Shown piece by piece: positions 1 through 47,376 of a stretch of 47,376 bases of DNA. Origin of the DNA: a virus. The notes beneath the pieces were generated by a model. That model worked only from the letters and a program-made list of their open reading frames with translations. It did not search any database and was not told the DNA's origin. The stretch lies in IMG/VR virus record IMGVR_UViG_3300032782_000015, positions 1-47,376 of that record. The stretch is one strand, 5' to 3'. The number at the start of each line of letters is the position of its first letter. The stretch's first letter is position 1. A program made the position numbers and the translations under genes.

Positions 1-688
1 CTGGCGAGCTGACAGCCGGCGTGCAGCAGGACGATAATCCCAACCCAGGCCGCATCCTCGTCGAGCCGGGCCGGGACGAACAGGCACCGCAGGAATTCAT
101 CGAGCAGCACCGTTGGGAAGACCTGGACGATGATGGCTATGCAGAACCGTGGATTGTCACCGTACACCTTGGCAGCAGCCGGGTTGTCCGGCTGCAAGCC
201 AACTACGACCTTGACGCCGCCGATATCGAGGACGGCGAGATTATCGAACTGCCCCGCTACGATTATTTCGTCAAATACGGGTTTATTCCTGATCCGCGCG
301 GCGGTTATTACGACCTCGGCTACTACGAAATCGCCCGCTCGGTCTCCGAGGCCCTCGACACCACGATCAATCAGTCGCTGGATGCATCACATCTTCAAAA
401 CGCGGGCGGCGGCTTTATCGGTTCGGGGTTAAACCTCAAAAAGACCCAAATGCGTTTCCAGCCTGGCATTTACCACACGGTGAACGCGCCGGGCGCCGCC
501 ATCAAGGACGCTATCGTCCACAACGAATATCCCGGCGCCAGCCAGACCGGCATGGTGCTTTTGGAAAAGCTCGATCAGTGGATGGGCAAGCTGGTGTCCA
601 CCGAGGGCGTCGTGCCCGAGCAGGGCGCCGGAAACGTCCCCGCCGCCACGACGCTGGCCCGCATCGAACAGGCCCTCAAGGTTTACGA
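1..688. repeat. Left copy of near-identical terminal repeat
   Basis: This segment matches 46686-47376 along its whole length. About the first 107 bases are nearly identical and the last roughly 120 bases are identical. The middle (about 110-565) carries many substitutions, mostly at third codon positions, plus one extra codon in the right copy. It lies inside the portal gene. It shows that the map closes on itself but that the two ends come from diverged sequences. Confidence 0.9.
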
Positions 689-1748
689 GGGCGTCTACAA
701 GGGCATTTACCGTTCGCTTAGCAAGGAATACGAATTGCTGGCGAAACTGAATTTTAGGTTTCCAAACGACGGTCTTTATCGTAAGATACTGAACTGGAAG
801 CCATCTGTGGCGGCTGGTTCTGCATTGGCAATTGCCGGTGGCCAGCCTTCCGGTTCTGCTAACCTCGCCGGTCCACAGTCTGGAGGTCTTCTTTCTCCGC
901 CCCCTGCTGGGGTTGCTCCTTTCCCTCAGCAGGGCGGCGCTGCGCCCTCCGGTCTAATTCCCGGAGCAGGCGCGCCGGGGACTCTCGCCCCCGGCATGGC
1001 CGGGCCGCCTGTGTTACCTTCAGGCGCGCTCGGCCCTCTTCCCATGATGCAGCCGCCGTCCATGCTCGTCGATTTCGCCCCCGACGAAATCAGCCACGTG
1101 ACGCCGACAGCCGATCCGTCCGCCTCCACCGATATTCAGGCGCTTATCCGCGCGCAATTCCTGATGGAACTAGCCGCACATCCGACCCTTGGCCCGCTGT
1201 TGCCCAAATTGGACGCGATCAAGCAAATCTTGATGGCCGCCAAGGCGACGGACTTGATTGCCAAGGTGCAGGCGCCAGACCAAAGCGGCATGCAGGTACA
1301 GCAGCAGCTTGCCGCCGCCAAGGCAGCCGATTTGCAAGCTGGAGCAACGAAGAAACAGGCGGAAGCCGCTCTTGCCGGGGCAAGAATTCACGACATTCAA
1401 TCCGGAATCGTCAAAACCGGTTTCGATATGAAGATGGGCGCGGCAGGGGCGCACAATGACGCGCTGACGGCTGCCCACACCGCCGCCGTGACGGCCAAGG
1501 ACGTCGAGCAGTCCCGCGCTGAGGCCGATCACAACCAGCGCATGGACATCGCCCGGCACGGTCTGGAAGTCGCCAAGCATGCGCATAGCGGCGCCCTCGA
1601 CCTGATGCAGCACGGCCAGGACGCTTTGCAGGCTCATCATCAGCGTGGCGTTGACGTTGCCAATCTTCACCAGCAGCAACAGCAGCTTGACCAGGCGGCG
1701 CGACAGGCGCAACAGCAACCTCAAGGCGCGGCACAGGACGGCACATAA
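3..1748 (+). CDS. P22-like portal protein, C-terminal part (5' end outside window)
   Basis: The frame is open from the first codon of the window, so the gene is cut on its left side. Its beginning is present at 45917-47376, and the two pieces overlap. Joined, the protein would be about 838 residues. This is longer than P22 gp1 but of the same plan: a dodecameric head vertex ring through which DNA is packaged and ejected. The core ends near residue 270 of this piece. A Pro/Gly/Ala-rich linker follows, then a long Ala/Gln/His-rich helical tail ending in a Gln-rich stretch, which recalls the P22 portal barrel. A strong terminator follows directly. The family call rests on overall resemblance and gene order. 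Confidence 0.8.
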   Translation, partial: GELTAGVQQDDNPNPGRILVEPGRDEQAPQEFIEQHRWEDLDDDGYAEPWIVTVHLGSSRVVRLQANYDLDAADIEDGEIIELPRYDYFVKYGFIPDPRGGYYDLGYYEIARSVSEALDTTINQSLDASHLQNAGGGFIGSGLNLKKTQMRFQPGIYHTVNAPGAAIKDAIVHNEYPGASQTGMVLLEKLDQWMGKLVSTEGVVPEQGAGNVPAATTLARIEQALKVYEGVYKGIYRSLSKEYELLAKLNFRFPNDGLYRKILNWKPSVAAGSALAIAGGQPSGSANLAGPQSGGLLSPPPAGVAPFPQQGGAAPSGLIPGAGAPGTLAPGMAGPPVLPSGALGPLPMMQPPSMLVDFAPDEISHVTPTADPSASTDIQALIRAQFLMELAAHPTLGPLLPKLDAIKQILMAAKATDLIAKVQAPDQSGMQVQQQLAAAKAADLQAGATKKQAEAALAGARIHDIQSGIVKTGFDMKMGAAGAHNDALTAAHTAAVTAKDVEQSRAEADHNQRMDIARHGLEVAKHAHSGALDLMQHGQDALQAHHQRGVDVANLHQQQQQLDQAARQAQQQPQGAAQDGT

Positions 1749-1751
1749 ACG

Positions 1752-1779
1752 AAAGGCCGGGGATTAGCCCGGCCTTTTT
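1752..1779 (+). terminator. Intrinsic terminator after portal gene
   Basis: A 10-bp perfect stem (AAAGGCCGGG / CCCGGCCTTT) with the 6-base loop GATTAG is followed by further T residues, starting 3 bases after the portal stop codon. The A-rich left side lets it also work for the leftward genes that converge on it. Confidence 0.85.
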
Positions 1780-1782
1780 GAT

Positions 1783-1881
1783 TCAGACTTCAATACCAAC
1801 ATTTCGAAGCTCTTGTGTCCAAAGCTCCCTCACGGGAAGCAGTTCACAGCATAGCTGACAGTCTCCGCATGATCTATTCAT
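1783..1881 (-). CDS. Tiny Cys-cluster peptide (CxxCxxCC), possibly truncated
   Basis: This is a 32-codon leftward ORF with AAGGGG about 10 bases before its ATG. The N-terminus carries a CGDCQLCCELLPV signature. The same signature opens YkgJ-type iron/zinc-binding cysteine-cluster proteins, which are normally about 100 residues or more. Only that opening is present here, so it is either a remnant or a minimal metal-binding peptide. It lies downstream of the 121-residue leftward gene and stops at the bidirectional terminator at 1752-1779. No function is assigned. Confidence 0.4.
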   Translation of the reverse strand: MNRSCGDCQLCCELLPVRELWTQELRNVGIEV

Positions 1882-1928
1882 AGCCAATTACCCCTTCTGT
1901 TTTTTACAATCCAAAAGCCCCATATTCA

Positions 1929-2294
1929 TTATCTCCATGAATTCGGAAACGCTATTTTACTCGCTTTATTTTCATCATAAAGTATATTTTGAAGTTTATC
2001 AAAGGCAGATACTTTTTCAGTATCGCTTAAAGTTATATCCGGATTTTGCGGGGGAATAATCCGGAGTGCGAGTACAAGATATTCCCTTATTTTTTCAGCT
2101 TGTTCCTCCGGCGCCAGCACCATCACCTCATGCGGCTCAACGCCGAGATGATCCTGCACCACATTGGCCCGCTTGCAGATCGCCTCGGCCCTCTCGCGCG
2201 AATACCGCCCTGCCTTCGAAATTACGGTGACATAGCCGCATTCTCCCGGCCCCCACCATGCTTCATGTTCGTTTGACCAGATCAAGTATTGCAT
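1929..2294 (-). CDS. Hypothetical phage protein, 121 aa
   Basis: This leftward gene has a good Shine-Dalgarno sequence (AGGAGAGG) upstream of its ATG. The N-terminal 60 residues contain a WSNEHEAWWGP motif and then YSRERAEAIC, a pattern I associate with small phage proteins of unknown function. The C-terminal half is more acidic and AT-rich in its coding, unlike the start. It is isolated between two rightward blocks and diverges from the RlpA-like gene. The shared upstream interval holds a palindrome. No enzymatic motif is visible. Confidence 0.7.
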   Translation of the reverse strand: MQYLIWSNEHEAWWGPGECGYVTVISKAGRYSRERAEAICKRANVVQDHLGVEPHEVMVLAPEEQAEKIREYLVLALRIIPPQNPDITLSDTEKVSAFDKLQNILYDENKASKIAFPNSWR

Positions 2295-2319
2295 CTCACC
2301 TCTCCTTTTCTCACATCAA

Positions 2320-2343
2320 GATTAGGTTAATTAACCCCTAATC
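2320..2343. promoter_or_regulatory. Palindrome between divergent genes (operator candidate)
   Basis: GATTAGG and CCTAATC arms of 7 bp flank an AT-rich centre that contains TTAATTAA. The element sits in the 92-bp interval between the leftward 121-aa gene and the rightward RlpA-like gene. Its position and symmetry suit a regulator binding site, but no cognate regulator is identified. Confidence 0.45.
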
Positions 2344-2386
2344 ACACCTTCGTCAATAATTAACTGATTTCCCAGACACTTCTTTC

Positions 2387-2722
2387 ATGAAACCGCTTAT
2401 TCTGGCACTATCCGCCCTGTACCTGCTGATGCTGCCAAACACTGCGCAAGCCCGCGATTGCGGAATTGCCAGTTGGTATCACGAAGGTTCCCGCACCGCC
2501 AATGGCGAACGCTATAGGCCAGACGGATTAACGGCAGCTCACAGGACTCTGCCCTTCGGGACCATCCTCAAGGTCACAGGCCCGCATGGTAGACAAGTTC
2601 TCGTTAGAATCAACGATCGAGGCCCTTTTATCAAGGGAAGATTTCTCGATCTCAGCAGGGGCGCCGCCAAGGTGCTCGGAATCAGCGGCGTGAGCCGCGT
2701 ATGCATAGAAAGGCTGTTCTAA
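2387..2722 (+). CDS. RlpA-like secreted double-psi beta-barrel protein
   Basis: The protein has 111 residues. Residues 1-22 form a signal peptide (positively charged start, hydrophobic core, AQA cleavage region). The mature part is a minimal RlpA domain: ASWYHEG near the start, the LPFGT strand, then VRINDRGPF followed by GRFLDLSRGAA. In RlpA the Asp of NDRGPF is the catalytic acid of a lytic transglycosylase that cuts denuded peptidoglycan glycan strands in the periplasm. There is no SPOR domain, so it lacks the septum-targeting part of the host protein. It may modify the wall during infection or lysogeny. The domain assignment is firm and the role is inferred. Confidence 0.85.
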   Translation: MKPLILALSALYLLMLPNTAQARDCGIASWYHEGSRTANGERYRPDGLTAAHRTLPFGTILKVTGPHGRQVLVRINDRGPFIKGRFLDLSRGAAKVLGISGVSRVCIERLF

Positions 2723-2723
2723 A

Positions 2724-2930
2724 ATGTCAGGTTCACCTGAAATTCATCTCCACGTCGAGGATTTGCAGCAAATCCTCGTGGCGCTTGCGGCTCATTCCCA
2801 TCATGAGCATTCGCGCAAGCTGCTTACGATCATTTCCCATGTCGCCGATGCGGGACATAAGCATATCCGGATCGATATTGGCCATTATGGCGACGGCCGG
2901 CCGGAAGTCGCAACTCCATCAGTGGACTAA
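2724..2930 (+). CDS. Hypothetical protein, 68 aa, His-rich
   Basis: This small ORF starts one base after the stop of the RlpA-like gene, with AGAAAGG upstream, so it is probably translated from the same message. The sequence is His-rich (HSHHEHSRK and later GHKHIRIDIGHYG). No family is recognised. It could bind metal, but nothing beyond composition supports that. Confidence 0.5.
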   Translation: MSGSPEIHLHVEDLQQILVALAAHSHHEHSRKLLTIISHVADAGHKHIRIDIGHYGDGRPEVATPSVD

Positions 2931-2935
2931 CTCCA

Positions 2936-3067
2936 ATGGCCAAATCCAAGAAACCCCAGCCCAAAGTCGAAACTGCCTCGCAGAATCCGGCACCCTCGCC
3001 CGCCCCTGCCGAGGGTAAAAAAATCGGCCGCCCCAAGGGCAGCAAGAACCGCCCGAAAGAAGCCTAA
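2936..3067 (+). CDS. Small basic AT-hook-like protein, 43 aa
   Basis: The ORF runs from an ATG 5 bases after the previous stop and reads as a Lys/Pro-rich disordered peptide. It ends in KKIGRPKGSKNRPKEA. GRPKGSKN is an AT-hook-like minor-groove binding motif, and the same eight residues occur near the start of the small terminase protein at 41227. A DNA-associated role is possible. Its short length and simple composition lower the certainty. Confidence 0.55.
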   Translation: MAKSKKPQPKVETASQNPAPSPAPAEGKKIGRPKGSKNRPKEA

Positions 3068-3083
3068 CCCGAAGGCAAAACCC

Positions 3084-3407
3084 ATGTTTGCCATCCTCAA
3101 AGAAATCCAAAAGGAAATCAGAAAAATGTCTACCGCTCTCAATATCGCCACAGCCCAACTTCTCGCCGATGTCGCCACGCTGACAGCCACCGTCAACAAA
3201 ATCCTGCCGCTTATCCCGTCGCAGGCTGACGTTGACGCCGTTACAGCCCAGCTCGGCACCGTCGATCAATCCGTTCAGCAGCTCAACACCGCCGCTCAGG
3301 CGGCACTGACAGCCGCTACGCCTACGCAGACCACCGTTACGGCAACCGCTCCGGCTGCACAGGCTGCTGCGGCTGTGACGGCAACGGTAGCCACCCCGGC
3401 GGCTTAA
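3084..3407 (+). CDS. Small coiled-coil, Ala/Thr-rich protein, 107 aa
   Basis: An amphipathic helical start is followed by a segment (LADVATLTATVNKILPLIPS, then DAVTAQLGTVDQSVQQLN) with heptad-like spacing of hydrophobic residues. The last 40 residues are low-complexity Ala/Thr/Pro. An alternative ATG at 3126 has AAGGA at 3111-3115 and may be the true start. This type of short coiled-coil protein is common in phage structural operons and has no assigned function. Confidence 0.6.
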   Translation: MFAILKEIQKEIRKMSTALNIATAQLLADVATLTATVNKILPLIPSQADVDAVTAQLGTVDQSVQQLNTAAQAALTAATPTQTTVTATAPAAQAAAAVTATVATPAA

Positions 3408-3416
3408 GGTTTACCC

Positions 3417-3561
3417 GCCAGCAGCGTGTCTGCTGGCTCCCGGATGCGGAGTTGGAAAACGCATCCGGGCTTCTCAATTCCGGGACGGCACGGTAGCACC
3501 AGCCTATTCGCGACAGGTAACCACGAAATGGTCCTCCGTTCGACTCGGAGGCGTCCCGCCA
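3417..3561 (+). ncRNA. Structured RNA segment: two perfect hairpins and a tRNA-like fold
   Basis: Most of the 181-base gap between genes can fold. Hairpin 1 is GCCAGCAG/CTGCTGGC (3417-3437). Hairpin 2 is CCCGGATGCG/CGCATCCGGG (3439-3469), a perfect 10-bp stem. Bases 3482-3561 then look like a tRNA: acceptor GGGACGG with GCGTCCC (last pair mismatched), an exact T arm CTCCG-TTCGACT-CGGAG, discriminator G and encoded CCA. An anticodon-like arm has loop TTCGCGA. The D arm is far too short and there is an extra hairpin before the T arm, so it is not a normal tRNA. It may be a degenerate tRNA, a tRNA-like RNA or a processed leader. Confidence 0.4.
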
Positions 3562-3588
3562 AGTCAAACCATAGAAAGATGAAAACTC

Positions 3589-3993
3589 ATGACGAATATT
3601 GAACCGACAGTTGGGCGTGTGGTGTGGTACTGGCCCACAAAGGATGAACGTATGCTCCATCATTCTCTGCCCGGTCAGCCATTCAAGGCTGATATCGTCG
3701 GCGTCCATAGTGACAGGTGCGTCAATTTGGGCATCACGGCAGCCGATGGTGAGTATTTCAAGCGCACCAGCGTCACCCTCAAGCAGGAAGGCGATGTACT
3801 TCCTGCCGAAACTGGTTTCGCCGAATGGATGCCCTACCAGATCGGCCAAGCCGCCAAAACAGAGCAAGCCGAAGCAGACTCTTGCAAATGCAATATCGGC
3901 GGCGATGCCGTCAACAACGAATTCGACCTCCCGCAAATCTGCACCGCTGTTTTCTTTACCGGCAGCAACATTACGGTGAACATCCAGCAATGA
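3589..3993 (+). CDS. Hypothetical phage protein, 134 aa
   Basis: This is the first gene after the structured RNA segment. The N-terminal part contains GRVVWYWP, then a HSDRCVNLGI segment, RTSVTLKQEGD and EWMPYQIGQA. I recognise this order from uncharacterised phage proteins near head genes, but I know no function for it. The last 40 residues are less conserved in appearance and include a Cys pair (CKC). The stop codon overlaps the next start as ATGA, indicating translational coupling. Confidence 0.7.
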   Translation: MTNIEPTVGRVVWYWPTKDERMLHHSLPGQPFKADIVGVHSDRCVNLGITAADGEYFKRTSVTLKQEGDVLPAETGFAEWMPYQIGQAAKTEQAEADSCKCNIGGDAVNNEFDLPQICTAVFFTGSNITVNIQQ

Positions 3994-4235
3994 GCTGTCA
4001 CATCGACAAAGACGAATTCGAAGTCTGGCGTGACCATCCGGTCACCCAGGCTTTTTTTGCGTTCATGCGCGCCGAAGCGGAAGCTGCGGAGCACAATTGG
4101 AAAGCCAACGCCTGGGCAGGCAACCGGAAATATCTGGACTTGACGATCCATGCCGAGATCGCCGGGCGCGTGGACGCTATCAACCAAATCTTAAGCCTTA
4201 CATGGGATGATATTTGCCATGACGATAAAGACTAA
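3990..4235 (+). CDS. Hypothetical phage protein, 81 aa
   Basis: The ATG overlaps the stop of the preceding gene (ATGA), which sets the start although the frame is open further upstream. The short acidic helical protein contains DHPVTQAFFAFMRAEAE and ends DDICHDDKD. It precedes the GroES-like gene, which begins inside its last codons. Function unknown; it is probably part of the head operon. Confidence 0.65.
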   Translation: MSCHIDKDEFEVWRDHPVTQAFFAFMRAEAEAAEHNWKANAWAGNRKYLDLTIHAEIAGRVDAINQILSLTWDDICHDDKD

Positions 4236-4596
4236 TCCTTCCGGCCAATGGCCGCTACGGAATTGGATCATCGTCAAGCCCGAGCCGGTTGAAACCGAAA
4301 CCGTGACATCAGGCGGCATCATTATCGAGCACGCAGAAAAAACTCGTGTGCGCGATCCCAGAACGGGCAAGGTGCTGAATAAGCTGGACGAAGAGGACCA
4401 ATACGGCGAATTGATCGCCATGGGACCTTGGGCCTTCCGGGATGAAGACAACAACCTCACCCCAGACGCGCCCCAAATAGGCGGCCGGGTATTTTACGCC
4501 AAATATAGCGGGATTGTCTTTGAACATCCTGTTGGCGAAAAATACCGGACGATGAAAGACACGGATACCGTGAACGGCGTATTCCCCAAAAAATGA
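4219..4596 (+). CDS. GroES-like co-chaperonin (Cpn10)
   Basis: The protein has 125 residues. LRNWIIVKPEPVETETVTSG matches the first strand and the start of the mobile loop of GroES, followed by GGIII. YGELIAMGPWAF and IGGRVFYAKYSG match the central barrel, and DTDTVNGVF the last strand. An insertion of about 15 residues sits between the mobile loop and the core. GroES caps the GroEL chamber. T4 gp31 is a known phage version needed to fold its capsid protein, and the location just before scaffold and capsid supports a similar role. The start at 4219 follows GGGATGA; an in-frame ATG at 4207 is the alternative. Confidence 0.85.
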   Translation: MTIKTNPSGQWPLRNWIIVKPEPVETETVTSGGIIIEHAEKTRVRDPRTGKVLNKLDEEDQYGELIAMGPWAFRDEDNNLTPDAPQIGGRVFYAKYSGIVFEHPVGEKYRTMKDTDTVNGVFPKK

Positions 4597-5432
4597 CGAA
4601 TGACGCAGACAGCCTGATCATCCCCCCCGAGGGGAATCAGGGCCAGCCGCAGCAAAATTCTGACGCTGGCGAGAACAAAACGGCAACAAAACCGCCGGAG
4701 ACAATCGCCGCTCCCAAAGGGCATGTCTCGAAGGAAGACTGGATAGCCTTAGGCCGCCGGGAAGAAGACTGGCAAAGCCCGGAGGAATTCCAGGAGCGCG
4801 GCACAGAGCTGCGCAAGACCGTCAAAAAGCTGGAAGCCGAACTCGCCGCGACCAAAGAGCGGAGCGAGCGCAGCGAAAAGGCGGCATTCAGGGCGCTTCA
4901 GCGCATGCGCGAGGAACAGATCGCGGATTTGCGGAAACGCCAGGTGGAAGCCAGCTCGCTGGCCGACACCAATGAAATGATGAAACTGCGGATCGAGGAA
5001 GACAAGCTCGTTCAAAGTTTCGCCGACGAAGACCGCCAGCAGCCGGCAGCAAAACGGATTTGGCCGGAAACCAGCGCCTGGATCGCGGAAAATCCCTGGT
5101 TCGAAGACGACCTGGAACGCCGCGAAACCGCGCTGGAACATTACAACCGGGCCGTGGAGCTTTCCCCGCTCCACCCGGACCCAATCGAAGACCGCAAGCG
5201 CGAGAAACAGCGGCTTGCTTACGTGAGTAAGAAAATGAGCGGCTCGACGGCAGCACTCCCGGCACCTGGCCACATGCCGGATGTCCAGGGCGGAACCCGC
5301 AAAGCCACACCGTCGAAAAAAGGCGTACAGGAACTCGATGCGGAAACACTCAAAGTTGCAAAGCGCTTCGTCGCCAAGGGACTCTTCAAATCTATCGACG
5401 AATACGCCGCAGACTATTTCGCCGAAGGCTGA
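4593..5432 (+). CDS. Scaffolding protein
   Basis: The protein is 279 residues, highly charged and mostly helical, and starts by ATGA overlap with the GroES-like gene. It has a disordered Pro/Gln/Asn-rich N-terminus (1-40), a GHVSKEDWIALG segment, and a long coiled coil (about 65-135, with RKTVKKLEAELAATKERSER). A second helical region follows, and it ends with a basic linker and a short helical segment. Scaffolds act inside the procapsid and leave or are degraded on maturation. This composition and the slot between portal and capsid genes are typical. Scaffolds diverge fast, so the call depends mainly on context. Confidence 0.7.
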   Translation: MTNDADSLIIPPEGNQGQPQQNSDAGENKTATKPPETIAAPKGHVSKEDWIALGRREEDWQSPEEFQERGTELRKTVKKLEAELAATKERSERSEKAAFRALQRMREEQIADLRKRQVEASSLADTNEMMKLRIEEDKLVQSFADEDRQQPAAKRIWPETSAWIAENPWFEDDLERRETALEHYNRAVELSPLHPDPIEDRKREKQRLAYVSKKMSGSTAALPAPGHMPDVQGGTRKATPSKKGVQELDAETLKVAKRFVAKGLFKSIDEYAADYFAEG

Positions 5433-5436
5433 ACGC

Positions 5437-5910
5437 ATGACGCACCAAAGATTAACCCGCGCTGAAAAAATCGAAGCGCTGAAGGCTCGCCGCGAAAAAT
5501 ACGCGGGCAACAGTAAAGCCACCGACGAATACAATCTTGGCGTCCCATCCAATTTGATGGACCCGAACTTGGATTATCGTTGGGTAAACGACAACCAGAA
5601 CGGCCGGTTCCACAGCTTGACGAATAACGACACCTGGGACCCGGTGCATTGTGACGAACTCGGGCTGGACGAACGCAATTGCGAGCCGGGCAATACCCGG
5701 ATTTCCCGCATTGTCGGCACCAACCGCGATGGAACGGCGATGCGCGCTTATCTCTGCTGCAAGCCCAAGGAATGGGTTGCCGAGGACCGCGCGCGCAAAT
5801 TGAGGCGGCACCGCGAGGTGATCGCGCAGATCGACAAGGACCGGATGACGGGACCCCTCTCCCAGGCCGGTGATAAAGCCTACGCCCCTCGCGAGGCGCG
5901 GCTCGGTTAA
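5437..5910 (+). CDS. Conserved head-operon protein, 157 aa
   Basis: It starts 5 bases after the scaffold stop. The N-terminus is basic (RLTRAEKIEALKARREK). The middle contains DPNLDYRWVNDNQNGRFH, NNDTWDPV and VGTNRDGTAMRAYLCCKPKEW, and the C-terminal helix is Lys/Arg-rich. The pattern resembles uncharacterised proteins found between scaffold and capsid genes in other metagenomic podoviruses. It may be a minor head or scaffold-associated protein. Confidence 0.65.
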   Translation: MTHQRLTRAEKIEALKARREKYAGNSKATDEYNLGVPSNLMDPNLDYRWVNDNQNGRFHSLTNNDTWDPVHCDELGLDERNCEPGNTRISRIVGTNRDGTAMRAYLCCKPKEWVAEDRARKLRRHREVIAQIDKDRMTGPLSQAGDKAYAPREARLG

Positions 5911-5918
5911 GGAACTGA

Positions 5919-6533
5919 ATGACCAATCCTACCAACGCCTACGGCTTCAAGCCTGTAGGCACGCTTTCGGGCAAGCCGTGGAACGCCGCGATTCGCCCGG
6001 TCTACATCCCTTCGACGAACAGCACGTCTTTTTTCAAGTACGATCCTGTTTATTCCCCTGCCGCCGGGGGGTCGTCCAACACGACGACGCTTCGTGGTTA
6101 CAAGCCAGGTTCGCTGCCTGTCGTGGATATCGCCACGGCTACGTCCATGATTATGGGCGTCATTGTTGGCTGGGAGCCGCTACAGGGCTGGGACACGCCC
6201 ATCTACGGCAAGGCGTCCACCGACCGTATCGCGCAGATCGTCTGCGACCCCGATATCATCTACCGCATCCGCGATAACGGCTACACCGCCTTGGGCACCA
6301 CGGCCGTCGAGCTGAACGCCTACGGCATCGCCGGGACCGGCAACAGCTACACCGGCATTTCCGGCTGGATGATGGACGCGGGCACCACCCACGCCCCGGC
6401 CGCCACGCAAGGCGCGCCGCTGACCATCATCAACGCTGTCAACAGCGACAATAACGACGCCACACTCGCTTATTCCGAGTGGCTTGTGCGCATCAACCTG
6501 CACCAGTTCAACCCGTACACCGCTGGCGTCTAA
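5919..6533 (+). CDS. Putative head decoration or minor capsid protein
   Basis: The protein has 204 residues and begins NAYGFKPVGTLSGKPWN, followed by YIPSTNSTSFFKYDPVY and a Gly/Thr-rich beta-strand region. This pattern is shared with phage proteins encoded beside the major capsid gene that are usually called structural or decoration proteins. No membrane or enzyme motif is visible. Its position, 9 bases after one head gene and 16 before the capsid gene, supports incorporation in the shell. Confidence 0.65.
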   Translation: MTNPTNAYGFKPVGTLSGKPWNAAIRPVYIPSTNSTSFFKYDPVYSPAAGGSSNTTTLRGYKPGSLPVVDIATATSMIMGVIVGWEPLQGWDTPIYGKASTDRIAQIVCDPDIIYRIRDNGYTALGTTAVELNAYGIAGTGNSYTGISGWMMDAGTTHAPAATQGAPLTIINAVNSDNNDATLAYSEWLVRINLHQFNPYTAGV

Positions 6534-6548
6534 GAGGAATTCTGATCT

Positions 6549-7478
6549 ATGCCTGTAATTACTTCTGGCGCACACCCAAGGGCACTCTGGCCCGGTGTGC
6601 GCGCATGGTTCGGCGCCAAATATAACGAGCGGCCCAAGGTGTGGTCGCAGTTCTGCGATGTGGTGAAGTCCGACAAGGCTTACGAACTCGACGTTGCCAT
6701 GACCTCCTTCGGCCTCCTGGAAAAGAAGCCGGAAGGCCAGCCGCTGCAATATGACAGCCACAGCCAGGAATGGGAGCGCAAGCACACCCATGACGTGTAC
6801 GCCGGCGGCTACATCGTCACCGAGGAGGAGATGGAGGACAACCTCTATGAGGACCGTTCCTTCCAGCGCTCGCAGCTTCTGGCTCTTTCCGCGGCCGAAA
6901 CCAAGGAATACAAGGGCGTCAACTGGCTGGCGGAAGCGTTCGACACCACGGGCGCTTATGTGGGCGGCGATGGCGTGGCGCTTTGCGCGACGACGCATCC
7001 CGTCCAGTATAGCACGGACGGCACGGCCTATCAGGCCAACACACTGTCCGCCGCCGCCGACTTCTCCGAAGCCGCGCTGGAAGACCTGTACATTCTGGCC
7101 CGCAACAACGAAAACTCGCGCGGCATTCGTTTCCCGCTGAACATCAAAAAGCTAATCGGCGGCACCAGCCTGACGTTCGAGTTCGAGCGCGTGCTGCATT
7201 CGGCCCTGCGCTCCGGCTACGGCACCAACGACATCAACGCGCTCAAGGAATTGGGCCTGTTGCAGGACAACGCCTATGTGATCAACCCCTATCTGACCAC
7301 GGGTGATTGGTTCGGCAAGACCGATGCTCCCAACGGCTTGACCTGCTACCAGCGCCGGGCGCTGAAGTTCAGCCAGGACAACGATTTCGATACCTCTAAC
7401 GCCAAGGCCAAGTGTTCCGAGCGCTATGTGTTCGACTTCACCGACTGGCGCGGCATCTACGGCGTACAGGGGGCGTAA
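6549..7478 (+). CDS. Major capsid protein
   Basis: The protein has 309 residues, with AGAGGA-type ribosome binding sequence about 10 bases before the ATG. It has the layout of an HK97-fold shell protein. An N-terminal segment (WFGAKYNERPKVWSQF) is followed by an extended-loop region (LEKKPEGQPLQYDSHSQEWE), GGYIVTEEEMEDNLY, the long spine-helix region around LALSAAETKEYKG, and a C-terminal domain ending in a beta region with WRGIYG. It is placed after scaffold and decoration genes and before head-surface genes, as expected. The fold assignment is from pattern only. Confidence 0.8.
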   Translation: MPVITSGAHPRALWPGVRAWFGAKYNERPKVWSQFCDVVKSDKAYELDVAMTSFGLLEKKPEGQPLQYDSHSQEWERKHTHDVYAGGYIVTEEEMEDNLYEDRSFQRSQLLALSAAETKEYKGVNWLAEAFDTTGAYVGGDGVALCATTHPVQYSTDGTAYQANTLSAAADFSEAALEDLYILARNNENSRGIRFPLNIKKLIGGTSLTFEFERVLHSALRSGYGTNDINALKELGLLQDNAYVINPYLTTGDWFGKTDAPNGLTCYQRRALKFSQDNDFDTSNAKAKCSERYVFDFTDWRGIYGVQGA

Positions 7479-7481
7479 CCC

Positions 7482-8405
7482 ATGGCGGGACCGCATCAAT
7501 TTCAGCTCACGCCGGGGGGCGTCCCCCTCGGCGCGGAGTTTGCGCCAGGGCGGCATTATTTTGTCGATCCCTACAACGGCGGCGACGGCAACCGGGGCGA
7601 CGACGCCAACAAGCCCATCCAGACGCTGGCGCACGCCCTTAAGCTGGTGACGGCCAACGAATTCGACACCGTGCATTTCCTTCCGTACAGCAATACGGCG
7701 GCAAACACCACGGAATACCGCACCACGGCGTTGGGGACGCTGAACTTGAACGTGGACTGCGTTCGCTGGATTGGTCACGGCAACGGTTGCCGCTGGTCGC
7801 CGCGCGCTCGCATTTCCACCAAGACCGGCGCCATCAACGTCACCCCAACCGTGACGTTGTCCGGCAACGTCAACCTGCTCAAGGGCTTCGAAATCTACAA
7901 CGGCACCGCGACGGACACTACCGCCTGCGGCGCGCTGGAGGTTTCCGGCCAGCGCAATGTCATTGAGAGCTGTCATATCGCCGGTATCGGCAACGCGGCC
8001 GACGACATCGCCAGCTCGTATTCCCTGTGGGATGCCGGGCAGGAGAATGTCTACCGGAATTGCGTCATCGGTCTGACCACCGTCGGCCGGGGCGCGTCGG
8101 GCGTCAACTCGGAAATCATTCTGGGCGGCACGCGGACAAAATTTGAAAACTGCGACATTATCATGCGGGCAACTGCTACATCCCATGTGGCAGCCATCGC
8201 GGCGGCGGGGTGGAGCGATCTCACCGTTTTTGACAATTGCCGGTTTATGAACTGGGGCACTGCGACGATGACCTACGCCTTTACCTTTACGGGCACGGCG
8301 GGACACATCGTGCTCAACAATTGCACGGCCTACGGCATTACCAATTGGGCAGCGGCAACGACGTATACGTTCACCAATCAATCCAATTGCTATCCGACGA
8401 GCTAA
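7482..8405 (+). CDS. Right-handed beta-helix virion protein
   Basis: The protein has 307 residues. FVDPYNGGDGNRGDDANKPIQTLAHAL is the classic opening of a parallel beta-helix (DUF1565/pectate-lyase-like: a Gly-rich strand, then P-x-K-T-I/L). It is followed by repeated strand and turn units with Asn/Cys ladders (VIESCHIAG, VYRNCVIG, FENCDII, VFDNCRFMN, VLNNCTAYG). Such helices form trimeric spikes or surface fibres that bind or cleave glycans. Its place 4 bases after the capsid gene suggests a capsid-surface or collar fibre rather than a tailspike. No catalytic residues can be assigned. Confidence 0.65.
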   Translation: MAGPHQFQLTPGGVPLGAEFAPGRHYFVDPYNGGDGNRGDDANKPIQTLAHALKLVTANEFDTVHFLPYSNTAANTTEYRTTALGTLNLNVDCVRWIGHGNGCRWSPRARISTKTGAINVTPTVTLSGNVNLLKGFEIYNGTATDTTACGALEVSGQRNVIESCHIAGIGNAADDIASSYSLWDAGQENVYRNCVIGLTTVGRGASGVNSEIILGGTRTKFENCDIIMRATATSHVAAIAAAGWSDLTVFDNCRFMNWGTATMTYAFTFTGTAGHIVLNNCTAYGITNWAAATTYTFTNQSNCYPTS

Positions 8406-8411
8406 GCCGCC

Positions 8412-9128
8412 ATGACCCTCCTCACCAACCCTGACGGCTACTCCACCGTCTTCCCCGGCGGCCAGCACGCGAATTTCCCCCGCCCGCTGCCGACGCAGTA
8501 TCACGAATTCTTCGAGGAATTCGCGGCGCTCCCCGTCCTGGCGGCCAACGGCGGCCGCTGGACTCACACCAACACCAACGGCACCCTCGCCGTCACCTCG
8601 CCGACCAGCCTCACCCAAACCCTGGGCGGGGCCTCCGGCGATTTGAGCCAGCTCTACTTCACCACGGCCACACATACCCTCGTGGCGGGCAAGAAGGCGT
8701 TTTTCCGCGCCAAGGTGAAGGTGGCGCAGACCGGTGGCACGATTGGCATCGAAAACCTGTTCTTCGGGCTGGCGGCGGCGGAAACCGGCACGAACTTCCT
8801 ACTGGCGGACGGCAGCGCGCTGGCTTCCACCAACTGCATTGGATTCTTCTCCAACGTCACCACGGCCGCCATTGACCTTGTAGCGCGGGCGGCTTCCGTA
8901 CAGACCCTGGTTGGCGCTACCACGACTTACGTCTCCGGCACCTCCATGGAGCTTGGCTTCGACTTCGACGGCCAGACGGCGACGTTCTACCGCGACACCT
9001 ACGTGCTTGGCTCTATCAAGACGAACATTCCCACGGCGGCTTTGTCGCCCATGCTGTTCATCAAAGAGGGCGAGAACCATGCCCGCGTGCTGACCACGGA
9101 TTATCTGTGGCTGGCCATCGAACGGTAA
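8412..9128 (+). CDS. Jelly-roll-like virion protein, 238 aa
   Basis: After a short N-terminal arm the protein reads as a Thr/Gly/Ala-rich beta sandwich: AFFRAKVKVAQTGGT, NLFFGLAAAETGT, TSMELGFDFDGQTATFYRD, LSPMLFIKEG. The order of strands resembles concanavalin/LamG-like domains in phage capsid-associated proteins. It lies directly after the beta-helix gene and before two more small surface-type genes. It probably decorates the head or binds carbohydrate; neither is demonstrated by the sequence. Confidence 0.6.
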   Translation: MTLLTNPDGYSTVFPGGQHANFPRPLPTQYHEFFEEFAALPVLAANGGRWTHTNTNGTLAVTSPTSLTQTLGGASGDLSQLYFTTATHTLVAGKKAFFRAKVKVAQTGGTIGIENLFFGLAAAETGTNFLLADGSALASTNCIGFFSNVTTAAIDLVARAASVQTLVGATTTYVSGTSMELGFDFDGQTATFYRDTYVLGSIKTNIPTAALSPMLFIKEGENHARVLTTDYLWLAIER

Positions 9129-9131
9129 ACC

Positions 9132-9461
9132 ATGGCGCAGAAAACTCCGCTCACCTTCGGTCAGATCACCGGCCTGCATTCCAGCGATTCGCTGTTATCG
9201 CGCCGGTTCCTGGCGGCCGTGGGTGATCCCAGCTTACCGGCCTTCTCCGGCACAATTGTGCTGGAATGGCGGCATCCGGAGGAAAATATTTGGCGGCGAG
9301 CGGTTGACGCCAGCGGCACAGAAGTCGATCTGACCGGCAATGGGCAATCCATTGCCTTTGAATTTCTGATGCCGGTTGAAGCGCGGTTGACCTGCACTGT
9401 CTACACCTCCGGCCCGATACAATATTCGCTGGGCGCGCAGGTGGTGGAGAATCTTGGGTGA
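9132..9461 (+). CDS. Small beta-sandwich virion protein, 109 aa
   Basis: It contains FSGTIVLEWRHPEENIWRRA and a Thr/Cys-containing strand LTCTVYTSGPIQYSLG near the C-terminus. The pattern suggests a compact Ig-like or sandwich domain of the kind seen in short phage decoration proteins. It starts 3 bases after the preceding stop. No function is assigned beyond probable virion component. Confidence 0.55.
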   Translation: MAQKTPLTFGQITGLHSSDSLLSRRFLAAVGDPSLPAFSGTIVLEWRHPEENIWRRAVDASGTEVDLTGNGQSIAFEFLMPVEARLTCTVYTSGPIQYSLGAQVVENLG

Positions 9462-9534
9462 CACCGGGACCATAACGTGAACTCAGGCCGTAGACCCGTG
9501 AATGGCATGGCTACGGCTTTCTATTGGAACTAGA

Positions 9535-9951
9535 ATGGCAACCTTCCAGCGTTTCTACAGCTTCACCCAAGCCCTGGCCGAAAAGAAAATCAACCTCTCA
9601 ACCGATACGATCAAGGTCGCGTTGACCAACGTCGATCCAGCCGTAGCGACGAACACGCAGTACAGCCAGCTTACGCCGATCACGGCACACAATGGCTATT
9701 CAGCGGGCGGGGCAACATCGGCGCAGTCTGTTTCGTCGTCGTCCGGCGTCTACAAGCTCGTGCTGGCGGATGCGACCTGGGCGGCGAGCGGCGGCACGAT
9801 TGGCCCCTTTCAATACGCCGTCATTTATTCCGACACAGCCACCAATAAAGACCTGATCGGCATGACCGATTACGGCCGCGCTTTGACGCTGCAAAATGGG
9901 CAATCATTTACCGTTCAATTCGACGCAACAAATGGCGCAATTACGATCTGA
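9535..9951 (+). CDS. Conserved phage structural protein, 138 aa
   Basis: The start at 9535 (GGAAC upstream) is chosen because the recognisable family begins with MATFQRFYSFTQALAEKK. Then follow DTIKVALTNVDPAVATNTQYS, NGYSAGGA, YKLVLADATW, GGTIGPFQYAVIYSDTATN and SFTVQFDATNGAITI. This sequence family is common in phage structural clusters and usually named hypothetical or structural protein. It is all-beta in appearance and probably sits on the virion surface. Confidence 0.65.
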   Translation: MATFQRFYSFTQALAEKKINLSTDTIKVALTNVDPAVATNTQYSQLTPITAHNGYSAGGATSAQSVSSSSGVYKLVLADATWAASGGTIGPFQYAVIYSDTATNKDLIGMTDYGRALTLQNGQSFTVQFDATNGAITI

Positions 9952-9963
9952 GGCGGGTAAGGC

Positions 9964-10314
9964 ATGACACTTTCCATTTCGGCATATTCAGGGTCGGGAA
10001 CGATCTCGACGACTGAAATTTCTATGACAACGGGATCGAGTGGCCCTGCCGTGAATACGACGGCGGGAATTTATCAGGCGTACATTGATTGCAACGCCAT
10101 GACGGCGGCTGATGAATTTCAGTTCGCTGTGTATGAGAAAGCAGTCTCTGGCGGCACACAGCGGCAGGTGCTGAACGTACATTTCCGGGGTGTACAGGCC
10201 ACGCCTATAGCCGTCTCTCCGTCGCTGATGCTCGGCATCGGCTGGGACATGACGCTGCTGAAAATTGCCGGAACGGATCGTTCATTGCCGTACCGCATCG
10301 CGCAGGTGGTGTGA
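9964..10314 (+). CDS. Conserved phage structural protein, 116 aa
   Basis: It reads as MTLSISAYSGSGTISTTEIS, then GIYQAYIDCNAMTAADEFQF, YEKAVSGGTQRQVL, and a C-terminal SPSLMLGIGWDMTLLKIAGTD. I recognise the arrangement from small all-beta phage proteins that accompany the preceding family. The stop overlaps the next start (TGATG). Exact function unknown; a surface or tail-fibre accessory role is likely. Confidence 0.6.
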   Translation: MTLSISAYSGSGTISTTEISMTTGSSGPAVNTTAGIYQAYIDCNAMTAADEFQFAVYEKAVSGGTQRQVLNVHFRGVQATPIAVSPSLMLGIGWDMTLLKIAGTDRSLPYRIAQVV

Positions 10315-11618
10315 TGGGATTGCTCTGGCCGCCTGCAACAAATCCGTCGAATGTATTCCTGCCTCAGCCATCCACGCGCCCTGCTGATTGGCCGTCTATG
10401 CCCGCACCGGCGGCAAATACTATCCGCATTTTGGCGGCGGTGTGGAATGCAACCGGCACGAATGGAAATTATTGCGCACTGAATGTTTCAGTGTCGTCCG
10501 GCACGTACACGGTGGACTGGGGCGATGGAACGGCGCCTCAGACATATACGAGTGGCTCAAAGGCGGATTATCAATATTCCTATGCATCATCCGGCCTCGC
10601 GCCGTTGACGGCTGAGGGGTACAAGACTGCGCTTGTCACGATCACGCCGACGACCGGCGGTCAGACGATCACCGCACTCAATCTAAATGTTCTGAATTCA
10701 TCGTCAAAAAACGGTGTGCCAAATCCGTGGCTTGATTTGCAGATCCATGCAACATCGCTAACATCTTTGGTTGTATCTGGGGGGAGTGGAAAATCTACAT
10801 TTTTAAATGCATGTAATATATATAGTCTTGGAAGCGTAACTAATCTATCCTATTGCTTCAGCTATTGCTATTCACTTCAGACGGTAACGTTCCCGAGCGG
10901 GTCTTTGGCGAGCGTAACTAATCTATCCTATTGCTTCAACTCTTGCTATTCACTTCAGACGGTAACGTTCCCGAGCGGGTCTTTGGCGAGCGTAACTAAT
11001 CTATCTAGTTGCTTCAGCTATTGCTATTCACTTCAGACGGTAACGTTCCCGAGCGGGTCTTTGGCGAGCGTAACTAATCTATATGGTTGCTTCATCTATT
11101 GCTATTCACTTCAGACGGTAACGTTCCCGAGCGGGTCTTTGGCGAGCGTAACTGACCTATCCTATTGCTTCAACTATTGCTATTCACTTCAGACGGTAAC
11201 GTTCCCGAGCGGGTCTTTGGCGAGCGTAACTAATCTATCTGGTTGCTTCAGCTATTGCACTTCACTTCAGACGGTAACGTTCCCGAGCGGGTCTTTGGCG
11301 AGCGTAACTAACCTATTCTATTGCTTCAACTCTTGCTATTCACTTCAGACGGTAACGTTCCCGAGCGGGTCTTTGGCGAGCGTAACTAATCTATCTGGTT
11401 GCTTCAACTCTTGCTATTCACTTTCATCAATAGTAAATGCAGCGTTCCCGATAACGTTTGATGTGTCTAATTGCGCGTTAACGAATACAGCAATAGATGC
11501 AATTTTCACAGCATTGCCAACGGTGTCCGGTCAGACGGCAACCGTCACTGGCAATCCAGGAGCCGCAACCTGTACACCATCTATTGCTACGGGTAAGGGC
11601 TGGACTGTCGTGCAGTGA
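10314..11618 (+). CDS. Repeat adhesin with 26-residue BspA/DUF285-type repeats
   Basis: The protein has 434 residues. An N-terminal PKD-like region (VSSGTYTVDWGDGTAPQTY) precedes seven full copies and one partial copy of a 26-residue unit, residues about 175-370: N-L-x-x-C-F-x-x-C-x-S-L followed by the constant QTVTFPSGSLASVT. The unit length and the NLxxCFxxCxSL pattern match the bacterial surface 26-residue repeat (DUF285, a leucine-rich-repeat relative). A short C-terminal cap ends with VSGQTATVTGNPG. Such solenoids bind ligands or cells. It is probably a virion-surface or receptor-binding protein. The ATG at 10314 overlaps the previous stop. Confidence 0.7.
   Translation: MGLLWPPATNPSNVFLPQPSTRPADWPSMPAPAANTIRILAAVWNATGTNGNYCALNVSVSSGTYTVDWGDGTAPQTYTSGSKADYQYSYASSGLAPLTAEGYKTALVTITPTTGGQTITALNLNVLNSSSKNGVPNPWLDLQIHATSLTSLVVSGGSGKSTFLNACNIYSLGSVTNLSYCFSYCYSLQTVTFPSGSLASVTNLSYCFNSCYSLQTVTFPSGSLASVTNLSSCFSYCYSLQTVTFPSGSLASVTNLYGCFIYCYSLQTVTFPSGSLASVTDLSYCFNYCYSLQTVTFPSGSLASVTNLSGCFSYCTSLQTVTFPSGSLASVTNLFYCFNSCYSLQTVTFPSGSLASVTNLSGCFNSCYSLSSIVNAAFPITFDVSNCALTNTAIDAIFTALPTVSGQTATVTGNPGAATCTPSIATGKGWTVVQ
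10838..11425 (+). repeat. 78-bp tandem repeats inside adhesin gene
   Basis: Units begin at 10838, 10916, 10994, 11072, 11150, 11228, 11306 and 11384, exactly 78 bp apart; the last is incomplete. About 48 bases per unit are identical in all full copies, while a short part encoding residues 3-10 of the unit changes, mostly in an amino-acid-altering way. Confidence 0.95.
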
Positions 11619-11630
11619 TGAGGGGCCGAG

Positions 11631-11894
11631 ATGTTTTATTTTGACGCAGCATTGGCGGCTGACCGGCAGGAAGAATACATCTCATTGTCCGTCAGCACCA
11701 TGGTTGTCAGCGTGGTCCTCCACGATGTCACACTATTGCCGCCGATTGTGCTCAGCGTCTCAACTATGGTTTGTACGCCGGTATTTTACGACGTGAAAAT
11801 GCGTGTGCCCGGCGGACAGCCGTTCATTGGCGGCTCTATAGGCTTTGGCATCGGCCGCCCGATTGCTCATTCACTTACTGAAAAGTGGGGCTAA
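11631..11894 (+). CDS. Hypothetical protein, 87 aa
   Basis: It starts after a GAGGGG-type ribosome binding sequence. The middle contains two similar hydrophobic segments (SLSVSTMVVSVVLHDV and VLSVSTMVCTPVFYDV), suggesting a small internal duplication. A Gly-rich C-terminal end (GGQPFIGGSIGFGIG) follows. It lies between the adhesin and the zinc-motif protein. It may be a beta-strand accessory of the surface proteins; no family is recognised. Confidence 0.55.
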   Translation: MFYFDAALAADRQEEYISLSVSTMVVSVVLHDVTLLPPIVLSVSTMVCTPVFYDVKMRVPGGQPFIGGSIGFGIGRPIAHSLTEKWG

Positions 11895-11895
11895 C

Positions 11896-12168
11896 ATGGG
11901 GCGCGCCGATTTCCTCAAACGAGGCGATTTCAACCGCATTTGTGACAGATGCGGAAGAAAGGTCAAAGCCTCCCATACCGCCAAACAAACAGACGGCTGG
12001 ACAGTCTGCATAGATGGCTGCTTCGACAAATGGGACACCCTCAGCCATCCCCAAAACCGCGTCCGCGGCGTCCAGGACCGGCAGAGTGTTCCCAATCCCC
12101 GCCCCGAGCCGCCGGACCAGTTCGTTCCGATCTTGACGTGGGATGACGCAACGAAGAGCTACGTCTGA
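11896..12168 (+). CDS. Conserved phage zinc-motif protein, 90 aa
   Basis: An ATG 1 base after the previous stop gives GDFNRICDRCGRKVKASH, then WTVCIDGCFDKWDTLSHPQNRVRG and DRQSVPNPRPEPPD. CxxC followed by a second Cys pair would form a zinc knuckle. This combination, ending in HPQ-VRG and a Pro-rich segment, is a widespread short phage protein found beside head-tail genes. Its role is unknown to me. The stop overlaps the adaptor gene start (TGATG). Confidence 0.7.
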   Translation: MGRADFLKRGDFNRICDRCGRKVKASHTAKQTDGWTVCIDGCFDKWDTLSHPQNRVRGVQDRQSVPNPRPEPPDQFVPILTWDDATKSYV

Positions 12169-12866
12169 TGACCACCCTTTCCGGCACCGCCTCCTTCGCT
12201 CTCACCGCCGCCCAGGTCATCACCTACGCCTTGGGCAAGATCGGCGTCCTGCGCGCCAATACCCCGGCAAATGCCAATGAAGCGGCCGGCGCGCTGATCG
12301 AACTCGATTGCATGATGAAGGAATGGGGGCTGACCGGCCCCTATCTCTCCACCCGCCGCGAAGCCGCCATCACCCTGGCCGCCAATACGGCGAGCTACGA
12401 TTTGGCCTCCCTGACCAATCCTTTGCGCGTCATGCACGCCCGTTACCGCAATTCCTCCGGCATCGACCTGCCGATGGAATGGCTCGACCACGACGCCTAT
12501 TTCAGCCTGCCGCAGAAGACCAGCAGCGGGCCGCCGACCCAGTATTTCTTCGATCCCCAATCCGCGCACCAGACCTTCTATATCTGGCCCGTCCCGCCGT
12601 CCGTCACCACGGAAACCATCCAGTACACCTACCAGCGCCGCATCAACGATATCGGCCTGATCACGGACAATATCGACGTGCCCCAGGAATGGCTGTCCAC
12701 CGTAGGCTACGGCCTCGCCACCCGGCTGTGCGACGACTACGGCATTTCCGATGCGGTCAGCGAGCGCATCCATACCCGCGCCAGCCAGCTCCGCCAGCTC
12801 GCCATGGACTTCGACCGCGAGCCGGTGGTGCAGTTCATGCCGGAGGCGCGTTATGGACGCGGGTGA
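12168..12866 (+). CDS. P22 gp4-like head-tail adaptor (tail accessory factor)
   Basis: The protein has 232 residues and is mostly helical. Features are ALTAAQVITYALGKIGVLRA at the N-terminus, an EAAGALIELDCMMKEWGL helix, a beta region ending FYIWPVPPS, and a C-terminal helix pair. This is the layout of the podovirus adaptor family (P22 gp4 / T7 gp11-like), which forms the ring bound under the portal. It is followed by the gp10-like hub gene, the canonical order. The assignment is from pattern and synteny. Confidence 0.75.
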   Translation: MTTLSGTASFALTAAQVITYALGKIGVLRANTPANANEAAGALIELDCMMKEWGLTGPYLSTRREAAITLAANTASYDLASLTNPLRVMHARYRNSSGIDLPMEWLDHDAYFSLPQKTSSGPPTQYFFDPQSAHQTFYIWPVPPSVTTETIQYTYQRRINDIGLITDNIDVPQEWLSTVGYGLATRLCDDYGISDAVSERIHTRASQLRQLAMDFDREPVVQFMPEARYGRG

Positions 12867-12942
12867 TGCGGCTTTTCTTCTCGGCGCGATTGCTCTTTGC
12901 CTCTTTGCGCTCGTAGCCGCATGGCTGACGCCGAAAGGGTGA
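12853..12942 (+). CDS. 29-residue single-membrane-span protein
   Basis: The ORF overlaps the last 14 bases of the adaptor gene in another frame and has an excellent GGAGG 8 bases before its ATG. The product is almost entirely one hydrophobic segment (AAFLLGAIALCLFALVAAWL) with a short charged start and PKG end. A well-placed ribosome binding site and the clear membrane segment favour a real gene. Function unknown; possibly an accessory lysis or superinfection factor. Confidence 0.55.
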   Translation: MDAGDAAFLLGAIALCLFALVAAWLTPKG

Positions 12943-12948
12943 CCGCCC

Positions 12949-14412
12949 ATGGTTTCCATCGACTTCGGTCACCTCTCGAACCCCGGCCGTTCCGGCCAGG
13001 CGGGCGCTAGCCACCTCATCAATGCCTACACTGAAAAAGTTGAAGACGGCACCGGCAAGTCCCAGGCCGTCGTCTACTGTGCGCCCGGCCTCACCCGCTG
13101 GGACAGCGGCAGCTTCGCCGGCGCCTGCCGGGGACTGCTGACCGTTACGGGCAATGGCCTTTTCGCCGTGCTCGGCAATCAATTCGTCCAATATACCACC
13201 CCGGACAATTTCACCGTCTGGGGCGCCATCCCCGGCAGCGATCCGGTGCAGATGGCCTACAACATGCACAATCCGCCGCAGATCGGTATTGTAACGACGC
13301 AGGGCGGCCAGTATTACGTCTTCGACATCGCCAGCCAAACGCTGACCAATTGGGCCGCACCTAACGACGGCCTGGGCAACAACCCGGCGACATTCAACAC
13401 CTCGTTCCCCGCGCCGAACTCGATTTGCTTCCTCGACCGGTATTTCCTGTTTGGCGTAGCCAATGGGCAAATCTGGCAGTCGAACCTCGACGATGCCGCC
13501 ACGGTGCAGCCGGCGGCATTCGGCTATGCCTCCACCCGCCCGGACGGCCTCGTCCGTGTTGTGGCGCATCGCGGCGCCCTCGTCCAGCTTGGCACGCGCG
13601 GCCTGGAAATCTGGGAAGACGTGGGCACGGTGCCCTTCGCCTTCTCGCCGATTCGCGCCGCCATAGAAATCGGCTGTTCGGCGGCAATGAGCGTCGGGCA
13701 GACCTCCGAGGAACTGCTGTGGGTGGACGACAAGCGCATTGTCCGCCAGATGCAGGGCAGCCAGCCCACGCGCATCAGCAACCACGGCATGGAACGTGCC
13801 CTTGAGGAATTGACCGCCGATCAGCTCTCGCGCGTCCGCGGCGCCGTCTACTGGTTCGAGGGACACCAGTTCTACAGCCTCACCAGCGATCTGTGGACCT
13901 GGGAATACGACATCACCACCCAGCTTTGGCACGAACGCCGATCGCTGAACAGCGCCCGCTGGATCGCCAATTACAGCGCGCAGACCGCGGACAGTCTCGC
14001 CGTGTTCGGCAATGAAAATGATGGCCGGCTGTTCTACATCGACGGCAATTCGTACACCGACACGGACAATTTCTTCATCATGTCGGCTGTAGGCCAGATG
14101 GTGCATAAATTCCCCAACCGGCTTCTTTGCGATTGCATCGACGTGGATTGCGTTCGCGGGCAGGGAACGGTGCTGGGTGTGCCGCACACCGATAATCCGC
14201 AGCTCATGCTGGACTGGTCCGACGATGGCGGCAAGAGCTGGCAGGGCGGCCTGACGGCCTCCATGGGCACCGTGGGCGATACGCAGCTTTGGGTGCATTT
14301 CCACAAGATCGGCATGATCGAGAAGGCCGGGCGCCTGTTCCGGTTTTCGGCATCCAGCCCGGTGTTGCGCGGGATCATGAATGTGGATGCGGCCATACGC
14401 CCGATCAGGTGA
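12949..14412 (+). CDS. P22 gp10-like packaged-DNA stabilisation protein (tail hub)
   Basis: The protein has 487 residues. It starts with DFGHLSNPGRSGQAGASHLINAY and APGLTRW. Repeated propeller-like blades follow (GNGLFAVLGNQFVQYT, IGIVTTQGGQYYVFD, ICFLDRYFLFG). The central signature includes ALVQLGTRGLEIWEDVG and FSPIRAAIEIGC, and later LLWVDDKRIVRQ. This is the P22 gp10 tail-hub family, which closes the tail below the adaptor and stabilises packaged DNA. Length and position next to the gp4-like gene agree. Confidence 0.85.
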   Translation: MVSIDFGHLSNPGRSGQAGASHLINAYTEKVEDGTGKSQAVVYCAPGLTRWDSGSFAGACRGLLTVTGNGLFAVLGNQFVQYTTPDNFTVWGAIPGSDPVQMAYNMHNPPQIGIVTTQGGQYYVFDIASQTLTNWAAPNDGLGNNPATFNTSFPAPNSICFLDRYFLFGVANGQIWQSNLDDAATVQPAAFGYASTRPDGLVRVVAHRGALVQLGTRGLEIWEDVGTVPFAFSPIRAAIEIGCSAAMSVGQTSEELLWVDDKRIVRQMQGSQPTRISNHGMERALEELTADQLSRVRGAVYWFEGHQFYSLTSDLWTWEYDITTQLWHERRSLNSARWIANYSAQTADSLAVFGNENDGRLFYIDGNSYTDTDNFFIMSAVGQMVHKFPNRLLCDCIDVDCVRGQGTVLGVPHTDNPQLMLDWSDDGGKSWQGGLTASMGTVGDTQLWVHFHKIGMIEKAGRLFRFSASSPVLRGIMNVDAAIRPIR

Positions 14413-14415
14413 CTT

Positions 14416-16749
14416 ATGGCCGATCTCCCCTACACCAACAATATGCCCCGCATGACCCAATTGGTGGACCCGAAAACGGGCAAAATCTCCAATGACTGGG
14501 TAGGCTTTTTTACCAAACTCCCGGCCCGCACCGGCGGGGCTATCGCAACGGTGTCGAGTACGGATTCTCTGGCCCAAATCGGCCTTAGTGTCAACGCCCT
14601 TCTCGCCGAAGCGCGCCAGCAAAATTGGATCAAGGACAGCACCTCCGGCACGGATCAGAATTTTGCCGAAGTCATCAAAGCCGTGACCATGATCCCGGCG
14701 GCCGGGGATTTCGTCTACAATACAACGGACATACACTATTACATCTATGATCCAAACCAGCCGCTGTACGGCGGCAGCGGTATAAATGCTTCGCCTACCT
14801 ATGATTACACCAATTTAACACTAAATACGAATAATGATGGAAGTTATCCGGCCATCAATGCATTGGGATTCGATCCCACTAATTACGATACTGATTTTAC
14901 GATCTCCATCGCAGAACTTCAAAATGAATTACCTTCCCTGCAGAAGGTTTCGTTATTTTCGGGGTGGTTTGGCAATGACCTGCGCGCCAGCCAGTGTCAA
15001 ATTCGGCCTGGCATTGATCGCGCCAATAAAATAACCGGCATTGCCAAGGCCGAAGGGAATTTTCAAATGCAGGAATTCCCCTGGAGAGTAGCGGGGTTAC
15101 TCCGGAATCAAGTGCCGGTTATTTCGGCAACTGTGCAAATGGTCTGGGGCACTGTTGGTTTCGACGACAGCTACACGGGTCTCGTCGGCGACCCGAATCC
15201 ACAGCCTATTTATGGATGGGTGCCAATTTACACGCCGGCCTATGGCTCGACCCCGGCCGATAGCAGCGTTATCGAAGGCATCCAGGCCCTCAAGGCGGCC
15301 GGCTACGCCGTCACCTTCACGCCGTTCATCTTCATGGACATCCCGGCGGGGAATTCGCTGCCGTCGCCCTACGGCGGCACGCAAGCGGCGTATCCCTGGC
15401 GCGGGCGTATCACGCTCGATACCGCCATCGGCCTCCCTGGCACATCCGATCAGACAGCCGCTGCCGCTGCGGAGATAGACGCCTTCGTCAATGGCACATG
15501 GGGCTACCGCAATTTCATCCTCCATTACGCCAATCTGTGCGCCCAGGCGGGCGGCGTGGACACCTTCGTCATCGGTTCGGAAATGCGCGGGCTGACCTGG
15601 GCGCGCTCGGACAAAACCACGTTCCCCTTCGTGGATGCCCTCGTCCAGCTCGCGGCGGACGTGGCGGCCATCCTCCCCAATGCCAATATCGTTTACACGG
15701 CCGACTGGTCCGAAAACCTCAGCTACCGCCCGGCGGACGGTTCCGGCGACATCTATTTTCACCTCGACAAGCTGTTCATGTCGCCCAACATCGCCGCCGT
15801 GGCCTTCGATAATTACTGGCCGCTCTCCGACTGGCGCGACGTGCCGATGGACGGCACGAACAATGCCGACGAACTAAAATTTCCCGATATCTACGATTTT
15901 GGTTATTTAATGTCCAACGTGCAGGGCGGCGAGGGATACGACTGGTATTACGCCACGCCTGCGGACCGCGCCAATCAGGTGCGCACGCCCATCACGGACG
16001 GCGCTTACGATGAGCCCTGGGTATGGCGGTATAAGGACATCTGGAATTGGTGGAATAATTCCCACTACAACCGCATAGGCGGCGTGCGCCAGACGGGCGC
16101 CACGGAATGGCTGCCCCAGTCAAAACCTATCTGGATGATGGAATGCGGCTGCCCCGCGGTGGACAAGGGCAGCAACCAGCCAAACGTCTTCGTTGATCCG
16201 AAATCCTCCGAAAGTTTCTACCCCTATTTCTCCAATTCAAATCGCGACGATCTTATCCAGCAGCGCTATGCACACGCGATATTAAGATTTTTCGATGAAA
16301 CTGATAGCGATTTTACTCCGGGCCGCAATCCGGAAAGCGCGGTTTATTCCGGGAGAATGGTGGATGTTAGCAGAATTTACCTTTACACATGGGATGCACG
16401 CCCTTACCCGATCTTTCCGGATTGCGCCGATATTTGGGCAGATTCCAATAACTACCAAACCGGCGATTGGATCAACGGCCGCATCCCGCCGCTCGCCAAT
16501 CCGGCGCTGGTCACCGGAGGCAGCTTGACACAGCCGCGCACCATCCTGGCGCCCCGCGATCCGCAGATCGTCACGCCGGCCAACGGGAACATCACCAAGC
16601 AATGGTACATTTTCTTTCAGGGACTGGGTTACACGCAAGGGGATGCGATCCCCGATCTTCCAGCGAATCCCTCGGCGGCGGAGATCGCGGCGGCGCTCAA
16701 CGCGCTGCTGGCGGCCCTGCGCAACCAGAACCGTATCGCATCGTCATAG
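14416..16749 (+). CDS. Tail protein with GTA-type TIM-barrel (glycoside-hydrolase-like) domain
   Basis: The protein has 777 residues. About residues 270-680 match the GTA TIM-barrel-like domain of the gene transfer agent tail protein: VPIYTPAYGSTPADSSVI, GRITLDTAIG, GYRNFILHYANLCAQAGGVD, IGSEMRGLTW, VYTADWSE, FDNYWPLSDW, YDEPWVWRYKD, and WMMECGCPAVDKGSNQPNVF. Glu in IGSEMRG and Glu in MMECGCP sit where clan-A glycosidases place their acid/base and nucleophile. Short related modules flank it: residues 16-73 (KISNDWVGFFTKL ... LAEARQQNWI) and about 716-775 (NITKQWYIFFQGL ... LAALRNQNRI). It is probably a tail spike or fibre that cuts a cell-surface glycan. Confidence 0.8.
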   Translation: MADLPYTNNMPRMTQLVDPKTGKISNDWVGFFTKLPARTGGAIATVSSTDSLAQIGLSVNALLAEARQQNWIKDSTSGTDQNFAEVIKAVTMIPAAGDFVYNTTDIHYYIYDPNQPLYGGSGINASPTYDYTNLTLNTNNDGSYPAINALGFDPTNYDTDFTISIAELQNELPSLQKVSLFSGWFGNDLRASQCQIRPGIDRANKITGIAKAEGNFQMQEFPWRVAGLLRNQVPVISATVQMVWGTVGFDDSYTGLVGDPNPQPIYGWVPIYTPAYGSTPADSSVIEGIQALKAAGYAVTFTPFIFMDIPAGNSLPSPYGGTQAAYPWRGRITLDTAIGLPGTSDQTAAAAAEIDAFVNGTWGYRNFILHYANLCAQAGGVDTFVIGSEMRGLTWARSDKTTFPFVDALVQLAADVAAILPNANIVYTADWSENLSYRPADGSGDIYFHLDKLFMSPNIAAVAFDNYWPLSDWRDVPMDGTNNADELKFPDIYDFGYLMSNVQGGEGYDWYYATPADRANQVRTPITDGAYDEPWVWRYKDIWNWWNNSHYNRIGGVRQTGATEWLPQSKPIWMMECGCPAVDKGSNQPNVFVDPKSSESFYPYFSNSNRDDLIQQRYAHAILRFFDETDSDFTPGRNPESAVYSGRMVDVSRIYLYTWDARPYPIFPDCADIWADSNNYQTGDWINGRIPPLANPALVTGGSLTQPRTILAPRDPQIVTPANGNITKQWYIFFQGLGYTQGDAIPDLPANPSAAEIAAALNALLAALRNQNRIASS

Positions 16750-16763
16750 CCGCGCCGGAAGAG

Positions 16764-17171
16764 GTGCCGGGCCTCGCGCGCTTTGGCCGCGAATGGTGGG
16801 AGGCTGACGGCCTCGACGCAGAACCGTTCGACGAACAATGCTTTGTTCACCATTTGTTCGTACACTTGAAGCTGGGAACGATCCTCGTTTTGAAACGGGC
16901 GGGCATCATCCAGGGCTTTATCTCTATCATCCTAGGCCCCAATCCCTTCACGGGATCGCTCTCCGCCTCGAAAGGCTTCTGGTACACCACGCCGGAAGCG
17001 GCCGGCTACGGCGCGTATCTCCTCGCGGAGGCCGAGCGCTGGGCAAAGCTGGCCGGGGCACGGAATTTTGAATGTGCGGTGCCGAAAGAGCGTGCCGCCC
17101 GGCTCCTCGAACAGCGCGGCTACTTGGCGCGCGAATGGGCATTTCGTAAACCCTTATGGCAGAACTCTTAA
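16764..17171 (+). CDS. GNAT-family N-acetyltransferase-like protein
   Basis: The frame reads PEEVPGLARFGREWWEADGL, a helical region, LGTILVLKRAGIIQGFISII (strands 2-4), ASKGFWYTTPEAAGYGAYLLAEAERWAKLAGARNFEC (acetyl-CoA-binding helix region) and LLEQRGYLAREWAFRKP, typical of the GNAT C-terminus. The likely family start (RIVIAAPEEVP) extends upstream into the tail gene without an ATG. The first acceptable codon is GTG at 16764, with no convincing ribosome binding site. Homologous small acetyltransferases occur beside podovirus tail genes. The substrate is unknown. Confidence 0.65.
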   Translation: MPGLARFGREWWEADGLDAEPFDEQCFVHHLFVHLKLGTILVLKRAGIIQGFISIILGPNPFTGSLSASKGFWYTTPEAAGYGAYLLAEAERWAKLAGARNFECAVPKERAARLLEQRGYLAREWAFRKPLWQNS

Positions 17172-17920
17172 GTCTTATTCCGCTGGCCGGCGGCCTGATT
17201 TCCGGCTTTGGCCAGCAGGCGGGCGATCAAGCGGCAGCCGCCCAGGCGGCAGCAACTAAAAATTACATTAATAACAACCTGACAACCCAGACGGGTTACC
17301 AGCAGCCGTATATGACGGCCGGCACCCAGGCCAGTACGATGCTGTCCAACCTCAACGGGTTGAACGGCGCGTCCGGGCAGGCGGCGGCCGGGGCGGCGTT
17401 TCGGACCGATCCAGGCTGGGCGGCGGCGAGTAAATACGCGCAAGACCAGCTCAGCGCGAAAGCAAATGCCTCCGGCAACGGACTGGGCGGTGCGCAAATT
17501 GCGCAGCTCTCCCAGTTGGAGGCCGGGCAGATGAATCAGGCATATCAGGACTGGTTTCGCCGCTTGCAAGGGCAGGTTCAGGCCGGGCAGACCGCGACCG
17601 GCCAGCTTTCGCAGTTCACTGGCCTCAATGAAAACTCCTACGGCAACGCGGCGTCGGCGCAAGGGTATTATACCGGCGCGGGGATTGCCGCGCCGTATAT
17701 GGGTCTTGGCGGCGGTCTGGCGGGAGCCGGATCGATGCTGGGCGGCATGTATGGATTGAATGGCGGGTTAGCGCCCAATCAGCGCAGCTTGCAAACGTTG
17801 TTTGGCAATAGCAGCACATCTGCTGGAGGGGGCGCGGGCGGCGGCGGTACGGTAGCATCCGGCGGCGGACTTGGGACACTCCCGGCCCTCGCCGGCACAT
17901 CCCTCAGTTATGGAGTTTAA
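17156..17920 (+). CDS. Internal virion / DNA ejection protein (small)
   Basis: The protein has 254 residues and is Ala/Gly/Gln-rich. It starts with a hydrophobic stretch (LLSLIPLAGGLISGFG) followed by a helical Ala-rich region and YQQPYMTAGTQASTML. A central KYAQDQLSAKANASGNGLGG and QLEAGQMNQAYQDWFRRLQG follow, and the tail is Gly-rich. This pattern is typical of P22 gp7-like ejection proteins, which leave the virion with DNA and line a channel across the envelope. Its place after the tail genes and before two larger Ala-rich proteins supports the role. Confidence 0.7.
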   Translation: MAELLSLIPLAGGLISGFGQQAGDQAAAAQAAATKNYINNNLTTQTGYQQPYMTAGTQASTMLSNLNGLNGASGQAAAGAAFRTDPGWAAASKYAQDQLSAKANASGNGLGGAQIAQLSQLEAGQMNQAYQDWFRRLQGQVQAGQTATGQLSQFTGLNENSYGNAASAQGYYTGAGIAAPYMGLGGGLAGAGSMLGGMYGLNGGLAPNQRSLQTLFGNSSTSAGGGAGGGGTVASGGGLGTLPALAGTSLSYGV

Positions 17921-17923
17921 CCC

Positions 17924-19681
17924 ATGTCGATGATGGGCTATGTCACAACCCCGCTGCCGCAGGACCCGGCGAACTATGCCGGGGTGGGGCTGAATATGTG
18001 GAATACCATGGAATCGGGCGCCAACCGGTACGACGCCAACCAGCTCCAGCTTGCCAATACCCAGGCGGGCGGCCTGGCGGCGGCAGGGAATTATTCCGGC
18101 GCGCAAAATTACATGCTGCAGCATGGCTACCCCGGCCAGGCGCAATTTTACGGCAACCTCGGCCAGATCATCCAGAACCGGCAGGACGAATCGGATAAGG
18201 CCGATGTGAACATCGCCGTAGGGCAGGCGCTGGCCCGCGGCGACCGGCAAGGCGCAGCCAATGCGCTCTATAATGCCGGCCGTTTCACCGAGGCGCAAAC
18301 CCTGCTGACGCAAGGGCAGAATCAGCAAAACACCAGTCTGGGACAGCAGGCAGGCGCCGCCGCGGCGAAGGGCGATTTCGATACCGCCGCCAAGCTGGCC
18401 TACCAGAGCGGCGACGCAAAAACCGCCGCATGGTATCAGCAGAAGGCGCAGGAGGCCAAGACACAGCAGCAGGGCGTCATGCTCGATACGGCGCAGAAAC
18501 TGCGCCGCGCGCTCGCCTCCGCGACAACGCAAGACCAATACGATTCCATCCACGATACCCTCGTCGCCTCCGGCGTGCCGGAAGCCAAGGTACAGCAATA
18601 CCGGGATTTTTCGAAGAAGGACGAGCACCTGGCCGAACTCGACCGGCATATTACGGTGATGGGGGGAAATCAGCCTGCCGCAGCACAGCCATTGCCAAAA
18701 CCGGAAACGGGATATCGCTGGAAGATTGATCCGGCTACGAAACAGCCAATTCTTGATAATACAGGGCAGCCTGTAGAGGAGCCAGTTCCAGGCGGCGGCA
18801 AAGACTACCAGCCCGATCCGGCAATTGTGCAAGCCATCCGAAGAGGCGCAGTGCTTCCGCAGGAAATCGTTTCGCCGTTTAAACTCGAACATCAAAAGCT
18901 TATGTCTGCTGTTTTGGCGGCAGATACTTCAGACGATAAATATAACCAAACTGCGGCGGAAAGCTCGAAAAAAGCATTCGGCCGTTTTAGCGCAATGGGA
19001 GCGGACGAAAAAGACACGAAATCGCTCAATCAGCTTTTCGGTCATATCGGTGATTTTTCGAACTCCATTGAAGATTTGGGGCCGTCGAATTTTAGCGCAC
19101 TGAATTACTTTCAAAACGCAACGTCGCGAGGTGTGGGTTCCGATGCCGTAACGACATTCCTGAATTGGCGCGATACGGTGGGGGGTGAATACGAACGCTT
19201 GCTGAAAGGCGGCGTCCCGGATGTGTCGTCAAAAAAGGATTATCAGGATCGCGCTTCCGAAAGAGGATCGAAACAACAGCTAACGACCACGGCCGCAGAT
19301 ACGGCCGAAGCTGCGCTAGCGCGGTTTAAATCCATTGAAAATCAGTATAAAGCTGCGACAGACCCGCGATACAGACAGCCACTGGAATTTTTTAATCCAG
19401 AATCGAAGGCAATTGCGTCGTTGACAGCTCAGCGTTGGCAAGAGAATCACCCCGGCGCCGATATACGGAAGAAATATCACGAGCTTTCGGATTACGCACC
19501 GGCGGTGATGAATGCGGATGGAAGCGTGAAATACCCGGCAGGGAAGCTTTATACACCGCCTGCACCAGCCGCAGCTCCCGCCCAAGCTGCCCCCGCGCAG
19601 CCGCAGGCTCCAATCACTGCAACAGGGCCTGATGGCCATAAAATTATGTTGCAGAATGGCCAATGGGTACCAATGCAATGA
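17924..19681 (+). CDS. Internal virion / DNA ejection protein (middle)
   Basis: The protein has 585 residues and starts 3 bases after the preceding stop. The first 230 residues form short Ala-rich helical repeats (ALYNAGRFTEAQTLLTQGQN, KLAYQSGDAKTAAWYQQKAQEAK) that look like tetratricopeptide-type hairpins. The C-terminal half is charged, less GC-rich and ends with a Pro/Ala linker and a small strand pair (GHKIMLQNGQWVPM). P22-like phages encode a comparable mid-sized ejection protein here. The family is inferred from context; the repeats are seen directly. Confidence 0.65.
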   Translation: MSMMGYVTTPLPQDPANYAGVGLNMWNTMESGANRYDANQLQLANTQAGGLAAAGNYSGAQNYMLQHGYPGQAQFYGNLGQIIQNRQDESDKADVNIAVGQALARGDRQGAANALYNAGRFTEAQTLLTQGQNQQNTSLGQQAGAAAAKGDFDTAAKLAYQSGDAKTAAWYQQKAQEAKTQQQGVMLDTAQKLRRALASATTQDQYDSIHDTLVASGVPEAKVQQYRDFSKKDEHLAELDRHITVMGGNQPAAAQPLPKPETGYRWKIDPATKQPILDNTGQPVEEPVPGGGKDYQPDPAIVQAIRRGAVLPQEIVSPFKLEHQKLMSAVLAADTSDDKYNQTAAESSKKAFGRFSAMGADEKDTKSLNQLFGHIGDFSNSIEDLGPSNFSALNYFQNATSRGVGSDAVTTFLNWRDTVGGEYERLLKGGVPDVSSKKDYQDRASERGSKQQLTTTAADTAEAALARFKSIENQYKAATDPRYRQPLEFFNPESKAIASLTAQRWQENHPGADIRKKYHELSDYAPAVMNADGSVKYPAGKLYTPPAPAAAPAQAAPAQPQAPITATGPDGHKIMLQNGQWVPMQ

Positions 19682-22600
19682 ACAGCGCGCCCCCGCTGCC
19701 GCCAGGGTATACGCTGGACGCGCCAGCGGGTAACGTTCCGCCGCCTCCGCCGGGATATACATTGGATGCAAAACCGGCAGCATTGCAGACGCCTCCCGGC
19801 ATTTCCGTAACGCCGCCGGTTCCCCCCCCTGCCCCGCCTTCTGTCCCGGCCGCCGCGCCGCCGCCCCCGCCGGGCGGCATCGTCGGCCAGCTCCATGACG
19901 CTGGCGCGCGGATGTTCGATCAATTCTCGACGCCATCGCACTATCAGCATTTCTCCGAAGCCGATATTGCGAAAATGTCGCCATTTCAGCAATATGTCCG
20001 CCCCTTCGTGGATGCCGGACTAACCACCTACGATATGATCAAGGGCGGCCTCGCCCAGACCGGGCGCGGCCTCGCCGATGCAGCGCGCGGCGGCGGCCAG
20101 CCGGGGAATACCGCCGAGGCCATCGCGGGGCAGCTCGTTCCCGGCTTCGGCATGCTGACGGCGCTGGGGGGCGCCCCCTCCACCGTCTACAACCGGATGA
20201 CCGGCGGCAATGCGCCGGCGCCGGGCCTCGATGTCGCGCAAGGGCTGATGGGCGCCGCAACCGCGCCTGTTTCGGCTACGGCGGAGGTACTGGCGGCGCA
20301 GCCCATCGAACATTACACCGGCTCGCCGGTACTCGGCACGCTCGGCTCGCTGGCCGCGCAGGCGGCGGTGCCGATGGGAGAGATGCATGCGCCGGTCCGG
20401 GCGGCCGAGGGCGAACGTTTGGGTGCGCCGCTGCCGGGCCGCGCGTTTGATCTGCCGGAATTGATTCCGCATAATGGCGGCTTTGCCGTCGATACCGGCG
20501 TACCTTATGGCCCTTCGGACCCCTATGCGGCAACATTGCATCCTTGGGAAAAAGCCGCCCTCGAACCGGAGGCGCCGGCAACAGCGGCGGCGCGCGCCGC
20601 CGCCGCGGACAGAGATAATTGGATCGCCACGCCTCAGAGCATCATCGACCGGGCGGAATTGCGCGCCCAGCGCCTGGAGGATCAGGCGGCGGCAGAACGT
20701 TCCGGCGTGCGCATGCCGCCGGGGATGCTCATGAGTGCACCTTTGCAAGGCGTAACGCAAACGCTTGGTGAACTGCCCTTTACCAGCCGTCCCATCAGGC
20801 AAGCCATAGAGACAGCATACCGCGATTTGGCCAAAAGACGCGAGGATATCGCCGGCGAATTCGGCACCACCTCCGGGCCGGCCGGCCTCGGCGCCGTCGC
20901 CAAAGGGGCAATGGACGATACGCAAAAAGCGCTGCTCGAACGGGACAAGGGGGATGCGGAGGCGATTGCACAGAGCCTTGGCCGGTCTGCGAGCGCTCGC
21001 GATATGGGGCAAATTGCCAGTGAGGCAATTGAACGATTTCGCGATAAATCGGCGTCTCCGGATGTTATTGGAAAAATGGCAACCGATGAATTGCAAAAAT
21101 TAAAAGGTGCACCAGCATCCGCCTCCTCATCGCCCTTGCAACTCGCCGCCGCTTACGAACTCGCTGCGCGGGAAATCCCGGAGAATATGTTCAAGGGACG
21201 TTCCAAGCCCGATGAGGATCGTTTCATGGGAGGTATGGAAAATACGCGGCAAGTACTGCTAGATATTGCTAAGCGTAATCAGGCAAAATTTTCTCAAACA
21301 GAAAAAGATATTCCGCGTCCTGGAATCGGTGAAGGTATCGGGGAAGCAAAAAGCATCAGTGATGCGGCCTATCCTGTTACAGGAAGATCGACGGCCGCGC
21401 TTTATGTACGTTCATTGTTAAATACGCCTATCCGTTTTAACATCCAAGCCATGCGCGGCATCCGTACGGACTTTGGCGCCATGGTACGCGCACTGCGTCC
21501 GGAAGATGCCGGTACAATTCAGGCGGCCGATCTTGCGCGCATCCAGCAAGCGCAGACGGCTGACATCATCAACTTGCTTGACCGCAATGCCAAGGAGTAC
21601 GCCGCTAATCCTCAAAAGACTTATGATGTGCAGTACGGCGGCAAAGCCGTAAAAATGACCGGTCAGGAGCTGGCCGCACGCACGCAAAACGCCAAACAGC
21701 TCTATTTTGAAGCCGACGCCATGACCAAGGCGAACAAAGAGCACATGGAAACGCTCAAGCGGTTTTACGGCAACGAAACGACGCCTGATCAAATCGGCCG
21801 CGCCATCTTTTCCGATGCCACGAGCAAGGCGAGTAATATTGACCGGCTTGGCGCCTTGAAAGCGGCCTTGCGGCCGGCCGAATGGAAGGAGATCGGCGCC
21901 GGCGTTCTGCGGGATATGTGGCGCACGAACGAGACGGATTTTTCGCCGGAGGAGTTTCGCAAGGGCTGGCAGCAAATGCCGCCAGAGACTAAACAGATAT
22001 TGTTCGGCCGCAAAGCCAAGGCTCTCGACGATGTCGCAAACAGCGGATCAGCCGAACAGATCGCGGCGCTCCGGAAAGCCTACGGCAGCCTGCCGGACGA
22101 GGCCGTCGCCGGGCGCGTCCTCGCCGATGCCAAAGAGGGAACGCCGGGCAACATCGCGCGGCTACGGCAGCTTTTCGACGCCAGCACACCCCAGCAGGCG
22201 AACGAAATTCGCGCCGGCTTGTTCCGCATGCTGGGGCGCGTTACGGGCGATGCCACCGGCATTGCGTCGGAAATAAAATTCAACCCCGGCACTTTTGCCA
22301 AAAATTGGAAGGATATGTCGGACGAGGCTAAAAACATGCTGTTCCGGGATACCCCTCACCGGCAGGCTATCGATGATTTTGCGCGGCTGTGCGAGCGCGC
22401 TCAGCGTTTTGAAAAAACAGCCAATACATCGCGGTCAGCCTATTCGGCCGCCGGTTTGAGCGAAATGCTAGCACCATTTGCTGCCGCCGGGTCGGCGCTC
22501 ATGGGACACTGGCAGATGGCGGGAGAAGTGGCTGGCGGCATGGCTGGCGCATATCTCATCGGCAAGGGCTTGTCCAGCACCAGGTATGCCAACTGGCTAA

Positions 22601-22845
22601 CGCGAGCCGTAGAACTGAACGGCAAGGGCGCATCGCCGCTTGCCATGCGGACACACCTCAACACTTTGTATCGCGTTGTCCGCCAGGTGCGCGATCCGGA
22701 AGAAAGGGCGGCCGGGATGGCGATGGCAAAAGCTTTTGGCGCCTATCTTCAAGCACACACTCCCGCAGCTCTGCCGGGCGCAGCATCCGCCGGCGCCAAC
22801 GAACGCAATCGTCAGGCCGCAGCGGCCGGGCTTGGCGCACGATGA
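19678..22845 (+). CDS. Large internal virion / ejection protein, 1055 aa
   Basis: The start overlaps the previous stop (ATGA). The N-terminus is a Pro-rich stretch with repeated PPPPPGYTLDA units (residues 5-40) and further Pro runs to about residue 65. A long Ala/Gly-rich helical body follows. A Gly/Ala hydrophobic segment lies near residues 920-965 (MLAPFAAAGSALMGHWQMAG ... GGMAGAYLIGKG), able to insert in or lie on a membrane. This is the expected size of the largest ejectosome component in podoviruses. No lytic transglycosylase motif was found. The C-terminal stop is coupled to a tiny ORF. Confidence 0.7.
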   Translation: MNSAPPLPPGYTLDAPAGNVPPPPPGYTLDAKPAALQTPPGISVTPPVPPPAPPSVPAAAPPPPPGGIVGQLHDAGARMFDQFSTPSHYQHFSEADIAKMSPFQQYVRPFVDAGLTTYDMIKGGLAQTGRGLADAARGGGQPGNTAEAIAGQLVPGFGMLTALGGAPSTVYNRMTGGNAPAPGLDVAQGLMGAATAPVSATAEVLAAQPIEHYTGSPVLGTLGSLAAQAAVPMGEMHAPVRAAEGERLGAPLPGRAFDLPELIPHNGGFAVDTGVPYGPSDPYAATLHPWEKAALEPEAPATAAARAAAADRDNWIATPQSIIDRAELRAQRLEDQAAAERSGVRMPPGMLMSAPLQGVTQTLGELPFTSRPIRQAIETAYRDLAKRREDIAGEFGTTSGPAGLGAVAKGAMDDTQKALLERDKGDAEAIAQSLGRSASARDMGQIASEAIERFRDKSASPDVIGKMATDELQKLKGAPASASSSPLQLAAAYELAAREIPENMFKGRSKPDEDRFMGGMENTRQVLLDIAKRNQAKFSQTEKDIPRPGIGEGIGEAKSISDAAYPVTGRSTAALYVRSLLNTPIRFNIQAMRGIRTDFGAMVRALRPEDAGTIQAADLARIQQAQTADIINLLDRNAKEYAANPQKTYDVQYGGKAVKMTGQELAARTQNAKQLYFEADAMTKANKEHMETLKRFYGNETTPDQIGRAIFSDATSKASNIDRLGALKAALRPAEWKEIGAGVLRDMWRTNETDFSPEEFRKGWQQMPPETKQILFGRKAKALDDVANSGSAEQIAALRKAYGSLPDEAVAGRVLADAKEGTPGNIARLRQLFDASTPQQANEIRAGLFRMLGRVTGDATGIASEIKFNPGTFAKNWKDMSDEAKNMLFRDTPHRQAIDDFARLCERAQRFEKTANTSRSAYSAAGLSEMLAPFAAAGSALMGHWQMAGEVAGGMAGAYLIGKGLSSTRYANWLTRAVELNGKGASPLAMRTHLNTLYRVVRQVRDPEERAAGMAMAKAFGAYLQAHTPAALPGAASAGANERNRQAAAAGLGAR

Positions 22846-22970
22846 ACCCGAGGCACACCATCGCGGACATCCCGGCCATGATTCTCAAGAGCGACGGATC
22901 GGGGCTGATCTCGAAGACAACGAGCGAAATGATCAATGCGCGCAGCGGAGTCACGAGGCTGGACCGATGA
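22842..22970 (+). CDS. Tiny coupled ORF, 42 aa
   Basis: The ATG overlaps the stop of the large ejection gene (ATGA) and its own stop overlaps the next ATG in the same way. The sequence contains DIPAMILKSDGSGLISKTTSE and looks like a normal soluble peptide. The coupling chain is the main support. Function unknown. Confidence 0.4.
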   Translation: MNPRHTIADIPAMILKSDGSGLISKTTSEMINARSGVTRLDR

Positions 22971-23041
22971 ACAAGAGCTGGCGCAATCGAGGCGCGGGCA
23001 GAAATGAAATCCCCGCCAGATATGCCGAGGCGACCATCTGA
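22967..23041 (+). CDS. Tiny coupled ORF, 24 aa
   Basis: It is coupled by ATGA overlap to the 42-aa ORF. Short, basic and unrecognised (WRNRGAGRNEIPARYAEA). It could simply be the read-out of an untranslated spacer; about 80 bases without a gene follow before the next start. Confidence 0.25.
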   Translation: MNKSWRNRGAGRNEIPARYAEATI

Positions 23042-23122
23042 CGGGGACCACGCTGAAGGGATTTTGGCAGTCCTCAGCAAGACGGCTTTTAAACCCTGGC
23101 GGATAAATGTCAAGGATTTTTG

Positions 23123-25012
23123 ATGACAGATACGGCAAGTGACGACGATTTCCAGGATGCGCTGACGCAGCTCAAATTCCATTTGCAGCAGAACGGCCCG
23201 CAGCGCTCCAATTACGCTGCCAAGGGGAACAATGCTTATTATGATGGCGCGGCTTCTCGCGTAACGAGTGTTGCCAAACAGAATTTTCCGGCGCTGACGG
23301 TGGGCAAAGACCAAAGACCGCCGGATTATGCCGGGGCGAGCGAGCTGGATTTTGGGCGCCCGGACGCAGCAGCAATGACAATGTCCGAAAACGCTGCGCG
23401 CAGTTATTTGTCGCCTCAGGTTTCGAATATCAGCGGCAAGGGGGACCGGGCGGATGTTTCCGGTCCCGGAGCGGGCGCCTACGCGGCCTACTATGGTTCA
23501 GTTCCCTTGCGGTACATGTTTCCGCATAAAATGGGTGATACTCCTCTCGGGATGATGGCGCCATCGGTATTCGGCAGTGAAAAAGACAGTCCGCAAGGTA
23601 AGCAGGGGATAGGATTGAGTGATATCCTGCCGGGCAGCCTGGGTACAGCAGCCGGAGCGGCCGAGGACCGCTTTCGTTTTGCCTACCCGGATACGGCAGC
23701 ACAGCAGGATGCGGAGAATTATGCGCGCGGTCAGCAGCCGCAGGATTTTACCGCGATTGGCGTAGGTAGCATCAAATCACCGGGAAAGGGTCTTGGCGGC
23801 CTTTTTGGCGGCCTGTTCGGCCGTAAAGTTCAACCGCCCGCCGGGCCGGATTTCAGGTATAATCGCGTCCTTGGCGATGCCGCCATAGCGTTGAAAAACG
23901 GCTCGACGATTGCAGACGCGGCAGAATATGCCGGGTTACCGGCTGCAGATTTGGCACGCGTGGTGACGGAAAACCGGGATGCTTTTCAGCAGGCGCATCC
24001 ATTATCCGATGCGGCCTGGACGCGGCTTGCGAAAGAGGCGCGCGCAATTAAAGCGCAATTGGCATCTAGCCCGGCACCGGCCGCTCCGGCCGCCCCCTTG
24101 ACGTCATCGGATTTGCCTCCGGCACCTCAAGGCGGCGGATTAACGGCGTCTATCCCCTGGGAGCAAACCGCCCTCGGTAAGCTGGAGGCGACGCGCCGCG
24201 CGGAGCAACTGGGCATCGCCGGCACATCCATTGGCGCGGCGCCTGCCGGGCTTCCCCCAGCCGGGCTTGGAGCTGCCGCCAATCCTTGGGGCGCCGAAAC
24301 CCTGCGCGCACTCGAAGCATATCACGGTAAACCGGAAGGATCGCTGACCTTGAACGATCTCATGAATGAAGACCCCGCCGCGGTGCGGCGCGAGATGGCC
24401 AGTTATGCGCCTCCTGCCCAGTCAATGGCGCTTGTACCATCCCCGGCGCCTGCCGGATTGTCCGCATCACTGCCGGTGGACGCCCCGGCGCAGCCGTCCG
24501 TAGCGGCACCGCGCACCATCGGCGAGCGCTGGGAGGCGTACTTCAATTCATTGCCCCCGGAGCTGGCCGCACGGGAACGCGCCATGCGCGGGCCAAATTT
24601 GGGATCGCAGACCGTACCGCCGCCAATGCCGCCGCTGGAGCGCGCGGCCTGGGAGCGCGTGAATTCGCCGGTCATGAATGAGAATTTGCAGAGCCTGTAT
24701 CGGCAGGCAGGTGTCACCGATCCGGCGGCATTGGCAGCCGGAGGCCGAGCATCTGTGCCTCCGGCTACTCCCGTGAATGTGTCGCCAAAGCCGGCACCGG
24801 CGGCCAAGGTCAGCCCGCCCCCTGGGGATGGCATCAAAACGCCTTCGGCTGGACAAATCAGCCAAGCGCAAACAATCGTGCAAAAACATGAGGAGGCAAA
24901 CGGCGTGCCAATGAAGCGGTTCACGCCTGCACAACGTCTGGCGGTCTACAATGATCTAAGGCCGGTCATGGGTTCCGTCCCGCCAACAAAGTGGCCGCCG
25001 TTTGTGAGGTAG
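23123..25012 (+). CDS. Ejection-type virion protein with shared cargo/packaging module
   Basis: The protein has 629 residues, with AAGGA 7-11 bases before the ATG. Residues about 117-223 form a module also found in the gene at 44436: YAAYYGSVPLRYMFPHK, TPLG, GKQGIGLSDILPGS, AEDRFRFAYPD and DFTAIGVGSIKSPGKG. A Gly/Phe-rich hinge follows, then a helical region (240-310) and a long Pro/Ala-rich disordered tail. It is the last gene of the ejection cluster, so it is probably packaged in the head and leaves with DNA. The module function is unknown. Confidence 0.6.
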   Translation: MTDTASDDDFQDALTQLKFHLQQNGPQRSNYAAKGNNAYYDGAASRVTSVAKQNFPALTVGKDQRPPDYAGASELDFGRPDAAAMTMSENAARSYLSPQVSNISGKGDRADVSGPGAGAYAAYYGSVPLRYMFPHKMGDTPLGMMAPSVFGSEKDSPQGKQGIGLSDILPGSLGTAAGAAEDRFRFAYPDTAAQQDAENYARGQQPQDFTAIGVGSIKSPGKGLGGLFGGLFGRKVQPPAGPDFRYNRVLGDAAIALKNGSTIADAAEYAGLPAADLARVVTENRDAFQQAHPLSDAAWTRLAKEARAIKAQLASSPAPAAPAAPLTSSDLPPAPQGGGLTASIPWEQTALGKLEATRRAEQLGIAGTSIGAAPAGLPPAGLGAAANPWGAETLRALEAYHGKPEGSLTLNDLMNEDPAAVRREMASYAPPAQSMALVPSPAPAGLSASLPVDAPAQPSVAAPRTIGERWEAYFNSLPPELAARERAMRGPNLGSQTVPPPMPPLERAAWERVNSPVMNENLQSLYRQAGVTDPAALAAGGRASVPPATPVNVSPKPAPAAKVSPPPGDGIKTPSAGQISQAQTIVQKHEEANGVPMKRFTPAQRLAVYNDLRPVMGSVPPTKWPPFVR

Positions 25013-25169
25013 CATTATTTCGCAAACTGTCCCATTCCTGGAATAAATAACCGGTTTTGGTGACCGGCTGCGTAACACGGGCGCGGCGTTGTTCTAATGG
25101 CAATGGGCACCGGCCCATCCCCGGCGCCTGCCAAACCCCCGGCTCCGTCTCGTCAAGATCAACAATCAT
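24966..25169 (-). CDS. Hypothetical protein, 67 aa, coupled to HTH-repeat gene
   Basis: This leftward ORF has its ATG overlapping the stop of the 110-aa gene (ATGA) and AAGGAAAAAGG directly upstream. It begins IVDLDETEPGVWQAPGMGRC. The last 47 bases overlap the convergent ejection-type gene. No family is recognised. The coupling and ribosome binding site argue for expression. Confidence 0.5.
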   Translation of the reverse strand: MIVDLDETEPGVWQAPGMGRCPLPLEQRRARVTQPVTKTGYLFQEWDSLRNNATSQTAATLLAGRNP

Positions 25170-25498
25170 GCCTTTTTCCTTCCGGAATAATGCCACTTCC
25201 TTGGAGCGAGAACATCTTCAACCGGCTGACCTTTTCGTAATCTATCGTAAATGGCCTGATATGACATGTCGAGTTCTGCTGCCCATTCCTTGAGGGAAAG
25301 GGTGCGGCCATTGAGGGTTAGTTTTGTGGCAGGGCGCCCGTTACGGGCGTACCACCGATGAGGCCGCAATACTTCCTTAATCGGCAATCCCTGACGCAGA
25401 CGCCACCAAATTGTCGCTGGAGTAACCCCCAGCTCCTGCGCCCATTCTGTCAAGGATTGCTCGCGGCCTTCGAGTGTCAAATATCTCAGAGGTTTCAT
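25166..25498 (-). CDS. Putative DNA-binding protein with duplicated HTH-like motif
   Basis: The protein has 110 residues and is basic. Two tandem units share the pattern L-x-G-R-x-x-S-L-x-E-W-A-x-E-L-x followed by a recognition-type helix: SLTEWAQELGVTPATIWWRL and SLKEWAAELDMSYQAIYDRL. This resembles the small helix-turn-helix domains attached to phage homing endonucleases or regulators, here without a nuclease domain. It may regulate the divergent tail-fibre transcript or itself. A TTGATA/TAAAAA pair with 17-base spacing lies upstream on the leftward strand. Confidence 0.6.
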   Translation of the reverse strand: MKPLRYLTLEGREQSLTEWAQELGVTPATIWWRLRQGLPIKEVLRPHRWYARNGRPATKLTLNGRTLSLKEWAAELDMSYQAIYDRLRKGQPVEDVLAPRKWHYSGRKKA

Positions 25499-25598
25499 AA
25501 AATTTCCCAGGGTGTTTTAGACACTGATTTTTAACATCCTCCTTATTCTTTATCAAGCCTTTAATGGTTCTTAACTGCCCTTGTGGCATTATATCGGC

Positions 25599-27014
25599 AT
25601 GACCGTACTCACCGAATACCGCTCCGCCGGAACGCAATTTTTCACCAGCACGGGGGCGCCCCTCGCGCTCGGTGTGTTGACCTATTACCAAGCCGGCACG
25701 ACGAATTACGGCGTCACCTATCAGGATAGCGGCGGCACAACGCCGAACGGCAATACCATCACGCTGGATTCGGCCGGCCGCCTGCCGGTCAGCGTCTACT
25801 TCTCGACGCTATATTCCTACAAAGAACTGTTGCAGGACGCAAGCGGCGCAACGATTTCACCGTGGCCCATCGATAATATTCCACCAACGCCCTCGGCATC
25901 CACACCAAGCAGCTATGCAGCCGCTTATTGGCCAACGGTCACCAAAAGTGCAACGGGAATTCTAACCACCGCCGATCTGCTCGGCAATCTGATCGAAGGC
26001 GTTACCACCTCGGCAGGGATCGCCCTGACGCTGCCCTCCGCCGTTACCGCGGGCAATGGTTTTGGCGGCATCATCTCCAAGCCCGTTTCGGCCAATACGC
26101 TGACCGTCAATACTCAGTCGGCACAAACCATCAACGGTACATCGTCCGTTGTCATGACGGCGCAGTATGACGCCTATCTGTTCATCTCCGATGGCGCCAA
26201 CTGGCGCGCCTCCGAATGGATTTACGGCAACTCCATCACGCCGGACAAGCTCGCTGCGACGATTATTTCCGGCATGACGGCTGTCACATCCGTGGATCGC
26301 AGCAACGACTATTACATGATCCACAGCAATGCTGCGGGTGCGCCGCGCAAGGCGCTGGTAAAAATGGCGGAGCGTTATCCGGACGCAATGCCGTCGTGGC
26401 GTATCCTCAACCAAACCACCGCCACGCCGCCCGGCAGCCCCTCGGAGGGCGATGCTTACATTGTTGCAACCGGCGGTACGGGGGCCTGGTCCGGCTGGGA
26501 CGGCACGATTGCCCACTACTTTAACGGCGCCTGGAAACAGGAAACGCCCGGCGAAGGCTGGTACATTTGGGATTTATCGGCGCATGCGGAATACATCTAC
26601 ACAGGCGCCGTGTGGACACCAAGCCTTGGCCTAAACGGCGCCACGCTGCTCGCCACGCCGCACGGCGGCACGCTCAAGGTTGGCATGTGGGAGGAATCCC
26701 TCACATTGTCGGGAGCCTCCACGAATTCCGTTAACACCTTGCCTAATCAGGGCGTTGTTTTCGGTGTCTCCACCCGCGTGACAACAACCATCACCAACGG
26801 GACCGGGGGCACCACATTTGAAGTTGGCACCAGCGGTAACGCCAGCGCGTTCGGCTCTAGCCTGCCTTTGACGGCCGGCACCACCAATCAGGGTGTTTCA
26901 GTGCAATCCACTTATGGCGGCAACGTCGTCGTGACACCCTCGGCTGGTTCATTCACTGGCGGCGTGGTCCGGCTGACTTGCTATTACGCCACGATCTCCC
27001 CCGCAACTTCGTAA
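25599..27014 (+). CDS. Tail fibre/spike with head-binding-like N-terminus and DUF2793-type domain
   Basis: The protein has 471 residues. The N-terminus (QFFTSTGAPLALGVLTYYQAGTTN ... TYQDSGGTTPNGNTITLDSAGRLPV) matches the particle-binding domain used by P22-type spikes and fibres. A middle beta region follows. Residues about 260-345 (PPGSPSEGDAYIV, GAWSGWDGTIAHYFNGAWK, GWYIWDLS, YIYTGAVWTP) match DUF2793, common in fibres of alphaproteobacterial phages and prophages. The C-terminal part is a Thr/Gly/Ser-rich beta domain. It probably recognises the receptor. The start at 25599 fits the family opening. Confidence 0.8.
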   Translation: MTVLTEYRSAGTQFFTSTGAPLALGVLTYYQAGTTNYGVTYQDSGGTTPNGNTITLDSAGRLPVSVYFSTLYSYKELLQDASGATISPWPIDNIPPTPSASTPSSYAAAYWPTVTKSATGILTTADLLGNLIEGVTTSAGIALTLPSAVTAGNGFGGIISKPVSANTLTVNTQSAQTINGTSSVVMTAQYDAYLFISDGANWRASEWIYGNSITPDKLAATIISGMTAVTSVDRSNDYYMIHSNAAGAPRKALVKMAERYPDAMPSWRILNQTTATPPGSPSEGDAYIVATGGTGAWSGWDGTIAHYFNGAWKQETPGEGWYIWDLSAHAEYIYTGAVWTPSLGLNGATLLATPHGGTLKVGMWEESLTLSGASTNSVNTLPNQGVVFGVSTRVTTTITNGTGGTTFEVGTSGNASAFGSSLPLTAGTTNQGVSVQSTYGGNVVVTPSAGSFTGGVVRLTCYYATISPATS

Positions 27015-27021
27015 GGACTCC

Positions 27022-27327
27022 ATGCGAGAAACCCTGAAACGGCCTCAGCCAAAGAGCGTGCGGCTGCAAGAGGTGGCAGAAAACCACCGCCACATTCAAG
27101 CTCGCGCCCTGCGCGCGGATGCCCATCAAGCGCTTTCGGAGCTGGCTCATGAATTTGGGCCGGATTTCGGCGGATATTCTTTGACGGTTTTCAACCGCCG
27201 GGGATGCGTTTTGTCGGCATTCAATTGTGCCCAGACTCCCTTTGACCGGCGGGAGTTTCCCGGCCGCGTCCATAGTGCGCTCAATCAGATGATTGCCGCA
27301 TCCCTTCCTAAACCAAACGTGGAGTAA
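27022..27327 (+). CDS. Hypothetical protein, 101 aa
   Basis: It follows the fibre gene by 7 bases. The first half is basic and helical (RLQEVAENHRHIQARALRADAHQALSELA). The second half has a beta-type segment (GGYSLTVFNRRGCVLSAFNC) and a terminal helix. It looks like a small soluble alpha/beta domain. It sits between fibre and endolysin, so it could assist either the fibre or lysis. A 16-codon minicistron with no recognisable product bridges it to the endolysin by overlapping stops and starts. Confidence 0.6.
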   Translation: MRETLKRPQPKSVRLQEVAENHRHIQARALRADAHQALSELAHEFGPDFGGYSLTVFNRRGCVLSAFNCAQTPFDRREFPGRVHSALNQMIAASLPKPNVE

Positions 27328-27373
27328 TGCGTATGCATAAAGAGAAACCTGCCCCTCAAGGAGAGCTGCCCCT

Positions 27374-28477
27374 ATGACGGCCTCGAATTTCGAACGTTCT
27401 CTGGCCGTCACTCTTCAGCAGGAGGGCGGCTTTTCCAACGACGCCGCCGACCACGGCGGCCGGACGATGCGCGGCATCACGCAGCGCGAATATAATGCCT
27501 GGCGGCGCCGCAAGGGCGAACCGGACGCCGATGTAAAAAGCATCAGCGAAAAGGAAATCCGCGACATCTACAAAAACAGCTACTGGCTCCCGTGCGGCTG
27601 TGACGCGCTGCCTCCCGGCCTTGACCTATGCGTTTTTGACTACGGCGTTAATTCCGGGCCATCACGCGCCATCCGGGAATTACAGACCGTCTTGGGTCTC
27701 CCGCAAACCGGCAAGCTGGCAGCAGCAGACGCCGCCGCGATCCTCGATCATCGCAACATCTCTGAGCTGGTAGACGCGTATTGCGATGCGCGCGCGGCCT
27801 TCCTGCGCCGCATCGGGCACGGCAGCCAGAGCGTATTCCTGCGCGGCTGGCTGTCACGCGTGAGTACGATCCGGCACGAGGCTCACGGCATCCAAGGGCT
27901 GCAGCTCGCTGGCGTTCCGGCCGCTCCGGCGCCGTCGTTGAGCATGGGCAGCACCGGCGAGGACGTGAAAACACTGCAAACCAAGCTGCGCGCCCTCGGC
28001 TATCCGGCCGGCTTGGTTGACGGCAATTACGGCCCGGCAACGCGCCGCGCCGTAATCCTGTTCCAGGAACAGGAAAAGCTCGACGGTACATCCGGCGAAT
28101 GGGCGCCGGAAGACTGGGCCGTTCTCGATGCGGCCAAGCCGATTCTCGAAGACCGCGCCGGCGCCACCGCTGCCGATCTCGACAAGGCGGGCGATACGCA
28201 AATCGCCCGGCTGCGCTGGATACGTCCCATTCTGACGTTTGCCGGTCTGGGCTGTCTGGCGGGCGGGAACGGGGATGAGCTGAAATCCTTCCCCGAGACC
28301 ATGAGTGCGGTGCAAGGTGCGATTCAGCCTATCGAGGATGTGCTGGCCTGGGCCGGTCATAATTGGTGGCTGCTCGGGCTGCTCGGCATTGCGGCTATTG
28401 CGGCCATTGTCGAACTCTGCATCCGCGAACATCTCGTTGCATTCCGGACAGGCGCTTATCAGGGACCGGCAAAATGA
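27374..28477 (+). CDS. Endolysin: GH108 muramidase with peptidoglycan-binding domain and membrane tail
   Basis: The protein has 367 residues, with AAGGAG upstream of the ATG. Residues 1-170 match glycoside hydrolase family 108: QQEGGFSNDAADHGGRTMRGIT (the Glu of EGG is the expected catalytic residue) and FDYGVNSGPSRAIRELQ. Residues about 190-255 form a PG_binding_1-like domain (STGEDVKTLQTKLRALGYP, DGNYGPATRRAVILFQ). A hydrophobic segment near 330-350 (WWLLGLLGIAAIAAIVEL) suggests membrane anchoring, as in TtsA/SAR-like lysins. It cuts glycan strands at lysis. The next gene overlaps by ATGA. Confidence 0.85.
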   Translation: MTASNFERSLAVTLQQEGGFSNDAADHGGRTMRGITQREYNAWRRRKGEPDADVKSISEKEIRDIYKNSYWLPCGCDALPPGLDLCVFDYGVNSGPSRAIRELQTVLGLPQTGKLAAADAAAILDHRNISELVDAYCDARAAFLRRIGHGSQSVFLRGWLSRVSTIRHEAHGIQGLQLAGVPAAPAPSLSMGSTGEDVKTLQTKLRALGYPAGLVDGNYGPATRRAVILFQEQEKLDGTSGEWAPEDWAVLDAAKPILEDRAGATAADLDKAGDTQIARLRWIRPILTFAGLGCLAGGNGDELKSFPETMSAVQGAIQPIEDVLAWAGHNWWLLGLLGIAAIAAIVELCIREHLVAFRTGAYQGPAK

Positions 28478-28596
28478 CGCCATTCGATTTTTACACACTC
28501 CTTTGTCTCGTAGGAGGCTGCTGCGGGATGATAGGATTTTTGCTGGGGATCATCCCCTATATTGCCGTCAAAATCAGGGAGTCTCTCGATGCTTAG
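28474..28596 (+). CDS. Small membrane protein of lysis cassette, 40 aa
   Basis: The ATG overlaps the endolysin stop (ATGA). The product is one strong hydrophobic segment (LLCLVGGCCGMIGFLLGIIPYIA) with a charged C-terminus. Tiny membrane proteins at this position serve as holin, antiholin or pinholin components. Which one cannot be told. Confidence 0.6.
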   Translation: MTPFDFYTLLCLVGGCCGMIGFLLGIIPYIAVKIRESLDA

Positions 28597-28882
28597 TTTT
28601 TTGGCCGGCCTGTTCGCTCCTGGCGCCTTCATATCGTCGTTCGGCTCGATTGTGGCCGCCCTTATCACCGGCATATTTTCCGTGATCACGGCCCTGGCAT
28701 CGAGCGCGGCCGGCCGCTGGTTTCTGGCTGCCTGCTTGGTGTTTATGCTATGGCTCGGTGTGCGGTATTATTATATCCAGGAAGGCCGCGATTTGGAGGC
28801 GGCGTACCGCACGGCGCTCGTGCGGGCTGAGGTGATCAAAGAGGTTGCCGCGAAATGCCCAGCAAGTGCCCGCAGACGGTAA
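28589..28882 (+). CDS. Holin-like protein, 97 aa
   Basis: It starts inside the last codons of the previous gene. Two membrane segments are visible: residues about 3-32 (FLAGLFAPGAFISSFGSIVAALITGIFSV) and 45-62 (WFLAACLVFMLWLGVRYYY), followed by a charged cytoplasmic-type helix. Size and context fit a two-span holin that opens the inner membrane for the endolysin. A spanin-like reading is also possible. Confidence 0.6.
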   Translation: MLSFLAGLFAPGAFISSFGSIVAALITGIFSVITALASSAAGRWFLAACLVFMLWLGVRYYYIQEGRDLEAAYRTALVRAEVIKEVAAKCPASARRR

Positions 28883-29148
28883 ATTCACGTAGAAAAACGG
28901 TGCCAGAAAACGGAAACGGCCGGGGTGCCTACTTCGATTTGACGAAAGGGACGCTGCCGATTATCACCGCCGTGACATTGATCGTCGGCGCCATAGCTCT
29001 CGCATATCAGGCGGGCGGCTTTACAGCGGCCTATACCGCATTTCAACATGAGACTGTTGCTAAGATCGCCGCGATGGAACAGCAGCTCATCAATATCTCA
29101 AATGCGATTGAGCAAATGCGCACTGAACAGCAGGGGCGCAAAAAATAA
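28855..29148 (+). CDS. Lysis-cassette protein with one membrane span and coiled coil, 97 aa
   Basis: It overlaps the preceding gene by 28 bases in another frame. A basic start is followed by one membrane span (LPIITAVTLIVGAIALAYQAG) and a C-terminal coiled-coil helix (ETVAKIAAMEQQLINISNAIEQMRTEQQ). An N-in membrane span with a periplasmic coiled coil is the layout of an inner-membrane spanin (Rz-like), though it could be a second holin. It ends at a strong terminator. Confidence 0.6.
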   Translation: MPSKCPQTVNSRRKTVPENGNGRGAYFDLTKGTLPIITAVTLIVGAIALAYQAGGFTAAYTAFQHETVAKIAAMEQQLINISNAIEQMRTEQQGRKK

Positions 29149-29170
29149 GGGCCGGAAATCCGGCCCTTAT
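29145..29170. terminator. Bidirectional terminator after lysis cassette
   Basis: A perfect 11-bp stem (ATAAGGGCCGG / CCGGCCCTTAT) with a 4-base loop AAAT lies at the end of the last lysis gene. A-rich sequence on the left gives a T-rich tail on the leftward strand. It therefore also terminates the convergent leftward gene pair ending at 29177. Confidence 0.8.
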
Positions 29171-29176
29171 CCGTTT

Positions 29177-29287
29177 CTAGATACCTCGCGGGCATCCGCA
29201 ATCGCTGCATGAGCTGCTGCTGGACGAATTCCATTTCGAGCAAAATGGACACCACCATCCGGTGGAGAAAAATATTCTCAGTCTCAT
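29177..29287 (-). CDS. 36-residue zinc-ribbon-like peptide
   Basis: The ATG overlaps the stop of the 62-aa gene (ATGA). The peptide has WWCPFCSKWNSSSSSCSDCG followed by a further Cys. Two CxxC pairs 10 residues apart make a compact zinc ribbon plausible. It is the last gene of a two-gene leftward unit that ends at the bidirectional terminator. No family is recognised. Confidence 0.5.
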   Translation of the reverse strand: MRLRIFFSTGWWCPFCSKWNSSSSSSCSDCGCPRGI

Positions 29288-29472
29288 TTTTCCTCCGGCG
29301 CCGGCGGTTCCTGAACGGGTTCCGGAGCGAGTTCCGGAGCTTGTTCATCCGGCGGCTGATGTTCGAAGGGCGGAACATTATGCCCATCGTCCGGTGTATA
29401 AAAAGGGTCTTGCTGTCCGTTTCCGTCCGGCTGGCCATTGCCGCCGCTGCAGATGAAATCATGAAATTGCAT
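29284..29472 (-). CDS. 62-residue Pro/Glu-rich acidic protein
   Basis: An AAAAGGAGAG ribosome binding sequence lies just before the ATG. The protein starts QFHDFICSGGNGQPDGNGQQ and continues as an acidic Pro-rich disordered tail (DEQAPELAPEPVQEPPAPEE). It is coupled to the zinc-ribbon-like peptide. Upstream on its strand lies the folded region 29497-29951, which would be its leader if transcribed leftward. A rightward 107-codon frame over the same DNA is judged a shadow. Confidence 0.55.
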   Translation of the reverse strand: MQFHDFICSGGNGQPDGNGQQDPFYTPDDGHNVPPFEHQPPDEQAPELAPEPVQEPPAPEEK

Positions 29473-29496
29473 GTTGCTCTCCTTTTCAATAAAGAT

Positions 29497-29951
29497 GCCC
29501 GGTCAAGCCTCGGGAGGGGACATTCAGCTTGACCGGGCCATTATCCAGTGTGGGCTTGGGGGCGATAACACTGGATATTCCCATGGGCAGAGGGAAAATT
29601 GCTGCCGGAAGGCGTCCCTCATGCGGAACCCGCCTGACCCGCACGATCTTCCGGCAGCTCCAACCCCGTTACGAGTTGGAATAGGACCTCACAGCGGCGA
29701 GCGACCGTTTGTACCGAACAAACAAACCCCCTGGGGTCCGCTGTGAGGGTTTTACGGTTCTGCAGAAAAAGCCCATCGGGGAAGGAGGCCCTGGCCTAGA
29801 GAATGTTAGACCACTTTTCCCGCAGTCCGTAAACTGCAAATTGACAAAAAGCTGCCGCTATCCACGGATTGGAGGCCTGCTACTGAAAGGCCAGCATAGA
29901 ATAGCGGCAGTTGAGTTTCTTACCTGGCACCACAAGAGCTTCCGTCTCTTG
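29497..29951. ncRNA. Large highly structured non-coding region (candidate ornate RNA)
   Basis: No supported gene lies here, but perfect long stems follow one another: 29497-29508/29527-29538 (12 bp), 29542-29551/29568-29577 (10 bp), 29601-29611/29648-29658 (11 bp, with an inner 5-bp stem), 29659-29664/29675-29680 (6 bp) and 29687-29697/29738-29748 (11 bp, enclosing a 6-bp hairpin 29707-29723). Then come 29751-29757 with 29827-29833 (7 bp, long range), 29852-29861/29901-29910 (10 bp, with an inner 5-bp stem) and 29933-29938/29946-29951 (6 bp). The density is far above chance and argues for a folded RNA. The strand is unresolved. Confidence 0.65.
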
Positions 29952-29975
29952 GGGTGACACTTTCTTAGCAGATAG

Positions 29976-30230
29976 TTAATCGCAAGGCAAGGGCAAAGTT
30001 TTGCAAATAAAGAACCCGATATCGCCGCATCCATAATCGCAATACCACATCTTGACTTTGTGTCCCGGCAATACCGCTTGTACGATATTGGATGCAGCCG
30101 CGTCGTTATCAACCCGGACAATGCCAATTGCCGTAGGCTTTACTTCCGCAGCGAGGTAATCTTCCAGCGTGCACGCAAAGACGGGGATGCGTTCCAGCAG
30201 GGCATACGGGCGTTTAGAGGAGTTCAGCAT
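29976..30230 (-). CDS. Hypothetical protein, 84 aa
   Basis: The ATG overlaps the stop of the upstream gene (TGATG), fixing the start although the frame is open further. The sequence has a beta/alpha look (PVFACTLEDYLAAEVKPTAIGIVRVD) and a Cys-containing C-terminal part (WYCDYGCGDIGFFICKTLPLPC). No family is recognised. It is the promoter-distal member of a two-gene leftward unit beside the attachment-site region. Confidence 0.55.
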   Translation of the reverse strand: MLNSSKRPYALLERIPVFACTLEDYLAAEVKPTAIGIVRVDNDAAASNIVQAVLPGHKVKMWYCDYGCGDIGFFICKTLPLPCD

Positions 30231-30511
30231 CAGGGTAGCCACCGTAACCAAAAGCCCAACGCCAGTGCTACCACTGCAAAGGTGGCCATAAATGCCCAGA
30301 CCATGGCCCAGCGGGCCGCCGAACGGGCACCGCGCCATGATTGCTCCGCCTCCGCTTCGAGTGCCTGAGCATTCTCCACATGCCTCATAAATTCAACCAT
30401 TCCCATGGCGAAATAATTCACGCGAAGCTGTTCAGCCGGCGTCAGCGAAGCGGGCGGTAATCCATCCTCCGCCAGGTCTGGTCCAGTGTCATTGACTGTA
30501 TGCATTGTCAT
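30230..30511 (-). CDS. C-terminally membrane-anchored protein, 93 aa
   Basis: CAGCAGGGAAT precedes the ATG. Residues 1-65 are acidic and helical (LTPAEQLRVNYFAMGMVEFM, then ENAQALEAEAEQSW). Residues 68-92 form a single membrane span (AMVWAFMATFAVVALALGFWLRW) at the C-terminus, a tail-anchor arrangement. Lysogeny-region proteins of this type sometimes act in superinfection exclusion, but that is only a guess from position. Confidence 0.55.
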   Translation of the reverse strand: MTMHTVNDTGPDLAEDGLPPASLTPAEQLRVNYFAMGMVEFMRHVENAQALEAEAEQSWRGARSAARWAMVWAFMATFAVVALALGFWLRWLP

Positions 30512-30546
30512 ATTCCCTGCTGCCGTTTCACAATGTGGTTACCAGC

Positions 30547-30572
30547 ATTTCGCCGTAATTTCAGGGCGAAAT
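30547..30572. promoter_or_regulatory. Inverted repeat upstream of leftward gene pair
   Basis: ATTTCGCC (30547-30554) and GGCGAAAT (30565-30572) form an 8-bp inverted repeat with a 10-base gap, 36 bases upstream of the leftward gene start. It may be an operator or an RNA hairpin in the leader. Confidence 0.4.
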
Positions 30573-30734
30573 TGTGGCGATGATAAAATTCCGGTTTACT
30601 AGTGAGAGTTTTTTATGCTTTTGAGGCATTTTTAACGGGGAAAATTGGCGACGCTTAATTGTCCGGTAACTCTTCCTATTTCCTAAACTTAGGAAGAATG
30701 ATTTTGTTAACTAGTTGTTTTCCTTAATTATCAT

Positions 30735-30778
30735 ACAGATTTTGAGTCTGCCGCGTATACCAATTCCGCCACTGGGGC
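30735..30778 (-). other. 5' half of a tRNA-Leu(CAA) gene: probable attP core
   Basis: Read leftward, 44 bases align with a bacterial leucine tRNA: acceptor GCCCCAG, TG, D arm GCGG-AATTGGTATAC-GC, and anticodon arm GCAGA-CTCAAAA-TCTGT with anticodon CAA. Similarity stops at the end of the anticodon stem. A partial tRNA gene beside an integrase is the usual mark of a tRNA-integrating element. The anticodon loop is a known crossover location. Confidence 0.85.
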
Positions 30779-30830
30779 CTTATTTTTCAATGGGTTACAC
30801 CATCATATTTTTGCCGTTTTCCATCCAATC

Positions 30831-30905
30831 TTCCTAAATCTTCCTAAATCTTCCTAAAATCTTCCTAGGTTCTTCCTAAAAGTCTATTTAGGAAGCGCCT
30901 AGGAA
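30831..30905. repeat. Helically phased TTCCTAAA repeats (integrase arm sites)
   Basis: Five direct copies start at 30831, 30841, 30851, 30862 and 30873, spaced 10, 10, 11 and 11 bases. Two inverted copies follow (30887-30894 TTTAGGAA and 30900-30905 TAGGAA). Spacing of one helical turn places all copies on the same face of the DNA. Confidence 0.85.
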
Positions 30906-30910
30906 TTCTA

Positions 30911-32002
30911 TTATCGCCCATACCGGCGCGCGTCAATTGGTAATAGATCATTCATGATACTCGAACATTCGGCCATATGCGCCGGGGCGTATTTTGCATA
31001 CCGAAGCGTCTGATTGATGCATTTATGCCCCATCCAGATTTGCACGCGCGGGATTTCCACACCATTTTGCACCAGCCGCGTGGCGCAGGTATGCCGGAAT
31101 GTATAGACGACTGCATCATCTCCTAGCCAAGAAAGATGCTCCCGCAGCTTCCCCCAGAGATCGCGTGTTGCCGGCAATCCGGGATGCGCCCAAGTGAACG
31201 GCCCCTGGTTGCGCTCGGAAAGCTCGCCCATCGCCTCTACGGCGGCCGAGGCTGCCTCCGGCATACGCAGGCAGCGGGGCGTCGTGTTCTTGGTAATCGT
31301 GCCGTCCAGGTCGCACATCTGCCCTTTGAACGATGCCCATTTGAGCCGGTATGCCTCAATCGGCCGGCATCCCATGATGACCAAAAACGTAAACAGGGCG
31401 GCGTGACGGTCAAATTTCCATGCCTGGCATGTCTCAATGATGGCTCGTACTTCCTCGTCGGTAAACCACCGCATGCGGCCCGCGCCAACAGCACGTTTGT
31501 GCATCTCTGGCTTTCTCGCAATGATGCCCAGGTGCACAGCCTCTTTTGCCAGAGCGCTGATGGCGGCTGAGTAATGATTGACGGTGTTCCCCGATACCTT
31601 GGCATCGTATTCGCGCAGGAATCGCGTTACAGTCACGTCAGAGAGCGCCTCGGCGGCGGGCATCGTATCGCCGCACCATTCGACATATCGCAGAGCATTG
31701 CCCGTGGACGCCTTCCTGGCGGTCTTGCCATCGGCATATCGCGCCGATTTATGGGCAGGGTTGCCCGTCCAGCGTTTATCGTCCACGCGCCGGTAAAGCT
31801 GCCCGATGGTCAGCCCCGGAGCTTGGCGTAAAAAAGAAGCCGGCGCTATGGGGGGCACCGGCTCTGGATCGGGTTTCTTCTGACGGCATTCCGCCGCGTA
31901 TTTTTCAGCTTCGTCCCGCTGGCTGAAAGTCCGGTCGATTTTTTGACCGGCAACAGTCACTTTGACACGCCAGCCGCTACCGTTTGGATAAATCCCTTTC
32001 AT
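30911..32002 (-). CDS. int: Tyrosine-recombinase integrase
   Basis: The protein has 363 residues. The N-terminal part has an arm-binding-type segment (GSGWRVKVTVAGQKIDRTFS). A core-binding helical domain spans about residues 62-165. The catalytic domain has Arg213 (MGCRPIEAYRLKW), a basic residue near 238, Arg303 in YTFRHTCATRL (Tyr300 at the position often held by His), His326 in WMGH and Tyr334 in QTLRYAKY. It catalyses integration at the adjacent attP and, with an excisionase, excision. It is the distal gene of the leftward early operon, which suggests expression coupled to the recombination genes. The start overlaps the excisionase-like gene by 26 bases. Confidence 0.92.
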   Translation of the reverse strand: MKGIYPNGSGWRVKVTVAGQKIDRTFSQRDEAEKYAAECRQKKPDPEPVPPIAPASFLRQAPGLTIGQLYRRVDDKRWTGNPAHKSARYADGKTARKASTGNALRYVEWCGDTMPAAEALSDVTVTRFLREYDAKVSGNTVNHYSAAISALAKEAVHLGIIARKPEMHKRAVGAGRMRWFTDEEVRAIIETCQAWKFDRHAALFTFLVIMGCRPIEAYRLKWASFKGQMCDLDGTITKNTTPRCLRMPEAASAAVEAMGELSERNQGPFTWAHPGLPATRDLWGKLREHLSWLGDDAVVYTFRHTCATRLVQNGVEIPRVQIWMGHKCINQTLRYAKYAPAHMAECSSIMNDLLPIDARRYGR

Positions 32003-32234
32003 TCTTCAACTCCTTCTTCTTTCTTTTGCCTTTGGCTGCTCTTAAAGCGGGAGGCCGCGCACGAGATGAGGCTTCCAACAGCCGGTTGCGCCAATAGAGA
32101 TAACGGCCATTGACCCGGCATTCGAACCCTTGCGTGCGCATCTGTTTAATCCATGCTTGAAAGGCAGGCTTCCCGGAAAATCGCAGTAGTACGATTGCCT
32201 CTTCTGCCGTTAACATGGGCTGTTCATCTGTCAT
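31977..32234 (-). CDS. Excisionase-like DNA-binding protein
   Basis: The protein has 85 residues. LTAEEAIVLLRFSGKPAFQAWIKQMRTQGFECRVNGRYLYWRNRLLE reads as a winged-helix/MerR-like DNA-binding unit like phage excisionases and torI-type factors. The C-terminus is strongly basic (KGKRKKKELKNER). The ATG overlaps the stop of the HNH gene and the end overlaps int, the usual xis-int arrangement. Function is inferred. Confidence 0.65.
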   Translation of the reverse strand: MTDEQPMLTAEEAIVLLRFSGKPAFQAWIKQMRTQGFECRVNGRYLYWRNRLLEASSRARPPALRAAKGKRKKKELKNERDLSKR

Positions 32235-32677
32235 TCGGCTCTCGTCGAAATTTGCGGTGATTTAGCGTCTTTTGCGCGTTTGTAGGCTAATTTATTCGCC
32301 TGCCGCCTGGCAAGGATTTGTTCGTGCGTGACAACAGGAAAAGGGCGGCCGGGGATAGCCGGCTTGCGCGGCGCGGGCAGTTCACCGGCCGCGATGGCCG
32401 CTTTTTTGAGGATGCGCTTGCTCTTGGCGATTTTGCCAATGTCAACTTTCGTTTTGGCCTTATGGCAATCCGAGCAGATGTACCATTCGTTTTCCGGCCC
32501 ATCCTCGCCATCTAGAGCCAGCGGCGTCATGTGGTCCCGCTCGACGGCATCCCGCTTCAGTTCACATCCACATTCCGGGCAGGACAGTTTGGCCTGCCGG
32601 AAAATGATGTCGAGCACGTGCCGCTCGGGGCGAGCCTTACGCTGGCGCCCGAGCTTTGATTTCCTCGGCTGAGGCAT
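32231..32677 (-). CDS. HNH endonuclease
   Basis: A CPEC pair is followed by VERDHMTPLALDGEDGPENEW and ICSDCHKAKTKVD: the D-H, N and H of the HNH motif with two zinc-binding Cys pairs. The C-terminal half is basic and repetitive (KSKRILKKAAIAAGELPAPRKP). In-frame starts exist at 32728 and 32677; the later one reduces overlap with the upstream gene and is preferred. HNH enzymes in phages act in packaging, recombination or as homing nucleases. Its early-operon location argues against a packaging role. Confidence 0.75.
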   Translation of the reverse strand: MPQPRKSKLGRQRKARPERHVLDIIFRQAKLSCPECGCELKRDAVERDHMTPLALDGEDGPENEWYICSDCHKAKTKVDIGKIAKSKRILKKAAIAAGELPAPRKPAIPGRPFPVVTHEQILARRQANKLAYKRAKDAKSPQISTRAE

Positions 32678-33005
32678 ATCGGCAGTATTCGAAATCCCAT
32701 TCTTCATCATCGTCGGTTGACCAGCCATCCCCCCTAAAATAAGTTCCAGTGATGCCCTGTATTAGATATACTCCGGGCTCTTCCAGATCGACATATTGAT
32801 CCATCCAATAGTCGAATCCTACACCTTCATTTATCCACATAACAGAGGACTCGTTATCGTAGCCCAACACTTCGATGTCATAGCGATATACTCCACAATC
32901 TGTGCAGGAAAAAATCTCAACCAGTAGCCAGCCTGGATCACTATAGCGTGGCAATGGCGGATCATCCTCGACGGGCTCCGCACTGATGGACAATGATTCA
33001 AGCAT
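32637..33005 (-). CDS. Hypothetical acidic protein, 122 aa
   Basis: The start at 33005 overlaps the stop of the RuvC-like gene; an ATG at 33020 is an alternative. The sequence is acidic and aromatic-rich, with YSDPGWLLVEIFSCTDCGVYRYDIEVLG, DYWMDQYVDLEEPGVYLIQG and DDDEEWDFEYCRYASAEEI. The middle region looks like a small beta domain. Acidic proteins in early phage operons are sometimes DNA mimics or inhibitors; nothing specific shows this here. Confidence 0.6.
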   Translation of the reverse strand: MLESLSISAEPVEDDPPLPRYSDPGWLLVEIFSCTDCGVYRYDIEVLGYDNESSVMWINEGVGFDYWMDQYVDLEEPGVYLIQGITGTYFRGDGWSTDDDEEWDFEYCRYASAEEIKARAPA

Positions 33006-33456
33006 TGGCGGCTTCCGCATCCCGCTTCACCGCATAATGGAGTAACGCCAGCGCGTCGGCTTCATTGTGGTCCTTTGGATCATGCCCTTTCGCCTGCATG
33101 GCGGCGATCATCAAATCCTTGCTGGCGTTCCCCTTGCCAGTCGCTGCCTTTTTTATCGTGCCCACGGCCACACCCTCATAGGGGATCGAATTTTCCTCGC
33201 ACCATGCAGCGAGAGTCGCCAGGAATCCGCCATAGACGTGAGCATCGCTGACGGCGGCATGCGCACGGACTTCTTCGAACACCACGCGCCCCGGCTTCGG
33301 CATCTGGCCAAGCATGCGCTGAAACCGGACAAACCGCATCCCGGCACCCGAGTACCGGTCCGGCTTCAAATCCCAAACGCCGGAGAGAACCTTGCCGGCC
33401 GAGCGCATGGCCCAGCCGGTTTTCGTGCCCAGATCGAGGGCGAGTATGTCAGTCAC
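32998..33456 (-). CDS. RuvC-like Holliday junction resolvase
   Basis: The protein has 152 residues, started at GTG 33456, which has GGGAGG 8 bases upstream. It contains ILALDLGTKTGWAM (first catalytic Asp), RVVFEEVRAH (Glu), GTIKKAATGKGNASKDLMIAAM and DHNEADALALLHYA (final acidic residues), the order of the RNase H-like RuvC nuclease. It resolves branched DNA made during replication and recombination so that concatemers can be packaged. The frame is open further upstream but shows no family resemblance there. Confidence 0.85.
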   Translation of the reverse strand: MTDILALDLGTKTGWAMRSAGKVLSGVWDLKPDRYSGAGMRFVRFQRMLGQMPKPGRVVFEEVRAHAAVSDAHVYGGFLATLAAWCEENSIPYEGVAVGTIKKAATGKGNASKDLMIAAMQAKGHDPKDHNEADALALLHYAVKRDAEAANA

Positions 33457-33763
33457 CCGCCGCCTCCCTGATCTCATATTTCGGGACAAACGTGCCCGAC
33501 ACAAACCCGCGCCACGGCTTGCCATATCCGGCAATCTCCACGGCCACGGTCTTGCCGCCGAGAGCGATAGGCCATGCCTCATCATGATCGGCCGCCCGCA
33601 TGAATTCCGCCAGCGCCCCCTTCATGGAAGTGGCGTGACACGAGAATCCCTGGCCTCTGATGCCCAAATCCTCGCAGGTGATACGGTATGACCGCATGCC
33701 GCGGTCCTTGACGTCTGCGCGCCGCTTCTGGGCGCCCTTGATACCCTTAAATGTGCCGTGCAT
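33449..33763 (-). CDS. Hypothetical protein, 104 aa
   Basis: It overlaps the RuvC-like gene start by 8 bases. The N-terminus is basic (FKGIKGAQKRRADVKDRG) and the rest is a mixed alpha/beta domain (YRITCEDLGIRG, HATSMKGALAEFMRAAD, FVSGTFVPKYEI). No family is recognised. It is probably translated with the resolvase. Confidence 0.6.
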   Translation of the reverse strand: MHGTFKGIKGAQKRRADVKDRGMRSYRITCEDLGIRGQGFSCHATSMKGALAEFMRAADHDEAWPIALGGKTVAVEIAGYGKPWRGFVSGTFVPKYEIREAAGD

Positions 33764-33766
33764 GGA

Positions 33767-34192
33767 TTAATCCTCCCCTTGGTCTTCGGCGTAAACATCG
33801 CCATTTTCCAGCGTGCATTCACCGTTTTTTGTATTCCATGACCACGAAATGCAAATGTTGCCGTACATTTCGATGATTGCCTCGGCCCACAGCTTGGCGC
33901 CCTCGGCCCGCAGCTTGGCGCCCTCGGCCCGCAGCTTGGCGCCCTCGGCCCACAGCTTGTCGCCCTCGGCCCGCAGCTTGGCGCCCTCGGCCCGCAGCTT
34001 GGCGCCCTCGGCCCACAGCTTGGCGCCCTCGGCCCGCAGCTTGTCGCCCTCGGCCCACAGCTTGTCGCCCTCGGCCCACAGCTTGTCGCCCTCGGCCCAC
34101 AGCTTGGCGCCCTCGGCCCGCAGCTTGTCGCCCTCGGCCCACAGCTTGGCGCGATTCGACCACGCGGCGTGTAGTTGCAATTTGATTGTCAT
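33767..34192 (-). CDS. Heptad-repeat (KLWAEGD) coiled-coil protein
   Basis: The protein has 141 residues, started at MTIKLQLHAAWSN. Thirteen consecutive heptads of the form K-L-(W/R)-A-E-G-(D/A) fill residues about 14-104, then a compact C-terminal part with ICISWSWNTKNGECTLENGDVY. Leu at every seventh position and Lys/Glu at flanking positions suit a coiled coil or helical rod, though Gly in each heptad would kink it. Similar AEG-repeat proteins occur in phages without known function. It lies between the Nudix gene and the 104-aa gene. Confidence 0.65.
   Translation of the reverse strand: MTIKLQLHAAWSNRAKLWAEGDKLRAEGAKLWAEGDKLWAEGDKLWAEGDKLRAEGAKLWAEGAKLRAEGAKLRAEGDKLWAEGAKLRAEGAKLRAEGAKLWAEAIIEMYGNICISWSWNTKNGECTLENGDVYAEDQGED
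33881..34153. repeat. Thirteen 21-bp tandem repeats inside heptad-repeat gene
   Basis: Exactly 13 contiguous 21-bp units. All differences between units fall at two positions only: G/A in CCC(G/A)CAG, giving Arg or Trp, and G/T in TTG(G/T)CG, giving Ala or Asp. Apart from the very last base the remaining positions are constant. Confidence 0.95.
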
Positions 34193-34193
34193 G

Positions 34194-34784
34194 TCACCCT
34201 CCAATCTTGCCGTTAGCGATGGCCCAGTATCCAGCCAGCGCGGTCTTCTGATCGCGGATTTGCCCGTTGAGCAGCAAATCCATGAATTTGGCCGCGGGGA
34301 AGCGCAGCACCTGGATGTATTCGCCATTCAGGCCGCCGCGCGCCGGGGTTTCCTGCCCGGCAAACGGCGCGTAAAACACCGTGATGATTTCCGAACTGCC
34401 GCCCGGCGAGGAAAAGCATTCGCTGATCATCTCTAGGCCCGCAGGCTCAAGGATAATGCCAGTTTCCTCGCACACTTCGCGAACAATGGCCGTCACGGCG
34501 TCATCATCCTCCCTATCGATCCGCCCGGCGGCCAGTTCCAGCAGGGTGTCGCCAAGGCTGCGCCCGGTCACGGCCGGATACCGCCATTGCTTGGTGAGGA
34601 TGATTTCCCCCGTGACAACGTCATGCAGGAGCGCCGCCACGCTATCGCCGGGATCGAAGGAGATGCGCTTGACCTTCTCAACCAGCCGCCCGGCCTCGTC
34701 TTCGACGGTGATCAATCCTTCACGCAGTTGAAACGGACCGAATTTCTGGCAGATTTCGCTGCCGATTTTGTATTTGAATGTCAT
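34194..34784 (-). CDS. Nudix hydrolase (ADP-ribose/NDP-sugar pyrophosphatase-like)
   Basis: The protein has 196 residues, with AGAGGA 5 bases before the ATG at 34784. LLELAAGRIDRE precedes the Nudix box ending REVCEETGI; the spacing between the Gly and the REVCEE part is one residue longer than the standard box. FSSPGGSSEIITVFYA is typical of NudK/ADPRase-like enzymes, with the ITKQWRYP strand earlier. These cleave nucleoside diphosphates linked to another group. In a phage it may act on ADP-ribose or cleanse signalling nucleotides. It overlaps the upstream gene by ATGA. Confidence 0.85.
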   Translation of the reverse strand: MTFKYKIGSEICQKFGPFQLREGLITVEDEAGRLVEKVKRISFDPGDSVAALLHDVVTGEIILTKQWRYPAVTGRSLGDTLLELAAGRIDREDDDAVTAIVREVCEETGIILEPAGLEMISECFSSPGGSSEIITVFYAPFAGQETPARGGLNGEYIQVLRFPAAKFMDLLLNGQIRDQKTALAGYWAIANGKIGG

Positions 34785-35137
34785 CTCAATCCTCTGTTTC
34801 CTTGGCGGCACGAACTCTCATACGTGCGCCACATTTCAATCAGCATAAAGGCGGCGTCCTTCCGGGACTGCATGACTTGCCAAGCCCCGGAGGCCGTCAC
34901 CCATTCGTCAAGCGCGGCCTTGTAAGCCGGCGTTGAGCGGGCCGTATGCTGGCGCAACGTCGCCGCGCCATCGGCCGCCACCACTTGCAAGGCTTCGACG
35001 TGCTTCAGCATCGCCTCAGCCTTCACCAGGCGCTCGCGGGCAATTGCCATATCGTCTGGCATTCTGTCCGCGAGCCATTGCATATCAATCTCCACGCGCC
35101 GGTAAAGCGCATCAATCGACCTGTCGGAAAGCCTCAT
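34781..35137 (-). CDS. Hypothetical helical protein, 118 aa
   Basis: It is coupled at both ends (ATGA overlaps with the Nudix gene and with the upstream gene). It is almost fully helical: SIDALYRRVEIDMQWLADRM, ARERLVKAEAMLKHVEALQV and the final DAAFMLIEMWRTYES. The pattern resembles small accessory proteins in phage recombination operons. No family assigned. Confidence 0.6.
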   Translation of the reverse strand: MRLSDRSIDALYRRVEIDMQWLADRMPDDMAIARERLVKAEAMLKHVEALQVVAADGAATLRQHTARSTPAYKAALDEWVTASGAWQVMQSRKDAAFMLIEMWRTYESSCRQGNRGLR

Positions 35138-35589
35138 CTGTACGGCAGCCCGTCGTCATCGTATTCCGGCTTTGGCTCATCCCGGCGTCTGCCATAGTCC
35201 CGCGGATCGTCGCGCTCGCTCCGCGGCCGGTCATCGTCCCGGCCAGCCTTGGCGCGGGCGTAGGCATTGCTGCTGCCCCGGCGGTCCCGGTCCTGGTCAT
35301 GATCCCGGCGCTTGTCATTGCTGCGCTTATCGCCGTCATTCTCTTCGCAGAGACCGGAAAAAATGTCAGTGCCATTTTTGGCTTGCGTGCGCCTATCCCA
35401 GCAGGCGATTTTCAGTTGATCACCCTGCCGGAACGTAAAATCCTCGTTGAATGTAATGAGCCCTGTCATTTGAGGAGCTTTTGGGTTGCGCGGCCGGGGA
35501 TCGAAGAAAATCAGGGCGCCAATGTCCGGCTCTGGATAGTCCTGCTGACGGTTGCCGCCGCCCCGATTCTGACGCTGGTATCCGCTCAT
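35134..35589 (-). CDS. Putative single-strand DNA-binding-type protein with charged tail
   Basis: The protein has 151 residues. Residues about 20-75 form an OB-like or beta-barrel-like segment (IGALIFFDPRPRNPKAPQMT, FTFRQGDQLKIACWDRRTQ). The second half is a long Arg/Asp-rich disordered tail ending in PEYDDDGLPY. A core domain with an acidic C-terminal tip, next to a PD-(D/E)XK nuclease gene, recalls SSB-type partners of phage recombination nucleases. This is inference; the family is not recognised with certainty. Confidence 0.5.
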   Translation of the reverse strand: MSGYQRQNRGGGNRQQDYPEPDIGALIFFDPRPRNPKAPQMTGLITFNEDFTFRQGDQLKIACWDRRTQAKNGTDIFSGLCEENDGDKRSNDKRRDHDQDRDRRGSSNAYARAKAGRDDDRPRSERDDPRDYGRRRDEPKPEYDDDGLPYR

Positions 35590-36455
35590 GCGGCCTCCAT
35601 CTTGTTCAAAAGCTGATGCATTTCGTGACAGCGGAGGAATGCGTCTTCCGCCGTCTTGTCCCGGCTCATCAAATGGGCCTCGAATTCGCCGGTCTCCTTC
35701 GAAAACCGCACGATCAGCCGCCCGTTGATGGCCTTATCCAATTCTTCTTCAATCGCGATCCCGTAAGCCGCGAGCTGAAGCTTGTGCTCCAGGTAGACGC
35801 CCTTGGACGTCTTAAAATCGCCGACGACGAGCAGCCCGTCTACCATGCCGAAAAAATCTGCCGTGCCGGCGAAGTGCCAGCGCTTGGAGTAGACCGGCCG
35901 TTCAAGCCCGCCATCAAACGGCGTCACGTCATGCTCATCAAGCCAGCGTTCGAAGGCCATACAGGCATTGACCACGGCGTCATCGGCATTCGCCGGCAGC
36001 AGCACGCGCTCATCCTTGCGGGCGATGCGCTGGCGTAAAATCTGCTCGGCATATCCATGCACCATAGTGCCTTTGTCCGCTGCCGCGCGGCTGATCCGGC
36101 AGTGCGCGCCGGCCGCCTCGCCGCACAGAGCGGACATTTCGTCGCGGCTCATGCCCTCGCGGTAATAATCCTCGATATATCCAGCCGCAGCGCCCGCAGC
36201 CCAGGTGATCAGCGCCGGCTTGTCCAGCCGTTTCAAGATCGTGGTGACGCCGGGGCAAAGCTTCTCGCCGGGGGCGTAGCTTTGTGCATGATTTTCGCCT
36301 GCTTCGTCTTCGATCCAGTAGGCATGCGATTTCCGGCCAATAGACCCCCGGCAAATGTGAATATTGCCGTCATAAATCCATTGATCCACATCGCGGGTAA
36401 TCGTCGGCGCACGCTCGGCTTTCGGGGCGGAGCGGCGGTCTTTGACTGTACTCAT
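35586..36455 (-). CDS. PD-(D/E)XK exonuclease (RecB/Cas4-like)
   Basis: The protein has 289 residues. CPGVTTILKRLDKPALITWA and KGTMVHGYAEQILR form the N-terminal helical part with the conserved His. HFAGTADFFGMVDGLLVVGDFKTSKGVYLEHKLQLAAYG holds the GxxD, DFK and Q-x-x-x-Y residues of the nuclease core. Such enzymes resect DNA ends for recombination. It is the first gene of the leftward early operon, with AAGGA before its ATG and a sigma70-like promoter about 90 bases upstream. Confidence 0.85.
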   Translation of the reverse strand: MSTVKDRRSAPKAERAPTITRDVDQWIYDGNIHICRGSIGRKSHAYWIEDEAGENHAQSYAPGEKLCPGVTTILKRLDKPALITWAAGAAAGYIEDYYREGMSRDEMSALCGEAAGAHCRISRAAADKGTMVHGYAEQILRQRIARKDERVLLPANADDAVVNACMAFERWLDEHDVTPFDGGLERPVYSKRWHFAGTADFFGMVDGLLVVGDFKTSKGVYLEHKLQLAAYGIAIEEELDKAINGRLIVRFSKETGEFEAHLMSRDKTAEDAFLRCHEMHQLLNKMEAA

Positions 36456-36470
36456 CGGGGAATCCTTTTA

Positions 36471-36501
36471 GCGGGCGTTGCCCGTAGTTTACGCGGAAAC
36501 T
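36471..36501. promoter_or_regulatory. Hairpin and palindrome in early-operon leader (operator candidate)
   Basis: CGGGC-GTT-GCCCG lies at about 36471-36484. A 16-bp near-palindrome AGTTT-ACGCGG-AAACT lies at 36486-36501. Both lie between the leftward promoter and the nuclease start, so they could be an operator or leader hairpin that controls the operon. Confidence 0.4.
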
Positions 36502-36542
36502 GTTGCCGGAATATTGACAATCCAATCCCCGGCAGCACATGG

Positions 36543-36572
36543 AATCTACACGCCAAACCCCGCAATTGTCAA
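36543..36572 (-). promoter_or_regulatory. Sigma70-like promoter of leftward early operon
   Basis: Leftward TTGACA (36567-36572), 18-base spacer, TAGATT (36543-36548), pointing to the exonuclease gene. It lies in the 311-base gap between divergent early operons. The rest of the gap is Pro-codon-like C-rich sequence without a clear gene. A second TTGACA at 36514 faces right but lacks a good -10. Confidence 0.6.
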
Positions 36573-36766
36573 CACATCTCCGCAAAAAACCGCAAATATG
36601 CGTAATTTTCAATAAATCGCACCTTCGCCGGAAATCACCCGCTAACCACGCCGGCAATCCCCCCCCCAGGCGGCAACCACTCCGCAACCAATCCGCGCCA
36701 TCCTGATCGCTGCGCCCGGCCATATTCCCCGCGCCACAGGACAAACAATCCCCGTCCCGGATATCC

Positions 36767-37618
36767 ATGCAAAACCAGATCGTTGACTGGCAAAACACCA
36801 TCGCCGCCTCGGCCCTCCCGCCGATGGCCCGGCATCTCGCCCATGTGCTGGCGCTGCATTTCCTGCGCGGCATCCCGGCTGTGCCATCTCAATCGCAGCT
36901 CGAACGGCAAATGGGCATCGTCAAAAACACCCTCAAAAATGCTCTTCACGCCCTCGATAAAGCGGGGGTAATTCGCATCGAATGGTCGCGCCCTGTGCGC
37001 ATATGGCCGGTGTTGGACTGTCAGCCATTGACACCTAACTGTCAGCTCCTGACAGAGGATAAATCTGCCACAGTGTCAGTCACTGACAGTCCAGTGTCAG
37101 CTATTGACACCCCTCCCTGTCAGCCGCTGACAGAGGCAGGTTTGCCACAGTGTCAGCCACTGACAGTTAAGTGTCAGTCACTGACAGAGCAAAATCCCCC
37201 CTCCCCTTCCCCCCATACCCCCTATCCCCTACCCCCTGAAAAAACATTTTTTTCAGTCGCTGATATGCCAGCCCAAGAGCGATCTGCATACAATCGCCGC
37301 GATCCCTTCGAATTGAACCCGGCGAATTGCGACGCCGACAGGCTGCTGTGGTGGGGGAGCGATGGACGCCTATACGCCGCGCCGGCGATGGAAGCCGAGA
37401 TTTCCGCCGCGCTCCCCGGCCGCCCGCTCCGCAACATCCTCGACGAAATCGCCGGCTGGATACCAGGGGGCTGCCAGGGGCTGACGCTGCTGACCAAGGT
37501 GCGATCCCAGATCGCGAAGCAAGCAGATTTCGCCGCCCGGCGGGCCGCCGCTGACCAAGCCAAAATTCAAACACCGGAGAAAAAACGCCGTGATGCCAGC
37601 TATGTCCCATGGGTCTGA
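36767..37618 (+). CDS. Lambda-O-like replication initiator containing the origin
   Basis: The protein has 283 residues. The N-terminal 85 residues form a winged-helix DNA-binding domain (LPPMARHLAHVLALHFLR, VPSQSQLERQMGIVKNTLKNALHALDKAGVIRIEW), like initiators that bind iterons. A middle low-complexity part repeats CQPLT/CQLLT-type blocks because it is encoded by the dyad repeats. A Pro-rich linker and a C-terminal domain follow (LNPANCDADRLLWWGSDGRL, LDEIAGWIPGGCQGLTLLTKVRSQI), probably the helicase-loading part. It precedes the primase-helicase genes. The gene order and embedded iterons parallel lambda O. Confidence 0.75.
   Translation: MQNQIVDWQNTIAASALPPMARHLAHVLALHFLRGIPAVPSQSQLERQMGIVKNTLKNALHALDKAGVIRIEWSRPVRIWPVLDCQPLTPNCQLLTEDKSATVSVTDSPVSAIDTPPCQPLTEAGLPQCQPLTVKCQSLTEQNPPSPSPHTPYPLPPEKTFFSVADMPAQERSAYNRRDPFELNPANCDADRLLWWGSDGRLYAAPAMEAEISAALPGRPLRNILDEIAGWIPGGCQGLTLLTKVRSQIAKQADFAARRAAADQAKIQTPEKKRRDASYVPWV
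37018..37187. other. ori: Probable replication origin: seven 17-bp dyad iterons
   Basis: Sites of consensus (C/G)TGTCAG-NNN-(C/T)TGACA(G/C) start at 37018, 37039, 37073, 37094, 37117, 37150 and 37171. Start-to-start spacings are 21, 34, 21, 23, 33 and 21, roughly two or three helical turns. A C-rich polypyrimidine tract (about 37195-37232) and an A/T run (37239-37253) follow, which could be the unwinding element. Placement inside the initiator gene is as in lambda ori. Confidence 0.8.
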
Positions 37619-37905
37619 CGATGCAAGAAATCCCTGACCATCTCCGCGAGGCCATCCTCGCCCTCGCCCGCCGCGGCAAACCGGGCCACTGGCTCCGCTG
37701 CCGCTGCCCTTTCCCGGATTGCGCCGGTAAAAAACGCCCCAATTTTGCGATCAAGGTGGACAATGAGGGAACAGGCTATTTCTGCCCGCGCTGCGGCGCC
37801 AAGGGGAAAATTTTCTCAGTTTCATTGGGACTATCTGCAAAGCCGCGGTATCGCCAATGCAATGCAGGCGATTGGCGCCCGCACCGAAACGTCCCGGCAG
37901 GGTGA
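37609..37905 (+). CDS. Primase zinc-ribbon segment (frame-separated from helicase)
   Basis: LRCRCPFPDCAGKKRPNFAIKVDNEGTGYFCPRCGAKGKIFS is the zinc-binding domain of T7 gp4/DnaG-type primases: C-x-C-x4-C and CPRC. After KGKIFS the frame loses all family resemblance, while the sequence expected next (FHWDYLQSRGI) continues one frame over, at 37802 onward. The break coincides with the run GGGGAAAATTTTC. Either the gene pair is produced by +1 frameshifting, or one base was gained by mutation or assembly error. It starts inside the initiator's last codons. Confidence 0.65.
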   Translation: MGLTMQEIPDHLREAILALARRGKPGHWLRCRCPFPDCAGKKRPNFAIKVDNEGTGYFCPRCGAKGKIFSVSLGLSAKPRYRQCNAGDWRPHRNVPAG

Positions 37906-39280
37906 CGTCATCGCGCTGCCCTACGGCGGCGATATGCTCAAGGTCTACGATCCGGCGCGCCGCGACGATCCCTGGCGGCAATGGAAACCGAAAGAACAGC
38001 GCCTGCCTCTCTGGCGGCTCGCCGATATCGATTTCACGCAAACATGGGTGCTCACCGAGGGCGAATGGGACGCGGCAACGGCATTCGAGGCCGGATATCG
38101 CAACGTCACATCCTTGCCGGACGGCGCCTGCCAGCCGAATGAGGAAACCCCCGCCAAATCCGGCAAGCTGGCCTGTGTCCGCGAAGCGTGGCCGCGAATC
38201 TCCTCCGGTAAGGGGCATTGCATCCTCGCCCTTGACAACGACGGTCCCGGCCGGACCACGCAAAACGTCCTCATCGACATCCTTGGCCGCTGGCGCTGCC
38301 GCGCCGTCGAATATCCCGAGCACCCCAAGGCCAAAGGCGACAACGGCCGCTGCAAAGACCTTAACGAGGTCTACCAGCTATTCGGCATGCGCGCCGTCAA
38401 AGATTGCCTCGACGGCGCCAAGCTGCTGCGCCTGGAAGGCGTATTTAAGCCGGATGAAATCGCGCGCGGCGAACCCCGGCAATTTTACGATGTCGGATTG
38501 CCGGGCTTCGACATGCTCTGGCGCCCCTATCGCGGCTCGCTCTCTGTCATGACCGGCTACCCCGGCCACGGCAAATCCCAGGTGATGTATCACACCCTCG
38601 CCAAGCTGGCCGAGCAGGGGTTGACCTGCGCCGTATTTTGGGGAGAGGCCGATTTCTGGGAGGACGTGCACCCCTGGTATCACGCCTATCTCTACGGCAA
38701 AAACCGCGATGATGAAACCTACTCCAAAACGACGGATTGGCTGCAAGAGAATTTCACCATCATCTCTCACGATGTCGAGCCGCTCTCGAAATTGCCGACC
38801 ATGGAATGGTACATGGAAAGCGTGATGGAGGCGAAGGGCCGGTACAATGTGGACGTATCCGCCATCGATCCTTTCAACAAGCTCATGCACATTCGCAAGC
38901 CGGGCGAATCGCAGACGGAATATATTGGCCGCGTGCTGGCGGAATACTACAACCTGCTGACAACCTACCGGATGATTGGCCTCATCAATGCGCATCCTGT
39001 CAAGCCTCAGAAGGGTGATCTCCGGCCGCCCACAGCTTACGATATCGACGGCTCCGCGCACTGGTACAATTCCCCTGAATTCGTCGCCACAGTATTCCGC
39101 CCATTCCCCGATCAATGCGGGCTATCCATTTCGATGGAGAAGACCGGCCGCGGCCGCGGCTCCGGCATAAAAGGCAAACGCCTTCTTGTATTCGATTCAG
39201 ATATCAATCAATACAAAACTCCCGCCGAATTGAATTGGCCGGCTCATATGATCCAAGAAGTGGCGCAAGCCTGTGAATGA
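37763..39280 (+). CDS. Primase-helicase (TOPRIM + RecA-type helicase, T7 gp4-like)
   Basis: The frame is open from 37745; the first ATG is 37763. TOPRIM residues appear in WVLTEGEWDAATAFEAGY (Glu), CILALDNDGPGR (DxD) and CKDLNEVY. The helicase part has Walker A GYPGHGKSQ, CAVFWGEADFWE, VDVSAIDPFNKL (Walker B), a Gln/His region (LINAHPVKPQKGDLRPP) and IKGKRLLVFD. It primes and unwinds DNA at the fork as a hexamer. The zinc domain lies in the upstream frame. No polymerase gene is nearby, so host DNA polymerase III is expected to be recruited. Confidence 0.85.
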   Translation: MREQAISARAAAPRGKFSQFHWDYLQSRGIANAMQAIGARTETSRQGDVIALPYGGDMLKVYDPARRDDPWRQWKPKEQRLPLWRLADIDFTQTWVLTEGEWDAATAFEAGYRNVTSLPDGACQPNEETPAKSGKLACVREAWPRISSGKGHCILALDNDGPGRTTQNVLIDILGRWRCRAVEYPEHPKAKGDNGRCKDLNEVYQLFGMRAVKDCLDGAKLLRLEGVFKPDEIARGEPRQFYDVGLPGFDMLWRPYRGSLSVMTGYPGHGKSQVMYHTLAKLAEQGLTCAVFWGEADFWEDVHPWYHAYLYGKNRDDETYSKTTDWLQENFTIISHDVEPLSKLPTMEWYMESVMEAKGRYNVDVSAIDPFNKLMHIRKPGESQTEYIGRVLAEYYNLLTTYRMIGLINAHPVKPQKGDLRPPTAYDIDGSAHWYNSPEFVATVFRPFPDQCGLSISMEKTGRGRGSGIKGKRLLVFDSDINQYKTPAELNWPAHMIQEVAQACE

Positions 39281-39351
39281 GCCTTGACATTTTCAGCGGC
39301 GCATTTCAGAACGTGCTTGTAAATTAGAAATCTTCGCGAAAGGGTTATTGA

Positions 39352-39792
39352 ATGTCTGAGCATGAGGAAGGCCGGTTTTCTGGAAAGATGGATGTGAAGG
39401 CGTATACTGAGCGGTTGTATCGTATAGCTGGGGTGCTTTCGATTGCCGGGGAGCATTTGGAGGGATTGGCGGCCGGAATGAGAGTTTTCGAAAGCAGGTG
39501 CGATACCGCACCCGGTCAAGATTTTATGGCGTCTCTTATTCGGGACATTGAGAAATCGATGTTAGAGAAATTCGACGATGCGATGATGCTGCTTCTCAAG
39601 GTGGCTCACGCCGCAGAGGCAGCCGGCGGCGTTATCGGTTCAGATGAGACATTGTATGCCGAAATCCAGGCGTTTTTGCAGAAGAATATTGTCCTGGAAA
39701 AAGTTGAATTAGGCGAAACCGAAATCCGCGAATTCGAGCGTGAATGTGCAGGAGCTGATAAACCGGTTGACAAATCGGTTACTGACGCCTAA
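39352..39792 (+). CDS. Hypothetical helical protein, 146 aa
   Basis: It lies 71 bases after the helicase. Mostly helical: KAYTERLYRIAGVLSIAGEHLEGLAAGM, ASLIRDIEKSMLEKFDDAMMLLLKVAHAAEAAGG, and a charged C-terminal region. No family is recognised. It is the last rightward gene before a strong terminator. The short gap before it shows a TTGACA (39285-39290) without a convincing -10. Confidence 0.6.
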   Translation: MSEHEEGRFSGKMDVKAYTERLYRIAGVLSIAGEHLEGLAAGMRVFESRCDTAPGQDFMASLIRDIEKSMLEKFDDAMMLLLKVAHAAEAAGGVIGSDETLYAEIQAFLQKNIVLEKVELGETEIREFERECAGADKPVDKSVTDA

Positions 39793-39837
39793 AAAGGCTG
39801 CATCTCATTGATGCCGAGATACTGCTTTTTGTGATTG

Positions 39838-39867
39838 AAACGGCGCCCCTGCCAGGGCGCCGTTTTT
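39838..39867. terminator. Bidirectional terminator between convergent operons
   Basis: A perfect 11-bp stem AAACGGCGCCC/GGGCGCCGTTT with the 6-base loop CTGCCA is followed by TT on the right. It separates the rightward 146-aa gene from the leftward gene ending at 39879. Confidence 0.85.
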
Positions 39868-39878
39868 CGTGGTGCAAA

Positions 39879-40184
39879 TTATTCGGTGAGTTTCTTTAGC
39901 GGGATGACTTCCCCTGACACCTGGATACTCTCCGATGGGGGGCATTTTCCCGAGAGGGTAAAGCGGGTGTTGAACAAATCGGCCTGATCGATGGCTTGTT
40001 GCAGGATGATCAGCATTTCGGTGGCGCGACTAAGAAAGTCCGGCGCGGTATCGGCATTTGTCCGTAAGTAGGTACCGATTTCCCGCTGCAATCTCTCTGC
40101 CTCTTTTTGCCGGGCGAAACGCTGGTATGCCAGCATTTTTTGTTCGTCCGTGGCTTCTTTATGGGCCGCATCAAGAATTGACAT
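39879..40184 (-). CDS. Hypothetical protein, 101 aa
   Basis: AAGGAGCGGG precedes the ATG at 40184, which is preferred over the longer open frame. The first 60 residues are helical and charged (EATDEQKMLAYQRFARQKEAERLQREIG). The C-terminal part is a short beta segment (NTRFTLSGKCPPSESIQVSGEVIPLKK). Unrecognised; last gene of a leftward four-gene operon. Confidence 0.6.
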   Translation of the reverse strand: MSILDAAHKEATDEQKMLAYQRFARQKEAERLQREIGTYLRTNADTAPDFLSRATEMLIILQQAIDQADLFNTRFTLSGKCPPSESIQVSGEVIPLKKLTE

Positions 40185-40371
40185 TATCCCGCTCCTTTTT
40201 CCACTCGGTGTAATGGTGGATGGCTTCCATGAGCGCGGTGAGATCACGCTCGAAGACTCCGCCTGGCGTTACGGAAAGATCGGCGGCGGCTTTGCGTACA
40301 GGTCCGCGCCTAATGGTTTCTTCACGTAATTGGTCTATAGTTGGCTGTGCGGGCGGCAATGGTTGTTCCAT
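40171..40371 (-). CDS. Hypothetical protein, 66 aa, helix-turn-helix-like
   Basis: AGGGAAAA lies before the ATG and the end overlaps the next gene by 14 bases. The segment TIDQLREETIRRGPVRKAAADLSVTPGGVFERD resembles a short helix-turn-helix (helix, turn at LSVTPG, helix). It may be a small regulator of this operon. The resemblance is loose. Confidence 0.5.
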   Translation of the reverse strand: MEQPLPPAQPTIDQLREETIRRGPVRKAAADLSVTPGGVFERDLTALMEAIHHYTEWKKERDNVNS

Positions 40372-40385
40372 GATTTTTTCCCTGT

Positions 40386-40413
40386 AAAAAGGGCCGGGAT
40401 TTGGCCCCGGCCC
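40386..40413 (-). terminator. Leftward terminator between small genes
   Basis: Read leftward, an 8-bp stem GGGCCGGG/CCCGGCCC is followed by TTTTT. It would attenuate transcription between the 88-aa gene and the 66-aa gene. Confidence 0.75.
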
Positions 40414-40419
40414 GGTAGA

Positions 40420-40686
40420 TTAATGGAAGGTTTCGCCGCTGGCAATAACCGGCGTGAGTAACCCGGCTCTATATTCAGCAGTCCGTAATGTGCATGCAAT
40501 TTCAAAGCGTCTCCCGGCCATGATGTTGTTGTGCAGCAGCAGCCATAATCCGGCAACCTCCGCAGCCTCATCGGCCAGCGCATAGTGTCCGGCTTGCCGG
40601 AGCTGCCCTTCCAAGGTGATGCATTCCGCCCATTTCCCGAGCGGGTTGGTGTCTGTCATGAGCTGCTTTAGCGGATCGTGTGTCAT
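40420..40686 (-). CDS. Hypothetical protein, 88 aa
   Basis: AGGAGAC is located before the ATG, one base after the stop of the small membrane gene. Helical sequence with LGKWAECITLEGQLRQAGHYALADEAAEVAGLWLLLHNNIMAG. It ends at a leftward terminator. No family recognised. Confidence 0.6.
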   Translation of the reverse strand: MTHDPLKQLMTDTNPLGKWAECITLEGQLRQAGHYALADEAAEVAGLWLLLHNNIMAGRRFEIACTLRTAEYRAGLLTPVIASGETFH

Positions 40687-40687
40687 G

Positions 40688-40822
40688 TTAGCGGTCTCCT
40701 ATGAAGGTCTTGCGGATTGCCAGATAGAGGAAATAGACCGCGCAATAAGCAAGAGCGAGGCCGATTCCCAATCCTAATCCTTGCTGGAGGATATAGGGCC
40801 AGTTGAGTTGTGATACGTTCAT
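40688..40822 (-). CDS. 44-residue single-membrane-span protein
   Basis: AAGGAGAACC precedes the ATG at 40822. The product starts NVSQLNWPYILQQ and has one strong membrane span (GLGLGIGLALAYCAVYFLYLAI) followed by a basic end (RKTFIGDR). It is the first gene of the leftward operon driven by the promoter at 40911-40939. Function unknown; small membrane proteins expressed apart from the lysis genes often affect superinfection or host physiology. Confidence 0.65.
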   Translation of the reverse strand: MNVSQLNWPYILQQGLGLGIGLALAYCAVYFLYLAIRKTFIGDR

Positions 40823-40910
40823 GCGTGGTTCTCCTTTTTACAGTTTCCGGCTTTCACCGTTCCTGCTGCCCTACGGGAGAGCAGCACCTCCTTTGTTTTC
40901 CGATAACTCA

Positions 40911-40939
40911 TTTCTACCAACAATTACCCCTCTCGTCAA
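40911..40939 (-). promoter_or_regulatory. Sigma70-like leftward promoter
   Basis: Leftward TTGACG (40934-40939), 17-base spacer, TAGAAA (40911-40916), about 90 bases upstream of the small membrane gene. The surrounding gap 40823-41010 is AT-rich and holds no other supported gene. Confidence 0.55.
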
Positions 40940-41010
40940 CACTTTTTTAACACTCTCACAGTATTATTTCAGCATAACTCTGTATTCACTCAGCACCCGA
41001 GCAACAACTT

Positions 41011-41211
41011 ATGGCCAGACTCGCCTCCACATACCGCGCCGCCCGCCGAAACGCCGCCAGATCAACCCGCGCCCAGCAGATGAAACAAATCCGCCAGCGC
41101 TTTGGCCTCTCCTGGAAAGAGTTCGACAGCATGTGCGCGGAATTTCGCCGGCAGTATCACGGTGAGGATATGCGCTGCTTGGATGCGCGTTGTATACCCT
41201 CAAGACAGTAA
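41011..41211 (+). CDS. Small basic protein upstream of terminase, 66 aa
   Basis: Arg-rich N-terminus (TYRAARRNAARSTRAQQMKQIR) followed by QRFGLSWKEFDSMCAEFRRQYHG, which could be a helix-turn-helix. It lies 15 bases before the small terminase gene. It has no clear ribosome binding site. It might be a packaging or regulatory accessory. No family recognised. Confidence 0.5.
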   Translation: MARLASTYRAARRNAARSTRAQQMKQIRQRFGLSWKEFDSMCAEFRRQYHGEDMRCLDARCIPSRQ

Positions 41212-41226
41212 CCTACTGACCATCTA

Positions 41227-41553
41227 GTGACCGTCAAGAAACCGCCTAACGCTGGAAAAGGCCGCCCCAAGGGGAGCAAAAACAAAGCCCCCCTCAAGCT
41301 TCAGGAAGCCATCGCCTACGCTTTCGAGAAAGCAGGCGGCGGCGACTACCTGCTAAAAATCGCCCAGGATGATCCCCGCACATTTTGCGGCCTTCTGGCC
41401 AAAATGCTCCCCATCGCCCTGGCTGGCGACAAGGAATCCCCCATCGAAATCCATGTCACCGCCGACAAGCTGCGCTCCGAAATTGAACGCAAACTGGCTC
41501 GCATCGCTGAGCCCCCAGAAACGGAAGGACTGGCTGGACAGCCTGACACCTGA
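41227..41553 (+). CDS. Putative terminase small subunit / packaging DNA-binding protein
   Basis: The protein has 108 residues with a GTG start. It has a basic AT-hook-like N-terminus (KGRPKGSKNKAPLKLQEAIAYAFEKAGGG), a helical DDPRTFCGLLAKMLPIAL segment and a charged C-terminal helix. It directly precedes, and overlaps, the large terminase. The DUF5681-like opening and location suggest it recognises the packaging site. The assignment is by context. Confidence 0.6.
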   Translation: MTVKKPPNAGKGRPKGSKNKAPLKLQEAIAYAFEKAGGGDYLLKIAQDDPRTFCGLLAKMLPIALAGDKESPIEIHVTADKLRSEIERKLARIAEPPETEGLAGQPDT

Positions 41554-42904
41554 TGAACTTGAACACCTTCAATACGACTGGCAATTCTGGGGGAGAGACG
41601 CCCAGCTACCTCCCGCCGGGATATGGCACACATGGCTCGTCCTTGCAGGCCGCGGCTTCGGTAAAACCCGTTGTGGTGCTGAGTGGGTTCGATCTTGCGT
41701 CTGTGGGGATACTCCTCTTACTGGGGGCGGGTATGGCCGTATCGGCATTGTGGCTGAAACAGCATCCGACGCAAGGGATGTCCTTGTGGAAGGCCCTGCT
41801 GGCTTGCTGGCCATTCACCCTAAAGACTTCCGCCCCGCCTACGAGCCCTCCAAGCGCCGCCTCACCTGGCCCAACGGCGCAACCGCCAGCCTCTTCAACG
41901 CCACCGAGCCCGACCAGCTCCGCGGCCCCCAGCACGACCTTGCATGGGCCGACGAATTAGCTAAATGGCGCTATGCCCAGGAAACCTGGGACATGCTACA
42001 ATTCGGCTTGCGCTTGGGAGATAATCCTAGGCAGTGCATCACCACCACACCTCGTCCAATCCCCATCATCCGTGACTTGCTCAAAGACCCCGGCTGTATT
42101 ACAGTCCGGGGCAGCACTTACGACAATAGAGCCAATCTCGCGGGATCGTTCCTGAAGGCGATCATCGCCAAATACGAGGGGACACGCCTTGGCCGGCAAG
42201 AACTCAACGCAGAAATCCTTGACGACGTTCCTGGCGCGCTGTGGACTCGCGCAGGGCTTGATGCAGCGAGATTCAAAAAGGTGCGTCTGGGCAGTGGGCT
42301 TCTCACCGCCGCAGACTCTACAGGAAGGACCATCCCAAGTATGGCCCGAATTGTGGTCGCAATCGATCCGGCCACGGCCGACCCCCGGCGAACCTCAACC
42401 GACGAAACCGCAGAAACCGGAATAGTCTGCGCCGGGCTTGGCGTGGACGGCCGGGCCTACGTGCTCGATGACGCCACCTGCCGGGCGACACCGCAAATCT
42501 GGGCGCGCAAAGCCATCGCCGTTTTCGACCGCCAACAAGCCGACGCCATCGTCGTGGAAACCAATCAGGGCGGCGCCATGGTCGAGGCTGTCCTGCGCGC
42601 CGAACGCCCCCTCTTGCCCATCATCAACGTCCACGCTTCCCGCGGTAAAGTCACGCGCGCCGAACCCATCGCCGCTCTCTACGAGCAAGGCCGTGTTTCC
42701 CATGTGGGAACATTCCCGGAACTGGAGGACCAAATGGTTTTGTTTACCCCGTTTGGAATTGATGGCAAAACAACAGCCGATAGAGTGGATGCGCTGGTCT
42801 GGGCATTAACCGAACTTTATCCCGCGCTGGTGTATCATCAGCCTGATACCGGCGAAGACGATGAAGATTTCGCCGGGAGTGGCAACGTCTTTACAGGGTA
42901 TTGA
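41453..42904 (+). CDS. Terminase large subunit
   Basis: The family-like part begins near WLASLSPQKRKDWLDSLTPDEL. Walker A is LVLAGRGFGKTRCGAEW, Walker B HDLAWADELAKW, and the coupling motif CITTTPRP. The RNase H-like nuclease has IVVAIDPATAD (first Asp), IVVETNQGG (Glu) and TADRVDALVWAL (Asp). It drives headful-type DNA packaging through the portal. The ATG at 41453 gives 483 residues and a 101-base overlap with the small subunit; TTG at 41483 is the alternative. The open frame extends to 41369 without resemblance. Confidence 0.9.
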   Translation: MSPPTSCAPKLNANWLASLSPQKRKDWLDSLTPDELEHLQYDWQFWGRDAQLPPAGIWHTWLVLAGRGFGKTRCGAEWVRSCVCGDTPLTGGGYGRIGIVAETASDARDVLVEGPAGLLAIHPKDFRPAYEPSKRRLTWPNGATASLFNATEPDQLRGPQHDLAWADELAKWRYAQETWDMLQFGLRLGDNPRQCITTTPRPIPIIRDLLKDPGCITVRGSTYDNRANLAGSFLKAIIAKYEGTRLGRQELNAEILDDVPGALWTRAGLDAARFKKVRLGSGLLTAADSTGRTIPSMARIVVAIDPATADPRRTSTDETAETGIVCAGLGVDGRAYVLDDATCRATPQIWARKAIAVFDRQQADAIVVETNQGGAMVEAVLRAERPLLPIINVHASRGKVTRAEPIAALYEQGRVSHVGTFPELEDQMVLFTPFGIDGKTTADRVDALVWALTELYPALVYHQPDTGEDDEDFAGSGNVFTGY

Positions 42905-42906
42905 GT

Positions 42907-43089
42907 ATGAGTGACAAACACGAATTGCCGATTGAGCTGTCCTGGTCCGATGGCAAGATTATCTTGCGCGATGGCCCAATATGGACTTTTCTTTCCCCTG
43001 AATCCGCTGCCCGTCTCGCCGATTGCCTGGATACAGTCATCGGCTGTTATCATGAGGGCGTGCAGGTGAAACTTGAACTGGAGAAATAA
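42907..43089 (+). CDS. Hypothetical protein, 60 aa
   Basis: It starts 2 bases after the terminase stop. Compact alpha/beta sequence (LPIELSWSDGKIILRDGPIW, LSPESAARLADCLDTVIGCY). No family recognised. It is the first gene of the accessory interval between terminase and portal. Confidence 0.55.
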   Translation: MSDKHELPIELSWSDGKIILRDGPIWTFLSPESAARLADCLDTVIGCYHEGVQVKLELEK

Positions 43090-43093
43090 TACC

Positions 43094-43204
43094 ATGACCG
43101 AATCAGCCGAATCCATCGCCAAGCGCGCCAAAGCGGAGAAAGTCCGCCTTCGTGTTGCCGCCGCCATGCCTTCGAAGAAAGCCAAGCCGAAGGACAAGAA
43201 ATGA
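43094..43204 (+). CDS. Small Lys/Ala-rich basic peptide, 36 aa
   Basis: It follows the previous stop by 4 bases and overlaps the next start (ATGA). Sequence AESIAKRAKAEKVRLRVAAA then a Lys-rich end. Probably a nucleic-acid-associated peptide; unrecognised. Confidence 0.45.
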   Translation: MTESAESIAKRAKAEKVRLRVAAAMPSKKAKPKDKK

Positions 43205-43440
43205 TCCTGGATGCTTTCTTCGGCGCAGGATATCCGCCCTTTCCATCATCCAGCATGGGCTCTCCGTCATGGCCGGGAATAGACCAACATCCACAGGACC
43301 GGGCATTTCAAGGCCGTTATTCATGTAGGTTCCAGCCGGAGCTTCCTTTCTGCCCATTGCTAAAACAATCCCAACAGCCCGTCATTGATCTCGTTGAGGT
43401 TGATGGCGTTTGGCAACTGCCGGAGCAATCATCGGAATAA
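43201..43440 (+). CDS. Hypothetical protein, 79 aa
   Basis: It is coupled to the basic peptide by ATGA. Pro/Ser/Phe-rich (FFGAGYPPFPSSSMGSPSWP), with QQPVIDLVEVDGVWQLPEQS near the end. Composition suggests a flexible protein. The 159 bases after it hold no supported gene apart from an 11-codon frame. Confidence 0.45.
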   Translation: MILDAFFGAGYPPFPSSSMGSPSWPGIDQHPQDRAFQGRYSCRFQPELPFCPLLKQSQQPVIDLVEVDGVWQLPEQSSE

Positions 43441-43599
43441 CCGGCGCCCATAGGGGGCAGGAAATGCCGGTTGAGCCTTGGCCGTTTGAGCCAGCTTAAA
43501 TGCAAATCAACGGCGCTGACAGCAGGGAAAGACCGCCAGCCGGAGGCCGCCGTTGTAAGCGCTCCGGCTGTAGCTTATTCAGTATATGGCGTGCTTCCC

Positions 43600-44436
43600 A
43601 TGTTCTCTAGCCGCATCAAAGCCGCCCTGTGGGCCGTCAACCTCTCCACTCCGGTTGTGGACTTCGGCGGCTGGCTTTCTCTCATTCAGCATCAGCTCAG
43701 ACGCGCCACAGATTACGGCTGCGATCTGCTGGTAATGCCGGAGTACGCCTGCATGCAGCTACTGCATTACGCCCCAGCAGATTTAAGCAGCAAGGATCAG
43801 CCGCTCTGGCTGGGCAGGCAATTCATAGGCAATGCAGGAGACAGGCTGGCTTCGATTCCGCCTTATCATCAAGGTCAATCCAGTGCGGCACCTCTTGGCA
43901 TCCTGGCTGGAACGGCTCCCATTTTGCGCAGCCACGGCTTATGCACTAACACCGCTATCTGGCTCAGCAACGGCCACGCCAGCGCCATCCAGGATAAAAT
44001 TCACCTGACTCTCAGCGAGACCGATCCGCACGGCTGGCTCCTTTCCAGCGGCCGGGATATCATGCCATTCGAGTATCGCGGCCACATCATGGCTGTCTCG
44101 ATCTGCCACGACAACGATGTCGCGGCCACTGGCAGCAAGCTGAAATCGTTGGGCGTGGAGATTGTTCTGGCTCCCTCCATGTGCGACAGTAAATCCACCG
44201 GCGCCGACAGTCACGAACACATTTTCGCTGCCGCCAGACAGCGCGGCCTGGACGCAGGTGCCAAGGTTTACGCCGTAGGCGCCATCGGTATGGCAGGCGG
44301 GGAAACCTGCTGGGGCGGCGCAGCGATCTACGATGCCCAGGGCCACACCCTGGGCGAAATCCCGGCCATGAAGGAGACAGACAACATGTATGGACCGATG
44401 CTGGTTGAATTGGATGATGGAGTGAGGGTGATATAA
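43600..44436 (+). CDS. Carbon-nitrogen hydrolase (nitrilase superfamily)
   Basis: The protein has 278 residues from ATG 43600; the frame is open from 43471 but only the part from IKAALWAVNLS looks like the family. The catalytic triad is in place: Glu48 in LLVMPEYAC, Lys133 in QDKIHLTLS and Cys169 in MAVSICHDND. The family cleaves C-N bonds in nitriles, amides or carbamoyl compounds in the cytoplasm. It is unusual in a phage. The stop overlaps the next start (TAATG), so it is made together with the cargo-module protein. The substrate cannot be inferred. Confidence 0.8.
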   Translation: MFSSRIKAALWAVNLSTPVVDFGGWLSLIQHQLRRATDYGCDLLVMPEYACMQLLHYAPADLSSKDQPLWLGRQFIGNAGDRLASIPPYHQGQSSAAPLGILAGTAPILRSHGLCTNTAIWLSNGHASAIQDKIHLTLSETDPHGWLLSSGRDIMPFEYRGHIMAVSICHDNDVAATGSKLKSLGVEIVLAPSMCDSKSTGADSHEHIFAAARQRGLDAGAKVYAVGAIGMAGGETCWGGAAIYDAQGHTLGEIPAMKETDNMYGPMLVELDDGVRVI

Positions 44437-45494
44437 TGGGCTACACGGATGACAACGACGGTGATATAAATGATTTATTAGCATACATTAACACACAGCG
44501 TGTCAATACTTCTGATAAAGGAGGTCTCGCCTATGCGGCAAGCACTTCTTCCGATCCATCGTTGGGGGATTACGCGGCATATTATGCATCAGCGCCATTG
44601 CGTAGTTTTTTTCCGCATCGTATTGAAAATACCCCGCTTGGGGCTATTTCAGGGCTTTCGCAAACCTACGAAAGCCCTGTTGGCAAGCAGGGAGTTGGCT
44701 TAGGTGATTTTATTCCGGGATCTTGGGGAGATGCTATTAATTCCGCTGAAGATCGTTTTAGGGCGGCTTTTCCAGACTTGGCTAAGTCACAAGATTTATA
44801 TAATTATACGGCAGGACAAAAACCGCCAGATTTTTCAGGCATAGGCACTGGGACAATAAAAAGTATGGGCAAAGGGTTTTTATTGAAGGACGCAATGGGC
44901 GGCATTGCGCCGGATGTAACAATTAACGGCTCCCGTCCGTTGACCGTGACAGTTAATGGTATCCGTCAGACCACGCCACAGCACTTTACGATCAACAGTA
45001 CTGCGGAAAATTTGCCACTATCGCTTGATAGGAAGTTTTCTTCTTTTGAAGAGGCACAACAAGCTTTAGAAAAAATGGATTTTAATCTTACGGAAATTAA
45101 AAAAGATGGCTACGGTCAACCAGCAGCGACCATGACACATGGTCCCTCAAGGACCGTTTTGGAACGATTACAAGCAGCACACGACAAACGATGGGCAGAC
45201 TCGCAAGATGTATATCTTAGATACGGAGAGATACCTGCGAATGAGCGGTCTTTAAATCACGCGAGCAGAGAATACGAAGATGGAGTGTCTGTTTACAATG
45301 GAAAGTTAAACAAACAAGGAGAAGTGATGGTCACACCCAATACGCCAGCTCAGATTTGGGGAGAAAAGGCGTACTCGAATCTTACAGACAAGCCGCTATA
45401 TATCGTACGTGGCGACCATGTAGGATTTGGTTCAGATGGCGAACCCGTTTTGAGAAATGTAACAATTGTACGCAAGATTAATAAAGCAAAATGA
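44436..45494 (+). CDS. Putative virion-cargo effector with ejection-protein module
   Basis: The protein has 352 residues and is strongly AT-rich compared with its neighbours. Residues about 46-147 match the module of the ejection-type protein at 23123: DYAAYYASAPLRSFFPH, TPLG, GKQGVGLGDFIPGS, AEDRFRAAFPD and GIGTGTIKSMGKG. After a linker comes a different C-terminal domain (about 200-352) with VYLRYGEIPANERSLNH, YEDGVSVYNG and PLYIVRGDHVGFGSDGEP. This vaguely recalls ADP-ribosyltransferase or toxin domains, but no firm motif is present. A protein of this plan could be packaged and delivered with the DNA. Confidence 0.6.
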   Translation: MGYTDDNDGDINDLLAYINTQRVNTSDKGGLAYAASTSSDPSLGDYAAYYASAPLRSFFPHRIENTPLGAISGLSQTYESPVGKQGVGLGDFIPGSWGDAINSAEDRFRAAFPDLAKSQDLYNYTAGQKPPDFSGIGTGTIKSMGKGFLLKDAMGGIAPDVTINGSRPLTVTVNGIRQTTPQHFTINSTAENLPLSLDRKFSSFEEAQQALEKMDFNLTEIKKDGYGQPAATMTHGPSRTVLERLQAAHDKRWADSQDVYLRYGEIPANERSLNHASREYEDGVSVYNGKLNKQGEVMVTPNTPAQIWGEKAYSNLTDKPLYIVRGDHVGFGSDGEPVLRNVTIVRKINKAK

Positions 45495-45727
45495 CCGGCA
45501 AACTGGAACACTCCCCCGAGCGCTGGGCAAGAATGAAACCGGAGGCTGTAGCGGCAGGCAGCCAGGCGCAAATTTACTACGCCCTCCGCGACGCCATCCA
45601 CGACATCCGCGTCATGGCCGAAGCCCTTGAACTGATCGCAAACCCACCTCAACCCCGGTCAAGCATCCTGGCCGATCTATCGGATGCAGAAATCGCTCAT
45701 CGCGCTCTACAGGTCAAAGCCCTATGA
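45491..45727 (+). CDS. Hypothetical protein, 78 aa
   Basis: It is coupled by ATGA overlap upstream and downstream. Helical (GSQAQIYYALRDAIHDIRVMAEALELIANPP) with a short C-terminal helix (LSDAEIAHRALQVKAL). GC content returns to the phage norm here. Unrecognised. As it is coupled to the cargo gene, an immunity or chaperone role is conceivable but unsupported. Confidence 0.55.
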   Translation: MTGKLEHSPERWARMKPEAVAAGSQAQIYYALRDAIHDIRVMAEALELIANPPQPRSSILADLSDAEIAHRALQVKAL

Positions 45728-45927
45728 AAAAAGCCAACCCTATCGCAAAATCCCTTCGCACTCCCAAATACCGCCCCCAGATCATTCCGGGCAAGTGCCC
45801 GCAAGAGACCGGTCACGATTACAAGCCCAAGAATTGGGGCATTACTCCGGAGGACTGGAGCTATGTTCAATCAGCCTCCCCGCACGAAGCGCGCGAACTT
45901 GCCCGCCAGGAAACGAATGCAAGATAA
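45724..45927 (+). CDS. Small basic protein before portal, 67 aa
   Basis: It starts by ATGA overlap and ends inside the portal start region. The N-terminus KKANPIAKSLRTPKYRPQII resembles the opening of short phage peptides with a KSLRTPKYR motif, and loosely the ArfA ribosome-rescue peptide. It then reads GHDYKPKNWGITPEDWSYV. Function unknown. Confidence 0.5.
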   Translation: MKKANPIAKSLRTPKYRPQIIPGKCPQETGHDYKPKNWGITPEDWSYVQSASPHEARELARQETNAR

Positions 45928-47376
45928 CCTCTCCTCCACAACCCGCGCTCCGCTCTGGGGCGCGGCAGACCGTCCCTTTACCGGCGATATCGACGATCAG
46001 CCGGACGATGACGCCACAGACTCCGATACCGTCTCCCAGCTCCGCAAATGGGCCGAATGCCCCAATCTCGCCGCCGATGACGATTGCGGCATCCCTGCGG
46101 ACAAGCTCGCCGCCATCGGCCATCGCGCCGTTGAGGAATACCGGCTTGACCGGGAATCCCGCGCCGAATGGGAAGAGATGGCCAAACATGCCGTCGAATG
46201 CATCCCGCAAAAGCCGGTCCCCAAATCCTATCCCTGGGAAAACGCTGCCAACGTCCGCAATCCCAATACCACAATCGCTTGCCTGAGATTTGCTGCCATG
46301 GCTTATCCGGCCGTGGTCGATGGCGACAAGATTGTCAAATGCGGCAGCTTCGGCCGCGACGACGATCAGGAAAGCGCCTTCCGCGCGGATCGCGTGGCGT
46401 CCTTCATGTCCTGGCAGCTCATGCATCAAATGCCGGAATGGCAGGACGACAAGCGCGTGCTGCTGCACCAGCTCCCGGCCATCGGCTGCGTGTTTACCAA
46501 GGTCTACCCCGGCCGCAAAGGCAAGCGTCAGCGCCACCATGCGGAGATGGTCAGCGCCTTCGATCTCGTAGTGCACAACAACACCACATCGCTGGAATCC
46601 TGCCCCCGCATCTCCCAGCGTTTCGAGCTTTATCCGCACGAGATTCAAACCAAATCCCGCAGCGGCGAATTCATTAAATTGCAGCCGGGCGAGCTGACAG
46701 CCGGCGTGCAGCAGGACGATAATCCCAACCCAGGCCGCATCCTCGTCGAGCCGGGCCGGGACGAACAGGCACCGCAGGAATTCATCGAGCAGCATCGCTG
46801 GGAGGACTTGGACAATGACGGTTACGCCGAACCCTGGATCGTCACCGTGCACCTCGGCAGCAGCCGCGTTGTCCGGCTGCAAGCTAATTACGACCTTGAC
46901 GCAGCGGACATTGACGATGACGGAACCATCGTCGAATTGCCCAGATACGACTATTTCGTCAAGTATGGATTTATCCCTGATCCGCGCGGGGGATACTATG
47001 ATTTGGGTTATTACGAGATTGCCAGGTCAGTCTCCGAGGCCCTCGACACCACGATCAACCAAAGCTTAGACGCCTCGCATCTCCAAAACGCCGGCGGCGG
47101 ATTCATCGGCTCCGGGTTGAACCTCAAGAAAACCCAAATGCGTTTCCAGCCCGGCATTTATCACACGGTAAACGCGCCGGGCGCCGCCATCAAAGACGCC
47201 ATCGTTCACAACGAATACCCTGGCGCCAGCCAGACCGGCATGGTGCTGCTGGAAAAGCTCGATCAGTGGATGGGCAAGCTGGTGTCCACCGAGGGCGTCG
47301 TGCCCGAGCAGGGCGCCGGAAACGTCCCCGCCGCCACGACGCTGGCCCGCATCGAACAGGCCCTCAAGGTTTACGA
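45917..47376 (+). CDS. P22-like portal protein, N-terminal part (3' end outside window)
   Basis: An open frame of 486 codons runs off the right end without a stop. The ATG overlaps the previous gene by 11 bases. It begins with a disordered acidic arm, then SQLRKWAECPNLAADDDCGI, helices typical of the clip region (HRAVEEYRLDRESRAEWEEM), VPKSYPWENAANVRNPNTTI, and the stem/wing region that overlaps the left-end copy. The two copies share the residues around TTINQSLDASHLQNAGGGFI but differ at DIDDDGTIV versus DIEDGEII. Together they define the full portal. Confidence 0.85.
   Translation, partial: MQDNLSSTTRAPLWGAADRPFTGDIDDQPDDDATDSDTVSQLRKWAECPNLAADDDCGIPADKLAAIGHRAVEEYRLDRESRAEWEEMAKHAVECIPQKPVPKSYPWENAANVRNPNTTIACLRFAAMAYPAVVDGDKIVKCGSFGRDDDQESAFRADRVASFMSWQLMHQMPEWQDDKRVLLHQLPAIGCVFTKVYPGRKGKRQRHHAEMVSAFDLVVHNNTTSLESCPRISQRFELYPHEIQTKSRSGEFIKLQPGELTAGVQQDDNPNPGRILVEPGRDEQAPQEFIEQHRWEDLDNDGYAEPWIVTVHLGSSRVVRLQANYDLDAADIDDDGTIVELPRYDYFVKYGFIPDPRGGYYDLGYYEIARSVSEALDTTINQSLDASHLQNAGGGFIGSGLNLKKTQMRFQPGIYHTVNAPGAAIKDAIVHNEYPGASQTGMVLLEKLDQWMGKLVSTEGVVPEQGAGNVPAATTLARIEQALKVY
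46686..47376. repeat. Right copy of near-identical terminal repeat
   Basis: It matches 1-688 with one extra codon and scattered mostly synonymous changes between perfectly matching flanks. See the left copy for details. Confidence 0.9.

What the first reader, a model, noticed from the sequence alone, without database searches (positions are those of the whole stretch)
29497..29951. Large, densely folded non-coding region, possibly a new ornate phage RNA
About 450 bases without a credible gene contain at least eight helices of 6-12 perfect pairs, including a 7-bp long-range helix (29751-29757 with 29827-29833) and two hairpins with inner stems. The region sits between the lysis/zinc-ribbon cassette and the integration region, where phages often carry large RNAs (GOLLD- and ROOL-type RNAs are known from phages). 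I do not recognise the consensus of either. Alternatives are a long structured leader for the leftward 62-aa gene or a cluster of protein-binding inverted repeats.
Basis: partly seen in the sequence, partly recalled or inferred. Interest (0 to 1): 0.88.

Follow-up and report, generated by a model that had tools for sequence, protein, structure and literature searches.

The report
Orphan folded RNA region in phage
A roughly 460-base stretch of a temperate phage genome, with no protein-coding signal found, is folded into nine closely packed hairpins far beyond chance and matches no known RNA family, so it is probably a functional phage RNA, but no relative was found with which to prove that evolution preserves its structure.

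Summary
Window 29497-29956 holds nine nearly contiguous hairpins: five perfect stems of 10 bp or more against 0.03 expected in shuffles; fold z -6.7 on the minus strand, -3.9 on the plus strand. No ORF in it resembles a known protein and no Rfam family matches, GOLLD and ROOL included. It fills a 503-nt gap in a leftward gene cluster (p93-p84, structured region, p62-zr36, intrinsic terminator at about 29170-29139) between attP, which is the 5' half of a tRNA-Leu(CAA), and the lysis genes, where prophages often carry accessory genes. One long composite helix forms well only on the minus strand, favouring a leftward transcript. The nearest relative read in full (G002) has a similarly hairpin-dense gap without sequence similarity. 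Best reading: an orphan structured phage RNA, acting in trans or as a leader of p62-zr36; not a GOLLD or ROOL.

The parts
29497..29956 (-). Structured region: nine hairpins (H1 at the 5' end to H9 at the 3' end when read on the minus strand)
   Evidence: fold z -6.65 on -, -3.86 on +; stem count against shuffles
29928..29956 (-). H1 hairpin, 4+6 bp
   Evidence: z -2.3
29852..29910 (-). H2 hairpin, 10 perfect bp plus inner stem, followed on the minus strand by a T5 run (29850-29846): terminator-like
   Evidence: z -4.0; sequence
29751..29833 (-). H3 composite long-range helix: 7 bp + 12 bp (two G-U) + inner 6-bp stem; forms well only on the minus strand
   Evidence: - strand -34.3 kcal/mol, z -3.0; + strand -25.6, z -0.7
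29687..29748 (-). H4 hairpin, 11 perfect bp with an inner hairpin
   Evidence: z -3.3
29659..29680 (-). H5 hairpin, 8 bp (one G-U on the minus strand)
   Evidence: z -4.1
29601..29658 (-). H6 hairpin, 11 perfect bp with an inner stem, directly abutting H5
   Evidence: z -4.2 on -, -6.4 on +
29578..29596 (-). H7 weak hairpin, 5 bp, abutting H8
   Evidence: z -1.5
29542..29577 (-). H8 hairpin, 10 perfect bp
   Evidence: z -6.6
29497..29538 (-). H9 hairpin, 12 perfect bp (13 with a U-G on -), 24 nt before the p62 start codon
   Evidence: z -4.2
29284..29472 (-). p62: small Pro/Glu-rich ORF with a strong Shine-Dalgarno (AAAGGAGAG), directly downstream of H9
   Evidence: no family match
29177..29287 (-). 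zr36: 36-aa CxxC...CxxC ORF overlapping the p62 stop (ATGA), with its own GGAGG
29139..29170 (-). Intrinsic terminator of the leftward unit: 12-bp G+C-rich stem followed by T6
   Evidence: (I4); sequence
29976..30227 (-). p84: ORF upstream of the structured region, start codon overlapping the p93 stop (TGATG)
   Evidence: no homolog
30230..30511 (-). p93: ORF with one hydrophobic C-terminal stretch, a likely membrane helix (by eye)
30735..30778 (-). attP core: 5' half of tRNA-Leu(CAA)
30911..32002 (-). Tyrosine integrase
   Evidence: Pfam PF00589, E 2e-13

Best explanation
A leftward-transcribed, orphan structured RNA of about 460 nt carried by a temperate phage at the attachment-site end of its genome. 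It is a non-coding segment between p93-p84 and p62-zr36 and works as a folded RNA; the trans-acting form (a separate or processed ncRNA) is slightly favoured over a purely cis-acting leader. Shown: the dense, compact hairpins, the lack of a detectable protein, the gene order, the downstream terminator, the attP identity, and the minus-strand bias of one long helix. Inferred: that it is transcribed and functional. Further inferred: because attP carries the 5' half of tRNA-Leu, integration would leave the host tRNA promoter upstream of p93-p84-RNA-p62, so the RNA could be made in lysogens.
For: Fold z -6.65 on the minus strand. Five perfect stems of 10 bp or more against 0.03 expected. Nine hairpins fill the 503-nt gap, with linkers of 0-6 nt from H3 to H9 and two pairs abutting directly. 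H3 is stable only on the minus strand (z -3.0 against -0.7). No protein homology for the ORFs in the region. Genes on both sides are on the minus strand, with overlapping stop/start codons and Shine-Dalgarno sites and a terminator at the end. attP in tRNA-Leu. The nearest relative read in full, G002, also has a hairpin-dense gap between integrase and lysis genes (z -7.3).
Against: No homolog, so no covariation and no evidence of conservation. No consensus promoter near the 5' end. G-U pairs are not enriched and are about equally frequent in the folds of both strands; several single hairpins fold as well or better on the plus strand. G002's gap shares no sequence with this one. A more distant phage (G038) also has a hairpin-rich gap, so dense hairpins may be a looser feature of such gaps.
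Confidence: 0.4

Rival explanations
1. Long structured 5' leader (cis-regulatory) of the p62-zr36 mRNA: the hairpins control stability, termination or translation of the two small genes, with H9 next to the p62 ribosome-binding site.
For: p62 starts 24 nt after H9 with a strong Shine-Dalgarno; p62 and zr36 overlap (ATGA) and end in an intrinsic terminator.
Against: At about 460 nt with nine hairpins it is longer than usual leaders; no Rfam cis-regulatory match. Whether the Shine-Dalgarno can be sequestered was not tested (the fold stops just before it).
Confidence: 0.3
2. Intercistronic transcription-control segment: terminator-like and stabilising hairpins (H2 with T5, H9) that end p93-p84 transcription and protect mRNA ends, without a specific higher-order fold.
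For: H2 is a G+C-rich stem followed by TTTTT on the minus strand; G002's hairpin-dense gap contains two terminator-like hairpins with U-runs; G038's gap has two similar hairpins.
Against: Only H2 has a U-run, and its 39-nt loop makes a poor terminator; nine hairpins are far more than termination needs; H3 is a composite long-range helix.
Confidence: 0.15
3. DNA-level cluster of inverted repeats (protein-binding sites, or an origin-like or recombination element), not an RNA.
For: Stems are perfect Watson-Crick, the G-U fraction (7.5%) is below that of shuffles (13%), and most hairpins fold about equally on both strands.
Against: Arms differ in sequence between hairpins and loops are 16-40 nt with inner stems, unlike repeated operator sites; no shared repeat unit in the region; H3 is minus-strand specific; the integrase arm-type repeats lie elsewhere (30667-30880).
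Confidence: 0.12
4. Chance or decayed sequence without function.
For: No conservation could be shown.
Against: 0 of 2000 shuffles reach the stem count; top of 22,625 windows.
Confidence: 0.03

Closest known systems
GOLLD RNA (Rfam)
   Same: Large folded RNA of phages and prophages
   Different: No covariance match even at E 10; about 460 nt where many GOLLD exceed 800 nt (PMC12286853); no tRNA island
ROOL RNA (Rfam)
   Same: Large multi-helix RNA of phages and prophages
   Different: No covariance match; shorter than the 659-nt ROOL example of PMC12286853; a chain of hairpins with one composite helix and no pseudoknot identified here; no phage tRNA genes nearby
Hairpin-dense gap of the nearest relative read in full, IMG/VR 3300012943_000011 (G002, L095:16344-16835)
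   Same: Similar size (about 490 nt), non-coding, between integrase and lysis genes, z -7.3
   Different: No sequence similarity in either orientation; flanked by convergent genes; contains two terminator-like hairpins with U-runs

Membership tests
GOLLD RNA | Matches the Rfam covariance model | tested here: not met
   No match at the gathering threshold, nor at E up to 10
GOLLD RNA | Often encoded near phage tRNA islands | tested here: not met
   ARAGORN finds no tRNA gene in the window; only a tRNA half at attP
ROOL RNA | Matches the Rfam covariance model | tested here: not met
ROOL RNA | Assembles into a homo-oligomeric nanocage | not testable with these tools
   Needs cryo-EM or native gels
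Any family of structured RNA | Covariation of stems among relatives | tested here: inconclusive
   No homolog found in any collection searched, so the test could not be run
Structured mRNA leader of p62 | Transcribed together with p62 | not testable with these tools
   Position, strand and downstream terminator fit; needs RNA-seq
Intrinsic terminator array | Each hairpin followed by a U-run | tested here: not met
   By reading the sequence only H2 has a T5 run; the pattern scan, limited to loops of 3-8, finds no terminator-like site within 29497-29956

The most novel reading that the evidence does not exclude
A new class of ornate phage RNA, unrelated to GOLLD and ROOL, placed at the prophage end so that integration into tRNA-Leu puts it under the host tRNA promoter, making it a lysogen-expressed RNA.
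Probability: 0.2. Interest if true: 0.75.

Novelty: new variant of a known kind. Interest (0 to 1): 0.42.

Why it matters
Large structured phage RNAs are few and their functions are poorly understood. A compact orphan in the accessory zone of a temperate phage, with a plausible route to expression in the lysogen, would add an independent case. It would also show that such RNAs can lack any detectable relative in large public collections, so homology-based RNA surveys may miss them.

Tried and rejected
(1) Rfam on the whole window, and with a permissive threshold on the region: only weak chance matches. (2) DNA similarity in INPHARED and PLSDB: nothing beyond 25-31-base chance matches. (3) Relatives through the terminase (80 loci) and the integrase (80 loci) in IMG/VR: no homolog of the region by BLAST, and none with a single-sequence covariance model of H6-H9 in the sequence searched; a single-sequence model is insensitive, so this is weak evidence of absence. 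(4) p120/p84, p93 and p62+zr36 as queries: no relative. (5) Exact two-arm stem patterns: H6 gave none in IMG/VR; H9 gave one hit, which lies in what looks like a coding frame; H4 gave two hits among 84,980 genomes, a Sphingomonas and an Anaeromyxobacter MAG, about what my hand estimate gives for a 22-base pattern with 26 allowed gap lengths (roughly 0.4-2), so treated as chance. (6) Other stem-dense places in relatives (L112, L116, L119, L070, L081) were mostly coding or simple repeats. (8) Complementarity of 6 nt or more between unpaired stretches of the minus-strand fold: none. (9) Terminase relatives in 385 alphaproteobacterial genomes reach only about 60% identity, so no close prophage was found.

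Full report
What is there. The window is an IMG/VR virus record of 47,376 bases. Between a rightward lysis module (endolysin 27374-28477) and a leftward tyrosine integrase (30911-32002, PF00589) lies a leftward gene cluster: p93 (30511-30230), p84 (30227-29976, start overlapping the p93 stop), a 503-nt gap, p62 (29472-29284) and a 36-aa CxxC...CxxC ORF (29287-29177, overlapping the p62 stop), then a 12-bp G+C-rich stem followed by T6, an intrinsic terminator, at about 29170-29139. The finding is the gap.

Is it more than chance. The region 29490-29980 folds to -210 kcal/mol on the minus strand (z -6.65) and -194 on the plus strand (z -3.86), with no shuffle as stable. It has five perfect stems of 10 bp or more with loops of at most 60; 2000 dinucleotide shuffles gave a mean of 0.03 and a maximum of 1. 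Scored by chained perfect stems it is the best of 22,625 windows over the window and about 1.1 Mb of related phages, and a further 1.65 Mb scan (partly the same phages) gave nothing higher among windows whose longest open frame was under 110 codons. The region's ORFs match no PHROGs family, and the two longest plus-strand ones match no phage by tblastn. Chance and coding are both poor explanations.

Anatomy. On the minus strand nine hairpins follow each other: H1 29956-29928, H2 29910-29852, H3 29833-29751, H4 29748-29687, H5 29680-29659, H6 29658-29601, H7 29596-29578, H8 29577-29542, H9 29538-29497. From H3 to H9 the linkers are 0-6 nt, and H5/H6 and H7/H8 abut. H3 is stable on the minus strand (z -3.0) and not on the plus strand (z -0.7). 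This, with the minus-strand genes on both sides, favours a leftward RNA. It is not decisive: other hairpins are about as good on the plus strand, and overall G-U use is low and alike on both strands.

Place. The sequence 30778-30735 on the minus strand is the 5' half of tRNA-Leu(CAA): it matches that gene in alphaproteobacterial genomes (217 of 385 genomes have a match at E 1e-6, and all listed matches fall there). Direct repeats CTTCCTAAA around it look like integrase arm sites. So in a prophage the cluster p93-p84-RNA-p62-zr36 would sit at the end away from the integrase, where accessory genes are often found (general knowledge of prophages). By inference, since the phage supplies the tRNA 5' half for the restored gene, the host tRNA promoter and 5' half would be left upstream of p93, giving a route to expression in the lysogen. 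This was not tested.

Relatives. The terminase has relatives up to 67% identical in IMG/VR and 52-53% to Brevundimonas phages. None of 50 searched records has a DNA relative of the region. INPHARED, PLSDB, 385 alphaproteobacterial genomes, 80 integrase loci, and a single-sequence covariance model of H6-H9 give none either. p93, p84 and p62+zr36 also have none. Hence no covariation test was possible. The nearest relative read in full, G002, has a 490-nt hairpin-dense gap between its integrase and lysis genes (z -7.3 on the plus strand, -6.5 on the minus strand) but no sequence similarity. A more distant phage, G038, has a 450-nt gap next to its lysis genes (z -5.9) with two similar hairpins. 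Whether these are analogous is unknown.

Known families. Rfam gives no match at gathering thresholds for the window and only weak matches to unrelated families at E up to 10 for the region. GOLLD and ROOL are described as phage and prophage RNAs often near tRNA islands, with many GOLLD over 800 nt and a 659-nt ROOL example (PMC12286853). Here there is no tRNA gene and no model match. It is not a member of either on the features tested.

Judgement. A real, dense, probably leftward-transcribed RNA structure: about 0.7 that it acts as an RNA, split between a separate or processed ncRNA (about 0.4) and a leader of p62-zr36 (about 0.3). The rest is a termination or stabilising array, a DNA-level element, or, least likely, chance. 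The missing homologs keep the interest moderate.

Noticed in passing
30735-30778 (-): attP core is the 5' half of tRNA-Leu(CAA), flanked by direct repeats CTTCCTAAA (30667-30880) that look like integrase arm sites.
   Followed up: yes
29139-29170 (-): Strong intrinsic terminator of the leftward unit, overlapping the 3' end of the rightward lysis genes; not listed by the pattern scan.
   Followed up: yes
L095:16344-16835: Hairpin-dense non-coding gap (z -7.3 / -6.5) in the nearest relative read in full, with two terminator-like hairpins and no similarity to the window region.
   Followed up: partly
L150:3955-4411: Hairpin-dense gap before the lysis genes of another related phage; two of its hairpins (AGCCCGATCTRCCG...) are near copies of each other.
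   Followed up: partly
33767-34327 (-): ORF with about thirteen tandem seven-residue repeats of the KLWAEGD / KLRAEGA type.
   Followed up: no
10311-11618 (+): ORF with tandem 'LASVTNLSYCFNSCYSLQTVTFPSGS' repeats, resembling BspA-type leucine-rich repeats by eye.
   Followed up: no
23123-25012 and 44436-45494: Two ORFs that look related to each other by eye (AAYY.S.PLR..FPH....TPLG) in different parts of the genome.
   Followed up: no

Follow-up and report, generated by a model that had tools for sequence, protein, structure and literature searches.

A probable phage attachment site built on the 5' half of tRNA-Leu(CAA) beside a tyrosine integrase gene

What is half a tRNA gene doing beside the integrase gene of a phage? 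The window analyzed here, 47,376 b in length, corresponds to an entire IMG/VR virus record, in which a tRNA-like stretch lies just 3' of an integrase gene and on the same strand, 132 nt beyond the int stop codon (Table 1). A preliminary description had read this place as a phage attachment site (attP) composed of the 5' half of tRNA-Leu(CAA) and arm-type integrase sites. Besides int, the window carries genes for a terminase, a major head protein, a head-closure protein and a tail protein of the GTA TIM-barrel type, whose top matches were Rhodobacter and Roseobacter phages. A NUDIX hydrolase domain protein (PF00293, E 4.9e-9) is encoded on the minus strand at 34194-34811. Close relatives of the phage or of its att region were found neither in the phage set nor, by DNA pattern and by protein, in the viral contigs, and the searches of both sets yielded no lysogen of the window phage.

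Table 1 Features of the integrase and tRNA region of the window.
Feature	Position	Strand	Remarks
Tyrosine recombinase (integrase) gene, 363 aa	30911..32002	minus	Pfam PF00589, E 2e-13; PHROG integrase, E 2.6e-38
85-aa open frame just upstream of int	31977..32234	minus	overlaps int by 26 bases
5' half of tRNA-Leu(CAA), tRNA positions 1-44	30735..30778	minus	43/44 against the complete genes of genomes G001 and G100
Single differing base, T on the minus strand (tRNA position 22)	30757	minus	G in the closest bacterial genes
Predicted core with crossover segment, CAGACTCAAAATCTG, anticodon stem-loop	30736..30750	minus	identical to the 15 bp at both G318 junctions
Int-side arm array (putative)	30827..30905		five direct CTTCCTA and one inverted copy at 30889
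Distal arm sites (putative)	30672..30696		CTTCCTA at 30672 (+) and 30690 (-); near copy TTTCCTAAA at 30679

Alignment of the minus strand, 30778 to 30735, with a complete bacterial tRNA-Leu(CAA) gene (locus L101) paired tRNA positions 1-44 with one mismatch, and the local score of 83 compares with 28 for the best of 30 shuffled windows. The matching 44 nt cover the 5' strand of the acceptor stem, the D arm, the whole anticodon stem-loop and one further base; past tRNA position 44 and upstream of position 1 the identity to the host genes breaks off, and with L101 nothing is shared ahead of tRNA base 1. ARAGORN found no complete tRNA in the window, which so lacks the whole, isotype-matched phage tRNA that characterizes tRNA-dependent lysogeny. 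What the window holds is the tRNA from base 1 to the anticodon stem-loop and not its 3' half, as in a site of the 5'-half type.

The 7-mer CTTCCTA occurs 11 times on both strands of the 47,376 b, with eight copies between 30672 and 30895 and three elsewhere; in 300 dinucleotide shuffles of the 30672-30895 stretch the top count of any 7-mer was 3. The direct copies on the int side start at 30830, 30840, 30850, 30861 and 30872, at a spacing of 10, 10, 11 and 11 bp. Five copies at 10-11 bp had been described before, and this spacing was recovered, although one of the five reads TTCCTAGG and not TTCCTAAA, and three or four further copies have to be added. Following the rule from lambda, arm sites on both sides are expected of an attP, not of an attL or attR. 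Here the tRNA part is flanked by putative arm-type repeats on both sides, as an attP should be. The record gives its length and kind, not its ends, and the site could be the attL or attR of a prophage fragment, bordered by host DNA on its one side. We regard this as extremely improbable, since the same arm motif and phage-type genes stand on both sides of the tRNA part, and a host junction on the 3' side of the tRNA should have given the complete tRNA that ARAGORN failed to find.

Alignment of the window integrase with seven other integrases revealed the invariant residues R213, K238, R303-H304, H326 and Y335. A tyrosine integrase with its catalytic residues, as an attP targeting a tRNA gene should have, is consequently adjacent to the site. 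All 90 annotated integrase relatives were less than 60% identical to it; we take the listed ones to be mostly integrases of T7-like phages, and the taxonomy of nine of them was Autographiviridae in 9/9 cases. The 85-aa frame just upstream had no match in Pfam or PHROG; by its place it would occupy the position where an excisionase is expected.

The 5' tRNA half and the arm-like sites beside the integrase gene are thereby confirmed, and the earlier interpretation is partly supported: its reading of the place as an attP agrees with the 44-nt tRNA part, which matches at 43/44, and with CTTCCTA on both sides. From the sequence we interpret 30672-30905 as the attP of a temperate tailed phage, which would use its own integrase and the anticodon stem-loop of the host's tRNA-Leu(CAA) gene, with a probability of about 0.88. 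Counting against this reading are the mismatch at position 22, the missing lysogen and the fact that the prophage described below has an integrase only 27% identical and replaces the tRNA gene. The same holds for three results given further on: the failure to find a bacterial tRNA identical over the 38-mer, the eight other genomic integrases with no tRNA nearby, and the unsupported promoter. The one mismatch to the closest genes and the missing lysogen would also suit a fragment that is the relic of a captured tRNA and plays no present role in integration, and the whole tRNA-Leu of phage LUZ100 has been read as such a capture by imprecise excision (excerpts of PMC10134795). For the window a relic is highly improbable: the fragment has a cluster of the same arm motif on either side and an open integrase gene next to it, is preserved at 43/44 and ends where the crossover segment ends.

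The attP reading gains most from a prophage. In a sample of 385 genomes of the class of G001, a single one, the alphaproteobacterium G318, contained a match to the window integrase at E <= 1e-20. In this genome a 40.6-kb prophage of a T7-like podovirus (C1:77655-118275; loci L262, L352, L353 and L263), whose integrase is 27-29% identical to that of the window (27% by BLASTP), is integrated at tRNA-Leu(CAA). Bases 1-43 of the split gene lie at C1:77627-77669 and bases 29-87 at 118261-118319, both at 100%; the halves overlap by the 15 bp CAGACTCAAAATCTG, and when rejoined they yield a perfect tRNA-Leu(CAA). In G128, G403 and G232, the three further genomes that were examined from this order, the gene is whole and 98% identical. 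A T7-like RNA polymerase, a DNA polymerase, a head-tail adaptor, a head protein and a terminase are encoded between the halves, and nine of the ten interval proteins scanned had a match. The G318 int gene has the orientation seen in the window, pointing to the 3' half, and a complete phage tRNA-Leu(CAA) lies between the two. Hence the two systems share a related integrase, the same target gene, the same orientation and, letter for letter, the 15-bp anticodon stem-loop of the window core; they differ in that G318 brings its own complete tRNA-Leu(CAA), by which the host gene is replaced and not rebuilt. Since split site and orientation are shared, the 5' half would come from the window phage, and the 3' half would be that of the host. 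The preliminary description had named a related prophage at another site as a finding that would tell against it; because the G318 prophage is integrated in exactly tRNA-Leu(CAA) and in this stem-loop, that objection does not arise.

For a wider view of the integrase family, an alignment of eight integrases served as query; from at least 600 candidate stretches listed, with at least 406 relatives, 80 viral loci were kept, and the following counts refer to the 72 that have at least 200 nt after int. A complete tRNA on the int strand followed int in 21/72 loci, a 5' half was flagged in 8/72, a 3' half only was found in 6/72 and no tRNA in 37/72. The control counts of complete tRNAs, 5' halves and 3' halves were 0, 0 and 1 for the reverse complement and 0, 1 and 3 for shuffled sequences. 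Five of the flagged 5' halves are convincing, namely L317, L332, L337 and L343 (Leu) and L342 (Trp). L305 and L350 were dropped as coding-like and taken as chance, L280 as degenerate. At L342 an apparent 5' half of tRNA-Trp(CCA) follows a related integrase, and sites of the 5'-half type may perhaps involve tRNAs other than tRNA-Leu. No tRNA was found in the loci of eight further genomic members of the family, and no half was seen in the ~450 nt after their stop codons. A clearly repeated 7-mer was present in just two of the 13 relatives tested (L277 with 8 copies, L346 with 6), and arm-type repeats were accordingly dropped as a family trait.

Of the 18 complete tRNA-Leu found after related integrases (17 viral and G318), 17 have an exact copy of their own 7-nt anticodon loop within the next 150 nt, with 0.24 expected; after non-Leu tRNAs a second loop copy was found in 1/4. 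Such replacement-type sites, a complete tRNA-Leu plus a bare loop, include L278, L286, L287, L290, L338, L340 and L346, among others. Furthermore, a complete tRNA-Leu(UAA) lies beside the integrase in the T7-like phages HTVC200P (L254), a Limnohabitans phage (L258) and LUZ100 (L259). For the last, whose authors propose recruitment by imprecise excision in the excerpted text (PMC10134795), the tRNA may alternatively be read as a replacement for that of the host.

These junctions and loop copies also bear on the place of strand exchange. Because the block shared with host genes spans 44 nt, the crossover is not fixed by sequence alone, and it could lie near the 5' end of the block, in which case the host would keep most of its 5' half together with the promoter; the mismatch at position 22 could fall on either side. 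We nevertheless judge a crossover there very unlikely, since the two G318 junctions have just the 15-bp anticodon stem-loop in common, since 17 of the 18 complete tRNA-Leu are followed by the second loop copy, and since with a crossover near base 1 no reason would be left for tRNA identity up to base 44. Our reading is that the site very probably serves as an attP through which tRNA-Leu(CAA) is rebuilt, its 5' half coming from the phage and its 3' half from the host. In the course we propose, Int would bind the arm sites and strand exchange would take place within the 7-nt anticodon loop. One end of the lysogen would then consist of the host promoter and a truncated tRNA 5' half, and the other would run from int through the arm sites into a complete tRNA-Leu(CAA), formed by the 5' half of the phage and the 3' half of the host.

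With the 5' half supplied by the phage, the topology demands that transcription enter from phage DNA, and the phage might then furnish the promoter, as claimed earlier. The promoter itself was not supported: scans upstream of the half on the tRNA strand found no supported sigma-70-like promoter (p = 0.63), with a control that is weak, as the 0.05 level was reached by 27/75 host tRNA genes. The scan was passed by 4/25 phage cases, including P-SSP7 (0.017). A TATGAT 23 nt upstream of the half, picked out by eye, was rejected on account of its poor -35 element and 15 bp spacing. The rebuilt tRNA might be transcribed from phage DNA by read-through from int or from a promoter that went unrecognised.

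The preliminary description had further held that the half predicts the attB gene exactly. The site does name its target gene, tRNA-Leu(CAA), but an identical copy was not recovered: an exact 38-mer of the half was absent from the genome contigs searched, and no bacterial tRNA-Leu(CAA) gene identical over 44/44 was found, the nearest reaching 43/44. A relaxed scan allowing one free base and one R gave L101 as the best match (42/43) among at least 120 stretches listed. The 38-mer was present at up to two mismatches in 38 of the 385 genomes sampled from the class of G001, and none of these 38 has the phage base T at position 22. Within the order of G001 and G100, of which 18 genomes were examined, these two showed one mismatch over the 44 bases; no integrase match was obtained in the 18 genomes of this best-matching host order. 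When the phage half was joined by script to bacterial 3' halves, the acceptor stem paired at 7 of 7 positions in 7/150 loci, which represent G001, G100, G107 and L113. The host is thereby narrowed to lineages whose tRNA-Leu(CAA) has an acceptor of the CTGGGGC or TTGGGGC type. A near-identical tRNA stretch was also present in 11 viral contigs; in each of them it belongs to a complete tRNA-Leu gene, mostly with further tRNA genes around it, and the records of these contigs yielded no related integrase.

In G002, a metagenome-assembled genome labelled Asaia, two loci share ~130 nt up to the anticodon arm of tRNA-Leu(CAA) and then differ, L207 continuing as the intact tRNA and L209 passing from the same 5' half into unrelated DNA. 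This could possibly reflect a mixture of cells with an integrated and an empty site, or a fork in the assembly. As the ~130 nt in common are of the size of an assembly overlap and just ~140 nt follow, the pair was rejected as an integration junction and not used.

When the 5'-half label (7 rows) was placed on a tree of 35 integrases, it required 6 changes compared with 6.6 for shuffled labels, and since shuffled labels need only slightly more, the label is scattered; at least three changes are forced by well supported branches. (L292 is labelled 'full' in the tree, although the tRNA within 420 nt is tRNA-His.) The tree neighbor of the window integrase is L272 (92/95, not starred) on a long branch; L272 has a whole tRNA-Leu(CAA) as well as a CAA core. 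We would give even odds to the proposal that a single integrase family, shared by T7-like phages and further tailed phages of Proteobacteria and of cyanobacteria, places the phage upstream of the 3' half of a host tRNA-Leu and uses two interchangeable rescues of the host, rebuilding by a 5' half or replacement by a whole tRNA-Leu with a bare anticodon-loop core. The window and L272 would form such a pair, both CAA, the former rebuilding and the latter replacing. If this is true, the link between tRNA-dependent lysogeny and gene reconstruction becomes directly testable; the less expected part is that rebuilding and replacing are mixed among related integrases.

The 5'-half arrangement is uncommon but already known, and the site adds one case to this class. 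The rarity asserted beforehand agrees with Islander, for which the excerpted report counts 159 islands with a displaced 5' fragment vs 3760 with a 3' fragment (PMC4383910). Nor is the layout new. In the T7-like cyanophage P-SSP7, int is likewise followed on the same strand by a tRNA-Leu 5' half that ends at the anticodon loop. P-SSP7 differs from the window phage in its UAA loop, its cyanobacterial host and an integrase 18% identical in the alignment; moreover, its genome is T7-like, while a GTA-type tail protein is encoded in the window. According to excerpts of PMC8776855, P-SSP7 and S-TIP37 integrate into tRNA-Leu, integration at the expected site was demonstrated by PCR, and that of S-TIP37 was lost without int or attP.

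The attP of the archaeal plasmid pTN3 matches the 5' half of tRNA-Leu(CAA) as well, with a minimal site of bases 2-44 (excerpts of PMC5495485). There, the rebuilt gene is cut off from its own promoter (PMC5495485; PMC8371274, both in excerpt), and expression of a rebuilt gene from element DNA is described as seldom met in bacteria (excerpts of PMC8371274). In contrast to the window, where the site follows int and int stays whole, integration disrupts the integrase gene of pTN3 (PMC5495485). With the tRNA-dependent lysogeny of Fionnbharth and Gaia, the window phage shares a tyrosine integrase, putative arm sites and a tRNA attB, predicted in its own case, in the terms of the excerpted PMC10865867, where the actinobacteriophages Gaia and Omega are assigned to tRNA-Leu-CAA. 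The excerpts of this source call the relation between rebuilding and replacement unclear and ask how frequent replacement is outside actinobacteriophages; outside Actinobacteria, it has already been mentioned for Sinorhizobium meliloti (excerpts of PMC11476347). Gaia makes good the lost tRNA with a complete one of its own and Omega rebuilds it with a 3' half (excerpts of PMC10865867), whereas the window phage would rebuild the gene with a 5' half.
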